Source: Candidatus Endomicrobiellum agilis
GTDB taxonomy: Bacteria; Elusimicrobiota; Endomicrobiia; Endomicrobiales; Endomicrobiaceae
DNA length: 64,000 nucleotides
Direction of reading: 5' to 3'
Assembly: GCA_020328155.1 (NCBI GenBank)
Contig: JAIXMX010000001.1
Location: forward strand, 1 to 64,000
The notes under the pieces were generated by a model. The model was not told the DNA's origin and searched no databases. It was given only the letters and a program-made list of their open reading frames with translations. This document shows positions 1 to 64,000 of this stretch, piece by piece (the first letter of the stretch is position 1; each line of letters begins with the position of its first letter). A program made the translations under genes and the position numbers.

Positions 1-228
1 GTTCGGGAGTGGTTACGGAAATAGTTGAGTGATGATAGAGGTATTTAGTAAATATGCTTTAAGGCGATATATTTTTGAGAATGAGAAAGGGAAGACTATT
101 ATTGATTGACTGTTGTTGCGAGTAAAGACTTAACGCTTATTTAGAAAATGAAGATAAAATGAAGAAAAGTGTATGTTTTAATATTGGTTTTAACGTAAAA
201 TTATAAGTGTAATCGGAGAATTAAATAA

Positions 229-381
229 ATGGCAGATAGAATTATTATAGCCATGGCATGCAGTGTATGTAAAAACAGAAATTATTACTTCGATAGAAGC
301 AAGAAGCAGGAAGGAAAGCTATCGTTGAAAAAATTTTGTAAAAATTGTAGAAAGCGTACTGATCACAAAGAGACAAAGTAG
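229..381 (+). CDS. rpmG: 50S ribosomal protein L33
   Basis: Own translation: MADRIIIAMACSVCKNRNYYFDRSKKQEGKLSLKKFCKNCRKRTDHKETK*; L33-type CxxC pairs; sits upstream of tRNA-Trp/secE as is common. Below the length cutoff of the ORF track. Confidence 0.88.
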   Translation: MADRIIIAMACSVCKNRNYYFDRSKKQEGKLSLKKFCKNCRKRTDHKETK

Positions 382-439
382 TGAAAACAGTAATGATAAG
401 CATATGCGGAGAGAAGTGAATAAATAAGAAAGAGTTGCT

Positions 440-1032
440 TAATAGCGTTATTCCTTTTTATGAGCTGTGGAAGACGTTCTGTTGCGACTACTACAATATG
501 TCAGAGCTAGAAGAAAATGTAGTTACTCTGTCTTACTATTCCAGTTCTTTCGGAGCAGTGGTTGTGTTAAGTCTTGTGGAGAGGTATATCAGCAGGAGTG
601 CCTAAAAAAAGCTTAAGTAAGAAGAGAAAAAAATATAAAAAACCATGAGACTTTATAGAATTGAAACCGGAGCTATTCTAAGTCGTACCGCCTTTTTCAG
701 AATTTCATAGCTTTAAAGACACGCCTCCTGCGAGAAAGAAAGATAAAGAGTTTCCTCGTATAAGGAAATTTAAGAAGACTTTTATTGACAACGCTAACAC
801 CTCTAAACCGGTTCTCTACCTAATCGAGTATTTTTATGCTGAGGAAAAAAGAGATGAAGAGGAGTCACCTTTGGAAAAGGAAAAGCGTGACGAAGATATC
901 GTCTCATCACCTGAACACATCAAAGAACGCTCTGTGATACTCGAGAATGAGCCGCCCTCGCCGTTATTTGACGAAGATAATCTAAAAGCTTCAGAGATTG
1001 ACCTAATTGTAGGAGGAGAAGAAGCAAAATAA
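440..1032 (+). pseudogene. decayed ORF, product unknown (charged/Pro-rich, lipoprotein- or TonB-like)
   Basis: Open stretch VPPFSEFHSFKDTPPARKKDKEFPRIRKF...SEIDLIVGGEEAK* with no start codon; upstream coding-like pieces are in other frames. Confidence 0.35.
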
Positions 1033-1218
1033 ATAATAAGCCTATAGAGATGGTCGATATGGATATAAAGTAAATGAATCCATATGGAAAGCCGAAATTA
1101 ACGCCAGAAAATAAGAGAAAAAGTTAGGATTACCCGTAGATCTTTTACGCAAGAAAAGACACTATTGAAAGGTTTAAAAATGAAGAAAGTAAAAGGTAAT
1201 TAATAAGTCAAGTATGGG

Positions 1219-1289
1219 GGGGGCATAAGCTAATGGTAAACTTCTGGTCTCCAAAACCAGCTTTGGAGGTTCAAATCCTTCTGCCCCCG
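1219..1289 (+). tRNA. tRNA-Trp (anticodon CCA)
   Basis: 7-bp acceptor GGGGGCA/TGCCCCC, anticodon arm CTGGT-CT-CCA-AA-ACCAG, T arm GGAGGTTCAAATCCTTC, discriminator G. Confidence 0.93.
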
Positions 1290-1318
1290 TTTTTGAATAA
1301 TATTGACGAAGGTTTAAA

Positions 1319-1507
1319 ATGAATTTAATTAAAGCATCTCTGCAATTTTTTAGAGACTCATATTATGAACTTGCAAAAGTTACATGGCTTGGTAAAAAAG
1401 AAGTTGTTGGAACTACTGCAGTGGTAATTGTATTTGTTATTATCATGTCTATTTTCGTCAGCATTGTTGACTTACTTTTAGGTCTGGTTGTTAATATTAT
1501 ATTATGA
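1319..1507 (+). CDS. secE: preprotein translocase subunit SecE
   Basis: 62 aa single-span membrane protein with FFRDSYYELAKVTWLGKKEVVGTT motif, directly before nusG. Confidence 0.93.
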   Translation: MNLIKASLQFFRDSYYELAKVTWLGKKEVVGTTAVVIVFVIIMSIFVSIVDLLLGLVVNIIL

Positions 1508-1520
1508 GCTGGAGTGAAAA

Positions 1521-2051
1521 ATGGTAAACCAATGGTATGTTGTTCATACTTATTCAGGACATGAGGATAAAGTAAAGAAAAATTTGGAAATGGCTATTAC
1601 AAATTTGAATATGCACGATGCAATTTCACAAATACTTGTTCCAACTGAAGAAGTGGTTGAGGTAAAACAAAATAAAAAGAGAATAAAAAGAAGAAAATTC
1701 TATCCCGGCTATGTTTTTGTCGAAATGACTGTAAATAATACCACTTTCTGGCTCATCAGAAATACTGTAGGTGTTACAGGTTTTTTAGGTGGCGTAAAAC
1801 CCGTCCCTATGGCGCAAAACGAAGTTGAAAGTCTTCTTGACATCGTTATTAATCCAGATGCTTCTAAACCTAGACCTGCAGTATCGTTTGAGAAAGAAGA
1901 AAACGTCCGTATTATTGAAGGACCGTTTAAACATTTTATTGGTATAGTAGATGAAATCAACCATGAGAGGGGTAAGCTCAGAGTTATGGTGACAATATTT
2001 GGAAGACCTACACCAGTAGAGCTTGATTTCTTGCAAGTTGAAAAAATGTAA
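1521..2051 (+). CDS. nusG: transcription termination/antitermination factor NusG
   Basis: WYVVHTYSGHEDKVKKNLE...; KOW-like C-terminal region. Confidence 0.97.
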   Translation: MVNQWYVVHTYSGHEDKVKKNLEMAITNLNMHDAISQILVPTEEVVEVKQNKKRIKRRKFYPGYVFVEMTVNNTTFWLIRNTVGVTGFLGGVKPVPMAQNEVESLLDIVINPDASKPRPAVSFEKEENVRIIEGPFKHFIGIVDEINHERGKLRVMVTIFGRPTPVELDFLQVEKM

Positions 2052-2145
2052 AAAAAGTTATGATTAAATCCTTAAAAAGTTCAATATTAATAATTCTCAG
2101 TTATGTGTGCAAGTGATGCTGAGGCAATATTAGGAGTAATGCAAA

Positions 2146-2580
2146 ATGGCCCCAAAGAAAGTGAAAGCAATGATTAAATTACAAATCCCCGCGGGTGGAG
2201 CGAATCCGGCACCGCCGGTAGGTTCCGCATTAGGTCCGCAGGGTGTAAATATTATGGATTTCTGCAAACAGTTTAACGAAAGAACAAAAAAAATGGAGCA
2301 AGGAATGACAATACCTGTGGTTATAACTGTATTCGAAGATAAATCATTTACTTTTATAACAAAAATGCCTCCGGTTCCTGCTTTGATTAAAAAAGCTGCC
2401 GGTGTTGTGAAAGCTTCAGGAGTTCCTAATAGGAATAAAGTAGGAAAAATTACTGCGGCGCAGATAGAAGAAATAGCAAAGCAAAAAATGCCAGACTTGA
2501 ACGCAAATGGAGACCTAAATGCTGCAAAGCTTATGGTCGAAGGGACTGCAAAGAGCATGGGCATTGATGTTGTTAAGTAG
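2146..2580 (+). CDS. rplK: 50S ribosomal protein L11
   Basis: [35 protein letters not shown]. Confidence 0.98.
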
Positions 2581-2610
2581 TAGCATAATATAGCATAATA
2601 AGAAATTGAA

Positions 2611-2680
2611 AATATAGTATCTATAATATTTGGAATTAGCGGCAATGGTTTTTTTTACCTGATATTATAGATACTATATT
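2611..2680. repeat. 19-bp perfect inverted repeat between rplK and rplA
   Basis: AATATAGTATCTATAATAT (2611-2629) and its exact reverse complement ATATTATAGATACTATATT (2662-2680). Confidence 0.9.
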
Positions 2681-2806
2681 GCGAATGAAACAGTTTAGAG
2701 AACTTGCCGTAGAAATTGCTTTGTTCTTTTTCAGTATTAAGATAAACGAAAATAAAAATGAATAGTGGGAGTCGGTTTATACTCGACGTAACCACAGGAG
2801 GAAAAA

Positions 2807-3484
2807 GTGAGTAAAAGGCTTAGCGAAGCGGCGAAATTAGTTGATAAACGTAAAACTTATAAACTGATGGATGCTGTAACTCTTGTAAAAGAAATGGCAA
2901 CAGCAAAATTTGACGAGACTGTTGAAGTTCACATTAAACTTGGAATTGATCCTAGACGGAGCGATCAAATGGTAAGGGGTACGATATCTCTACCGCACGG
3001 CATCGGAAAAACAAGAAAAGTTGCGGTTTTGGCAAAAGGTGAAAAACAGAGAGAAGCTGAAACAGCGGGTGCTGATATTATAGGTTCTAATGATTTGATT
3101 GAAGATATATCAAAAGGTAATCTTGACTTTGACGTTTTGGTTGCAACGCCTGACGTCATGAAAGATTTAAGCAAGGTGGCAAAAATCCTCGGACCTAAAG
3201 GTCTTATGCCAAATCCAAAATCAGGGACGGTGACATTTGAAGTCGGCGCGACAGTTGAAGAACTTAAAAAAGGAAGGATTGAATATAAGAACGATTCTTT
3301 CGGAATAATTCATGTTCCGGTGGGAAAAGCATCTTTTGAAAAAGAAAAACTTACAGATAATATAAAAGTTTTGATAGAAGCTGTTGTCAAAGCAAAGCCT
3401 TCAAGTTCAAAAGGACAGTATATGAAGAGTATTTCTGTTTCGTCGACAATGGGTCCAGGTATATTTGTTGAACAAAAAATATAG
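2807..3484 (+). CDS. rplA: 50S ribosomal protein L1 (GTG start)
   Basis: MSKRLSEAAKLVDKRKTYKLMDAVTLVKEMATAKFDETVEVHIKLGIDPRRSDQMVRG; RBS AGGAGG. Confidence 0.98.
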   Translation: MSKRLSEAAKLVDKRKTYKLMDAVTLVKEMATAKFDETVEVHIKLGIDPRRSDQMVRGTISLPHGIGKTRKVAVLAKGEKQREAETAGADIIGSNDLIEDISKGNLDFDVLVATPDVMKDLSKVAKILGPKGLMPNPKSGTVTFEVGATVEELKKGRIEYKNDSFGIIHVPVGKASFEKEKLTDNIKVLIEAVVKAKPSSSKGQYMKSISVSSTMGPGIFVEQKI

Positions 3485-3511
3485 TTGCTTTTTAAATTTG
3501 TACTATACATG

Positions 3512-3538
3512 AAAGGTGGCTGATTGATGGCTGCCTTT
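3512..3538 (+). terminator. probable Rho-independent terminator after rplA
   Basis: 9-bp stem AAAGGTGGC / GCTGCCTTT (two G-U pairs), 9-nt loop, followed by TGCTTTTG. Confidence 0.5.
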
Positions 3539-3561
3539 TGCTTTTGTGAGGACAGTGATAG

Positions 3562-4017
3562 ATGGAGAAAACGCAGGAAATAGAAGATTTGCTTGCACCG
3601 ATTGCGGCGGAAAAAAAAGTGGAAATAGTTGATGTGCAGTATGTTAAGGAAGTCGGCAGTTGGGTCGCAAGGATTTTTATTGATAAAGACGGTGGAGTAA
3701 CAATGAAGGATTGTGAAAATATAAGCTATGTTTTTAGTGCTTTTTTAGACAAGAGTGATATATTAAAAGATTCTTATATCCTGGAAATCTCTTCTCCTGG
3801 ACCTAATAGAGTTTTAAAAAAGGAAGAAAGTTTTAAGTGTTTTGTTGGGAGTAAAGTGAGAATACAAACTTTTAAGCCCATAAACAATCAAAGGAATTTT
3901 TTGGGAACTCTTTTAAATTTTAAAGACGGCAAGATGAAAATAAACGATGTGGCAAACGGAATTGTGGAAATAGAATTTTCGGATATAAAGAAAGCAAATA
4001 TAGAAACAGATATTTAG
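3562..4017 (+). CDS. rimP: ribosome maturation factor RimP
   Basis: ISSPGPNRVLKKEESF motif; precedes nusA. Confidence 0.93.
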   Translation: MEKTQEIEDLLAPIAAEKKVEIVDVQYVKEVGSWVARIFIDKDGGVTMKDCENISYVFSAFLDKSDILKDSYILEISSPGPNRVLKKEESFKCFVGSKVRIQTFKPINNQRNFLGTLLNFKDGKMKINDVANGIVEIEFSDIKKANIETDI

Positions 4018-4026
4018 GAGGATGAG

Positions 4027-5283
4027 ATGTCGGAAAAGGGTGAACTTTTAATAGCTCTTGAGCAGATTGAAAAAGATAAAAAAATTAAGAAAGAAGATAT
4101 TTTAGCAGTTATAGAAAATGCTCTTGTGTCAGCATATAAAAAGCATGTCGGTAAAAATGTTAACGTTGAAGCTAAAGTTGATCCTGAATTGGGAAAAATG
4201 GTTGCAAGCGTAATAAAGGTCGTTGTCAAAGATGTTGTAAATCCTCTTTTGGAAATATGTGTTCAAGACGCGAAAAAGCTTGGGCAGAATGCGGAACTTG
4301 GTGCTGAAGTGAGAATACCTCTTGATACGCAGGATTTTTCGCGTATTGCCGCACAGACGGCGAAACAGGTTATAGTGCAGAAAATCAGGGAATCCGAAAG
4401 AGATTCACTGTTTGACGAGATGAGAGAAAAAATTGGGCAGATTGTAAATGGCGTTATATATCGCATAGTAAATAGGAATCTCATAGTTGATTTGGGTAAG
4501 ACAGAAGCCATACTTCCTTTAAATGAACAAATATTTAGAGAAAAATTCAGCGTCGGACAGTATATAAAAGCTGTGATTATGAAAGTTGAAAAGAACGTCA
4601 AAGGTTCTGGTGTCGTTTTATCGAGAGCAAGCATTGAACTTGTAAAAAAACTTTTTGAACTTGAAGTGCCTGAAATTTATGAAAAGGTTGTAGAGATAGT
4701 AAATGTGGTTAGAGAGCCGGGTGTGAGAACAAAAATAGCTGTGCTATCGCACAATCCAAAAGTTGATCCCGTAGGCGCGTGTGTAGGCGTAAAAGGTGCA
4801 AGAGTAAAACCTATAATAGACGAATTAAAAGGTGAGAGGATTGATTTAGTGCCTTATTCTTTAGATCCAGCGAAATATATAGCAAGCGCGATGTCTCCCG
4901 CAAAAGTTATTTCCGTGTTAATTATTTCTGAAGAAGAGAAAAAATCGGAGGTTTTGGTGACCGATGATATGTTATTTTTAGCTATTGGTAAAGATGGTCA
5001 TAATGTAAGACTTGCTGCAAAACTCACAGGTTGGCATATCGATGTAAAGTCGGAGGGACAGAAAAAACAGGAAGACAATGAAAGGATTGAAAAGCGGACT
5101 GAAATTCTCGAAGAACTTGAAGGACTTAGCGAAAAAACCATAAAAACACTTGTGAAAGCGGGGATTACGAATATAGAAAGATTGTCCTTGCTGACGATTG
5201 ACGATATTACTACTTTATCCGGTATAGGTCCTAAAACCGCTGAAAAAATCATTGAAGCGGCAAAAAAGAGCGTTGAAAAATAA
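4027..5283 (+). CDS. nusA: transcription termination factor NusA
   Basis: S1 region and KH region (VGACVGVKGARVKPIIDELKGERIDLVPYS). Confidence 0.97.
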   Translation: MSEKGELLIALEQIEKDKKIKKEDILAVIENALVSAYKKHVGKNVNVEAKVDPELGKMVASVIKVVVKDVVNPLLEICVQDAKKLGQNAELGAEVRIPLDTQDFSRIAAQTAKQVIVQKIRESERDSLFDEMREKIGQIVNGVIYRIVNRNLIVDLGKTEAILPLNEQIFREKFSVGQYIKAVIMKVEKNVKGSGVVLSRASIELVKKLFELEVPEIYEKVVEIVNVVREPGVRTKIAVLSHNPKVDPVGACVGVKGARVKPIIDELKGERIDLVPYSLDPAKYIASAMSPAKVISVLIISEEEKKSEVLVTDDMLFLAIGKDGHNVRLAAKLTGWHIDVKSEGQKKQEDNERIEKRTEILEELEGLSEKTIKTLVKAGITNIERLSLLTIDDITTLSGIGPKTAEKIIEAAKKSVEK

Positions 5284-5295
5284 GCAGGAGCGTTT

Positions 5296-7560
5296 ATGCC
5301 ATTAAAACAAATTGATAAAATAGAAGTTTCTAAGGAAAAAACTACAAAGAGGAAAGTTGCATCGTCGGCTAAGAAAACCTTAAAAAAGGGTAAAGACGAT
5401 AGTGTTGCAGCTGCTAAGAAAACGGCTAAGACTAAGCCTAAGAAAACAAGAACAAAATCTGTTAAGACAAAAGGGGTAAAAGCTGATTCTGTTAAAAAGA
5501 AAACCGTTAGAAAAATTGTTAAGAAAGTTGTTTCTGAGGAAAAAGAGAAACAGGAAATACACAAACTTGAAGATGATAAAGGTGTTAAAGAGAAAAACGA
5601 TTCCAAAACCTTTGTAGAAGACGAAAGAACGGAAGAAAAATCTGAGGCAAAAAAAATACAAGAAACTGCTGTTTTGCCATCTCCGTCGTCTCATGATGTA
5701 ACAACCATAGAGCAAAAACCGGTAGTACAGGAACAGACTGTTCTAAAGACTGAGAAACCAAACGCTGCGTCAAAGTCGGTAGAAGCTAACACAGAATCCG
5801 TTAAAGATAAATATAAAGGGATAATTTTAATAAATGAGTTGATAACCGTAAGGGAACTTGCCGAGAAAATGAAGCTCAAGGTTGGCGATGTTTTAAAGAA
5901 ACTTCTCTCTTTGGGGAGTCTTGCTACTATAAACCAAAGACTTGACATTGACACAGCTGTTCTTTTGACTAATGAGTTCGGTTACGATACGGAGTTTGTG
6001 TCAATTTATTCTGATGAAAAGGTAAGTGCTGAAAAGGAAGATCCTTCAAAATTGAAGGCGCGTCCGCCGGTCGTTACGATTATGGGTCACGTTGACCACG
6101 GTAAAACTTCTCTTCTTGACACAATAAGAAATAGTAACATTGTTGCGGGTGAACACGGTGGCATTACGCAGCATATCGGAGCGTACAAAATAAAAGCACC
6201 AGGCGGGAAATATATTGTGTTTTTGGATACTCCCGGTCATGAGATTTTTACAGCAATGCGTTCTAGAGGATCACAAGCTACTGATATAGTTGTGCTTGTT
6301 GTCTCCGCAGCTGATGGTGTAATGCCGCAAACAATTGAAGCCATAAACCATGCCAAAGCCGCGAATGTGCCTATTATAGTTGCCATAAATAAGATAGATT
6401 TGCCTGTTTCGGATTCGAAAAAAGTAAGACAGGAATTAAGCAATTATGGTCTTGTGCCTGAGGAATGGGGCGGCGATACAATAATGATTGATATTTCTGC
6501 AAAACAAAAAACCAACATTAATTTGTTATTGGAAATGATTTTACTCAAAGCTGAGATGATGGATCTCAAGGCAAATCCTGATAAAAAAGCTGAAGGAATA
6601 GTTGTTGAGGCGAAACTCGATTCTCGCAGAGGTCCGGTAACGACGCTTTTGGTTCAAGGCGGGACTTTGAGAATTGTTGATAATTTGGTTATAGGAACGA
6701 CTTACGGTAAAGTAAGAGCGATGATTGATGATTGTGGGAAGAGATTTGATGAAGCTCTTCCGAGCACTCCGGTGGAAATTTTAGGACTGAACGAGCCTCC
6801 GCAGGCAGGTGATAGATTTATTGTGGTCGATCATGAATCGCAAGCAAGAGAAATTGCACAGTCAAGAAAAGAAAAAGCTAAAGAAGCTTCTTTAAAACCA
6901 AGACGTCACTTATCACTTGTTGATATAAGTTTGGGACAAGTAAAGGATTTGAAGATAATATTGAAAGCAGATGTTCAGGGTTCTTTAGGAGCGTTGAGCG
7001 ATGCTTTGGAAAGACTTTCAACTTCTGAAATAAATTTGAAAATAGTACATAGAGGTGCGGGTGCAATTACAGAATCAGATATTGCTTTAGCCGTTGCTTC
7101 AGATGCTTTAGTGATTGGTTTTAACTTACGTCCCGATGCCGCAGTTGAAAAACTTGCGGAAGCAGAAGGGGTAAACATAAGTGTTTATAGAATTATTTAT
7201 GATTTAATTGCAGACGTTAAAGCTGCTATGGAAGGCTTGCTTGCTCCTGATATGAAAGAAAAAGTACTCGGCAGAGCTGTTGTAAAGCAGGTATTCAGAC
7301 TGTCAAGCTATGGGATTATTTCAGGATGTTCTGTCATCGACGGGAAAATACAAAGAGCTGCAAGGATAAGGCTTTTGAGAGATAACATCATTGTTTTTGA
7401 GGGGAATATTTCTTCGTTAAAAAGATTCAAAGCCGATGCCAAAGAAGTTGAAAAAGGCTATGAGTGTGGAATCGGTCTTGAAAACTTTTCTGATATAAAA
7501 CCCGGTGACATAATTGAGAATTTTACTATGGAGAAATTTGCAAGAAAGCTAGATAGTTAA
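5296..7560 (+). CDS. infB: translation initiation factor IF-2
   Basis: GHVDHGKTSLLD, DTPGHE, NKID GTPase motifs; Lys-rich N-terminus. Confidence 0.98.
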   Translation: MPLKQIDKIEVSKEKTTKRKVASSAKKTLKKGKDDSVAAAKKTAKTKPKKTRTKSVKTKGVKADSVKKKTVRKIVKKVVSEEKEKQEIHKLEDDKGVKEKNDSKTFVEDERTEEKSEAKKIQETAVLPSPSSHDVTTIEQKPVVQEQTVLKTEKPNAASKSVEANTESVKDKYKGIILINELITVRELAEKMKLKVGDVLKKLLSLGSLATINQRLDIDTAVLLTNEFGYDTEFVSIYSDEKVSAEKEDPSKLKARPPVVTIMGHVDHGKTSLLDTIRNSNIVAGEHGGITQHIGAYKIKAPGGKYIVFLDTPGHEIFTAMRSRGSQATDIVVLVVSAADGVMPQTIEAINHAKAANVPIIVAINKIDLPVSDSKKVRQELSNYGLVPEEWGGDTIMIDISAKQKTNINLLLEMILLKAEMMDLKANPDKKAEGIVVEAKLDSRRGPVTTLLVQGGTLRIVDNLVIGTTYGKVRAMIDDCGKRFDEALPSTPVEILGLNEPPQAGDRFIVVDHESQAREIAQSRKEKAKEASLKPRRHLSLVDISLGQVKDLKIILKADVQGSLGALSDALERLSTSEINLKIVHRGAGAITESDIALAVASDALVIGFNLRPDAAVEKLAEAEGVNISVYRIIYDLIADVKAAMEGLLAPDMKEKVLGRAVVKQVFRLSSYGIISGCSVIDGKIQRAARIRLLRDNIIVFEGNISSLKRFKADAKEVEKGYECGIGLENFSDIKPGDIIENFTMEKFARKLDS

Positions 7561-7937
7561 TAAAAATGACAAGTTGGAACACAAGCCATGCAATGATATG
7601 ACGTTTCTCTTTAATTTTCATCTTTATGTTTAGCTGTGGATATTTAAATTCTCCTCTTTAATTTAGTGTTAAAGTGTATACGCTAAAGGAAGGTTACGAC
7701 AGTAGAAATCTGCAATATCGGCTTTATTTTGTGTCAAGTATTCATCATCGTCACTAAAAGCTTGATATAAAGCATCGTTCTAAATCTAGTGAGAAGTTTC
7801 ATTCATAATTTTTAAGTGATGATTCCTTATCAATTGTACATAGTCTTTTAATTCAAGTATTTTGCCATTAAAATGCACAATAAAAGGGACAGGCTCTGAA
7901 ATCAAGTTCGAAGTAATAAACCTAGAAGGAAGTTAAT

Positions 7938-8291
7938 ATGCCATTATCGTATAAAAGATATGTCAGAGTAGGTGAGCTTATACATCGGACTGTGTCGTCA
8001 ATCGTAATGAAGATGAAAGGTTTGGACGAAGGAGTTGTTACGGTTATGAGTGTCAACCTTACAGACGATTTGTTAAGTTGTAAAATTTATTATTCCGTTT
8101 TAGGTTCTGAAGAAGATAAGAAAAAAGCAGATATAGTTTTAAAGAAGAATACAAAAGAGGTAAGACATCAACTGGCTTTGCATTTAAATTTAAGACGTAC
8201 TCCGACAATATCTTTTATTTATGATGATACCAATGAAAAAGCTACAAAAGTATTTGATATACTCAAAAAAATAGAAGAAGAAAAAAAATAG
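7938..8291 (+). CDS. rbfA: ribosome-binding factor A
   Basis: RVGELIHRTVSSIV...VRHQLALHLNLRRTPTISFIYDD; position after infB. Confidence 0.95.
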   Translation: MPLSYKRYVRVGELIHRTVSSIVMKMKGLDEGVVTVMSVNLTDDLLSCKIYYSVLGSEEDKKKADIVLKKNTKEVRHQLALHLNLRRTPTISFIYDDTNEKATKVFDILKKIEEEKK

Positions 8292-8417
8292 TGATATCTT
8301 TTGAGTTTGTGTGTGCAAATAATTGTTTCGATATACGTACGTCAGTAAGGACTGTGCGTTTAATTACAGATATGTAAATAAATTTGTAAAGAAAAAATTG
8401 AATACTTTGACTCATTT

Positions 8418-9428
8418 ATGGGGAGAGAAATGTCGTTGCGTATGAATTTAAATAAGAACGATTTGAAGAAAATTTCAGAAATCTCCAAAATAATCAAACA
8501 ATCAAAAACATTCTTTATTGCCGGTCATATGAAACCAGATGGCGACAGTCTCGGTTCAGCTTTGGCTCTTGCGTCTGTTTTAAATAGACTAGGTAAGAAA
8601 GCATGTGTTTACTGTGCTGACAAGGTACCAGATTTTTTAAGATTTCTTAAGGGTTCAAGTGAAATAAAAAAGTCAGCAAAGAAAGCTGACATATTTGATT
8701 GTGCGATAATTTTAGAATCGATTAATTTTTCAAGAATGGGTGATATAATTACTCCGGGTCAATCAAAAAAAGTAATCAATATAGACCATCATTTAACTTA
8801 TACTGATTTCGGAACTGTAAATTATATTGTTCCATCTTCATCGTCAACCGCAGAACTCATATTGAATATTTTAGAATATATGAAAATTAAACTTACTAAA
8901 AGCGAAGCTGAGAATCTTTATACGGGCATATTGACTGATACGGGTCGTTTCCAACAGATAAACACTACTTCTAATTCGCATATTGCTTGTGTAAAACTTA
9001 TGGAGTATGGCATAAACATAAATGAAATTTATAGAAAAGTTTATGAAAATAGTTCTATCAACGCTTTAAAGTTAGAGGGAATTGCTTTATGCGGAATAAA
9101 AACGATTTTTAATAATAGCGTTTCTTATGTTGTTTTAACAAGAGATATGTTTAAGAAAAGCGGTGCAAGAGATGGTGACGATAATGGCATAGTAAATTAT
9201 ACTTTAAGAATAAAAGGCGTAAAAGTCGGCTGTCTTTTCAAAGAAGTAGATAAGAAAATCACAAAAATAAGCTGTCGTTCAGTGAACACTTTTAATGTTT
9301 TAGAAATTGTGTGCAGGTTTGGAGGCGGTGGCCATAAAAATGCCGCAGGATGTACTATTAAAGAGGGAATAAATGCTTCAATCAAGATGATAAGCAGCGT
9401 TTTAAAAGAGAAGCTTATGGGCGGTTAA
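8418..9428 (+). CDS. nrnA: DHH-family bifunctional oligoribonuclease/PAP phosphatase NrnA
   Basis: GHMKPDGDSLGSALAL, IDHH, C-terminal GGGGHKNAAGC (DHHA1). Confidence 0.93.
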   Translation: MGREMSLRMNLNKNDLKKISEISKIIKQSKTFFIAGHMKPDGDSLGSALALASVLNRLGKKACVYCADKVPDFLRFLKGSSEIKKSAKKADIFDCAIILESINFSRMGDIITPGQSKKVINIDHHLTYTDFGTVNYIVPSSSSTAELILNILEYMKIKLTKSEAENLYTGILTDTGRFQQINTTSNSHIACVKLMEYGININEIYRKVYENSSINALKLEGIALCGIKTIFNNSVSYVVLTRDMFKKSGARDGDDNGIVNYTLRIKGVKVGCLFKEVDKKITKISCRSVNTFNVLEIVCRFGGGGHKNAAGCTIKEGINASIKMISSVLKEKLMGG

Positions 9429-9429
9429 C

Positions 9430-10115
9430 ACGTACAAGCGTATTGTGCTGTGACAGTTTTTCTGTATATTTGTATGTTTTGTCTAGATTGTTCACCAGAC
9501 GGTGTTTTTGTTTTTTACAAAGTAGGTGAGATTTTGGAGGATTCGGTCGGTGCTGTGTATGTTTGTATGAGTTAATCAGTTATGTCTCGAAGCTATAATA
9601 ATTTGACGTGTAAACCATAAGAATATTATTTTGTTTGAAGTTGTCCAATAAAAAAGTAGAATAAAAATAGTTTTAAACGTTAAGTCGTCGGAGTATGCGG
9701 TGCTTTAGATATTGATATTACAAGATTTTTACTTACTTTGGTAGGCAAAACGATAAATTCGTGAAAAGAGATAAGAGATAAGATTTGTTTAAGTTTCTTT
9801 CTGCTGGGTAAAATTATTTAGATAAAAATGTAGTTTCCAAAAAAGGCATTTCAAATATGAGAATATATAAAAAAATAGTTAAAATATTTGGAGATAAAGT
9901 TTCTCAGGCTTTTCAGCGGAACTTACATAAAAACTTTAGCGCAGGAGTTTGGAAGTATTTTAGAGTGCGACATAACAGTTAAGACTTTGAAAAGAGAAAG
10001 AATAGATATATTTGCTTTGAGACTTAAAGATACGGGCAGTGCTAGTAAAATAATTGAGAAATTGATACCCTCGTTTAGAATTGCTCTAATTCTGGTTTAC
10101 CGTTACTACAAATAA
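9430..10115 (+). pseudogene. truB: decayed tRNA pseudouridine(55) synthase
   Basis: Only a C-terminal remnant is legible (9888-10115: FSGTYIKTLAQEFGSILECDITVKTLKRERIDIFALRLKD, TruB SGTYIRTLA...L.RT..G.F pattern); lies between nrnA and ribF, the usual truB slot. Confidence 0.75.
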
Positions 10116-10169
10116 AAAAACAGTTGCTGAAAGGTAAAGCTTTCGGCAGACATATCCAATGAGTATAAA

Positions 10170-11054
10170 ATGATAAGAAAATCGGCAATAACCATCGGAA
10201 CTTTTGATGGAGTGCATAAAGGTCACAGATTTCTCATAAATAAAACTTTGTGTGCCGCAAAAAAGAATAATTTAAGAAGTGTAATAATTGTGCTTGAAGA
10301 ACCCTTTAAAAAAGTAAAGGGTCTGCTTACGACATATGAAGAAAAAATAGAAGAAATTAAATTTTTAGGGGCAGATGAAATTTTTATAATAGAAATTCAT
10401 TCGGAAATTCTCTCCTGTGACCCCAACGAATTTTTTGATAAATTTCTATGTAAAATGCTTAATGTTTCCGAAATAGTGTGTGGCTCTGATTTTGCTTTTG
10501 GGAAAGACAGAAAGGGAAACATTGAATGGCTTAAGAAAAAAACGAGAGAAAAGAATATAAGAATTGATATAGTTGAGCCTTTAAAGGACGCTTCGAGACA
10601 AATTTCATCGTCTTATATAAGGATATTAATTGAAAAAGGTGATGTAAAAAATGCAGCAAGACTACTCGGCAGAAATTATTTTTTTACGGGAATTCCGTTT
10701 AACGAAAAAGGTGCGGGTAAAAAGCTTGGATTTCCTACAGTTAATCTCCGCGTAGATAGTGATAAACTTCTCCCTAAGGGAGTTTACATAAGTCTTATAA
10801 CGCAGAATAAAAGAATATATCCTTCTCTTACAAGCATAGGGATACGCTCTACTTTTGACAGGGGAAATAAAATTGTTCCGGAGACACATATTTTGGATTT
10901 TAAAGGGACATGGAAAAAGTTACAAACCAGAGTTATGCTTTTGAAAAAAATAAGAGATGAAAAAAAATTTGTGGATAGCAAGGCGCTTAAAGCTCAGATT
11001 TTAAAGGATGTATCAATGGCATTGCGACTTTTTAAAAATCAGAAAACGAGGTGA
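10170..11054 (+). CDS. ribF: bifunctional riboflavin kinase/FAD synthetase
   Basis: TIGTFDGVHKGHRFLI; ISSSYIRILIEKGDVKNAARLLGRNYFFTG; GKKLGFPTVNL. Confidence 0.96.
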   Translation: MIRKSAITIGTFDGVHKGHRFLINKTLCAAKKNNLRSVIIVLEEPFKKVKGLLTTYEEKIEEIKFLGADEIFIIEIHSEILSCDPNEFFDKFLCKMLNVSEIVCGSDFAFGKDRKGNIEWLKKKTREKNIRIDIVEPLKDASRQISSSYIRILIEKGDVKNAARLLGRNYFFTGIPFNEKGAGKKLGFPTVNLRVDSDKLLPKGVYISLITQNKRIYPSLTSIGIRSTFDRGNKIVPETHILDFKGTWKKLQTRVMLLKKIRDEKKFVDSKALKAQILKDVSMALRLFKNQKTR

Positions 11055-11628
11055 AAGATATTATTCTTGCATATAGAACGGCAATGGGTTGTATTCGGTT
11101 GCTTTTGCAGTTTTAAAACAGTTGATTCCTTTTATGAAAAACTTATGGTTTATTATCTGTTTCCTTATACTTTCTGACATAACATGAGGATATATTTCTG
11201 AAGATTTTTTTATATCAAAATTTTCTGAGCAGCGTTTCTTTACGCAGAGTGAAAATTATTATCTACTGCTTATATCGGGAACAATAAAAATTCCGTTTTT
11301 GAAATACATATCGCAGAGCTTTGATATATTTTGTAGATAATTTGTGAGATATGCTGAAAAAAGGATAAAATAGATATTAAAGCCGAGATGAAAGTAATAA
11401 ACCTTTGGAGAAAACGGTTAAAAGAAACAGGGTTTGGGAATTAAAAAGTGAAGAAATAAGTAAAAGAAGACAGAAAAATTAAGATAAAAGTATCTAAAAC
11501 AATTTAACCGGAATTAAAAGGATAGAAAATAAAGCAGGTATTCGGCGATCCAATTCAAGAATGCTTGAAGATATGCTGATATAAAGATATGACAGAACAC
11601 TGAGGCGGGGTGGATTTATAAATATTAA

Positions 11629-11664
11629 ATGATGCGAATCGATAATTTTAAAATATCGCATCAT
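11629..11664. repeat. 9-bp inverted repeat
   Basis: ATGATGCGA (11629-11637) and TCGCATCAT (11656-11664), AT-rich loop. Confidence 0.55.
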
Positions 11665-11772
11665 ATTTATCTAGCTAATACAGGTAAATTAATACTTTTT
11701 CTAAATGAGATACAATTTTTAATTATTTTTGTATTATATATGAGGTAGTCATAATAAATAAAGGGATTTTAA

Positions 11773-12120
11773 ATGTCAAAGAATTGTCTTTTCTGCAAAA
11801 TAGCCAAAGGAGAGATTCCGTCTTATAAGATATACGAAGACGAGAAAATTTTTGCTTTTAAAGATATAAATCCGCTGGCACCGATTCATATATTGATTAT
11901 TCCCAAAAAGCATATAGTCGGGTTAGACACTGTCTCGGAAGAAGACGAAAAAATATTGGGCAATGTTCAGATTGTCATGTCAAAAATAGCGAAGCAGTTT
12001 CCTGAAATGAAAAACGGATTTCGTATAGTAAATAACTGTGGTGCAGACGGCGGACAAACTGTTCTTCATATCCATTATCATCTTCTAGGAGGTCGGGTTT
12101 TTAGCTGGCCGCCCGGATAA
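11773..12120 (+). CDS. HIT family protein (histidine triad)
   Basis: CLFCKIAKGEIPSYKIYED...; HIHYHLLGGR histidine triad. Confidence 0.95.
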   Translation: MSKNCLFCKIAKGEIPSYKIYEDEKIFAFKDINPLAPIHILIIPKKHIVGLDTVSEEDEKILGNVQIVMSKIAKQFPEMKNGFRIVNNCGADGGQTVLHIHYHLLGGRVFSWPPG

Positions 12121-12172
12121 TGTGAAAATAAAAAACTAATCTTTTTTAAGAAAGGCGGTGCTTTAGAAAAAA

Positions 12173-12379
12173 ATGGTCAATGTTAAAGTGCGCGAAGGCG
12201 AGTCTATTGAAGAAGCTATAAGACGTTTTAAAAGAGAGTGTGAAAGAAACGGAGTAATGCAAGAAATAAAGAAACGTGAATTTTACAAGACTCCGAGCGT
12301 TTTGAAAAAAGAAAGACTTGCAGAAACAAAAAGGAAAATCCGTCGCAAAATGGTTAAAGATAGTAGATGGTCAAAGTAA
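12173..12379 (+). CDS. rpsU: 30S ribosomal protein S21
   Basis: VKVREGESIEEAIRRFKRECERNGVMQEIKKREFYKTPS. Confidence 0.96.
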   Translation: MVNVKVREGESIEEAIRRFKRECERNGVMQEIKKREFYKTPSVLKKERLAETKRKIRRKMVKDSRWSK

Positions 12380-12390
12380 TTGAAAATAAG

Positions 12391-12437
12391 AAGGGAGTTA
12401 TGTTTAGATGTATTGACGACATACGACTCCCTTTTAT
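12391..12437 (+). terminator. Rho-independent terminator after rpsU
   Basis: AAGGGAGT (12391-12398) ... ACTCCCTT (12426-12433) then T-rich tail. Confidence 0.65.
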
Positions 12438-12453
12438 TTTGAGGCTATGAAAA

Positions 12454-13413
12454 ATGAAATTAAAGGACATACATAAATTATTTATAAAGGAAGGGATTAA
12501 GACAGATCCAAGGGGCATAAATATTGTTAAGCTGGATTTATCGAAGCGCAAAGAAGAATATGATGCTCTTTCAGGTAAAAAGAAAGAGAATTACGATATG
12601 GAAAGTCTTACAAACCCTTATTATGATTCAAGAATTCTTTACGGTGATGAAAATACCGAAGTTAGAACTGTTATGGTCGGTATAGACATAGAAAGTCAAG
12701 AGCTTTTACTTGCAAAACAGCTTATGAACTCAGGTATTGAAATTGATTTGGTCATAGCACATCATCCTGAGGGGTATGCCTATTCAACGTTTTACAGTGT
12801 TTTGGAAATGCAAGCAGATATTTTAAATAAGCAGGGTATTCCGATAAATGTTGCCGAAAAAATTGTTTCCCAAAAAATGAAAGAGGTACAGAGGAGTGTG
12901 CTTCCTCAGAATAATGAAAGAGTTTATGATGCTGCAAAGCTTTTAGGTGTACCTCTTATGACTGCGCACAGTGTTGCGGACAACCATGTGACTGCGTTTT
13001 TACAAAATGAAATCAATGCTTTAAATCCAGTATATTTGAAAGAGATTGTGGAACTGTTAAATAAGTATCCTGAATATCAGCATGCGTCAAAGGTTGGGCA
13101 TGCGCCGTTTATTTTAAACGGGAGTGATTATTCGCGTTGCGGAAAAGTTTTTGTTGATATGACAGGCGGCACGGAAGGTCCTCTCGAATCTTTTGAAGGG
13201 CTTAAAGCTGCGGGAGTTGGAACAATTATTTCAATGCATTTGAGCACCAGAGCAGTTAAGGAAGCGGAGAAACATTATTTAAATGTTGTTTTGGCAGGAC
13301 ATATTTCATCTGATAATTTGGGTTTAAATCTGCTTTTTGACAAATTAGAAAGCGAAGCTCCTGAAAAATTTGAATTTATAGAGTGTTCGGGTTTCAGAAG
13401 GTTCAGAAGGTAA
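12454..13413 (+). CDS. Nif3-like dinuclear metal center family protein
   Basis: VMVGIDIESQELLLAKQLMNSGIEIDLVIAHHPEG; C-terminal H/E region. Confidence 0.75.
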   Translation: MKLKDIHKLFIKEGIKTDPRGINIVKLDLSKRKEEYDALSGKKKENYDMESLTNPYYDSRILYGDENTEVRTVMVGIDIESQELLLAKQLMNSGIEIDLVIAHHPEGYAYSTFYSVLEMQADILNKQGIPINVAEKIVSQKMKEVQRSVLPQNNERVYDAAKLLGVPLMTAHSVADNHVTAFLQNEINALNPVYLKEIVELLNKYPEYQHASKVGHAPFILNGSDYSRCGKVFVDMTGGTEGPLESFEGLKAAGVGTIISMHLSTRAVKEAEKHYLNVVLAGHISSDNLGLNLLFDKLESEAPEKFEFIECSGFRRFRR

Positions 13414-13415
13414 GA

Positions 13416-15218
13416 ATGTCAATATCTGAAGATACGATTGAGAGAATAAAACTTTCCAACGGCATAGAGTCTGTAGTAATGGAATATTTGCCGGACTTAA
13501 AAAGAGCAGGGCGCAACTGGAAGGCGTGTTGTCCGTTTCACAGTGAAAAAACGCCGTCTTTTGTAGTGAGTCCTGAAAAAGGAATTTTCAAATGCTTCGG
13601 CTGCGATGCTGTGGGCGATGTTTTTAAGTTTGTAATGCTTGCTGACAGTATATCATGGATTGAAGCGGTAAAAAAACTTGCCGCAAAGGCAAATATAGAA
13701 ATTCAAGAAACAAAACAAGATATAATAAAAACATCTGAAAAGACGAAACTGTTTGGCATTTTAGAAAATTCGGCTATATATTATCATAGATGTTTGCTTG
13801 AAAGTTCAAGTGCCAGAAAAGCGAGAGAATATCTTGAAAAACGTGGTGTAAGTCGCGAAACGGTAAATAAGTTTAAACTTGGGTTTTCTCCTAAAGGCCA
13901 GTTTTTGGAATCAGCTTTAAAAGAGGGTTATGTGAGTGATGATCTTTTAAAAGCGGGATTGATAGCAAAAATGGAGAATGGAAATTTTTTTGAATACATG
14001 TCGGACAGAATAGTTTTTCCAATTTTTGACGTTCAGGGGAGAATTGTGGCGTTCGGCGGAAGAACTATTGCAGATCATGAGGTTAAATACTTAAATAGTC
14101 CTGAAACTGTTATTTATTCAAAATCGTCAAATCTTTACGGGTTATTTCAGACTTTGCCTGAAATTCGGAAAGAAAGAAAAATGATTATTCTTGAAGGATA
14201 TATGGATGTTGTTATTCCGCAGCAGTTTGGTATAACGGGTGCAGTCGCGACGCTTGGGACTTCGTTTAATCAATATCATGCGAAGTTGATTTCAAGGTAT
14301 TCCGACAGTGTCATCTTGCTTTTTGATTCTGATAATGCTGGAAGAGCTGCTGCGCAAAGATCTCTTGAAATTCTCGCCGAAAGCGGAATAGAGTGCAGAG
14401 TGTCCGCTTTACCTGAGCATGTTGATGCTGACGAGTATCTCAACCGATATGGAAAGGAAAGCTTTTTAAAGCTTCTTAAAGACAGTTCTAAGAGTGCGAT
14501 AGATTTCATGATTGCAAGAGTGTGCGGAGGTTTATCTTCGGACGGGAAAAAAAGTTCGCCCGAAATGAAAGCAAATGCTGTATCTACTCTTTTGGGTTTT
14601 ATTTCAAGAAGTTCCAATTCTATAATTCAGACAGAGTGGGTAAAATGTGTGGCGCAGCATATTGGTGTTAACGAGGAAGCAGTTTGGATAGAGTTTGAGA
14701 AAAAGCAGCGTTTAAAACTCAAGGGTTATTTGCAAGTTGATAAGGGTTTAGATGAACAAGTTGTTGCAGATAAAAAAGTTTCAATGTCTTTGGAAGAAAA
14801 TCTTTTAAATCTTATTTTAAACAACAGAGATTGTATTGAAGAAATTAACCTGGATTGTTTTGAAGACGCGAGATGTAAAAAAGTTTTCGAACTTATAACT
14901 TCGGGATCGAGTGACTCCGAAATATTAAATGTCTTGCCAGAAGAAGACGGAAATTGGTTTGCAGAATTGACATTGAACAAAATAAAATACAATGACGTTA
15001 AAGAGGCTTTAAGTATCATTTTAAAAGATATCAAAATAGACAGACTTGAAAGAAGAAGACAGCAGCTTAAAAAAGAAATTCTTTTGATGGAGACAGGTGA
15101 GAAAGAAATAAATAAAAATGTATTTAATGAATATAAAGAATTGACAATTTTTTTAAAGGGATCGAGGAAATTAAATGGTGAAAAAAGGTTTGTTTCAGGA
15201 TTTGATCGACACCGGTAA
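13416..15218 (+). CDS. dnaG: DNA primase
   Basis: Zinc finger CCPFHSEKTPSFVVSPEKGIFKCFGC; FGGRTI; ILEGYMDVV TOPRIM motif. Likely start is the internal Met at 13416. Confidence 0.97.
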   Translation: MSISEDTIERIKLSNGIESVVMEYLPDLKRAGRNWKACCPFHSEKTPSFVVSPEKGIFKCFGCDAVGDVFKFVMLADSISWIEAVKKLAAKANIEIQETKQDIIKTSEKTKLFGILENSAIYYHRCLLESSSARKAREYLEKRGVSRETVNKFKLGFSPKGQFLESALKEGYVSDDLLKAGLIAKMENGNFFEYMSDRIVFPIFDVQGRIVAFGGRTIADHEVKYLNSPETVIYSKSSNLYGLFQTLPEIRKERKMIILEGYMDVVIPQQFGITGAVATLGTSFNQYHAKLISRYSDSVILLFDSDNAGRAAAQRSLEILAESGIECRVSALPEHVDADEYLNRYGKESFLKLLKDSSKSAIDFMIARVCGGLSSDGKKSSPEMKANAVSTLLGFISRSSNSIIQTEWVKCVAQHIGVNEEAVWIEFEKKQRLKLKGYLQVDKGLDEQVVADKKVSMSLEENLLNLILNNRDCIEEINLDCFEDARCKKVFELITSGSSDSEILNVLPEEDGNWFAELTLNKIKYNDVKEALSIILKDIKIDRLERRRQQLKKEILLMETGEKEINKNVFNEYKELTIFLKGSRKLNGEKRFVSGFDRHR

Positions 15219-16899
15219 AGGGCAGGGCTATCTGACTTATGAAGACATTAATAAGAGTCTTTCGCAAAAATCTATGGTTGCCGAAAAAATTGACAGCTTT
15301 TTTGTAACTTTAGAAGATTTGGGCATTAAAGTAATAGATGATAAAGAATATCTTTCTGATAAGGCAAGGAGAAATAGTGGCGAAGCCGTAGAGCGGTCTG
15401 TAAAAGCTATAAGTGAAGAAGAGGATATAAATCCCGTAAGAATGTATTTGAGCGAGATGGCGAAAGTTCCGCTGCTTGAAAGATCTATGGAAGTCGAGCT
15501 TGTAAAAAATATAAGAGAAAGCGAAGAGAAATTAAAATTCATAGTTTTAGAATCGCCTCTTATCGTAGAAGAAGTAAGAAAGTGGGAAATGCTTATAAGA
15601 CAGCAGGAGATGACGTCCAAAGAACTTATGCCTCGAGGGAAAAAATCGTCGGGACAGTTAAGAACAATGGACTTAAAAATAAAGTCGGCTGTAAAAAAAA
15701 TAAATGATATTGAAGAAAATATAAATGCTTGTGAAAAGAAATTAAAACTTAAATCAATATCCCGTAAAAACAGAGAGAAGTGTCAGACGCAGGTAAAAGA
15801 ACTTCATTCCGAGATTGTCAACCTTATTGTGGATCTTGATCTCAATCAAGATAAAATCAAAAGGATTATTAATAAAGTTAAGACGAAAGCGCAGAAATTA
15901 AATGAAATAAATGGCGAGTTAAAAAAAATTGGACACAAATATAAAAGTCTTTTCCCTGAAGTTTATCTGTTGCTTAAAAACTATAATGCAAGAAAGATTT
16001 CTGTATCTGAATTTAAAAAACGTACAGGTATTTCTGTAAAAGATGTGGCAGAAGACATAACAAAAATCGAAGATCTTTTGGCTAAGCGGACTAATCTGAT
16101 AGATGGTTTTGTTATAACTCCCGAAGAGATAATTGAAATTGACAGGAAGATTAGAGAACTTGAAGATATTATACACAGAGATAAAATGAAGCTTATTGAA
16201 GCAAATTTCAGGCTTGTTGTTTCAATAGCGAAGAAGCACGTCGGAATAAGCAATTTGGAATTATCGGATTTGATACAAGAGGGAAATCTCGGACTTTCAA
16301 AAGCCGTAGAAAAGTTTGAATGGAAAAGAGGATTTAAATTCTCAACTTATGCCACGTGGTGGATAAGACAATCTATAAATCGCGCCATTGCCGATCAGGC
16401 AAGAACTATAAGAATTCCCGTTCATATGAAGGAGCTTATATCAAAACTTACCAAAATTAAAAAGGAATATCAGCAAGATATAGGCAGAGAGCCTACTATA
16501 GAAGAATATTCAAAGACATTAAAACTTTCCCATGATAGAATAAGAAAAATATTGAAAATGATGCAGGAACCAGTTTCTCTTGCGACGCCGGTTGGCGAAG
16601 AAGAAGATTCTCGTCTTGAAGATTTTATAGAAGATCAGAACAGTCCCAATCCAGTATTTAAAACTCAACAGTACAGACTTCAGCTTGAACTTGAAAAAGT
16701 ATTAAACACTTTAACTCAGCGTGAAGCTGAAATTATACGTTTAAGATATGGTGTAGGCATAGGATATCCAAGTACGCTTGAAGAGGTTGGTAAAAAATTT
16801 GGTGTCACAAGAGAGAGAGTAAGACAGATTGAAGCGAAAGCAATAAGAAAATTGAAATATCCTAAAAGAAGTAAGTCATTGCGCGAATATTTAGATTAA
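15175..16899 (+). CDS. rpoD: primary RNA polymerase sigma factor
   Basis: LIQEGNLGLSKAVEKFEWKRGFKFSTYATWWIRQSINRAIADQARTIRIPVHM; C-terminal HTH. Confidence 0.97.
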   Translation: MVKKGLFQDLIDTGKGQGYLTYEDINKSLSQKSMVAEKIDSFFVTLEDLGIKVIDDKEYLSDKARRNSGEAVERSVKAISEEEDINPVRMYLSEMAKVPLLERSMEVELVKNIRESEEKLKFIVLESPLIVEEVRKWEMLIRQQEMTSKELMPRGKKSSGQLRTMDLKIKSAVKKINDIEENINACEKKLKLKSISRKNREKCQTQVKELHSEIVNLIVDLDLNQDKIKRIINKVKTKAQKLNEINGELKKIGHKYKSLFPEVYLLLKNYNARKISVSEFKKRTGISVKDVAEDITKIEDLLAKRTNLIDGFVITPEEIIEIDRKIRELEDIIHRDKMKLIEANFRLVVSIAKKHVGISNLELSDLIQEGNLGLSKAVEKFEWKRGFKFSTYATWWIRQSINRAIADQARTIRIPVHMKELISKLTKIKKEYQQDIGREPTIEEYSKTLKLSHDRIRKILKMMQEPVSLATPVGEEEDSRLEDFIEDQNSPNPVFKTQQYRLQLELEKVLNTLTQREAEIIRLRYGVGIGYPSTLEEVGKKFGVTRERVRQIEAKAIRKLKYPKRSKSLREYLD

Positions 16900-17009
16900 T
16901 TTTATAGAAGCTTAAAAGAATAATGAAAAATGCTTGAGTAATATAGAGCTGATGTGTTTTTTATATAAATGAATTTTCTCTAATTCATAGCTTTGAAAAA
17001 AACAAAACT

Positions 17010-17753
17010 TTATGTATTGGTTTTGTCTTTTACTGTCCCGAGTGGAAAGGATTTAATAAATGTTTCTTCAACCCATTTTATTGAATCAAGTGGAGTCATA
17101 CCCCAGTCTACCGGACAATTTGAGATAATTTCGACCAAAGAGAAGCCTTTTCTATCAATTTGGCACTGAAAAGCTTTTTTTATTGCCTTTTTTGCTTTCA
17201 TTATATTTTGCGGATTATATATCGCAACTCTTTCCAAGTATGCTGTTCCTTCGAGCGTTGAGAGAAGTTCACAGAGTTTTATCGGGTATCCTTCTCTTTC
17301 TGGATTTCTACCGAAAGGTGTGGTTTCTGTTATCTGTCCTATCAGTGTTGTGGGCGCCATTTGTCCGCCTGTCATACCGTAGTTGGCATTATTTACAAAT
17401 ATAGTTGTTATATTCTCGCCTCTGTTTGCCGCATGTATGGTTTCTGCCATTCCTATTGCAGCTATATCCCCGTCGCCTTGATACGTGAATACAAATTTGT
17501 CAGGATTTGTTCTTTTTATTCCGGTGGCAACAGCCGGTGGTCTTCCATGAGGCGCTTCTGTAACATCAAAATTAAAATATTCGTAAGCAAAAACAGCACA
17601 ACCTACGGGAGCTACGGCAATAGTTTTTTCTCTTACACCTAATTCGTCAATACATTCGGTGACAAGCCTGTGAATTATGCCGTGTCCGCATCCCGGACAA
17701 TATGATAGAACAGTATCCTTTAAACTTTCTGGTTTTGATAATATTTTTTTCAT
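17010..17753 (-). CDS. 2-oxoacid:ferredoxin oxidoreductase beta subunit
   Basis: YCPGCGHGIIHRLV; TPP-binding GDGDIAAIG...NNANYGMTGGQ. Confidence 0.93.
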   Translation of the reverse strand: MKKILSKPESLKDTVLSYCPGCGHGIIHRLVTECIDELGVREKTIAVAPVGCAVFAYEYFNFDVTEAPHGRPPAVATGIKRTNPDKFVFTYQGDGDIAAIGMAETIHAANRGENITTIFVNNANYGMTGGQMAPTTLIGQITETTPFGRNPEREGYPIKLCELLSTLEGTAYLERVAIYNPQNIMKAKKAIKKAFQCQIDRKGFSLVEIISNCPVDWGMTPLDSIKWVEETFIKSFPLGTVKDKTNT

Positions 17754-18023
17754 AGCATTTATCCGATTATACTTTTCTTATACGGAAACAATAGCTGCTT
17801 TAAGCGAACTCAGCTTGGAATTTGATACGAAATATACAGTTATAATATCCTTTTGCCATTGCGGGCTTGAACTACAGCCTGCCTCCGCTGTTTTTTTATT
17901 TAATAACATATTAAGTTAAGAAAAACTTCAAAATTAAATACCCAAAATAAAATCAATCATTATAAGATAAGAGGCTTGAGATATAAGAGAGCAACTAATA
18001 CTTTTTGTTATTGCTTTCGTTCT

Positions 18024-19091
18024 TCACGCTCCGCTCGAGCCACCCAAGATTTGGCTTTGTATTTTTTTAAGTATTTCCTGTTCTGTGACAAGTCCGCCGC
18101 CGGCTTTTCCTAAAAATCCGACTTCGGATTTGCCGTTTACAGCAAGTTTCACGTCTTCAACCATTTGACCGTGACTTAACTCGATGGATAAAAATTTTAC
18201 ATTTGGTTTTGCAAGAGAATTTATTATTTCAGACGGGAACGGCCATAGAGTTTTTGGTCTTAAGAGTCCCGCTTTAATGCCATTTTTTCTTGCAAGTTTT
18301 ACTGCAGATCTTGCTATTCTTGACGAGATGCCGTAAGCAATTATAATAATTTCGGCATCTTCTAGCATATAAGATTCGTACTTGACTTCATTTTCGGATA
18401 TCAGTTTATATTTTTCTTGCAATTTAACATTGTGTTTTTCTAAAACTCCGTCTTTCATAAGTAACGATTTGATAGATCTCGGCTCTCTCCCTTTAGATCC
18501 GTTTAAAATCCACTCTTTTTCCGTAAATTCTTTTTTTTCGATCCTGTTAAATTCTATGGGTTCCATCATTTGTCCTATGATACCGTCTGTGAGTATCATA
18601 ACAGGTGTTCTGTACTTTTCAGCTAAATCGAAAGCATCGTAAGCCGTTTCATACATTTCTTGTGCTGAATTTGGGGCAAGAACAATTATTTTGTAATCTC
18701 CGTGACCTCCGCCTTTTACAGCTTGGAAATAGTCTGATTGTGAGCTGGAAATATTCCCAAGACCGGGTCCGCCTCTTTGCACATTTACTATGAGGGCAGG
18801 AACCTGCATTCCAGACATGTAGGAAATTGCTTCTTGTTTTAAAGATATTCCAGGAGAGGATGACGATGTCATAGCTCTTGCGCCTGTTATGGCTGCTCCC
18901 AGAACCATACTTGCTGCTGCAATTTCAGATTCAGCTTGAATGAAAACTCTTCCGAGTTCAACCATCCTTTTTGAGAGATACGCCGGAATCTCGTTTTGAG
19001 GCGTTATGGGATAGCCAAAATAGGATTTAAGTCCCGCTGTAATCGCGCCTTCACAGAGAGCAATATTTCCTTTAATAAGTTTTTTCGTCAT
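18024..19091 (-). CDS. 2-oxoacid:ferredoxin oxidoreductase alpha subunit
   Basis: GYPITPQNEIPAYLSKRM...AESEIAAASMVLGAAITGARAMTSSSSPG. Confidence 0.93.
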   Translation of the reverse strand: MTKKLIKGNIALCEGAITAGLKSYFGYPITPQNEIPAYLSKRMVELGRVFIQAESEIAAASMVLGAAITGARAMTSSSSPGISLKQEAISYMSGMQVPALIVNVQRGGPGLGNISSSQSDYFQAVKGGGHGDYKIIVLAPNSAQEMYETAYDAFDLAEKYRTPVMILTDGIIGQMMEPIEFNRIEKKEFTEKEWILNGSKGREPRSIKSLLMKDGVLEKHNVKLQEKYKLISENEVKYESYMLEDAEIIIIAYGISSRIARSAVKLARKNGIKAGLLRPKTLWPFPSEIINSLAKPNVKFLSIELSHGQMVEDVKLAVNGKSEVGFLGKAGGGLVTEQEILKKIQSQILGGSSGA

Positions 19092-19300
19092 AGATCTTTA
19101 TAAACCTCAATACAAACGTCAGGGCATACCATGTAACAAAAACCGCACCCTATACAAGCATTTTCTTTTTCCAAACTGGCCCAGTGATATCCGGCCTTAT
19201 TAAATTGTTTTGAAAAAGATATACATTGTTTAGGGCAGGCTTTTATACATAAACTACAGCCTTTACATTTTTCTGAATTAATTTTAATTGTTGATATCAT
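19088..19300 (-). CDS. 4Fe-4S ferredoxin-type delta subunit
   Basis: Two CxxCxxCxxxCP clusters; 4-nt overlap with alpha subunit. Confidence 0.92.
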   Translation of the reverse strand: MISTIKINSEKCKGCSLCIKACPKQCISFSKQFNKAGYHWASLEKENACIGCGFCYMVCPDVCIEVYKDL

Positions 19301-19604
19301 AATAAAATATTTTATGTTTTTTTTAAAGTGAAGGCAACTTTTATATTTGTAAGATACGTAAACTGCGACATTTATTTCATTTTTGCTGCAGAAATATCTT
19401 GTTATCCTTCTTTTGCTGTTGCTTTATTCTTTATTGCATATCCGCTTATTTATTAAAACTATGCTTTGTTCGTTTATTTCTGTATCCGTTTTAACCTGTT
19501 GGTAAACTTTATTCTAGATATTGGTGCCTAAAATTATATACTTGTTGTATATAGCGATGATTTGATAAAATTAATAGGAATTTTTATATCTGGATTTATT
19601 TTTA

Positions 19605-20258
19605 TTGTTAAAGGATATTGTGTTAGAGATACATCCGTTTAAACCTTTTGTTCCAAAAGGAGCGTCAGCGCTTATTGTGGGGACTTTCCCACCTGTAGCG
19701 CAATATCGTGATTTTGAATTTTATTATCCCAATAACATGGGAAACAGATTTTGGATAATTATGGAATATGTTTTTAATCACAAGTTTCGGTATTGGAAAG
19801 GTGGTGCAGCCATAGAAGAGAGGAAAGCGTTATGTGAGAGAGAACATATAGCTATAACTGATATGATTGAGAAATGTATAAGGACTGAGGGCAATTCGTC
19901 TGATAAAAACTTAGATAAAATAGAATTTCGCAATGCTCATAAGTTGTTAAAAGACTGTTCTACTATACAAAAAGTTATACTTACAAGCAGAGCCGATGGA
20001 AATAGTGAGCAAATACATAAAAAGCATTTAAGTAGATCAAGAGACAATAGCGCGTTGGAATTATTAAACGAACACTTGAGAGAAAACGGAATTATTATCC
20101 GGAATTTGCATAAAAGAGAAAGCGGGCTAATTGAAGGTGAATTTAGATTAGTCGATAGGAAGATGAGAATATTCGTTCCCTATACTCCGGTTGCAAGGTG
20201 GTATAACAGTCAGAAAAGAAAGGTAAACGATATGTATAAAGACAGTTTTGATGCGTAA
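19605..20258 (+). CDS. uracil-DNA glycosylase superfamily protein
   Basis: ALIVGTFPPVAQYRDFEFYYPNNMGNRFWIIMEYVF (UDG-family-like N-terminus). Confidence 0.6.
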   Translation: MLKDIVLEIHPFKPFVPKGASALIVGTFPPVAQYRDFEFYYPNNMGNRFWIIMEYVFNHKFRYWKGGAAIEERKALCEREHIAITDMIEKCIRTEGNSSDKNLDKIEFRNAHKLLKDCSTIQKVILTSRADGNSEQIHKKHLSRSRDNSALELLNEHLRENGIIIRNLHKRESGLIEGEFRLVDRKMRIFVPYTPVARWYNSQKRKVNDMYKDSFDA

Positions 20259-20521
20259 ATGAAATATAAATTTTTAAAAACATTTATTTATAATCTAATT
20301 TAATTGTTTAATAAGCAAGATATATTGTTTTGTTCATAAAGTGGCATGACAACTTTTTATATACGACGGTAAATAGTGAGTAATAGTTGTATGCATTGCG
20401 ATGCTGTTTTTAGATGATTGAGTAATGATATGTTGTCAGCATGGTGATCCGAATGAGGAATTATGGCTAGTAATAAGCAAATGGTGAATATCCTCAATTT
20501 TTGTAATATTTGGTTTTTAAA

Positions 20522-20690
20522 CTATTCCAGTTTAATATAAACGAAATCAAGCGCTTTTTTGTGATTGAGTACTATGATAGCTCCTTCTTTTCTATTGTTT
20601 TTTGCTTCTATAAGTTCTTTTATTAGTTGTCTCATGTCAATTAAAGAATATGTGTTGACTTCTATTTTTGATACTCGGTAAATTTGATAG
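20522..20690 (-). pseudogene. remnant resembling C-terminal PDZ region of a Do/HtrA-type serine protease
   Basis: Reverse-strand reading IYRVSKIEVNTYSLIDMRQLIKELIEAKNNRKEGAIIVLNHKKALDFVYIKLE* resembles DegP-type PDZ2 ends (I..VN...V.....). Confidence 0.4.
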
Positions 20691-20934
20691 TTAGTTTTTG
20701 AAGTACGATTGTGTTCAATGCTTTTCTTGTTTCTATAGAATTGTTCGTTTATCTAAAGAGAATATATTTAAAAAAAAGGCCTGCACCTATAATAATTCTT
20801 CTCCAGAATGAGAAAATATCTTTTCTTTCTCATTGACAGTAAAAGAGAAAATGCCGTTTGTAAATTTGCAAAAGTATGTTAAAAAATATAAAATTATTGT
20901 GTGTAGTTAAAATTATCATAAGGGGAAATAAGAA

Positions 20935-21114
20935 ATGAAAAAAGTGGTGTTATTTGTAGCATTAGCTACGGTGTTTGGTTTGTCATTTGTGGCTTGTAGT
21001 AGCAAAGCGGAAAATCCAGAAGATAGCCAGAACCAGTCTTCAAATGTTGATAATAATGGCGCTGATCAGTCGCAGTCTGCCGCCGGTGAAAATTCTGACA
21101 CTGCAAATCAGTAG
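20935..21114 (+). CDS. small putative lipoprotein
   Basis: MKKVVLFVALATVFGLSFVACSSKAENPEDSQNQSSNVDNNGADQSQSAAGENSDTANQ*; signal peptide plus lipobox (FVAC) and a low-complexity tail; RBS AGGGG. Below the ORF track length cutoff. Confidence 0.75.
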   Translation: MKKVVLFVALATVFGLSFVACSSKAENPEDSQNQSSNVDNNGADQSQSAAGENSDTANQ

Positions 21115-21333
21115 TAGGTGAAAATAAGGGCAATTAAAGTATGGGAGTAAAATTTCCGTGATTCTTGCGTAGATGGGAAATAGATGTATCAAAAGCAGCT
21201 GTAAAGTTATTTTCTCAGCTTTCCTATAAGAAGTAATATCTATTTATTTCTGACACAGTTATTTATCTTTTTCCTGCTTAACTTTTATAAGTGCTGTCTG
21301 CCAGATAACATTGTTCTTATCTCAAAAATAAAA

Positions 21334-21366
21334 AAGAGACTGTCTTTAAGCAGCAGTCTCTTTTTC
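21334..21366. terminator. Rho-independent terminator, probably for the reverse-strand porin and/or the forward lipoprotein
   Basis: AGAGACTG ... CAGTCTCT with A-rich 5' and T-rich 3' flanks. Confidence 0.75.
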
Positions 21367-21385
21367 ATTATTATGCTCTGTAAAC

Positions 21386-22483
21386 TTAAAAGGCAAAGGA
21401 AGTTCTTATTCCATAAACAAATATATTATTAGATGATTTTTCAGCGTTAGGATTTATAAAGTATTGAACAATCGGACTAATAGCAATATGATTGTTTAGT
21501 GCAAACTTATAATACAGTTCTATTTGCGTTAAAGCATCTTTATAAGAAATTTTCTCTGTTTTTAAGCCTTTAGAATTGTATATTTGTCCGACGGCCAGAC
21601 TTACCACATCATTTGCTCTTGACCATATTGAACCTTTAATCTGAATGCCTGTATTCCACAACAATGAAATAATATTGTCACGAAGCTCATCTCCTGATTT
21701 TTTAATTCCGCTGTATCCAATGGCAAATACGCCGATTTCTTCGGTTATTGCTTCATCTATACTTATGCCGAAACCCCAAGTTCTAGATTTTTTATTAGGA
21801 ATTTTATAATTGGAGTATCTTTTATCGTTATTTAACCATCCGTACAGTCTATAATTGCCGTTTTTGGAAGATTTGCAGGTAACTTGGAATATATTGAATC
21901 CATTTCTATCAAAGTCGCCAGTATTTTTCGTAAAATAGGCATAAGCAATATCAAAGCTGTCAGTTGCCGCATAATTCAGTGCTAACGCAATGGTTTGTAA
22001 CGGAGCGTCAATTATTTCTTTGTAGGTTGCAAAAGAACCCGTCACAAACTCTGAGGTTTCGTCGTTTGCATAATTGTTGCCGGCAAAATGACTCCACAAG
22101 CTTAATTTTCCAAAATTTATGGTAAATTTATTGTCAAGTAAAGTTTGTTGATAGTATAGCTCGGAGATTTGCATAGGTATTATATCAGTTTCTTGGTGGG
22201 TTTTAGTATGATTTGGGTTTCTCCAATCATAAGTGCTTTTTTCTCCCGCAAAATGTGCTATGACTTTTCCATTATTTTCAAATTCTTTTATAAGTTTTAG
22301 ATTGATTTTGTATGTTGCATGCTTTGCGATTTTTCTTATATTCTGCATAATAAACGTTCCGTTTGTTTCAACTTGAATTCCAAGCTGTTCAGCTGTACTG
22401 TCTGCTGCAAGTAATAAGGATATACTAGGGTTCATAAGCATAAACGCGCTTGCTACTAAATATATTATTACTTTGTTATTCAT
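21386..22483 (-). CDS. putative outer-membrane OprB-like carbohydrate porin
   Basis: Signal peptide; alternating beta-strand pattern ending in Phe; LYYQQTLLDNKFTINFGKLSLWSHFAGNNYANDETSEFVTG resembles OprB-type proteins. Confidence 0.7.
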   Translation of the reverse strand: MNNKVIIYLVASAFMLMNPSISLLLAADSTAEQLGIQVETNGTFIMQNIRKIAKHATYKINLKLIKEFENNGKVIAHFAGEKSTYDWRNPNHTKTHQETDIIPMQISELYYQQTLLDNKFTINFGKLSLWSHFAGNNYANDETSEFVTGSFATYKEIIDAPLQTIALALNYAATDSFDIAYAYFTKNTGDFDRNGFNIFQVTCKSSKNGNYRLYGWLNNDKRYSNYKIPNKKSRTWGFGISIDEAITEEIGVFAIGYSGIKKSGDELRDNIISLLWNTGIQIKGSIWSRANDVVSLAVGQIYNSKGLKTEKISYKDALTQIELYYKFALNNHIAISPIVQYFINPNAEKSSNNIFVYGIRTSFAF

Positions 22484-23779
22484 TATTTCCTCCTGTGGAT
22501 TTTGCTCTCCGTAAAGTATCTCTCCGAAGGCTTTCTGACATTAAATCTACAAACTTAATTTTAGCATTTTTTTGCATAAATTTTGACAATTTACAATTCA
22601 AATTGTGAACTTGTAAGTAATCTAAGTTCTAAGTAGGTGAGGTATATGGCGGCAACATCAGCTAAATACCGCAAAGAATGAAGATATAAGTGTTTGCCTA
22701 GAAAAGGATACGCAGTCCATTAGAGCTGTGCAGTATCTAAAGAATTATAAGCAGCTTAGGCTTAGGTGTTGCAAATTATCGTAACCTGTGAACCTGTGAA
22801 AAACGGTATTGTAAAGCATAAAATTAGGTAGTAGCATATTATTTTTCATCGCTTATTATTCATTTCCTATATTTATTTTATCTTTTTACGTTGAATTATG
22901 AACTGTTTATCTTTTTTAATATTGCAAGAATTATCTGTTTATGTAAATGTTTCCTATATTGTGGTTAGTGCTGAGTTCTTGACACTAGTTATAATCTTTT
23001 ATATGTCAAACCTACCGTGTTTCGCATTCAAACAAAAAATAAATACAACGCAGAAAGGCTCTTTCATTTTCTTGGAAGGGGAAAGTCTTTTTACTTTTAG
23101 ATTTTAGTCTCTATACCGCTTTATTGATTTATATGATTTAACTGAATTATATCAAATTAAATTAATATGAGCCTAATTTCAAGAAATCTTTCCTGCTTTT
23201 ATACGGTGGAGCTGACAAGAAATTAAGTAGGAAAGACATATATTATTTTTGCCGTCACTTCGTCGGAATAAGGTTTTCAGGCAACTAAAGAAAACAACGT
23301 CAATTTAGAACTGTTTTCATAGGAATAATGCGACTCTGCTATTGAACTGAAAGATGGAGAAGTCATATTAATATTGTTTGTCAAGTGATATAGGAACAAA
23401 AAAATATTAAGATTAAATTAATATTTGCAAATGTTTTTTTATGAATATATAGGTTTTTTGAGAAAGTATTATTGATGATAGGTTTTAATATTGTTATGTT
23501 TTGTCCAGAAATAAATGAAATGTTTGTGATGAATGTGGAGAAGATGTGAGCGGTTGTACGATAATAATGATTCTTTAATGTTTGCTGTAATTGAAAATGG
23601 ATTTGCAGCCGAAAGAATCAAAAAATTAGATGATAAAAATGAATTAATTACGGATAATTCTCAATGTAAAAATGAAATTTGCAAAAAGATTGAAATATCA
23701 AGACCTGCCATTAAAATAGGATTGTTGACATTTAATAGTGTTATTTTATAGTATAATTAAAATTTAATAATTATGGTTT

Positions 23780-24103
23780 TACCTGAAACCGTTGATGTGG
23801 AAATAACGGTAATTGTGCAGTTACAGAGAGCGGGTGCAGCTGAGATTCCCGTACAACGCAGATTATCAAATGGACCACGGAGGGCGCGGTCAAAAGGATT
23901 ACGGCTTATGACTGTTTAGCTGTAAAGTCCCCAGTATTCCGCGACGTATAGCAAGCGTTATTTGCGATGAGCGTGTCAGCGCTCTTAAAGGGTATGGGTT
24001 TGGCTTTCGTTTTCGCTATTCCCGTAAATCAAGGTGGCACCACGGACATTTTCAAACGTCCGTCCTTGACATGTATTTTTATGTCTTGGACAGGCGTTTT
24101 TTT
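23780..24103 (+). ncRNA. T-box riboswitch leader of trp operon (Trp specifier UGG)
   Basis: Stem I apical motifs AGAGAGCGGG...GCTGAGATTCCCGT; specifier-region UGG at 23871-23873 followed by A; T-box AAGGTGGCACCACGG at 24031-24045 with bulge UGGC; downstream terminator and trpE. Confidence 0.9.
24056..24103 (+). terminator. T-box-controlled terminator
   Basis: ACGTCCGTCC...GGACAGGCGTTTTTTT; the 5' arm overlaps the antiterminator GGAC/GTCC pairing. Confidence 0.75.
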
Positions 24104-24123
24104 ATTTTATAGAGGGAGGAAAA

Positions 24124-25599
24124 ATGATCAGACCTTCACTAGAAGAAGCGAAGAAGTTTTTTAAAGATTATACGATAGTTCCGGTGTGTAGGGAAATTTT
24201 TGCGGATATCAGGACATCTGTTGAAATCCTCAAAATTTTTATGGCGGAAAATAAAAAATGTTATCTACTTGAAAGCGTTGAAAGCTTTGCTTTTGGTGAG
24301 ACTTGGGGAAGGTATTCTTTTCTCGGTTGCGATCCTAAGCTTACCGTCAGATGCAACGATAATAAAGTTTTTATAAATGATGGCGAGGAAAAGGAAGTAA
24401 TCACAGATGATCCGGTAAAGATAGTGAGAGGTATTATTTCGGAGTATAAGAGTCCTAAAATAGAATATATGCCTCCGTTTACAGGAGGTTTAACAGGATA
24501 TTTTTCTTATGATTTTGTTAAGTACAGTGAAAAATCTTTGAATCTTTCAAATTCAAATGACGAAAATTTTGATGACTTTTATCTTATGCTTTTTGATACG
24601 ATTATAGCTTTTGACCATTTGAAGCAAAAAATTTTTATTATAGTAAACGTTCCCGTTGTGGATTTTGAGAAGAATTTTATAAAAGCGGAAATGAAACTCA
24701 AGGAAATAGAAGAGCTTATAAGAAACGGCGTCACAAAGGAAGAACAGAAATCGGAACTTAAATCAGACTTTAAAATGCTACATGATAAAAAAGAATTTAT
24801 GAATATGATTGGAAAAATAAAAGAACATATACACGAGGGCGATATTTTTCAGGCTGTGATATCAAACAGGTCTGAAGCGGATTTCAGCGGCAATCTTATA
24901 CAGTCATACAGGGTTTTGAGAACTACAAATCCGTCGCCGTATATGTTTTATTTCAATTTTGGTGATGTTGAAATTGCCGGCGCTTCGCCTGAGACGCTTG
25001 TTACTTTAAAAAATAATAAAATCATAAATTATGCTCTAGCGGGAACATGCAGACGGGGAGCCAATGCCGCCGAAGATGAACTTCTTATCTCGCAGCTTTT
25101 GAGCGATGAAAAAGAACTTTCGGAACACAATATGCTTGTGGATTTAGGGAGAAATGATTTAGGCAAAGTCAGCAAGTTTGGTTCCGTAGGAGTGACGGAG
25201 TATATGAAAATTTTAAAATTTTCACATGTAAGCCATATAGCGTCGGTAATAAGTTCGACAATAGAAGACAGCTATGATCATCTCGATGCTTTGTCGGCTG
25301 TTCTTCCTGCGGGTACTTTATCCGGCGCTCCCAAAAAAAGAGCCTGTGAAATTATAAATGATTTGGAAAAACATAAGCGCGGGACATACGGCGGCGCAAT
25401 AGGATATATAGACTTCACGGGAAATATGGATATGTGCATTGCAATAAGAATGGCAAAGCTGCAGAACGGAAAAGTTTATGTTCAGTCCGGTGCGGGTGTT
25501 GTTGCGGACAGCGATCCAGAAAAAGAGTATAACGAATGCAGTCAAAAAGCGCGGGCGGTCATCAATGCACTGCAAATTGCTCAAGAGGAGAAAATATGA
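24124..25599 (+). CDS. trpE: anthranilate synthase component I
   Basis: Chorismate-binding motifs IFQAVISNRSEADF, AGTCRRG, LSGAPKKRACEII; 4-nt overlap with trpG. Confidence 0.97.
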   Translation: MIRPSLEEAKKFFKDYTIVPVCREIFADIRTSVEILKIFMAENKKCYLLESVESFAFGETWGRYSFLGCDPKLTVRCNDNKVFINDGEEKEVITDDPVKIVRGIISEYKSPKIEYMPPFTGGLTGYFSYDFVKYSEKSLNLSNSNDENFDDFYLMLFDTIIAFDHLKQKIFIIVNVPVVDFEKNFIKAEMKLKEIEELIRNGVTKEEQKSELKSDFKMLHDKKEFMNMIGKIKEHIHEGDIFQAVISNRSEADFSGNLIQSYRVLRTTNPSPYMFYFNFGDVEIAGASPETLVTLKNNKIINYALAGTCRRGANAAEDELLISQLLSDEKELSEHNMLVDLGRNDLGKVSKFGSVGVTEYMKILKFSHVSHIASVISSTIEDSYDHLDALSAVLPAGTLSGAPKKRACEIINDLEKHKRGTYGGAIGYIDFTGNMDMCIAIRMAKLQNGKVYVQSGAGVVADSDPEKEYNECSQKARAVINALQIAQEEKI

Positions 25600-26174
25600 T
25601 TTTAATTATAGACAATTACGACAGTTTTTCTTATAACCTTTATCAGTACGTCGGGACTATAAATAAAGATGTGAAAGTTATAAAAAATGATGAAATGACA
25701 GTCGAGGAAATAGAAAAATTAAATTTGTCGCATTTGATTATTTCGCCGGGTCCAGGAAGACCGGATGCTGCGGGAGTATGCGAAGAAGCGATAAAGTATT
25801 TTAAAGGAAGAATGCCGATACTGGGAGTTTGTCTGGGACATCAGGCAATATGCGAGGTGTTTGGCGCAAAGATTACGTATGCAAAAACCTTAATGCACGG
25901 CAAAACAAGCGACATACATATTGCTAACGGCAGTCCTGTTTTTAAAGGACTTTCTCCGGTTCTCAAAGCTGCAAGGTATCATTCCCTTATTGCGGACAGG
26001 TCAACTCTTCCCGATGAATTGCTTGTAATAGCCGAAGATGAAGAATCGCAGGTAATGGGCGTAAAATACCAAGATTGCAATCTTTACGGACTGCAGTTTC
26101 ATCCGGAATCTGTGCTTACAAAAAGCGGAATGACGATAATTGAAAATTTTCTCAATTTGACGGAGGTAAAATGA
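25596..26174 (+). CDS. trpG: anthranilate synthase component II (glutamine amidotransferase)
   Basis: ILIIDNYDSFSYNLYQYVG; ISPGPGRP; GVCLGHQAI; QFHPESV. Confidence 0.97.
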   Translation: MILIIDNYDSFSYNLYQYVGTINKDVKVIKNDEMTVEEIEKLNLSHLIISPGPGRPDAAGVCEEAIKYFKGRMPILGVCLGHQAICEVFGAKITYAKTLMHGKTSDIHIANGSPVFKGLSPVLKAARYHSLIADRSTLPDELLVIAEDEESQVMGVKYQDCNLYGLQFHPESVLTKSGMTIIENFLNLTEVK

Positions 26175-27196
26175 TACAAGAAGCTATTTATGAAATTGTA
26201 AACAGGCATAATCTTACAATAGATAAAACAAAAGAAGTGATGAATCGAATAATGGATGGCGGAGCTACTGACGCGCAAATCGCTTCTTTTCTTACATCTC
26301 TTAGACTTAAGGGAGAAACAATTGAGGAAATAACGGCTTGCGCAATGGTTATGAGGGAAAAATGCCAGAAATTAAATCCTGGGTTTGACGTGCTTGATAT
26401 TGTGGGGACGGGCGGAGATGAACTTGCGACATTTAATATTTCGACAGTGTCGTCGTTTGTCATTGCAGCGGCGGGCGTACCGGTTGCAAAGCACGGAAAC
26501 AGGAGCGTATCTAGCAAATGCGGAAGCGCTGATTTGCTTGAAACTTTAGGAGTAAATATAATGCTTACTCCGAAGCAATGTGAAGCGGTGTTAAGGAAAA
26601 TTGGAATGTGCTTTTTAATGGCGCAGACATTTCACTCGTCTATGAAATATGTAGCTAAAGTGAGAAAAGAACTCGGCATAAGGACAATATTTAATATTTT
26701 AGGACCTCTTGCAAACCCGGCGAAGGCAAACTATGAACTTATCGGGGTTTATGATGAAAATCTTGTGGAACCTATAGCAAACGTGCTTGCAAATCTTGGC
26801 GTGAAAAGAGCGATGGTGGTACATGGGCATGACGGGCTTGACGAAGTAACGTTATCCGATACTACAACGATTTGCGAAGTGAATAATGGTAGATTAAACA
26901 GTTTTTTTATTACGCCGGAGCAGTTCGGATTGAAGAGATGCAAGTTGTCTGAACTCATCGGCGGAACACCTCAAGAAAACAAAGAAATAGCGTTAGATAT
27001 TTTGAATGGCAAGCAGGGAGCGAAAAGGGATACTGTCGTTTTAAATTCCGCTGTGTGTTTATATATGTTTTATGATAACATGACGTTTAAACAGTGTTTA
27101 AAAATGGCACAGGAAATGATTGATAGTAAGAAGGCGTTAAATAAACTTAATGAATTTATAAAAATATCGCGTGAAGTTCAAGAGATAAGCAACTGA
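26171..27196 (+). CDS. trpD: anthranilate phosphoribosyltransferase
   Basis: DIVGTGGDELATFNISTVSSFVIAAAGVPVAKHGNRSVSSKCGSADLLE. Confidence 0.98.
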   Translation: MIQEAIYEIVNRHNLTIDKTKEVMNRIMDGGATDAQIASFLTSLRLKGETIEEITACAMVMREKCQKLNPGFDVLDIVGTGGDELATFNISTVSSFVIAAAGVPVAKHGNRSVSSKCGSADLLETLGVNIMLTPKQCEAVLRKIGMCFLMAQTFHSSMKYVAKVRKELGIRTIFNILGPLANPAKANYELIGVYDENLVEPIANVLANLGVKRAMVVHGHDGLDEVTLSDTTTICEVNNGRLNSFFITPEQFGLKRCKLSELIGGTPQENKEIALDILNGKQGAKRDTVVLNSAVCLYMFYDNMTFKQCLKMAQEMIDSKKALNKLNEFIKISREVQEISN

Positions 27197-27332
27197 AGCC
27201 TGAAAGCTTCAAGCTTGCGAGAGAATGTTGGGAAATGAGAGAAACTGAAGGGAGTTTGTCGTTTTCTTGTTCCTCAAAGATTGTTTGAATGAGGGATTTA
27301 TATTTGTAAATCCGATTGCATGAGGTATAAAG

Positions 27333-28106
27333 ATGATATTGGATGAAATTGTTGCGGCAACAGAAATAAGAGTTGAAAAAGCGAAGTTTCAAAAATCTTT
27401 TGAAACGATAAAAAAAGAAGCCTTAAATAAAAAAGAGAAATTTGTTTCTTTTGAAGAAGCGTTGTCAAAAGTGGGAATGAGTTTTATCTGCGAAGTTAAA
27501 AAAGCTTCGCCGTCAAAAGGATTGATATCAACCGATTTTAAATATAAAGAAATTGCTTTGGAATATGAAAAATCTGGAGCTGACGCTGTTTCTGTTCTTA
27601 CCGAACCGGACTTTTTTCTTGGCAGCACAAGGTATTTACAAGAGATAAAGAGTATTGTAAAAATCCCGGTTCTACGCAAAGATTTTATAATAGATTCCTA
27701 TCAGATATACGAATCAAGGGTCATTGGTGCGGATGCTGTTCTTTTGATATGTTCTATTTTATCGTACGATGTTTTAAAAGAATTTGCGGAGACGGCGCAA
27801 GGACTTGGCATGTCCTGTCTTGTTGAAGCTCACGATGAAAAAGAAATTGAGATGGCATTAAAAATCGGCGCTAGAATAATAGGCGTTAATAACCGGAATC
27901 TTAAAACTTTTGAGGTTGATTTTAATAACGGCATGAAACTTCGCAGTCTTGTATCGGATGATAAAATTTTTGTTTCGGAAAGCGGGATTAAAACGAAAGA
28001 ACATATAAGCATTCTCAAAGCGAATAATGTCAATGCGGTTTTGATAGGCGAAGAACTTATGAGAAGCGGCAGTATTGCGGAACACCTTAGAGAATTAAAA
28101 AGCTAG
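27333..28106 (+). CDS. trpC: indole-3-glycerol phosphate synthase
   Basis: FICEVKKASPSKG; GVNNRNLKTFEVD; SESGI. Confidence 0.97.
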   Translation: MILDEIVAATEIRVEKAKFQKSFETIKKEALNKKEKFVSFEEALSKVGMSFICEVKKASPSKGLISTDFKYKEIALEYEKSGADAVSVLTEPDFFLGSTRYLQEIKSIVKIPVLRKDFIIDSYQIYESRVIGADAVLLICSILSYDVLKEFAETAQGLGMSCLVEAHDEKEIEMALKIGARIIGVNNRNLKTFEVDFNNGMKLRSLVSDDKIFVSESGIKTKEHISILKANNVNAVLIGEELMRSGSIAEHLRELKS

Positions 28107-28280
28107 AAGATTGCTGTCATTCGCATAAGTCGAGTGTATACGTGTGTTATTTGTCATTTGTTGGAAAGCTGCCGTCTTTTTGCGGTTTTTGCAGTATTCT
28201 TGTCTGCTCGCGTTGTTGCGGGACAAGAAGAAACCATCAAACGATCTGCAGCGATAAAAATCAGTAGGAAAAGAGTGATA

Positions 28281-28883
28281 ATGCCGAAAATAAAAATATG
28301 CGGACTTAAGAGAAAAGAAGATATAGGTTTTGTAAACATTGCAAAGCCGGATTTTGTCGGTTTTGTTTTTGCAGGCGTAAAGAGAAAAATAGATTTTAGC
28401 GTTGCTGCAAAATTTAGATATCTGCTTGACGATAAAATTCGATCAGTCGGTGTTTTCGTAAACGATAAGATTGACAACATTGTCGATTTGTGTGAGGATA
28501 AAACTATAAATTTAGTACAGCTCCATGGCGATGAAGATGAATCTTATATAAGCGAGTTGAAAGAGAAAATAGAAAACCCGATTATAAAAGCTGTGAGGGT
28601 AAAAGATAAAATTCATGATGCTGAAACAAAAGCAGATTTTGTGCTTTTTGATGCGTACAGCGGTTCCGAATACGGCGGCGGCGGAAAAGTTTTTGATTGG
28701 AGTTTGCTTGAGGGCTGCGAAAAACCGTTTTTTCTTGCAGGCGGATTGGATAGGGATAATATTGTAAAAGCGGTAAAGAAATTAAATCCTTATTGTGTTG
28801 ATTTGAGCAGCGGCGTTGAAACGGACGGGATAAAGGATCTAAACAAAATTGTTGAGACGGTAAATATTGTAAGAAGTTTATAA
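28281..28883 (+). CDS. trpF: phosphoribosylanthranilate isomerase
   Basis: MPKIKICGLKRKEDI; VQLHGDE; FLAGGLDRDNI; VDLSSGVE. Start at 28281 rather than 28134. Confidence 0.95.
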   Translation: MPKIKICGLKRKEDIGFVNIAKPDFVGFVFAGVKRKIDFSVAAKFRYLLDDKIRSVGVFVNDKIDNIVDLCEDKTINLVQLHGDEDESYISELKEKIENPIIKAVRVKDKIHDAETKADFVLFDAYSGSEYGGGGKVFDWSLLEGCEKPFFLAGGLDRDNIVKAVKKLNPYCVDLSSGVETDGIKDLNKIVETVNIVRSL

Positions 28884-28959
28884 AGACTGGAACGGATAAA
28901 GTGAAGTAAACGACAGAATTCTTTGTCTGTCGGTATGATAGAAACAGTAGTGTTGCGGG

Positions 28960-29030
28960 CGGAAGCATACGGATTTTTATAGTTTGTAGAAAAAGATTCT
29001 TCAAGTCTTTGTCTTTCGGAATGGCAACCA
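28960..29030. repeat. probable interspersed intergenic repeat between trpF and trpB
   Basis: Spurious antisense reading CHSERQRLEESF resembles the CHSER(S)EESF signature of dispersed repeats mistranslated in many genomes. Confidence 0.45.
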
Positions 29031-29049
29031 TACAGGAAGGAGATAAACA

Positions 29050-30240
29050 ATGTCAGAGTTAAAAGGGAAATTTGGAATACATGGCGGGCAATATATTCCG
29101 GAAACGCTTATGAATGCCGTAAATGAGCTTGAAATGGCTTATAATCTTTTAAAAAATGACGGGCAATTTAATAAAGAGCTTGCTTTTCTGCTTAACGAAT
29201 ATGCAGGAAGACCGTCGGAATTGTATTATGCTGAGAATGTCACTAAAAAACTTGGCGGAGCAAAAATATATCTGAAAAGAGAAGATTTGAATCATACCGG
29301 CTCGCACAAAATAAACAATGTTTTGGGACAGGTTTTGCTTGCGAAAAAAATGGGCAAAAAAAGAATTATAGCGGAAACAGGAGCAGGGCAGCATGGTGTT
29401 GCGACAGCGACTGCCGCTACGCTGCTCGGTATGGAATGCGAAATTTTTATGGGCGAAGAGGATACCGAAAGGCAGGCTTTAAATGTTTTCAGAATGCAGT
29501 TGCTTGGCGCGAAAGTCAATTCTGTAAAGAGCGGTACAAAAACTTTAAAAGATGCTGTGAGTGAAGCTATGAGAGAGTGGAGCAGAAGAGTTGATGACAC
29601 GTTTTATGTTTTAGGCTCGGTGATGGGACCACATCCGTATCCGCAGATTGTGAGAGATTTTCAAAGCGTTATAAGCAAAGAGATAAAAGAACAGTTGATG
29701 GAAAAAGAGTCTGTGCTTCCGTCTACAGTTATTGCCTGCGTTGGAGGCGGCTCGAATTCGATAGGTGCTTTTTATAATTTTATAGGTGATAAAGAAGTTG
29801 AACTTATAGGTTGTGAAGCTGCGGGTAAAGGCATTGATACTTTTGAAACTGCGGCTACTATTGCAAAAGGAAGACTCGGAATATTTCACGGAATGAAATC
29901 GTATTTTTGCCAGACAGAAAACGGACAAATCGCTCCTGTATATTCAATTTCTGCCGGACTTGATTATCCGGGTATAGGTCCGGAACATGCGTATCTACAC
30001 GATATAAAAAGAGCGCAATATGTTCCCGTTACTGATGATGAAGCTGTCGGAGCGTTTGAGTTTTTGTCAAGAACCGAAGGGATTATTCCCGCTATAGAAT
30101 CTGCGCATGCAGTGCATTATGCAATGAAAATTGCTCCTGAAATGAAAAAAGATGCGATAATAGTCGTCTGTATTTCGGGCAGGGGCGATAAAGATGTTGC
30201 AATGATTGCAAAATACAAGGGGGTAAATATTAATGAATAA
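29050..30240 (+). CDS. trpB: tryptophan synthase beta subunit
   Basis: [20 protein letters not shown] site; [18 protein letters not shown]. Confidence 0.98.
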
Positions 30241-31060
30241 TATTCGTTCTTCCTCTGTTTTCTCGCCTTTTGACGGCGAGAAAAAGTCGGGGAATATCAC
30301 AGAAATATTTAAAAATAAAAAAGTTCTGATAACGTATCTTACGGCTGGAGATCCGTCTCTTGATAAAACCGAAAACTACATTCTGGCAATGGCTGAAAAT
30401 GGAGCTGATTTAATAGAAATAGGCATACCTTTTTCAGATCCTGTTGCGGAAGGAAAGACAATACAAGATGCTATGACGAGAGCGCTATCGAAAAAAATAG
30501 ATTTAGATGATATTTTTAATGCGGTTGTAAACGTCAGAAAAAAGTCAAATGTTCCGCTTGTATTTATGACATATTTGAACCCTTTATTCTCTTACGGATA
30601 TGAAAAGTTTTTTAAAAAGTGCGCCGATACGGGAATAAAAGGCGTAATTGTTCCCGACATGCCTTTTGAAGAGCAAGATGAGATTAAAGCTTTTACCGAT
30701 AAATTCGGCATAGTAATTATTACGCTTATAGCGCCTACGTCTAAAGAGAGAATAAATACTTTGGCAAGACAAGCCGAAGGTTTTGTATATCTTGTTTCGT
30801 CGCTCGGCGTTACTGGAGTGAGAAGTAGGATAACTACAAATATTGGCAATATAGTCTCGGAAATAAAGAAATTGACGGATACTCCTGTTGCCGTAGGATT
30901 TGGAATTTCTACTGCCGAGCAGGCAAAGGAGATGGCAAAAGATGCCGACGGTGTAATAATCGGAAGTGCTGTTGTCAAAATAATTGCAGAATATAAAGAA
31001 AACGCTGCCACCAAACTTGCGGAATATGTTTCAGAAATCAAGAAAATTATACAGAACTGA
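30233..31060 (+). CDS. trpA: tryptophan synthase alpha subunit
   Basis: [48 protein letters not shown]. Confidence 0.97.
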
Positions 31061-31187
31061 GATAGAGCGTGCTGGAAAAATGTTTTTATCCGACTTTGCA
31101 TAGCTTGAAAGAGAAGAGAGATGTCTTCCTGCCAAGAGATTATGATAGCTCTCGCCGCAGATTTTTTTCTTTTGATAGGAGGAAAAA

Positions 31188-31256
31188 ATGAAAGTCGTCG
31201 TTTTAGGAAAAGATAAAAATATGCTTGACGTAACAAAAAAGTGTTTCAACCGATAA
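31188..31256 (+). pseudogene. truncated gene start downstream of trpA
   Basis: Strong RBS (AGGAGG) then MKVVVLGKDKNMLDVTKKCFNR*; looks like the first 22 codons of a lost gene. Confidence 0.4.
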
Positions 31257-32426
31257 GCTTGGATTATTCAGTCGTCGTGTTATTCTTTTAAAAACGAGTG
31301 TGCTATTGATGTAACAGGCAGAAATAAGACTTTTACAGTTTGCCGTCAATATCTTTTTCATATATTTTTTATAATTTTTGTAATCAATGATAAAAGCAGG
31401 ATTCTTATTTTTGCAGAAACGACAGCCTGCTTCTTCATTATTTAATTCCTTTCGAACGTCTAGTAGTAGAGTCGGGCAGTTTTTTACTTTTTCTGTTTAT
31501 GTTTTTTTTGACTTGCTTAAGATGATAATTGTTGTTGTCACTCTGTCGGTAGGTGGAACAAAAAATGCGGTCGTTATAAACGGCGACGTTCGGATTGTGA
31601 CAGTTATGCTGCAGTCAGCACATTTGCTCGCTTCTGTTTACGATAACTTCTCTATCTTCCTAGATAATCTGTGAGATAGTTTTTGAGATTTTCATTATTG
31701 TCTTTTGTTGTTAATTTTGATTTTTTTCTTGCGATTTGTATTTGTCTTTCCGGTTTGGCGGTTTTTGCTGTCGCTTCTATTATATTTCCTTTTTTCCAGT
31801 GTATTGTGTAAATTATAGTAGTAACGCCAGGTTGCGGTTGTATCGCTGTCGTAAAAGACTCCGATCTGTCTGTTTTTGTAGGTTTCCGGTTTTTCTTGGG
31901 ATTCAAATAACTTTACTTTTGTCTCAATCCCAGTAGTTTTAAAGTATAAATAGCACCTATCTTTTTTGGTATGTGCATAATGGAGATACTTTTTTTAGTT
32001 TCCTTGCGTATACGGCGAAATATTACCTCTATTGATTTCTATTTTGATTTTGCTCGTTCAACAGGATTGCATATCGCATTATCTTTATAAATTGCTTCTT
32101 CCTTAAGCCTTTTTTATATAATTTATATTGTAGACTACTGAGACTGAGTTAGGTTCTTAAGCCGCTCATTTTTCTTACGAAACTTAATATTTTCTTCATT
32201 TTATCAAGAGATTTAATAAGTGTTGATAGAAAATCGGAGTTGGGAGATTATTATTTTCACTTTAATTTTATCTAAAGCTCTTTACAATAAAGAAGTTTTT
32301 CCGACTTTTTTAAACACTGGTCGACAAACGACATGGCTTATTCTCTCTATCGCTTTTTTTATTTATTTGATCATTTTTTTGACTTCTTTATGAAAATGCT
32401 TATAATCTCATCTTTCTGGACATATT

Positions 32427-33248
32427 TTAATTTTCAATAGCAAAATAGGAATAAGGGAATGATAGAGGGTAATTTTTACCCCGTATTTTAGCAATCTTTT
32501 GTCGTAGGTCTTTTGTCCCCCTCATATTAAAAATTTTATTTTGCTGACTAATAATCAGTCTTTTCTCTTTGTCTTTTAGTAAATGTTTAATAAACTTAGC
32601 TTTAAGGTCGTTGTTGATAAAAATAATGGCATTGTTAATTATCTCTTCATTTTCCTCAAGAATATTATTATCATTATTCATATCAACCTGCTTGTTGTTT
32701 TGATTGGTAATTTGATTCAATTCTTTTTTTATTTCTTCGATATCTTTATCAATTTGTTGAAGTCCTTGATTGGTTGCAAGTTTTTTGATGTCGATGATCC
32801 GGCGGAGAGTTTGGATAGTACCATAGAGGTTTTTGACAATCTTTTTTTGAAGGGAGACAAAATCCTGCTTGGGAGTCTGTGATTCTTTACTGAGTTCGTA
32901 ATGCTCGTTAATTTGTTTCGCATTTTGGGCTACGTGGGTTGCGTCTCTTTTAAATAATGTTATGATGTCGTGATCATATTTCAGATAATAGCTGCTAATA
33001 ACAATGATAGCAATGGCAGCAGTGATAATATAGTAGTGTTCCTTTAGCTTTCGCAAAGCAGATGAAAAACTGGAAATAATACCGGAAAAGGCATCTTGAG
33101 GAGAAACTGATAACACGGGTATTATCGTATTAGGGGCTATTTTATCCGAAAGAGTATTGTTGTTGGTATTTATAATTCTCTTATCGCATCCAGTGAAGTA
33201 CGACGCCATAAAGCAGAATGTTAAATAACAATAAAATATTTTTTTCAT
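32427..33248 (-). CDS. putative coiled-coil lipoprotein/membrane protein
   Basis: MKKIFYCYLTFCFMASYFTGCDKRIINTNNN (signal/lipobox-like), TM segment YYIITAAIAIIVISSYYL, coiled-coil region. Start at the internal Met at 33248 with an AGGAG-type RBS upstream. Confidence 0.55.
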   Translation of the reverse strand: MKKIFYCYLTFCFMASYFTGCDKRIINTNNNTLSDKIAPNTIIPVLSVSPQDAFSGIISSFSSALRKLKEHYYIITAAIAIIVISSYYLKYDHDIITLFKRDATHVAQNAKQINEHYELSKESQTPKQDFVSLQKKIVKNLYGTIQTLRRIIDIKKLATNQGLQQIDKDIEEIKKELNQITNQNNKQVDMNNDNNILEENEEIINNAIIFINNDLKAKFIKHLLKDKEKRLIISQQNKIFNMRGTKDLRQKIAKIRGKNYPLSFPYSYFAIEN

Positions 33249-33546
33249 TTTAGTCTCCTTTTTGGTGGCAGCTCTTAGTGTGTATTCAATTTCTAAGATG
33301 ACTGTGCCATAGGAACCCTCTGCCCTGTCCACAGTTGTCCGTTTTAATAATGCTTTCTGTCGTTATCTCTCTGAGCGTCGATACTTTATTTTTCTTGCAG
33401 GAAATGTAGAAGGCAAAAGCGTAATATATTGCGATGAGGCAACATAAAATTTTTTCAATTTTTTTATTAAATCGTTAAATCAATAAATGGTATTGTTATT
33501 GTTTGCTAGTATTTTGCGGTGAATCTCCTCGTTAAAAATTATAGTT

Positions 33547-33745
33547 TTAATTTTCGGCATTTTTGTTGCTTATCTTATCATCTTTCTGTTTATTTTCACC
33601 TGTCGTATGTTTTATTTGGTTTTGCAGATAGCTTAGTTTGCTTTCTACGATGCCAATGTTAGTACTTTTTGTTTTCTTATTGTATCCAGCAAGGCAGGAT
33701 AAACCGCAGCAAAAGATAATAGAAACGGAAATTAGTTTTTTTCAT
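33547..33745 (-). pseudogene. frameshifted small lipoprotein gene
   Basis: ATG AAA AAA ACT... then in the adjacent frame SIIFCCGLSCLAGYNKKTKSTNIGIVESKLSYLQNQIKHTTGENKQKDDKISNKNAEN*; a 1-nt shift after the A7 run would restore it. Confidence 0.5.
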
Positions 33746-34087
33746 TAACAAAAATATTATCTATATTCATATTTATCTCGTCATTTTTCTATTCAACTTT
33801 AACTGTCGTATTTTCATTTTTTGTTTTTATGGTAGGATATATCTTTACGGTTCTTTTGATTTTTGATTTCGACTTTCTGCTGGGGTATTTGTATATCTAA
33901 CTGATTAATTATCTTATTGCTGTAATCAAGGTTGCAGCTTATGCATTTGGTTTGTGTGTTCTCTTGTTCTCTGTCAATTTGCATTTCAACCGATTGTTTT
34001 CAAATTGCAATGTATAAATATTGTCTTTTTGATTTTTAATTCTTTCGGTTTTTTTGTATTTATTTCTGCAATTTTACTGTGCCGGCC

Positions 34088-34283
34088 TTAATCGGTATTT
34101 ATATGCCTATTATTATGCCTAGTGAGTGTTGCTGCCCTTGTTGTTGCGTATGCTTTACAGTTTTTATTATCAGTGGTGGGTACTGCGGTGGGAGTAATGC
34201 TATTTTTTAAAATCCTCTTATCACGCTTTGTAAAGTGCAATACTGTAAAACAGAGTTAAATAACAACAAAATATTTTTTTTAT
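34088..34283 (-). pseudogene. decayed paralog of the lipoprotein at 32427-33248
   Basis: IKKIFCCYLTLFYSIALYKA* followed in another frame by KRDKRILKNSITPTAVPTTDNKN...; parallels MKKIFYCYLTFCFMAS...CDKRIINTNNN. The start codon position reads ATA. Confidence 0.5.
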
Positions 34284-35384
34284 TTCAATCTTTTTTATAA
34301 CCCCAAAAAACCGTAAGGTTACCCATACCGCAAATACTGTATCTAACGGCTTAAGTGCTATTTCTGTTATTTTCCTGCTGGTACATATTTAGATGAAAGA
34401 GTATCACCAAATAGATTGTAAGATGTATCTTTAATATTACTTATTATTATATCATAAGTGGTATTATATTATTACATTCTGCTTGTCGTCGGCAACTGCG
34501 GTGATAAATGATAAGACAAACGAGTATTAGTTTTTTTATTTCAATCTCTATTTTTATGTTGAGTGTCATTATTTTGATTGTGTGCGTTTGTGACTGTCTG
34601 CGGCAGTTTATCTGCGTCCATTTTCGGCGTTTTTTTAATATAAAAGTAGTAATCAAGCTGCCTGTTGTCGTTTATAAAACGATTCATATCCGGATTAAAT
34701 TTTATCTAGCGATTTCAACAGTTGCATTTCCGCTAAATCTTTTCTGTATGCCAATGCCGTCCTTAGATGAAAGTTTGCATAACCGAGAAAACATCTCCTT
34801 TAGTTTTTTTCTATGCAATTACTATCAAAATCGTATCTATTACGACTGTTTTATTTGAAAATTTATTTTTAATATTTGAAAAATAGACGAATATTTGCTG
34901 GATTAGGATTTATCGCCTGTCTTGCGGTTTTGTTTTTTTACTGCATGTGCTGTAACATAGCGGCGGATGATATTTTTATTGTTGATTTTTGTTTCAACTA
35001 TACAATGTCACTATCTAAAATAAGTGCTCGAATCGCCTGAAAAATTCTTAATGTTTTTAATCTTGGGCGGAGTTTAAATAACGATGGAAAAACAAAAAGT
35101 TTTTCCGTCGGCAGATGACGAATAATTGTTTGAAAACACAACAATATCTTTGCCTTAACAGAAAGTCGTCATTGCGGTTTTGATGTTCAATAGTCTTGCG
35201 TCTGCCGCTTCGTCGTAAGGAGAAATAATAAAGGATAATTGTAATTATCTGCGCGATTCTATTGATATTAATCCATCTGTCGGGGGAAATATTTTACGTT
35301 GATTTATAGTGCGTATTTATGATAGAATTTAATTCATTAAATAAACTTGATTCATTAGATAAACTTGTGTGCAGGAGAGACGTT

Positions 35385-36320
35385 ATGGCAAAAAAAGATT
35401 TGTTGTCAATTTACGATTTATCGGCAAAAGAAATAAAAGCGTTATTAAGTAAATCATTTGAATTTAAAAGCAAGAAAAAAAGTCTTGATGTTTTTAAGGG
35501 TAAAATATTGGGATTGATATTTGAAAAGCCTTCGACGAGAACAATGGTTTCATTTACAACGGCGATGCTGCAGCTTGGCGGAACACCTGTTTTTCTTAAT
35601 ACGGAAAATCTTCAGCGAAAAAGAGGCGAATCTGTACACGATACTGCGGCAGTTTTGTCGCGTTATTTAAACGGTATTATGGTAAGGGCTTTTAAACACT
35701 CCGATGTTGAAGAATTTGCGAAATATTCTACAATTCCCGTTATAAACGGTCTTACGGATTACGAACATCCTTGCCAGATATTGGCAGATATCATGACGAT
35801 TATGGAATTTCATAAGGCAAAAACAATTGGAGCTTTAAAAAAAATTAAAATTGTTTTTACGGGTGACAGCAACAATATCGCAAACTCGTTGCTTGCCATA
35901 TCTGCCGTTTTAGGTCTCGATTTTACGCTTATATCTCCTAAAGAATATTTGCCTAAAAAAGAGATATTGAATAAAGCTTTGGGATATACTTCGTCGACTG
36001 GTGCGACGATTAAAATTACAAGCGATGTCGGCGAAGCAAAAAATGCCGATGTAATATATACTGATGTATGGACGTCAATGGGATTTGAAGCTGAAGAGAG
36101 AAAAAGGAAAAAAGCTTTTAGTCCTTATCAGGTAAACGGTGAGCTGCTTAAAAAAGCTTCTTCAAAATGTATTGTTCTCCATTGTCTTCCCGCGATAAGA
36201 GGCGAAGAAATTACCGAAGAAATTATGGATAAGTATGAAGACTCGATATTCACACAGGCAGAGAACAGACTTTATGTGCAAAAAGCCATTTTGTTACACT
36301 TTCTTGGTACGGCTGGTTAA
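35385..36320 (+). CDS. argF: ornithine carbamoyltransferase
   Basis: FEKPSTRTMVSFTTAMLQLGG; LTDYEHPCQILADIMTI; LHCLPAIRGEEI. Confidence 0.95.
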   Translation: MAKKDLLSIYDLSAKEIKALLSKSFEFKSKKKSLDVFKGKILGLIFEKPSTRTMVSFTTAMLQLGGTPVFLNTENLQRKRGESVHDTAAVLSRYLNGIMVRAFKHSDVEEFAKYSTIPVINGLTDYEHPCQILADIMTIMEFHKAKTIGALKKIKIVFTGDSNNIANSLLAISAVLGLDFTLISPKEYLPKKEILNKALGYTSSTGATIKITSDVGEAKNADVIYTDVWTSMGFEAEERKRKKAFSPYQVNGELLKKASSKCIVLHCLPAIRGEEITEEIMDKYEDSIFTQAENRLYVQKAILLHFLGTAG

Positions 36321-36528
36321 TCATCATGCCATGTGCGTAAATGAAAAAAATTATACTTGATATAGATAATGCGGACTGAAATCAAAATTCGTTTTGATGT
36401 GGTCTCAAAATTAGTTTGAAGAAAGGTGTCCAATAGGCAACTAAAACGAATATATGGCTTTTATTTATTAGTCAGCTATTCTTGGTGATCTTGACAAAAA
36501 AACTTATCCCTTTTCTTCTGGAATAAAA

Positions 36529-36700
36529 ATGAAAAGGATAGTATCTCTGCTTTTGGCAATAGCGTTAGTTTGCTGGTTGTGAAAAATCTGCAGAAGTTGT
36601 AAGTTTGGCAAAATATTCGACTGGTTCAGACATGGGAAAGAATGTTAATAATCGTCTTATCATTGAACACAAAGAAAAATACTTGTAGCAATATTATGAC
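36529..36700 (+). pseudogene. frameshifted lipoprotein-like gene start
   Basis: MKRIVSLLLAIALVCWL* (signal peptide interrupted before a lipobox), coding-like sequence in another frame after it. Confidence 0.35.
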
Positions 36701-37079
36701 TGTTAGGTGGATGGATCGATATTGTTTACTGCTTTAACTTTTTATAATGGAAGAGGCAATAAGTATTTTAACTTTAGTGACAATTTGTTTAGGATTTGAA
36801 AATGCGCGGTATTGCGATGTTTCTGTATGCTAAAATGTTGTTGCTATCTTTAAATTTTGTCGAATTTTGCAGATTGTTTTCAATCCTTCATCAATGTAAT
36901 CGCGATGCCGTAAAATTATAGCATTTAAGGTAAAACTTAAACTATTTCCGACTCAAATTCATTTAAATCTTCATCGAAGAGTTGTTGATTGCTTATCATT
37001 TGTTGAAAAATCCGTGTAGATTGACTTAAAAAAATTTATAGCTATTTTGGCGGCGTTTGCCTTGACAAAATTCTTAGGA

Positions 37080-37195
37080 TGTTTTTAGAGTTGAAAATAT
37101 AGCCCAGAAAAATCCTGCAAAAGAAGTTCCTATAAAAGCAACGATTGTTACAATAAAGATTATACGAGTATGTTTCCTTAAGAAATTCATCATTC
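37080..37195 (-). pseudogene. SurA/peptidyl-prolyl isomerase-like N-terminal remnant
   Basis: Reverse strand MMNFLRKHTRIIFIVTIVAFIGTSFAGFFWAIFSTLKT... (signal-anchor typical of SurA/PpiD-like proteins); downstream sequence broken. Confidence 0.35.
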
Positions 37196-37885
37196 CTTTT
37201 CTGCTCCGTCATTTATTTCTTTTGTTGTCATTGAAGATTTATCGTCGAGATACGTTCTCATATCTGCAGTTAGTATTTTTTTGTCTTTATATTTCTGAGA
37301 ACTTTGACTTTCGGCATTATTTCTATACAATCAAAGTCGTTTATATTTCTTTTTAGCTTAACGTCTCGTTTATCAGAGGCGATTTTTATGTTTATGCCGT
37401 AGGTTATTTCAGTTGTCTACTTCTTCGGAAACTGTAGGGCATTAATGCTTCCCGAACTTAATCGAACGAGTTGTTAAAGCGGTCTGTGAAATCATAATAT
37501 ATATATAAGTAGAGATAAAATGCTTATTTTAAAAGAGTCTGTTTTGCAGTACGGAGTAAAACACTATGGTAATTCTTTCCTTTAACTGCATGGTTTTATG
37601 AATAATTTTTATAAAATAATGCTATCATATATAAGAAATTTATGTCAATATGTTTTTTGACATTGAAACTTTTTTTATAATTTTATCTCGTAATCTGCCG
37701 GTATATACAATATACTTGCGTCTGATCTGAAGCACATACAGTGGTGGACGACTAAACGGAAGTATTTCCGCTTTATCCGAGCGGGACAAAATACTGTTTC
37801 TTCCTTTTTCCTCCTGCAAGACATTCTGAATTCTCCGAAGAATTATAAGCGGTATAGGCGTATCCGTATATATCAATGGCACTGT

Positions 37886-37958
37886 GCCGACGTAGCTCAG
37901 TTGGTAGAGCAGCGGTTTTGTAAACCGCAGGTCGTAGGTTCAAATCCTATCGTCGGCT
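37886..37958 (+). tRNA. tRNA-Thr (anticodon TGT)
   Basis: Acceptor GCCGACG/CGTCGGC, D arm AGCTCAGTTGGTAGAGC, anticodon arm GCGGT-TT-TGT-AA-ACCGC, T arm AGGTTCAAATCCT. Confidence 0.96.
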
Positions 37959-38109
37959 ACGGACAAGAAAATCGGCATTTATCTCCCAGTTGTATTAGTC
38001 GTGTGAAAAAATATCTGTTCCGAGCAAATCCATTTTAACAGTCCTGTATATTTTAAAAATATAGCATATTATTTAAAGTTTCATTAAAATTTGACGTGCG
38101 ATATACCTA

Positions 38110-38559
38110 ATGGGAAAAAAGATACTTTCATCAAACAGAAAAGCTTACTACAACTATGAAATTCTTGAAAAGTTGGAAGTAGGAATTGTATTGTCGGGAT
38201 ATGAAGTAAAATCCGCGAGACGGTCTAATATAAGTCTTGTCGATAGTGTTGTGTGGTTTTCTAACGGCGAAGCTTTTTCCGAAAAGATGTTTATCGCTCC
38301 TTATGAATTGATGTCCACTCATATTGCAGACTATGACGTTAAAAGAAAACGAAAACTTTTAATGCATAAGTCGGAAATTGACAGACTGAGCGCAAAAGTT
38401 AAAGAAAAAGGACTTACCGTTGTCCCTTTGGAAGTTTATGTCGGCAATAGAGGCAAAATTAAACTTCTTATAGGTCTTGCAAAGGGTAAAAAGTCGTACG
38501 ATAAAAAAGAAGCCATAAAGAAAAAAGATATTGAAAGAGAAATGACAAGAGAATATTAA
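38110..38559 (+). CDS. smpB: SsrA-binding protein SmpB
   Basis: NRKAYYNYEILEKLEVGIVLSGYEVKSARRSNISLVDS; GKKSYDKKEAIKKKDIEREM. Confidence 0.96.
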   Translation: MGKKILSSNRKAYYNYEILEKLEVGIVLSGYEVKSARRSNISLVDSVVWFSNGEAFSEKMFIAPYELMSTHIADYDVKRKRKLLMHKSEIDRLSAKVKEKGLTVVPLEVYVGNRGKIKLLIGLAKGKKSYDKKEAIKKKDIEREMTREY

Positions 38560-38565
38560 TAGCGT

Positions 38566-41500
38566 ATGACACTACTAGACCGCAAAATTAGGCATATGAA
38601 CAAATCTCAAATAATTTCAGTACAGGCGTCCGCAGGATCAGGCAAAACTTATAATCTTGCAAAAAGATATCTTTATCTTTTGCTTGACTCTGGCAGTCAT
38701 ACCAGTATAAAAAATGTAATAGCCGTGACTTTTACAAATAAAGCGGCTGTGGAGATGAAGTACAGGGTTATGAGTTATCTTAAAAAAGCGGCATTGTCTT
38801 TAGATACCGGCAATTTTTTTGATGATTTGAAACTTTCTAAAAATGAAATAGCCGATAAAAGCTCCGTCGTTTTGAGAGAAATTCTTGAATCTTACGATAA
38901 TTTTAACATAAGCACCATAGATAGTTTTAAAAACCACATCTTAAAGTCTTGTGCTATAAGCGTTGATCTTTCTCCGAATTTTACCGTAGAACGGGATTAT
39001 TCGGGTAATCTTTTGTTTTCTTTGGAAATCTTTTTGCAAAAAGTCCAGATCTCAGAAAACTTGAGGAGTATTGTATTACAGTATCTGTCGCAGTATTTGA
39101 TGAGAGATACAGGTTGGTTTCCTAAAAATAATATCTATAGCGAAATTGAAAAGGTGTTTAAAGCATCGGGAAATACCGGGAAAGATGTTATGTCAGACGA
39201 AGAAATATCTTTTAGAGATGAAATTGATTCGAGAGCCGCTGTGATTATAGAAAAAATTGAAGAATTTGCAAAATTTCTTCCGAATATTGAAGCAAAAAAA
39301 TGTTATTCAACCGCTGTTGAAAAAGTTTTGAAGTCCGGTAGAAAAATATTTTTTTCAATGGATATTCCTGCTAGGTTTGCATGCGAAACCGTCGAGTACA
39401 AAAAAGGCGCAAAAATTGACGCTCGCTCCGATGAACTTTGGAGCGAAATAAACAAAGAAATTAGATCCTTATGTGATTTTTATATGGAAAACTATTACGG
39501 TATTTACTCTTATATATATTCAAAAGTAGCGCTTGAGTTTGATGGGCAGTCAAAAAAAGACGGTGTTGTATTTTTAAATGAAATAAATAAAAAAACAGTC
39601 GGTTTGTTTGAAAAGAATAACACTATGCCGGAGGTATATTGCAGGTTGTCAGAAAAATATAAGCATTTTTTAATTGACGAATTTCAGGATACTAGTCTTG
39701 TACAGTGGCTGGGGATTAAAAGGTTTTTGGAAGAAAGTCTTGCTGAAGGGGGAACGTTTTTTTATGTTGGCGACGTAAAGCAGGCGATTTATGCTTTTAG
39801 AGGCGGAAACTCTGAGATTTTTGATACGGTGTCAAAAGAATTTCCTTCGGCGGATGTCGATAAAAGATATCTTAAACAGAATTTTAGAAGCGGTAGGACT
39901 GTTGTAAATTTTAACAATAATATATTTTCAAAAGAAAATATCGAGAGGTTTTTAAACGAATTTTACAAAGAAAAAGACATTGAGTGCAATTTTTCAAAGT
40001 TTATTGAAACTTACTCTTTCCCTAAACAGGAAACGACTGAGGAACATAATTACGGTTATGTTGAAATAGATTTAATAGATAAAACCTGTAAAGATGTTGA
40101 AGAAGAAATAAAACAAAGATTTATAAATTGCATTTTTCAAATATCAAAAAGGTTCAAATTCGGAGATATAGCTGTTTTATGCAGAACGAACGACGAAATA
40201 CTTACCATAAGTTCGTGGCTTTTGGAAAAAGGACTTGGCGTAGAATCGTCACAAACTCTGAATATAAGAAATAATAGCGTTGTAAAACAGATTGTATCGC
40301 TGCTTATATTTATTGATTCTCCCATAAATGCGCTGTCTTTTTCCTCTTTTGTTATTGGAGATGTTTTCGGTAAAGCTGCAGGTGTTGAAAGCAATGAGCT
40401 TGAAAAGTTTATTTTTATTTATAACAAAGGGAATAAAAACGGAACTTTTTATAAAACTTTTAGAGAGGTATATAAAAGTCTTTGGAATGAATATTTCGAG
40501 GATTTTTTTGTGAAAGCGGGTTTTGTGCCTGTTTATGAATTAATCCTTGCAGTGCTTGAAAAATTTAAAATTGCGGATAATTTTCCAGATAGCAAAGCGT
40601 TTATAATGTGCTTTTTGGAGCTTATAAAAGATTTTGAAACGCAGGATTCGGGACTGAAAAACTTTTTAGAATATTTTAATAATTTAAAAAACAATGAAGA
40701 GTCTTTATATATAAAAAGTGTTTTTAGAGACAGTATAAAAGTTATGACGGTGCATAAGACTAAAGGACTTCAATTTCCCGCAGTGGTAGTTCCTTTCCTC
40801 AAACTCTCAGAAAAGACTGTGGGAAAACCTTATTTTGACGATTCAGGCGAGAAAATAAAATTGTTAAGCATATCGGAAAACCTTGCGAAGTTTTCGCAAA
40901 AAGCTAAAAAAATATACGACATGGAAAAAATGAATTCGTTATTGTCTGAACTTAATACGGCGTATGTTTCAATGACAAGAGCTGAATATGAATTTTATGC
41001 TATAGTTCCGCCGAAATCCGGTGCTTCAAATAATGCGATTTTGCTGTTGTTGGGAAATAATAATCTTATTTCCGGCACTAAACGGACATACAGTTTCACC
41101 GAAACCAAGAAAGATGATGTTATTTCAGACGCTTTTATCGGTGGTTATAAAGATATGCAAAAATATTTAGAAAGAGCAGATAGAACGTTGCCTGATATAA
41201 AAGAAGCGGAAAAAAAAGGTTCGATTATACATTATGCTTTGTCAAAGATAACGTCATTAAAAAATAAAAATATAAGTGATGCCATTGATGATGCGCTTAA
41301 GATTACAAAAAGAAAATTTTTCTTTGAAGATGTTGAATTTTGTAGGGAAAAGCTTAGCAAAATGTTTGTATCGGAAGAAATTTTAAATCTATTCGCGTAT
41401 GACGAAAACAATATTTATAATGAAAAAGAAATTGTGGATACTGCGGGTAAAACTTTTAGGATTGATAAATTGATAGTACGTGATGATGAAGTTATGATAG

Positions 41501-41649
41501 TAGATTTTAAAAGCTCAAATTCTAGGAAAGAAAAAAATGAAGAACAGCTGAGGCGTTATGTATCTCTTGTTTCCGAAATTTATCCCAATAAAAAAATATC
41601 GGCTTATATTGCGGATATTGAAAATGCAAAATGTCTGCCGGTACAATAA
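38566..41649 (+). CDS. UvrD/RecB-type helicase-nuclease, AddA-like
   Basis: QASAGSGKTYNLAKRYL Walker A; TFTNKAAVEMK; DEFQDTS; GDVKQAIYAFRGG; C-terminal MIVDFKSSN nuclease motif. True start may be 38596. Confidence 0.88.
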   Translation: MTLLDRKIRHMNKSQIISVQASAGSGKTYNLAKRYLYLLLDSGSHTSIKNVIAVTFTNKAAVEMKYRVMSYLKKAALSLDTGNFFDDLKLSKNEIADKSSVVLREILESYDNFNISTIDSFKNHILKSCAISVDLSPNFTVERDYSGNLLFSLEIFLQKVQISENLRSIVLQYLSQYLMRDTGWFPKNNIYSEIEKVFKASGNTGKDVMSDEEISFRDEIDSRAAVIIEKIEEFAKFLPNIEAKKCYSTAVEKVLKSGRKIFFSMDIPARFACETVEYKKGAKIDARSDELWSEINKEIRSLCDFYMENYYGIYSYIYSKVALEFDGQSKKDGVVFLNEINKKTVGLFEKNNTMPEVYCRLSEKYKHFLIDEFQDTSLVQWLGIKRFLEESLAEGGTFFYVGDVKQAIYAFRGGNSEIFDTVSKEFPSADVDKRYLKQNFRSGRTVVNFNNNIFSKENIERFLNEFYKEKDIECNFSKFIETYSFPKQETTEEHNYGYVEIDLIDKTCKDVEEEIKQRFINCIFQISKRFKFGDIAVLCRTNDEILTISSWLLEKGLGVESSQTLNIRNNSVVKQIVSLLIFIDSPINALSFSSFVIGDVFGKAAGVESNELEKFIFIYNKGNKNGTFYKTFREVYKSLWNEYFEDFFVKAGFVPVYELILAVLEKFKIADNFPDSKAFIMCFLELIKDFETQDSGLKNFLEYFNNLKNNEESLYIKSVFRDSIKVMTVHKTKGLQFPAVVVPFLKLSEKTVGKPYFDDSGEKIKLLSISENLAKFSQKAKKIYDMEKMNSLLSELNTAYVSMTRAEYEFYAIVPPKSGASNNAILLLLGNNNLISGTKRTYSFTETKKDDVISDAFIGGYKDMQKYLERADRTLPDIKEAEKKGSIIHYALSKITSLKNKNISDAIDDALKITKRKFFFEDVEFCREKLSKMFVSEEILNLFAYDENNIYNEKEIVDTAGKTFRIDKLIVRDDEVMIVDFKSSNSRKEKNEEQLRRYVSLVSEIYPNKKISAYIADIENAKCLPVQ

Positions 41650-41840
41650 ACAAATGCTGTCCCGCCGGACATGATTTCAATGTTTGCCGTTATTCTTAAA
41701 AGGCAGGACTTTCTTGAAAATATGCTTTGCCCGTTATCCGCTGTCGTGCCATGCTTTGAAAACAAGTATTAATCCGACAGTTGTAGGCATTAGCGTTGGT
41801 TGTTCAATTTGTCATTAAAATATATCGTAAGGGATATAAA

Positions 41841-44642
41841 ATGTTGGGTAGGATAATAAATATAGACGCCTCCGAAAACATAATAAATTTTACAGCCGAC
41901 TACATTTTTAAATCGGATAGGAAAATTGCTTTGATAAGCGGCGGTCGGAGACCTTTTCTATTTATTAAGAAACAGCTTGCCGAAAAGCAAAAGAAAGCCT
42001 TTTTCCCTCCAGAGTTCTTTACGAACAATGAATTTATCGAGAGAGTTATTTTTGATAATACGGAACTTGTAAAAATCTCAGATATTGAAGCGGCGTTTAT
42101 GATATTTGAGATTGTTAAAAATGAAGTGCCGCAACTTTTGAACGGTAAAATTTCTTTTGCATCTTTTATGGATTGGTCTTTTGAAATTTTGTCTTTTATA
42201 GAGCAACTGAGCTTGGAAGATGTCTCTGAAGAAAAACTTAAAGCCGTAAAAGCAAACGCTGAAATAGGTTATGACGTTCCCGACAATATCAACGATTTAT
42301 TGAAAAATATCTTTAAAATAAGAAATAGTTTTTATAACAGTTTGGAAAAATCGTCAAAAATTACGGAGGGTCGCAGTTTTTTAAAAGCTTCGGCGATGGG
42401 ACCGGAATTGCTAGTTGGAAATTTTGACGAAGTGATATTAATGGTGCCATTTTATCTTCACAAGACTGAAATTGAAATTTTTAAAAAAATTTATAGCGTT
42501 GGAAAACTCACCGTGTTTATTCATGGAAATCCATGGAAGTATGAAACTTTGGTAAATTTATATTCTGCATTTGGCGAGCCGCTGCCGAACGCGAAAAACG
42601 AAAGACACGAATACAAATTAAATGTATATTCCGCTTTTGACGATCAGTCTCAGGGCGCTTTGCTTAAAAATCTTATCAGCGGTTATTCTGAAAATGATTT
42701 AGATAAAACGGTTGTTATTGTGCCGGATTCAAAAATGCTTCAATCTGTGATATCTGAAGTTTCAATAGTCACAGGACATTATAATGTTTCGGCGGGTTAT
42801 CCTGCTGAAAAAACGTCTGTTTTTTCTTTACTTGACGCAATTGTAAAAGCGCAGCTTTCAAAGAAGGGACGATACTACTATTCAAAAGACGTTATGAAAG
42901 TACTGGCTAACCCGCTTTCAAAAAATATGAGGTTCTTTGGAGAAAATTCAATATCGAGGATTGTCGCCCATAAGATTGAAGAAGCTTTAGATCAGGATTC
43001 AAAAAGTAGTTTAAGCGGCAAAATGTTTGTTTCTTTTGAAGAAATTGTCGGTGAGAAGCAACTTGTTGATGAAATAAGTCTTACTGTAACCGAAGCTTGG
43101 AAATACGTTGCCTCTAAAAAAATTGTAGAGATATTAAAAGAAATTTTTGACATTTTCTTTGTGTCGTGGGAAAAAATAAATACTCTTAATAATTTGTCTT
43201 ATATTTTGTCTGAATTTTTTGGGAAAATATATTCTTTAAGCGCTACAAGCGCTTATCCCTTAAATATTGAAGTTATGGGATTATTATTATCTTTGGCAAA
43301 AGATCTGAAATTTGGAGAGGTATCGCAAGCAGAGTTTTCCAATGAAGATGTTTTAAATATTTTCAAAAAGATGATTAGAAATAAAAGAATAGCTTTGCCG
43401 GGTTCGCCTCTCAACGGTATGCAAATTTTAGGACTTTTAGAATCGAGAAATCTTTCGTTTGACAATGTTTTCATAGTGGGAATGACAGATTCGGCAATAC
43501 CTGCCGTAAAAAAAGAATATGCTCTCATCCCCAAAGATATAATGTATGCTTTAGGGATTAAAATGGCCAAGAAAGAGTTTGAAATACAACGGTATCATTT
43601 TAATAGACTTATTGCAGGAGCAAAAAATTTAAGTCTTATTTATCCTGATAACGAGAAAGACGAAAGGAGTAGATTTATCGAAGCTCTTATTTGGAATAAA
43701 CAGCTGGAAAATAAAGACATTGATATCGTAAAAACAAATAAATTTGTTTTACCTAAATTTTCGGCGAAACAACTTGTAAAACGAAAATATGCAAAAACTG
43801 AAGAGATTAGAGAATATCTTAAAAATATGTTTTATACGTACAGTAAAATTGACGCTTATTTAAGCTGTAAACTTAAATTTTATTTTATGTATGTGTTGCT
43901 GCTTGACAAAGGAATGGAAGTGGGACGAGAGCTTTCCGGCAGCGATATAGGAAATTTTGTGCATAGTTTTTTAAAAGATGCTTTATATGAAGAACTTAAC
44001 GGCGAGAAACTGATGACTTCGGAATTTGAAAGAGAATATTTTAAAAAACTTGAGAACAGTTTTGATAATTCCCCGTGTTTTAAGTTTAGGGAAGACGCTT
44101 TTATGATAAAAGAAGTTTTAGTGTACAGAATGAAAAACATTTTATATTATGAAAGACAAAGGTTTTATAAAAACATTTACGGTTGCGAGAGAGAATATAT
44201 TTCAAATATTGAAACGGCTTCGGAGGAAACTTATAAATTAAAATGCAGAATTGACAGAATAGATACGGACGGTAAAGATTATATGATATTTGATTATAAA
44301 ACAGGTGCTGTTCCCGATAAAATTGTTTTAGAGAAATATCTTGAGTTAATGTCAGATGATTTTGGCAGGCAGAATATAAAAAAGGCGATAAGTTCTCTAC
44401 AGCTTCCGTTGTATAAATACATATTTGAAAAAGAGACAGGTTTTTCCGTCTTAAATTGCGGAATTTATGATATAAAAAAAGCAAAAATTATTGAATTTCC
44501 TGAAAAAAGAGAAGTATATGAGAAATGCGTTGATGTAGTTAAGATTGTGCTTGACGAGATAAATGGTGGAGAAAATTTTGAATTCGATGAAAAGGATAAA
44601 GTTAACTGTGAGGTGTGCAGATATTTTTATGTATGCAGATAA
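41841..44642 (+). CDS. PD-(D/E)XK nuclease family protein, AddB-like
   Basis: TYSKIDAYLSCKLKFYF...IDRIDTDGKDYMIFDYKTG...LQLPLYKY...CEVCRYFYVCR (Fe-S Cys motif); follows the AddA-like gene. Confidence 0.85.
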   Translation: MLGRIINIDASENIINFTADYIFKSDRKIALISGGRRPFLFIKKQLAEKQKKAFFPPEFFTNNEFIERVIFDNTELVKISDIEAAFMIFEIVKNEVPQLLNGKISFASFMDWSFEILSFIEQLSLEDVSEEKLKAVKANAEIGYDVPDNINDLLKNIFKIRNSFYNSLEKSSKITEGRSFLKASAMGPELLVGNFDEVILMVPFYLHKTEIEIFKKIYSVGKLTVFIHGNPWKYETLVNLYSAFGEPLPNAKNERHEYKLNVYSAFDDQSQGALLKNLISGYSENDLDKTVVIVPDSKMLQSVISEVSIVTGHYNVSAGYPAEKTSVFSLLDAIVKAQLSKKGRYYYSKDVMKVLANPLSKNMRFFGENSISRIVAHKIEEALDQDSKSSLSGKMFVSFEEIVGEKQLVDEISLTVTEAWKYVASKKIVEILKEIFDIFFVSWEKINTLNNLSYILSEFFGKIYSLSATSAYPLNIEVMGLLLSLAKDLKFGEVSQAEFSNEDVLNIFKKMIRNKRIALPGSPLNGMQILGLLESRNLSFDNVFIVGMTDSAIPAVKKEYALIPKDIMYALGIKMAKKEFEIQRYHFNRLIAGAKNLSLIYPDNEKDERSRFIEALIWNKQLENKDIDIVKTNKFVLPKFSAKQLVKRKYAKTEEIREYLKNMFYTYSKIDAYLSCKLKFYFMYVLLLDKGMEVGRELSGSDIGNFVHSFLKDALYEELNGEKLMTSEFEREYFKKLENSFDNSPCFKFREDAFMIKEVLVYRMKNILYYERQRFYKNIYGCEREYISNIETASEETYKLKCRIDRIDTDGKDYMIFDYKTGAVPDKIVLEKYLELMSDDFGRQNIKKAISSLQLPLYKYIFEKETGFSVLNCGIYDIKKAKIIEFPEKREVYEKCVDVVKIVLDEINGGENFEFDEKDKVNCEVCRYFYVCR

Positions 44643-44856
44643 AATATTTTTAGAATTTTTAACCGATAACAATTTCTTAAGAGAAAGGAAAAATGAAAAA
44701 TATTTACATAACTAAATTGGGCGAATTGTAAAACTTAAATAATTTTGTATGATATTGAAAATACTTTGTAAAAAAGTAAAATTGAGAGAGTGAGATTTTC
44801 AGTTTTATTTCGTCAGTTTTGTAGGCAAGTGTTAGCTTATGACAAAAGGGGGACAC

Positions 44857-45168
44857 ATGGCAGGCTTGAAAACAGTGCTTTATGCGGGCGTGGGATTGGC
44901 GTTGAAAGGTAAGAAGAAAATAGAGGAGGCAGCAAAAAAGTTTGTTGAAAATAATAAAATTGAAGTTGATGAGGGTAAAAAATTTTTTGATGAAACCGTA
45001 AAGCAGGCTGAAACGGCAAAAGATGAATTATCAAAAAAGATTAATAAAACTGTAAAAACGACAGTCAACAAAATGGGTTTTATAACGCATGAAGAAGCGG
45101 AAAATCTCAAAAGTGAAATAGAAAAACTTAAAACGCAGTTGGACAAGTCCGAAAAAGGAGAAAAATAA
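44857..45168 (+). CDS. phasin-like small helical protein
   Basis: 104 aa, Lys/Glu-rich amphipathic helix resembling phasin-family proteins; start at 44857 fits the GGGGG RBS. Confidence 0.5.
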   Translation: MAGLKTVLYAGVGLALKGKKKIEEAAKKFVENNKIEVDEGKKFFDETVKQAETAKDELSKKINKTVKTTVNKMGFITHEEAENLKSEIEKLKTQLDKSEKGEK

Positions 45169-45253
45169 GTTTTCTAGTGGAAATTATTTTTCATTGTCTA
45201 TGTTGCTAAATAAAAATCAGTTTGTTTAGCATAGCGATGTATTTTTTTATTGT

Positions 45254-47029
45254 TTATTCTTGCTCTTTGTCGGCTGACTGAGCTGCAAGTTCCGAAGCTA
45301 CCGCGAGTAGGCTTTGTTTTTCCAAATCGTCGAGTAGTAAAGAAGTCAAAGCATTTGCAACTTCTTCTTCTTCAAAGACTATTCCCGATATGCCTGTTTG
45401 TTTTAAGTTCTCTTTGCTGTCAATAAAACGCGCTCTTACGAGTATGCGTGTTTTTGGGTTTAAGGCGGACGCAAGTGAAGCGGTTTCCAATGTTGTATTT
45501 AAAGAAGGAATTGTAATAATTAAATAGTCTGCATTTTTTATGCCTGCTGCAAACAAAATATCTTTTTTTGCCGAGTTTCCGTAAATTACTGCTTGTCCTT
45601 GTGAACTCAGACTATTAACTGTGTCTATGTTTATTTCAACGATAATAGGTTTTACATCTTGCTCTATTAATGCCTGAGTAACTTTTTTACCGGTAGGTCC
45701 GTAACCTACGACTATGGCTGTTTTTTGTGCAAGGTATTCTTCAGTGGGGAGCAGATTTTTTGCGAGATCCTTATCTTTACTGTTTTTATTTCCTTTTCTG
45801 TCAGCTGCAAAATTTAAAATCTTCCACAACTTTTTTTTGGAACGAAGAAATTTCTCAATTGCCGGAACTTTCTTAAATACCGACGGGTTTAGAGTTATTG
45901 ATGCGATGGAACACACGACTATTGCATTGTAAACAACATCTCCAGCAAGACCTAACCGTTTTGCTTCTTGCGCCAGTATAAATGAGAATTCTCCGACCTG
46001 CGCTAGTCCCGAAGCGACTGTGAGGGCTGTTTTTGTGGAGTATCCTAAGATGGAGACTGTAAGTATAGCGGTTAAAGGTTTGATGAGTAAAACGATGGCG
46101 AGACACATGCATATGAGCAGCGGATACTCGATTATAAATTTTAAATCAAAAAGCATACCGACTGCAAGGAAAAATAAAACTGCGAAAGCGTCTCTCAACG
46201 GAAGAATATCAGCGCCTGCCTGATGGCTTGCTTTGCTTTTTCCTACAACCATTCCGCCCAAAAATGCGCCTAAGGCAAACGATGCTTGGAATACGACAGC
46301 CGCAAGAATTGCTGTTAAAAAAGCTATGACTAAAACCGTGAGAGTGAAAAGTTCTTCTGAGTGGGTCTTTATAATTTTTGACAAGAGCCACGGAACAAAC
46401 AGTTCTCCTCCTTTCATAACCAAAACCCATAATAAAACAAGCCGTCCCAAAGCGATTCCTATTGCTTTAAGTATTTCAATACTTCCTTCTGCAGTACTCG
46501 AATTAGATAATATTGTCATAATGCTAGGAAGGGCGACAAGTATTAATACGGTTAAAATATCTTCTACAACGAGCCATCCGACGGCTACATGTCCGTGTAC
46601 GGTGTTGACAATATCATTGTCGTTTAAAACTCTTAAAAGTACGACAGTGCTTGCCACAGCAAGACCAAAACCGAGTATGAGCGCCGACTTTAAATCAAGT
46701 CCTAAGGTGGTGCCGACAAATATTCCGCAAATGGTTGCAATAGTGCTTTGTATTATCGCTCCCGGGATAGCGACGCCCTTAACTGCCATGAGATCATCCA
46801 TTTTGAAATGTAATCCCACGCCAAACATCAAAAGAATGACGCCGGCTTCTGAAAGTTGAGATGCCAGAGCGTAATCTGCGACAAATCCGGGAGAAGCGGG
46901 ACCTATGAAGAACCCAGCTAAAAGATATCCGACAATAGAAGAAAGACCCAGCTTTTGCGTTATAAAACCGAGCACAAGAGCAAAGGCAAAGCCTATTGCT
47001 ATAATTTCAAGTAATTGGTATTCGTGCAT
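45254..47029 (-). CDS. CPA2-family cation:proton antiporter (KefB/YbaL-like) with C-terminal TrkA-N domain
   Basis: Multi-TM N-terminus with GLSSIVGYLLAGFFIGP; Rossmann motif VVGYGPTGKKVTQALIEQ. Confidence 0.92.
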   Translation of the reverse strand: MHEYQLLEIIAIGFAFALVLGFITQKLGLSSIVGYLLAGFFIGPASPGFVADYALASQLSEAGVILLMFGVGLHFKMDDLMAVKGVAIPGAIIQSTIATICGIFVGTTLGLDLKSALILGFGLAVASTVVLLRVLNDNDIVNTVHGHVAVGWLVVEDILTVLILVALPSIMTILSNSSTAEGSIEILKAIGIALGRLVLLWVLVMKGGELFVPWLLSKIIKTHSEELFTLTVLVIAFLTAILAAVVFQASFALGAFLGGMVVGKSKASHQAGADILPLRDAFAVLFFLAVGMLFDLKFIIEYPLLICMCLAIVLLIKPLTAILTVSILGYSTKTALTVASGLAQVGEFSFILAQEAKRLGLAGDVVYNAIVVCSIASITLNPSVFKKVPAIEKFLRSKKKLWKILNFAADRKGNKNSKDKDLAKNLLPTEEYLAQKTAIVVGYGPTGKKVTQALIEQDVKPIIVEINIDTVNSLSSQGQAVIYGNSAKKDILFAAGIKNADYLIITIPSLNTTLETASLASALNPKTRILVRARFIDSKENLKQTGISGIVFEEEEVANALTSLLLDDLEKQSLLAVASELAAQSADKEQE

Positions 47030-47257
47030 TTAAAACCGCCTTGAAGTCTGCGATATTATAACATAAAATTCAATAATCTTTGTTATTTTAGAATCTGTCT
47101 GTTATTTTTTATTTCAAGCTTTTGCGCTTTTGTGCTGTTTGGCGCGGCAATTTTCATAAACGCCCTTAGGTCGTTAAAGTGCAAAACAAAGAAAAAATTG
47201 TTTTGTATGTAAATTGTGTATAATATAAAAAATCCGATTTGCTGTAATACGAAACTT

Positions 47258-49726
47258 ATGAAAAAACTATCCAAAATTGATGAAATATTGAATGTTGTGA
47301 AAAAACCTGCAAGGTACATAAACGGTGAGTTAAATTCACATTCTGCCGATATGCTTGCGGATTTTTCGATAGTCTTGTGTTTTCCTGATATTTATGAAGT
47401 CGGCGCTTCCAACCTTGGGCTTGAAATTCTTTACCATTTAATTAATGAAAAAAAAATTGCCCGTTGCGAAAGGGTATTTGCTCCGGATGTCGATTTAGAG
47501 CTACTTTTGAGAAAAATGGGAATTAATCTTTTCTCGTTAGAATCCGGCAGTGATTTAAAGAGTTTTGATATTTTGGGTTTTACAATTCAGTGCGAACTTG
47601 TTGTGACAAACATAGTCAATATTCTTGACTTATCTGGCATTTCCATATTTTCAAAAGACAGAAAAAACAACGAGCCTTTGATAATTGCCGGCGGACCTGC
47701 TTTAACTAATCCGGAACCTTTCTGCGATTTTTTTGATATGTTTGTTTTAGGCGACGGCGAAGAAGCGATTGAGGATATAATAAACATATGTAAAGAATCC
47801 AAGAAAGCTGGATTTTCAAGATTAGAAATCATAAAAAAATTGTCGAAATTGGATGGCGTATATGTGCCGTCATTCTATAGTGTCAAATATAATGATGACA
47901 ATACGATAAAATCTGTAACTCCCATCTCGGAAGATGTAAAGCCTGTTGTTGGGAAAAGAGTTTTAAATCTTGAAAATGCATACTTTCCGGAAAAGAAAAT
48001 AGTTCCTTTTGTAAAAACCGTACACGACAGGCTAAATATTGAAGTTGCAAGAGGATGTCCTGGACAGTGTCGCTTCTGTCAGGCATCAAAATATTACCGC
48101 CCGTGGAGGCAGAGACCGCTTCAGAAGTTGCTATATCTTATAGAGAAAGGTTTGCAGGCTACAGGTTTTGAAGAAGTTGTCTTTTCATCTCTTTCATGCA
48201 GTGATTATAAAAATTTAGACGAGTTGCTAATAAAGACAAACGATTTGTACGGCAGGTCAAATCTTAGTATTTCGCTGCCGTCTTTAAGATGCAACGAACA
48301 TTCCCTTAAAGTGGCTCAATATATCAATAGAAACAAAAAACCTACGCTTACTTTTGCGCCTGAAGCAGGCACAGACAGAATGCGTAATGTAATAGGCAAG
48401 TATATTTCCGAAAAACAGATAGTTGAAACATTGCTTGCCGCAAACGCTATGGGCTGGAGTATGATAAAACTTTATTTTATGATAGGTCTCCCAACTGAAA
48501 CTAATGAGGATATAGCAGGTATAGAGCGTCTTGTAAAGCTTGTCAGAAAAAAAGCGAATGGTTTAAATTTTAATATTACTGTCTCGCCTTTTGTTCCGAA
48601 AGCCCAGACAGCATTTCAATGGACGCCGATGGCGGATGCGGACGAAATAAAGCGGAAAATTACGCTTTTAAATAAACTTCTTCCGGCAAATGTGAAAGCG
48701 CATAATCATAGAGCGAGTATTTTAGAAGCTTTAATTGCAAAAGGTGACAGGCGACTTTCATCTGTAATTTATAAGGCGTGGCAGAAAGGCGCGAGATTTG
48801 ACCAATGGGCTGATAAATTTGTCGGCGGCATATGGGATAAGGCTTTCGCTGAAAGCGGGATTAATATAAATTTTTATGTGTATAGGAATATAGGATATGG
48901 CGAGATCCTGCCGTGGGAGCATTTAAATTTCGGTGTGTCAAAAGAAGCGTTATATGCAGAGTATATCAGAGGCATAAACGAAACTGCCGATGTTGCGGAA
49001 AGACAATCTAATAAAGTGCAGCGTGTCCTGCCTGAAATTTATGAAAAGCATAAAATTTCAGCTACTACTGCGCCTGTTATGCGTTTAAGGCTTCGTTTTT
49101 CAAAAAAAGGAAAGGTCAGGTTTATATCTCATTTAGAACAGGTAGAAATGTTTCGCAGAGCCGCAAGGCGTTCCTGTCTTCCCATAGCGTTTACTGCAGG
49201 CTTTAGTCCTCAAATTAAATCGTCTTATGGACCGCCGCTTTCTATAGGTCAGGAAAGTTCGAGTGAATATATGGAATTATATTTTACGCAGAAAGTAAGT
49301 GTTGAAAATGTAAGACTGAAATTTTCAAAAGCGTTGCCGGAAGGGTTTAAAATACTTGATGTAAAAAAAGTGCCTTTAAATTTTCCGTCTATAGATATTT
49401 TATCAAACGTTTCAGAATATGAGATAAAAAATGCGGATATCGCTCAAGAACAAATTGATAAATTTTTATTTCAGGATTTGATTGCGGTAGAGAAAATAAA
49501 AATGGGAAAAACTGTTGAAGTCGATGCTAAACCTTTAATAAGATCTTTTAAAAATGAAAACGGCATTTTAAAATTACAGCTTCGTTTTGGCGGCGGTAGA
49601 TACGTGAAGCCTGAAGCGATTTTAAAAAAACTATTGGGAGATCAATATAATTATGGCAAAATATACGCTATTGAAAGAACTAATCTATATATTGAAACAA
49701 AAAACGGGAAAATATATGAACCGTAA
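47258..49726 (+). CDS. TIGR03960-type radical SAM protein fused to DUF2344/TIGR03936-like domain
   Basis: RGCPGQCRFCQASKYYRPWRQR radical SAM cluster; C-terminal LRLRFSKKGKVRFISHLEQVEMFRRAARR. Confidence 0.88.
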   Translation: MKKLSKIDEILNVVKKPARYINGELNSHSADMLADFSIVLCFPDIYEVGASNLGLEILYHLINEKKIARCERVFAPDVDLELLLRKMGINLFSLESGSDLKSFDILGFTIQCELVVTNIVNILDLSGISIFSKDRKNNEPLIIAGGPALTNPEPFCDFFDMFVLGDGEEAIEDIINICKESKKAGFSRLEIIKKLSKLDGVYVPSFYSVKYNDDNTIKSVTPISEDVKPVVGKRVLNLENAYFPEKKIVPFVKTVHDRLNIEVARGCPGQCRFCQASKYYRPWRQRPLQKLLYLIEKGLQATGFEEVVFSSLSCSDYKNLDELLIKTNDLYGRSNLSISLPSLRCNEHSLKVAQYINRNKKPTLTFAPEAGTDRMRNVIGKYISEKQIVETLLAANAMGWSMIKLYFMIGLPTETNEDIAGIERLVKLVRKKANGLNFNITVSPFVPKAQTAFQWTPMADADEIKRKITLLNKLLPANVKAHNHRASILEALIAKGDRRLSSVIYKAWQKGARFDQWADKFVGGIWDKAFAESGININFYVYRNIGYGEILPWEHLNFGVSKEALYAEYIRGINETADVAERQSNKVQRVLPEIYEKHKISATTAPVMRLRLRFSKKGKVRFISHLEQVEMFRRAARRSCLPIAFTAGFSPQIKSSYGPPLSIGQESSSEYMELYFTQKVSVENVRLKFSKALPEGFKILDVKKVPLNFPSIDILSNVSEYEIKNADIAQEQIDKFLFQDLIAVEKIKMGKTVEVDAKPLIRSFKNENGILKLQLRFGGGRYVKPEAILKKLLGDQYNYGKIYAIERTNLYIETKNGKIYEP

Positions 49727-50351
49727 AATATCAAATTTATGGCTTTATGCGTTATTCTTTGTTTAATCTCGTTTCTGCGCGACAAGTTGTAAAAATACAC
49801 CTTTTCTATTGCAGAGATAGTATTATAAGAGCATTTCACCGGTAAGAAAATTTATCCCGCCGCTTATGAGAAATTTCTCAATGTTACAAACAATCTCAAT
49901 TTTTTTCATTTTTTTAATTCTGCTTGTGCTACGAAAAGCTTAGAAAAGACAAAACAACGTGATGGTATGATATAGTCTCAAAACCCGCTATCTTTTCCTC
50001 TGTCAATTTAATTTATGCAGGATATAATAATCATTTACGCCTGTCCTGCTCGCATTTTAAATCATACATAAGATGCCGATATTTGTGAAATCGATAAAAT
50101 ACCTGATAAGGTCATTTTAATTTAAGCATGCTATGCATTTTCTATGGTTTATTTAATAGCTATAATCTATTTATACTTTGCGAGTAACTTTAATGCTGCA
50201 TGTTGACTTTTACTGTTTATAGCTTATTATCATAAGCATATAAACTCTTACAAAGTAACCATAATATGTGTATATATTTGCTTACTTTTGGCATTTGCTT
50301 TTAGTAAAATTATTGCGAGCTTCGCTAATTGAAGGATTTTATTGTTTGCTC

Positions 50352-53119
50352 CTAGTAGGGGTTCTCTAGAAAAGAAAAATCTTCATAAGTATACCAATAT
50401 TTCTTATATTTTTCTCCTATGGAACTGATATCATCATTATAAAATCTTAAATCAAATTTAATATTTAGTCCTTTATATGGGGGAATGTTGGAATTGAGGA
50501 GCAATTCTTTAAAATCGTCAATCTTGTTCTCATAATCGGTATGACTTGTTCCTTTAGGATCTATGAAGATAATTTTGTAATCGTTTTCTTTTTTAACCCA
50601 AAAGATAAAATCGGGAAAAAAGTTTCTGTATCTGTTATCTTTTCTGTAGAAATACGGTACTCCAATTTTGTCCAAAGTTTCATCTCTGCTGATACGCTTT
50701 CTCGATTTATATATTTCTCAAGAGCCTTAATAAATTTCACTTCGCTCTCATTTACTATTATATGGTTTATATAATCCATTTTCTCTGTTCTTGAATAAAT
50801 TAACGGCAAATAATAATGTTTCGCTATATTTTTTATTTTTAATTCTTTAAATTCAGCCTCATTCTTTTTGCCTGTTTTTACATTTTCAATTTCTGAGTTT
50901 AACAATTCAACATCTTCAGTTTCTAGATTAGATATTTTTATATGCTTAAAATGTATTATTTCGTCTTCAAGTTCTTTAAATCCGTAAAACGTTTTATTTT
51001 TTATATCGGTGTGAGAAATCAATTTGCCAAGCAAAAAATCCATATCATTGTAGGCATTATCCTCTTTTATTTGAAAAGAATTATCGTCATCAATTTGCTT
51101 AAGTAAAAGATTGAGATTTTCTAAAGATATATCGTGCTTTAGCAATAAAAGGTTTTTATTGAAATTTTTAATATATTTTCTAATGTTTTTTAATGTAGCC
51201 TTTGAAAGATTAAACTTTGCAAAATTCTCTCTTGTCGTTTCTTCCTTATATACGGGAATATATAATTCAAAAGGCTTTTTGTTTTTAAGGATATCTTTTA
51301 ACTCTTTGTCTTTTGTTTTCTGCTCTTTAATTGTTTCAACAATACTAATTATAGAATCTTTATCGGTTGCAAAAATAAATAGTGTTTCTAAAAGTATATT
51401 TTTATTATTATCATTTTCGGGTAATCTCTTTCTTTTGCCTTTTTCAGGCTCTATTCTAACGCCTCGTCCTATGCTTTGTAAAACAAACTTTTTAGCCTTT
51501 TTTCCGCCGATGTTTATCATATTTATTACATTCGGTCTATTACTATCCCAACCCTCATAAAAACTGCGACTTCCGAGCAAAAGATTTATGTCCTCATTTT
51601 CATTTATCCCTTGAAATATAGTCTTTTTTTCAGGAGAGGTTACACATTGATAATTATCGCCCAATTTTTCCCTTTGAAATTTTTTAGCATCGCCTATTTT
51701 AATAAGCGCAAACGGTTTATCTGTTGTTTGTAATTTTAATACTATTTCTTTTTCCTGTTCGCCTTCCAAAAGTTCAAATTTGCCGTGCTTCTTAGCATTA
51801 AAAATATTTTCTAACAAATCTTTAAGAGTAATTTTGTCAAATAGCTCTATATCAAAAGAAAGTTCTTCTTGTCCCAATATATATTTTTTATTGTTTAATA
51901 ATTCCTGTTCAAACTCGTCTTTTGCATTATCAAAAATTTGAGGTTCGATATTGCCGATTGCTATCTCTTCTATTTTCTTAAAAAATAAAAGTAAGTCAGA
52001 ATCGTCTGTATTTATTGAATTTACCAGAGTTATAAGCATAGGATTGTGGTAATATCCTTGTTTTTTTGATTTCTTAATTAAAGTAAAAGCAAGTAAAGAT
52101 TTTAAGACTTGTTTTTGTTTTTCTATTTCGCTTAATTCATCTGATTCGCTTGTAAGATTAAAATAAGTATGGCTTAAATATAAGTTTTTTCCGTATCCTT
52201 GCGAAATAAATTTTTCAAGATTAAAATTAAAGCAAGTAGTCGAATAGTCGATGTCTTCTGTGAAAGTTGCAGAGAAATTGAATAAAAATCCGTTTCTTGA
52301 TAGAACAGAAACATAATTTTGCATTGAAGAATTTTCTTTTTCACCGCGATGCGCTTCGTCCAAAAATATATACCAATTTCCTTTGTTATCGTAATTTCTG
52401 TAATCCAAAATGCTTTCCTTGCATTCATCTCTTAACAAATCGCTTCTATAATAATAAACCTTTGTGAAACAGTCATAATTAAAACTCTGTTTATCATCCT
52501 CATAGTTTATGAGATTTATAAGTTCAATTTTTCTTTCTCTGCTTTTGTTGAATCCTTCTATTTCTATTTTAAACTGTTTTATCAAGTCTTCTCTCGGAAG
52601 CAGTAGCATTATTTCTTTTTTTGGGATAAGACTTTGTTTCTGTAAATGATCTAAAAGTTCAATAGTTTTTATCAAAACAATACTTTTTCCAGAACCTGTC
52701 GACATCCAAAAACTCGCCCTGTTTAAAAAAGCGGCGTCTGTAACGTATTCTTCAGCTCCTTCTCCTAAAACTTTATAATCTTTTGAATAGTTTTGAAAAA
52801 ACTTAAATCTACTGCTTACATTGCCTATGCTTTTATCTTTTTTATTGTTTGTAAATTTATATATAGCAAAAGCTTTGTCTTTAAGTCCGTTTTCTTTATA
52901 TTTTATATGAAGAGTTTGTTTATCAGGATTTGCATTGCCGTTTTGAAAAGTTTTAAAAGATAAATAAAGCGCTTTTGTTATATTTTTAAGTGCTTCTTTT
53001 TGATATGGAAAATCATTTAAATTTTTATTTTCAGAAAAGCAAGAAATACTCGGAAATCGCCAATTATTCAATTGGTCATAATCTATTTGCTCTAAAATCT
53101 TTTCAAGAATGCTTTTCAT
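50352..53119 (-). pseudogene. res: type III restriction enzyme Res subunit, frameshifted before the nuclease domain
   Basis: MSTGSGKSIVLIKTIELL, DEAHRGEK, SATF helicase motifs in the 852-aa ORF; C-terminal nuclease part NFFPDFIFWVKKENDYKIIFIDPKGTSHTDYENKIDDFKELL is in another frame (ORF 50352-50675). Confidence 0.85.
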
Positions 53120-53137
53120 TATTTTTCTCTGGTCATA

Positions 53138-55384
53138 TTATTTATGATCTTTTACTGCTTCGACTAACGAGTCATAGTGCGTTTTGTCGTTTTCTTTTAC
53201 GGCTTCTATTATAATATTAACGATATAAGCACATTCGGATAAATCAAGAAATGCTATTAAGTTAATTGAACCATGACTATGACTATTCATAAATTTTTTT
53301 ACTCTTTCACACTTAATCTTGTCAGGAATCAAAATTTTGATACTTTCCATAATATTTTTATGAGACAAATGTTTAAATTTCAAATATGTCTCAACAAACC
53401 TTCTTAAGACATTAGGCAAGTAATATAAATATTTAAAAGTATCTTTTGGCTCGTTATGAAATTCATTTATCAATGAGAATAAATAAACATATTCAGACTT
53501 ATATTTCTTAATCAGACCATCGCTTTCAGTTAATTTAGATTCGTCAAGATATGAATTTTTTATTCTTTTTATTAAATAATAACTTTGCATTTCTTTTTTG
53601 AATTGTTTTTCATTAAACCAATCGCAAACTAAACTATAAAATTCAATATTATGAGTTGAGATAAATAACTGCTTGCACTTGCATTCGCCAATATATTCAT
53701 TTTTATTGTCTTGCGGATCTCTTTTGCACTCATAAAACATATTTTTTATAAAAGAATAAATATTGAATAAATGATTTGAATCCAAACTTGAGACCGGGTC
53801 GTCAATATAAACTATTGTATCAGCTATATTGTTATCTTGTTCTTCAAGTTTCGCCGCAAAATAGGCAAATGAAATTGCTGTTTTCTCTCCTTCGCTTAAA
53901 TTCTTTGCTGTTTCTGTTCCACGAACCAACTTAAATTTTTTATCATCTGTTGCTTCAATCTTAATATCGTCTTTTTCAAAAAATATTTTTAAGTATTCAT
54001 TTACTTTTTCAGCGCCTTTAGTGCTTTCATCTAACTGTTCTTTTATTTTACTGATTTCTTTTTTTTGTATTGCTATATCTTTCTCAATATTTGTTTGTTC
54101 ATTTTCTAACTGCGTCTGCCTTTCAGAGTACTTTTCATCCTTTTCAAACTCTGCTGCAAAATGCTTTTTCAATTTTTCAATTGCGGCGTCTTTCTCTCTT
54201 TCAAAATTATCTGTTCTATCATTATTTTTGCTTATGATAGCGTTGAAGTCTGCTAAAGCTTTTTCTAATTCCTTTGTGTTATTTACAAACTGAGTAACTT
54301 CTAATTTATCAAAAGGTTTTTCTTGCTTTGTTTTCAAATTGCCAATTAATGAATCTACGGCATTGTTAAAATTGCGAATTTCTTTTTCAAGAACAGGTTT
54401 GGCTTGTTTAAATTCTGGGCGAATATCTGTGTAAAAAGCAATTTCTATTTGCAAAGGATTTAAATTTATTTTAAAGGCATTTAACTCTTTCAACAGTTTT
54501 TCGATATCGTCTTTTAACAGCTCATAATCTTTAGAAAAGTATTCATTTAATTTAGGCAGTAAATCTATCGGCAGCGGATTGCCGCAAAATTCGCAAACTG
54601 TTTTATTCTCATGTAATTTTTTGCCTGTTTCTACCCAATTGCTAATTTGTGGATTTTTAAGTAACTTCTCAATTTTTTTAGAAACTGCCTGCCGGTGTAA
54701 TTTTTCTTCAACTTTTTCTTTTAGTATTTCCAGATTTTCAATATCAATATTAAATGTTATTTGGTCAATACGTGGTTTTTGTTCTGTTGATAACGCTTGT
54801 GTTTTATGTTTATCAATATCATCTGGAATTAAAATATATTTATCAAGATCATTTTTTATCTTTTCAATAGTTCGTTTTAATTTATCTATGTTAAAACTTC
54901 TTCCTAAATTTAGTATATTTGTAATTTCTCTTGCTTTATCTGTAGCCGCTTTATTTTTTTGTTTCTGTTCTTTTTGTAGTTTTTCAAGTTCTTCTTTATC
55001 TTTTGCTGATATTTCTTCTTTTTCTCTTAACTCTGTTTGTAGTTTAATATTTTCTTCGCCTAATATAAGTATAGGTTCAATATTTTCTGCATCCCATTTT
55101 AGGTTTTCTTTTATGAAATCAGAATTGAAAACGCGAATATTTGGTTTTGTTAAAAAATTATTATCGTACTTTGTCTCTGGTGTTTCGAGTTCAAATTCTG
55201 CGGATGGGTAATCAGGATGCTTTTCGCCTTTTTCTAAACATCTAAACACTCTTGAAAGCATAGTTTTGCCTGAATAGTTCCAGCCGTAAATAAGATTAAA
55301 TTCCTTAAATTCCGGGATTGTGACATCATTTTCAAAGTTTTTAAAAACCCCGAAATTTTTTATTTTGTTTATTTTAGTGATCAT
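53138..55384 (-). CDS. AAA ATPase, RloC/PrrC-like anticodon nuclease
   Basis: GWNYSGKTMLSRVFRCLEKG Walker A; LSEGEKTAISFAYFAAKL signature; YIDDPVSSLDSNHL Walker B; mid-coiled-coil CEFCG (CxxC zinc-hook-like); C-terminal RRFVE...SHSHG. Confidence 0.8.
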   Translation of the reverse strand: MITKINKIKNFGVFKNFENDVTIPEFKEFNLIYGWNYSGKTMLSRVFRCLEKGEKHPDYPSAEFELETPETKYDNNFLTKPNIRVFNSDFIKENLKWDAENIEPILILGEENIKLQTELREKEEISAKDKEELEKLQKEQKQKNKAATDKAREITNILNLGRSFNIDKLKRTIEKIKNDLDKYILIPDDIDKHKTQALSTEQKPRIDQITFNIDIENLEILKEKVEEKLHRQAVSKKIEKLLKNPQISNWVETGKKLHENKTVCEFCGNPLPIDLLPKLNEYFSKDYELLKDDIEKLLKELNAFKINLNPLQIEIAFYTDIRPEFKQAKPVLEKEIRNFNNAVDSLIGNLKTKQEKPFDKLEVTQFVNNTKELEKALADFNAIISKNNDRTDNFEREKDAAIEKLKKHFAAEFEKDEKYSERQTQLENEQTNIEKDIAIQKKEISKIKEQLDESTKGAEKVNEYLKIFFEKDDIKIEATDDKKFKLVRGTETAKNLSEGEKTAISFAYFAAKLEEQDNNIADTIVYIDDPVSSLDSNHLFNIYSFIKNMFYECKRDPQDNKNEYIGECKCKQLFISTHNIEFYSLVCDWFNEKQFKKEMQSYYLIKRIKNSYLDESKLTESDGLIKKYKSEYVYLFSLINEFHNEPKDTFKYLYYLPNVLRRFVETYLKFKHLSHKNIMESIKILIPDKIKCERVKKFMNSHSHGSINLIAFLDLSECAYIVNIIIEAVKENDKTHYDSLVEAVKDHK

Positions 55385-55408
55385 TGCTTTTTAGATTTCC
55401 TATATTTA

Positions 55409-58003
55409 CTATTTGCCCCACCAAAGTAAAGGTTTTAACAGTCTTATGAATTCAATCTTTTCAGAATTCGCCATATTTTTGTAATCAGTTTTTATCTCTT
55501 TGCTTTCGCCGTCTAATAATACGCCTGTTTTAGTTATTCTCTTTATAGGTAATCCCTTAAGATTAGATATTGTTTTTGCGAAATCTATGTCTTTGTATAG
55601 TTTGTCAAAATCAACTTCCAAAATTTCGTTTTCTGCGCTTAATACATCGGCAAATTTTTGGTCTGCTTTAAAAATATAAGTTTCAAACGGATTTTTATTA
55701 TCCCACAGATTGGATGGAGTATTATTTGAATACTTCATATTTCTTAGAGTATTTTCGTATTGTTCTAAAGAGTAATACTTAAAAAATTGAGAAACTCCTT
55801 TACCTTTTTCCCTTATTCCATTTTTCCAACAATCAGAAAAAATAATTTTCTTTATTCTCGGAATGATAATAGTATCAATGTGTGCGTCTAATTCAATAAT
55901 AATATATTTTCTATCACCATCGTCTTCTTTATTTGCGTTTATTATAGCCTCTGCTGTAGTTCCAGAGCCGCCAAAATAATCTAAATAAATTCCAGTAGGG
56001 TTAAACATTGAAAGGAATTGCTTTATTGTATTTATACTTTTAGGAGTTTCGAACTTACTGTGTCCTAAAATGTCTTTTAGATATGAACTTCCATATTGGG
56101 GATTTGAGAATATAACATCGTCCCATAGGGTTTTTGGTATTTCTACATCAAAAGATGGCGTATAAATAATATTATTTTTGACAATATAAGTTTCTTTCTC
56201 TTCTTTTACTCTCTCAAATGTTCTATGCCAAACTACTTTTTCACCTCTCTGATTTATAGGTAAAACAAAAGAAAACCCTGACTTTTCATATTTATTTTTC
56301 AGATTTTCTACGAAGACGTCGTTAAAGCAGCGATATTCTCTGTTATAAATTTTGCTATATTCTTCATCTGTTATCATATATATTTTATTATCTTTAATGA
56401 GTATTGGATAATATCTATTTGGTCTTTCTTCTCTTTTCGAGTTTGTTCCGCCTCTTTTCAACGGAAAAGGCTTTTTTTCATTATTTTTTTTAACGGACAA
56501 TTTATCAATGCTTTCTAAATTCTTTGAGTGCAGTACATGGAATTCTATTGTTTTGGAAATTTTATCAGCGACTCTTCCTTGAGGATTGCATTTTGTTACA
56601 ATGGTTGTGATGTAGTTATTTTTGCCGAATACATCATCCTGCAAAGCTGTTAAATATCTTAACTCAATATCGTCAATAGATGTTATATTTATTCCATTGT
56701 CTTTCAGTAACTTCTTAGATAACTCCATTCTATTATGAATAATAGTTAGCCATGATGAGTCCTTATAATTATTAATATATATTATGGGAGATGAATTTGT
56801 ATTGTAAGGCGGGTCGATATAAATACACTGTATTTTTTCTTTGTATTTTTCTTGTAAAGTATTAAGAGCCTGATAGTTCTCGCTGTGTATTAGCCTGCCG
56901 TCTAATGTTTCGTCTAAATTATCAAATAAGTCTAAAATATCTAATTCTAAATTTTTGAAATGTTTTGTGTCTATCGGCAAATATTTATGCGCTTCTGATC
57001 TTTCGGAAAAACTGAAACTATTGTCTATCATTCCTAACTCTCGCCATTCTTTTATCTGCTCTTTGAGGTTTGGATGTTCTGATAATTTGTTTATTATTTC
57101 ATTCGTTAGCTTATCAAGGGTTATAACATAACTGCTGTTTAATACAAATTTAGGCTTGTTCCAAATTCGGACAAGTTCATCCTCAAATTGCGCTATAAAA
57201 CTGATAATTTTTTTAGCAAATACTTTAATTGTTTTTAGTTGATTAAGCCTTTCTTGGTCAAATTTATTTTCTGTGCTTAATAAGATTTGATGTAAGTATA
57301 AATCTAACTGCTCGTTCAAAAACGCGTTGGCGTTTTTATTTATAAAGAAATCCACTTCCGATTGTTTTTTAAATACGGCAAAAGCTTTTTCTAGAACATC
57401 TTCTTTGATTTTAAGCTGTCTGCTTATTTCTGAAATCTTTGTCTTTTTGCCGCTTTCAGAGTAACTAACATTAAAAATGTAGGCTTTTTTGCCGTCTTTT
57501 TCTAGCGTTTTTTCAAAGTCAAAAAACAGATTTTTCTTTTCGTTATTTTGTTTGTTTTTAAGAGTTCCGACATTAAAACGAAAGTTATAAGTCAGCCCAT
57601 CTGATTCGTCCGGTATTTCCGCCGAAATATCTTGAAATAGGATATCACTTTTCACATAGTAAAGCATGCGGCTTTTCCAAAATAAGATTACGTCTTTATT
57701 GTCCGTGTATATCTGCTCATATACTCTTTGCCAATTATTCGTTTTTACAAAATAGACACTTCCGCTTTCAGAAAAGTATTTTTCAAAAAAAGAATACAGT
57801 TTGTCAAAAAATTCTTCTTTAAATGAGTCTTTAATAATACCGCTTTCTTCATTTACATCTTTTTTAAACTGATCAAGAATAAGTTTATAGTAAGAAGATT
57901 TTATTTTTAAGAGATTTATATATCCGCTGTCGCCTTCTATTTTTGCTCCTGTAAAAATATTCTCTAACGCCTGATAAAATTTCGTTTCATTAATATTTTG
58001 CAT
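55409..58003 (-). CDS. mod: type III DNA methyltransferase Mod subunit (beta-class N6-adenine MTase)
   Basis: YIDPPYNTNSSPIIY (DPPY) precedes YLDYFGGSGTTAEAIINANKEDDGDRKYIIIE (FxGxG). Confidence 0.95.
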   Translation of the reverse strand: MQNINETKFYQALENIFTGAKIEGDSGYINLLKIKSSYYKLILDQFKKDVNEESGIIKDSFKEEFFDKLYSFFEKYFSESGSVYFVKTNNWQRVYEQIYTDNKDVILFWKSRMLYYVKSDILFQDISAEIPDESDGLTYNFRFNVGTLKNKQNNEKKNLFFDFEKTLEKDGKKAYIFNVSYSESGKKTKISEISRQLKIKEDVLEKAFAVFKKQSEVDFFINKNANAFLNEQLDLYLHQILLSTENKFDQERLNQLKTIKVFAKKIISFIAQFEDELVRIWNKPKFVLNSSYVITLDKLTNEIINKLSEHPNLKEQIKEWRELGMIDNSFSFSERSEAHKYLPIDTKHFKNLELDILDLFDNLDETLDGRLIHSENYQALNTLQEKYKEKIQCIYIDPPYNTNSSPIIYINNYKDSSWLTIIHNRMELSKKLLKDNGINITSIDDIELRYLTALQDDVFGKNNYITTIVTKCNPQGRVADKISKTIEFHVLHSKNLESIDKLSVKKNNEKKPFPLKRGGTNSKREERPNRYYPILIKDNKIYMITDEEYSKIYNREYRCFNDVFVENLKNKYEKSGFSFVLPINQRGEKVVWHRTFERVKEEKETYIVKNNIIYTPSFDVEIPKTLWDDVIFSNPQYGSSYLKDILGHSKFETPKSINTIKQFLSMFNPTGIYLDYFGGSGTTAEAIINANKEDDGDRKYIIIELDAHIDTIIIPRIKKIIFSDCWKNGIREKGKGVSQFFKYYSLEQYENTLRNMKYSNNTPSNLWDNKNPFETYIFKADQKFADVLSAENEILEVDFDKLYKDIDFAKTISNLKGLPIKRITKTGVLLDGESKEIKTDYKNMANSEKIEFIRLLKPLLWWGK

Positions 58004-58275
58004 CTACTTTCCTCAATTATATACAAAATCCTGACTATAACCCGCTCTAATAAAAATAATTAACGTTCTTTCAACTTTAAATTTGAGAAACTTCTTTTTA
58101 TTGTTTAATAATTCGTTTCAAAGAAAACTCTCCTGAAGGACTTATTTTACATCACTAATTCAAGAAAATAATAAACGAACCTACAATAATGTTGTTTTAC
58201 GTAAATTATGAGATATGAGTTCTTTGTGGAAATTAACAAAACCTATTCCTAACAACAAGCAATTGAACGAATGAT

Positions 58276-58437
58276 AGAGGTATTTAAATCTATGTACTAT
58301 ATATTTTTTTATAATATTCTATAATTTTATTTTAAATTGAACAACTTAGATTATTTTTTGTTTTAAAAGATGTGCGCAGGAATGGTTATTTGAAAATTTA
58401 TTTTGACAATAGACAGACAAGCAATAATGTCAATGTA
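58276..58437 (+). repeat. direct repeat copy A, between mod and the antitoxin
   Basis: Shares with copy B the exact blocks TTTATAATATTCTATAATTTT (58307-58327) and GATTATTTTTTGTTTTAAA (from 58348) with conserved spacing, plus GAGGTAT and TGAAAA.TTTATT...AAGCAAT.AT. Confidence 0.75.
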
Positions 58438-58745
58438 AAGAACATAAAAGGTATTGAACTCTGATAAAAGAACTGTATTTTTAAAATTATTGATTTAATT
58501 TTTTAATAAAGAGTATTTGTTAGTTTATTTTTGCTTGAGAACTGATAGTTCTTCCGTCAAAGATAACGGCTTGTTTGGATTGGCTGTTCTGAATGTGCGG
58601 AATTTTGACGCTAAGTAATAAGTGTTGTATAGAACCTTTCTCAATAAGCAAGCCAATTCTAGTTCGCTTAGAAAATGCACATAATAAAAGATGGACTATT
58701 TTAAATAATATTGTCCAAAGACAAAGATATATTAAGGATATTGAC

Positions 58746-59041
58746 TTAATAAGCCACAGGGATTACATCTAATGTATAGCCTAGCGGTTGCAATATCTTA
58801 AAAAGAGCGTCAATCTGCGGAGCAGTTTTCATATTTCCTAATTTTGCTATAGCTGATTGTTTTACTCCTGTACTATCTGCGAGCTTTTTTTGAGTTAATC
58901 CCTTTTTTCTCTTGTTTCAATAAGTTTGCCTATAAAAGCAACCTCAAAATTTATACGTCTTTTTGCGTCGGATGTAAAAAGTTTTGGATCGCTCCATATA
59001 TAGTTAAGAGTTGTACATTTTATATTATTTATCTTTTTCAT
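58746..59041 (-). pseudogene. HTH antitoxin (HigA/XRE-like), frameshifted
   Basis: MKKINNIKCTTLNYIWSDPKLFTSDAKRRINFEVAFIGKLIETREKRD* then, shifted, GLTQKKLADSTGVKQSAIAKLGNMKTAPQIDALFKILQPLGYTLDVIPVAY*; break in GAGAAAAAAGGGA. Confidence 0.8.
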
Positions 59042-59427
59042 ATTTTTAGTTCTCTCTTTTTAAAAAATCTGTCAGATTGTGTCTCGCTTTTTCTATGTCT
59101 CTTAGCGGTGTTTTTTTTCATTTTCTTAATAAAATGGTGTAGTAAAACGTATATATTTTTTTGCCAATAGAAGAAAAATATTCTATTTTTCAGCGGTCTC
59201 AGCTCCCATAATTTTCCATCAATATGTTTTACTATCGGTGCTTTTGCTCTTGTTCCATATTTTTCCAAGACTTTTACATAAACTATTATTTTTTCAGCAT
59301 TAATTTTGTCGATTTTACTTGTTTCTCCTCTTTTAAATAAATCATAAATATAATCCTTGAGAAATTCTCTTCCATTTTTATCTTTATAAAAGATAATTTC
59401 ATGCATGCTAAATTTATCCCTGTACAT
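59038..59427 (-). CDS. RelE/HigB-type (phage-derived Gp49-like) toxin, C-terminus frameshifted
   Basis: HEIIFYKDKNGREFLKDYIYDL...KAPIVKHIDGKLWELRPLKNRIFFFYWQKNIYVLLHHFIKK; beyond an A8 run the other frame reads KKTPLRDIEKARHNLTDFLKREN, the expected family C-terminus. Confidence 0.8.
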   Translation of the reverse strand: MYRDKFSMHEIIFYKDKNGREFLKDYIYDLFKRGETSKIDKINAEKIIVYVKVLEKYGTRAKAPIVKHIDGKLWELRPLKNRIFFFYWQKNIYVLLHHFIKKMKKNTAKRHRKSETQSDRFFKKRELKI

Positions 59428-59633
59428 ATGGTATATCGTAGCAATACCTTTTAGTATAGAATTGATTACGAAAATAAACGAATAGCAAAGAGAAGTAAGG
59501 ACAGTGTTTATGAGTAAAAATTATTGAGATTAGTAGCAATAATAAGCGTGACGAAGGTATTTAATTGCAACGGTAAGAAAGTTTATAGTGAAAAATAGGA
59601 GAATACAGTTTGGAGGAATTCGAGAAAACTGCT

Positions 59634-59806
59634 GAGGTATTCGGATTTATACTGTTTATTTATGTCTTTATAATATTCTATAATTTTGTATTAAAGTGAT
59701 CATTTTTGATTATTTTTTGTTTTAAAGCATGTGTGTTAAAGTATGTGCATAAATATAATTGATTGAAAAATTTATTCTTATAATCTGATAATAGGTAAGC
59801 AATGAT
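59634..59806 (+). repeat. direct repeat copy B, between toxin and helicase ORF
   Basis: Blocks TTTATAATATTCTATAATTTT (59667-59687) and GATTATTTTTTGTTTTAAA (from 59708); same orientation and 41-nt spacing as copy A. Confidence 0.75.
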
Positions 59807-62800
59807 AGCTATTATATTTCATCAATTTTTACAAATCCAGAACAAGAAGATTACTTTATAATAAAATACCCTGATAATCTGCCTCCGCTGAAATATCCAA
59901 GTGAATTATCGGGGTTCATTATAGATTATCCTGATAATCCACATTTAATAAAAGAGGAAAACCCTAATAATGATACTATTATTACTCAAAGCAATAATGA
60001 CAGAGAAAAAATTTGGCAAGAATTTTTGCCTAAATTGCAAGCATGGAAAAAAGAGAAGCAAGATAGATTATTAATTGAGAGACTTTTTAATGATTTATAT
60101 AACCTCTCTATGCATAGAGATGAAAACTATGAGTTTATATTAGGACATGGGATAATGGCATGGAAAATATCTAAACAAATATCATTAAATCACCCTTTAG
60201 TAAGCATGGAGTTAAATGTTGGTTACGATTCTGAATCGAAAACAATTAGGATAAGTGCTGTTGATGGGAAAAGCTTTGTATTGGAAGATTTGGTTATTCA
60301 AAATTATGTCACAAATATATTGGAAATAAAAAACTTATTTTATAGTTTTGATTACGACATAGCTGAGAAAAGTTCATATATAAATTTTTTTGGACGTATT
60401 GTCAATATGTTTAGAGACCCAACAAATGGAAATATTGCTAATGCGAAATTAGTTGAGGATAAGCAAATAGACCCGTGTGAAATTGATCATGACTTAAAAT
60501 TAATTGATACATGGGGAATTTTTTATAGAAAAAGAAGACAAAGTGCAGAAATAAAAGATTCAGAAAACTACATCGAAAAGTTTAAAAGCGGCAATAAAAG
60601 CGATGATGGGAACAATGTAGGTGTTTTGAAAACTTTTTTACAGAAAGCATCAAATACTCGCAAAACCGCCGGAAAGCCACTAATTAGCGTAACACAGTTA
60701 CTGCAAAAACATGGCTTAGTACGCGATACCTATCCAGACAACAAATTTCTGCGGACTGCGGCAAATAGAGGCACAAAAATCCACGCTAATATTGCGAAAT
60801 GGGTGAACGGGATTGATGAGAAAGAGCCGGATGTTGATAGCTACTGTGCGGCGATTAAAAATGCGTTAAAAGATAAAATGGCCGACACTCATAAGTTCGC
60901 CGAATGGAGATTATGTGACGATATGATAGTTGGCACGGCTGATTTAATTTACGTCGATAAACAAGATGGCAAATGCATAATGGCAGATATCAAAACTGTG
61001 AAAAAGTCTGAGAAAAAGTCTGATTATCGGAGCGCAGCGTGGCAACTTAGCCTCTATAAGTATCTGTTTAATTTAAATGCGATTCCGTTAGGTCTAAAGC
61101 CTATTGATAAGCTTGAGGTGATAAGATTATATCCCGATGTCGATGGCATGCATTGCGAGCTAACAGATGTTTCAAGTTACGTGTCTGAGATAGATGTTAT
61201 GGAATTGCTGCGCGCTGAAAGAGAAGGCAGACAATGGACTGGAAATAAAATAACTGTAGCGAACGATGAACGTAAGCTAATTAATCTAGCAACGCGTACT
61301 GTGGATAATTTTTATCCTAGATCATATACTGAAATAGAGGTATTGCAAAATGATAAAATTTTGTTTCCTCTTCCTTTTAATGATGAACAGGTTAATATTC
61401 TAACAAAGTTAGAAGTTTCTGATAGCGTAATTGTTCAAGGACCGCCTGGCACAGGGAAAAGCCATACAATAGCTAATTTGATTTCACACTTTTTAGCTAT
61501 GGGCGATAGAGTTTTGGTGACTAGTCAAAAAGATCAAGCTTTAGACGTGTTACTTACAAAAATTCCTGAAGAGCTTAGAAATTTTTGTATACCGATTTTA
61601 TCGTCAGTTCCAGATGCCAAAAAAAAGATGAATAGTGTATTCTGTGGAATTACAGAAGCAATTAATTATCCTTCGCATGATTTAGCAAAAGACATTGAAG
61701 TCCTCAATTGTGAAATAAATGATGCAAAGAATAAGTTAATTGAAATGCAAGATAATATAAAAAAAGCTTCTAAAGGACAGCTAACTAAAATTAAACTTAA
61801 TGATGACAGCTATTTGCCAATGGTTGTTGCGCAAAAGCTTAAGGATGAGACAGATAAACATTCATGGCTTAAGGATAAGGTCGCGTATAACGTCGAGTAT
61901 GTCAGGGACAATATGGGCAATGATGTAAGTGTAGTAACACCTATACTTCCATTGGATAAATCTGAATTGAAGCGTTTGTCAGATTTGTCAGAACAGTTAA
62001 GAGGTTATTTAGATGATTTAAAAATAAAGAGACCTCAAATAAAATCTTTGATTACTCCTAAAGAATTTGAAGAATTATCAAGTAATTTATTGAAAATAAG
62101 AGATTTAGGTTCTCGATTGAATTCATTTAGTCCTGATTTAGTTATAAAAAGTTCAAAAATTGAAGATTTGGCTTCTTTTGCTACTTTATTAAGGAATAGA
62201 TTGGACAATGATAAGAACATAATATTAGAATGGCAAGAAAAGTTGTTGAAGATTATAAGTGATAAGAGAGAGCAAAAACAACTGCAAAGTATATTCTCAA
62301 AACTTTTAGAACAGAAAAGTAAGTTAGAAGAATTGAGAGGCAAATATGATTCCTTTAAGGATGTTATAATTAAAACTTCATTTGCGACTACAGAATTGAA
62401 AATTTTTTTATTTAAACAATTGGAAAAAGTTAGAGATAATAAGAATATTTATAGTTTTTTTAACAAAATATTTATGTCAAAACGAGAGAAAATGACTCTG
62501 AATAATATTTCAGTAGACGGCATAAAAGAGTTAGAAACAGAAAGCGACTGGCGTCAAACTATAGATTACATTGAAATGTTAGAACAATTGAATAATTTAT
62601 GTGTAACATGGAATAAGATAGCTAACAAATATTCTTTGCCGATTATAAATATTATAAATACGCCAAATACTGATAGAAATAAGTTTAAAGAATTTGAAGA
62701 TAGCTGTAAGGAAATATTACTGTCAATTTCATATATGGAAGCTGTATTACGAAATAAAAAGATACATGAGAAAATTAAAACTTTTTCAGGAAATATTTTA

Positions 62801-64000
62801 GAGAGAGCAGATTATGCATTAACTACTTGTCACATTGAGAGCATATTACAAGCGGTAGATTGTAAACTTGAACTTATGAGTAGTAAATCCCGGAATACTA
62901 AGGCTAAGGAAGAAGAGCTAAAAAACACAATATCTCAATATTTAAATGGTTATAAAGAGAATTTACAGATATTTAATTCCCTTTCCGCAGTTTATAATGG
63001 TCAGGAAAAAGCGATTTTAGATTATACTTCAGCGTACAATAAATTAAAAGATTTAGAGTCGTTAGAAGATAGGTATAAGGAATTTTGCGCTTTGTTGAAT
63101 AAATTGCAAGATAAAGCTCCTATATGGGCAGGGTTCTTTATACAAAACTTGTCATCCGGCGTAGTTTATCCTGAATATTGGGCTAAGACGTTTCAATATA
63201 AAGCGTGGGTGTCATACATTTCTGAAATTAATAAGTTAGCAAGAAGCTTAACGCGTCGGGAAAAAGAATTTGTTTCTCTGAATAAAAAATTGAGGAAACT
63301 AAAAGAGCAGTTGATACTGAAAACTGCATTTATGAATATTCAAAAAAGCACTACACGAGCAAATGTGATAGCACTTGAAGAATGGAAGATGGCTTTAAAA
63401 AGGTTACCAAAAGGAAAGTCTAAGTATGCATTTGAAAAGAGAAGACTGCTGCAAGCGGCCACACAAAAAGCCAAAAACGCTATACCTGTTTGGATTATGC
63501 AATTGCATAAAGTATCAGAAACAATTCCTTCTGAAGTGGGCATTTTTGACGTCGTAATTATTGATGAAGCAAGTCAAAGCGATATTAGAGCTTTTTTGGC
63601 TCTGGTAAGAGGTAAAAAAGTAATAGTTGTAGGAGATCCAGAACAAGTAAGTCCGCTTAATATTGGAATTGATGTAATGCAAATTCAAAATAAAATAAAA
63701 GAACATCTTGCTGATATTCCAGCTAGCAATTATTATGATTTAAAAACAAGTATATATGACATTGCAAAGTTGATTCTTGGTGGCAATAGCGAGTTGATGT
63801 TGAAAGAACATTTTAGGTGCTTGCCAGAGATTATTAAGTTTAGTAATGATTTATGTTATGACGGAAAGATTATCCCTTTGAGATATGAGAATCCCAATAA
63901 AAAACTAACACCGGTTTTAGAGACTGTGTATGTACAAAAAGGCATAAGGAGAGATGATGTTAATATAAATGAAATGGAGGCAGAGATTATATGTTCAAAA
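59795..64000 (+). CDS. SF1 (DNA2/UPF1-like AAA_11/AAA_12) helicase with internal RecB-like PD-(D/E)XK nuclease domain; partial, runs off window end
   Basis: Uninterrupted frame of about 1400 codons read by eye: RGTKIHANIAKW...FAEWRLCDDMIVGTADLIYVDKQDGKCIMADIKT...[71 protein letters not shown]. First in-frame ATG at 60110. Confidence 0.88.

Follow-up and report, generated by a model that had tools for sequence, protein, structure and literature searches.

What does an RloC-like gene do in the middle of a type III restriction-modification (R-M) operon, and does it depend on its R-M neighbours? The question is raised by the first 64,000 nucleotides of contig JAIXMX010000001.1 of Candidatus Endomicrobiellum agilis (assembly GCA_020328155.1), here called the window. 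A first-pass annotation, made from the sequence alone, had read one open reading frame of the window as an RloC-like anticodon nuclease that would act as a fail-safe when restriction fails.

RloC has been defined by a length of 658-897 amino acids, ABC ATPase motifs, a CXXC-bearing coiled coil and the pattern R-x3-E-x36-52-H, in which a serine often precedes the histidine (Davidov and Kaufmann 2008, PMC2610378). In the RloC of Geobacillus kaustophilus the residues R692, E696 and H737 are each required for tRNA cleavage (PMC2610378). That RloC can be linked to type I or type III R-M is itself already known. It was reported in 2008 for 8 of 73 cases, one of them a type III system with ArdC, and in the type I hsd loci of Campylobacter the rlo (restriction-linked) ORFs, rloC included, are inserted among the R-M genes (PMC2610378).

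Results

Identity of the protein encoded between mod and res

The product of rloC (Table 1) matches the Pfam family AAA_13 over residues 11-718 with 475.6 bits (cut-off 36) and the PADLOC candidate family PDC-S06 from end to end (residues 1-743, 539 bits). The PrrC model of PADLOC gives a weaker match (residues 430-716, 57 bits), and the match to LmuB is also weak. With 748 residues the protein lies within the published size range of RloC. Judged by these matches and by the residue invariance described below, the ORF is an RloC-family protein, as the first-pass annotation had proposed. That annotation had also placed CEFC at exactly the bases where we find it. The ABC-type ATPase motifs it had named are all located, and the histidine that it expected 37-39 residues after R-x3-E is present in the arrangement R661-x3-E665-x38-H704, with S703 before the histidine.

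Table 1. Features of the mod-rloC-res operon in the window.
Feature	Position	Strand	Description
mod	55409-58003	-	864-aa type III DNA methyltransferase; open frame, transcribed first in the operon; PADLOC MTase_III PDLC03638 609 bits, N6_N4_Mtase 68 bits
rloC	53138-55384	-	748-aa RloC-family ABC-ATPase/putative anticodon nuclease; ATG start, without internal stop
Walker A, GWNYSGKT	residues 34-41, 55262-55285	-	G34, G39 and K40 invariant in the 47-sequence alignment
Zinc-hook CxxC, CEFC	residues 264-267, 54584-54595	-	C264 and C267 invariant (47/47)
ABC signature, LSEGEK	residues 496-501, 53882-53899	-	key ABC residues invariant in the 47-sequence alignment
Walker B/D-loop, YIDDPVSS	residues 526-533, 53786-53809	-	key ABC residues invariant in the 47-sequence alignment
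Switch His	H578 of RloC	-	completes the ABC ATPase motif set
RRFVE	residues 661-665, 53390-53404	-	R661 at 53402-53404, E665 at 53390-53392
SHSHG	residues 701-705, 53270-53284	-	conserved His is the second, H704, at 53273-53275
res	50561-53119	-	type III restriction subunit with an intact helicase part; its final residues are out of frame; ResIII 54 bits
res 3' end, out of frame	50352-50675	-	likely PD-(D/E)xK motif FFPDFIFW...IIFIDPKG; in frame in the G022 orthologue

The window RloC was aligned with 46 relatives, all from named genomes and together spanning many phyla. R661 and H704 are present in all 47 sequences and S703 in 46; E665 is a glutamate in 44 and an aspartate in three. The spacing between the acidic residue and the histidine varies from 35 to 47 residues and the protein length from 731 to 804 residues. 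The triad is also retained in both orthologues of the genus (genomes G022 and G043, see below). An unmatched C-terminus or poorly conserved R/E/H residues had been named beforehand as signs against the assignment; neither was seen, the triad being kept throughout the alignment. Shuffling the last 200 residues of the window RloC yields R-x3-E-x36-52-SH in 176 of 10,000 cases (1.8%), and about 10% of the whole-protein shuffles contain CxxC. Because chance produces the motifs this often, they are weak evidence when taken alone, and we accept the triad and the hook as real because of the full-length family match and the invariance in 47 sequences.

An AlphaFold2 model of the protein (pLDDT 86) places CEFC between two long helical stretches, and in the PDB its fold comes closest to Rad50, SMC/cohesin and Lamassu SMC-like chains. 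When the C-terminal domain was modelled by itself (pLDDT 90), Foldseek gave no significant fold match in the PDB (best E = 0.47); the top hits include HEPN toxins, all with E > 0.4. Sequence searches of the PDB with the protein and with its profile did not find a solved structure of RloC or PrrC. A scan of the genome contigs with a single RloC sequence gave no matches.

The window protein agrees with the RloC proteins of G. kaustophilus and Acinetobacter baylyi in architecture, size, zinc hook, ABC motifs and the R-x3-E-x36-52-(S)H triad. The rloC gene of G. kaustophilus adjoins an hsdR relic, whereas the gene described here sits between mod and res. The Campylobacter rlo genes likewise lie between R-M genes, which are of type I there and of type III here. 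PrrC of E. coli, encoded in the type Ic prr locus, shares the ABC ATPase, the triad and the embedding in an R-M operon, but it is about half the size, has neither hook nor coiled coil and goes together with type I R-M. A PrrC would have 341-416 residues, no hook and linkage to type I hsd genes; the window protein has 748 residues, a CxxC insert and type III neighbours. Two plasmid candidates for PrrC were rejected, since the genes that contain the short matches measure 1989 and 2223 bp, longer than a PrrC gene would be. Lamassu LmuB, Rad50 and SMC heads share with the RloC model the fold of the ATPase and coiled coil; none of them, LmuB included, is known to have an anticodon-nuclease R/E/H triad.

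The operon and the frameshift in res

The three genes are transcribed from one strand in the order mod-rloC-res, with gaps of 24 bp (mod-rloC) and 18 bp (rloC-res), so that the position within a type III operon is as first annotated. The disruption of the reading frame near the 3' end of res had been overlooked. The Mod translation carries DPPY and FGGSG. Res is 85% identical over residues 1-822 to an open orthologue of 924 residues, yet compared with both related genomes 19 bp are missing around positions 50684-50695. The reading frame breaks just upstream of FFPDFIFW...IIFIDPKG, and the helicase part and the likely nuclease motif of the window res are not in a single frame. From the res sequence, restriction is probably already dead at this locus, and the loss of the nuclease appears to be recent. 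Within 50612-50623 lies a T6 tract (heptamer T TTT TTC as read in the res frame) at which a -1 slip would lead back into the nuclease frame. We keep the slip as a caveat to the frame loss; it is not a special adaptation, since G022 has the tract too, and the residues just upstream would stay wrong.

Mod differs within the genus. In the G022 orthologue residues of about 405-700, the target-recognition part, are replaced while both ends are highly similar, and G043 has the window version. This replacement suggests a swap of DNA specificity.

Related loci and selection

Both related genomes have the locus KefB-radSAM-[res-rloC-mod]. In G022 res is open (924 aa) and 53 bp are missing close to the start of rloC; in G043 all three genes are broken, rloC by several breaks. 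Since neither related genome with the orthologue has kept it whole, rloC is dispensable in the genus. Contig C16 of G022 carries a second mod-rloC-res operon, fully open and from another type III family. The same operon is found in G043 (contig C1, at 37 kb), where mod and res are broken and RloC is open (778 aa). The window RloC is only 28% identical to this second clade as against 58-59% to an RloC from a Bacteroidetes metagenome genome, which argues for at least two entries into mod-res operons. The sequences thus indicate at least two captures of RloC into a mod-res gap within the genus, the operons concerned being unrelated, which is possibly a new observation.

Pairwise dN/dS of rloC (0.36-0.38) exceeds the values of mod (0.19-0.22), res (0.25-0.27) and the flanking genes radSAM and kefB (0.12-0.14). 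By a simple parsimony count on three sequences, which is rough, the branch dN/dS of rloC is 0.30 in the window lineage (54 synonymous and 70 nonsynonymous changes) and 0.45 and 0.42 in the two lineages with a broken rloC. The window rloC is open and under purifying selection. At synonymous sites the operon has diverged about half as much as its flanks, a hint that it has been exchanged within the genus.

Genome surroundings

The window genome, probably that of an endosymbiont of the termite gut, comprises 1.29 Mb in 23 contigs, and the genus has many genomes of 0.2-1.4 Mb. R-M systems are abundant in the trichonymphae symbiont (PMC11257099), and the window genome gives more than 10 methyltransferase matches. 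It contains a second type III mod/res pair (L264, contig C18, 642-5215), which is open with nothing between the genes. A distant AAA_13 paralogue of 774 residues on C18 (L023) lies near a SIR2-like and HerA-like pair and a Mod fragment (7189-9513, 12218-15023), which may form a small defence island. C17 (L024) and C23 (L025) carry broken remains of other AAA_13 genes. Within the window, a Gp49/HigB-like toxin ORF (59038-59427, minus strand) is followed by an XRE-type antitoxin that seems to be divided between two frames (58898-59059 and 58749-58916). A helicase-like ORF (60026-64000, plus strand) with a TTG start encodes at least 1325 residues and continues past the window end.

Contents of the mod-res gap

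At 78 named RloC loci, R-M families are the commonest neighbours on the same strand, mostly of type I (upstream and downstream: N6_Mtase 12, Methylase_S 9 and 2, HsdM_N 8, ResIII 5 and 7, HSDR_N 2 and 5). Beside the four plasmid relatives of RloC that were opened we found no R-M genes. Among the loci read, we found RloC strictly between mod and res only in loci of the window genus. A scan of viral contigs returned many relatives of RloC and none of Mod.

The gap itself has varied contents, which is possibly new as well. In the Mod/Res family of the window it holds RloC (three loci of the genus), an M78 peptidase with DUF4411 (G183) or Bro-N (G190). A Rhodothermus marinus plasmid of this family (L148, 9013-16148) has a SMODS nucleotidyltransferase (CD-NTase) and Cap15, that is, a CBASS pair, in the gap; in an Athalassotoga plasmid the gap is empty. 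For a second Mod/Res family, 12 of 18 further loci of the phylum carry gap genes and six do not, including the second type III system of the window genome; these tallies are raw counts, some of the loci are related and two were placed by methylase coordinates. The genes found at these 12 loci include an OLD-like ATPase, Schlafen (SLFN) AlbA_2, DUF4062, AAA_21 with DUF4276, RhuM, DUF1016 and others; RloC, too, occupies the gap in this family.

Discussion

Most probably, this reduced Endomicrobiales genome carries an RloC-family anticodon nuclease as the central gene of a type III R-M operon, mod-rloC-res, and the protein acts in the way of the characterised RloC proteins. By analogy with these, the Rad50-like ATPase heads on the zinc-hooked coiled coil would sense broken or linear DNA, of phage or host, during phage attack. 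The C-terminal R/E/H domain would then cut host tRNA at the anticodon loop, a cleavage activity which we infer for the window protein from its characterised relatives. Translation would stop and the infected cell would make no phage. Where the operon is whole, restriction by the type III enzyme could form the first line and RloC the second, and the type III cuts might also supply DNA ends that RloC could sense. The window genome would now be left with Mod and an open, still conserved RloC.

The tight operon position could also suggest an arrangement like that of PrrC, in which the Mod/Res complex keeps RloC silent until phage anti-restriction factors release it. This is the fail-safe of the first-pass annotation. 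PrrC with EcoprrI is a precedent for an anticodon nuclease held by an R-M enzyme (PMC12707154), and Mod with a truncated Res could still act. Nothing in the sequence supports such a function, however: rloC is open in the window despite the truncated res, and at the second operon of G043 it is open beside a broken mod and a broken res, although a toxin strictly silenced by Res should be the first to go. The R-M protein of AbaRloC neither silences nor activates it (PMC3874168). A fail-safe of this kind is not needed either, since the published RloC has its own internal DNA-break switch and operates in R-M-deficient cells (PMC3874168). We therefore regard silencing by Mod and Res as improbable; because open RloC copies adjoin a broken res or mod, self-control of RloC fits better. 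Thus, of the first reading, the RloC family and the placement between mod and res stand and the fail-safe function is unsupported.

The same breaks raise the question whether the operon is simply decaying into a pseudogene as the symbiont genome shrinks, with rloC still open by a chance of timing. The frameshifts in the window res and in the G022 rloC, the three broken genes of G043 and a dN/dS of rloC above that of radSAM and kefB would all fit a decaying relic. On the other hand, the dN/dS on the window branch is well below the value of 1 for a gene free of constraint, and every catalytic and hook residue is retained in the window RloC. We thus think decay unlikely, though it deserves more weight than silencing by the R-M enzyme. 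Very unlikely, in our view, is an SMC-like defence ATPase that acts other than by tRNA cleavage, for example as a DNA clamp like Lamassu LmuB. The best fold matches, the weak LmuB match and PDB searches that yielded no PrrC or RloC structure to match would be consistent with it. Against it stands the R/E/H triad, of which each residue, when mutated, abolishes tRNA cleavage by G. kaustophilus RloC (PMC2610378) and which is kept in the window protein.

For the operon as a whole we tentatively propose that in type III systems the mod-res gap serves as a cargo slot in which unrelated, mostly abortive-infection-like modules are swapped, an interchangeable second-line effector beside the R-M enzyme. 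We rate this as possible rather than probable, and the pattern is a lead and not a result.

In summary, the locus is a clear case of an RloC built into a type III operon. The genus offers natural variants, with res broken and rloC whole and the reverse, from which it can be learned whether RloC depends on its R-M neighbours at all. Should the mod-res gap prove to be a general cargo slot, new abortive-infection genes could be sought there in a simple way.
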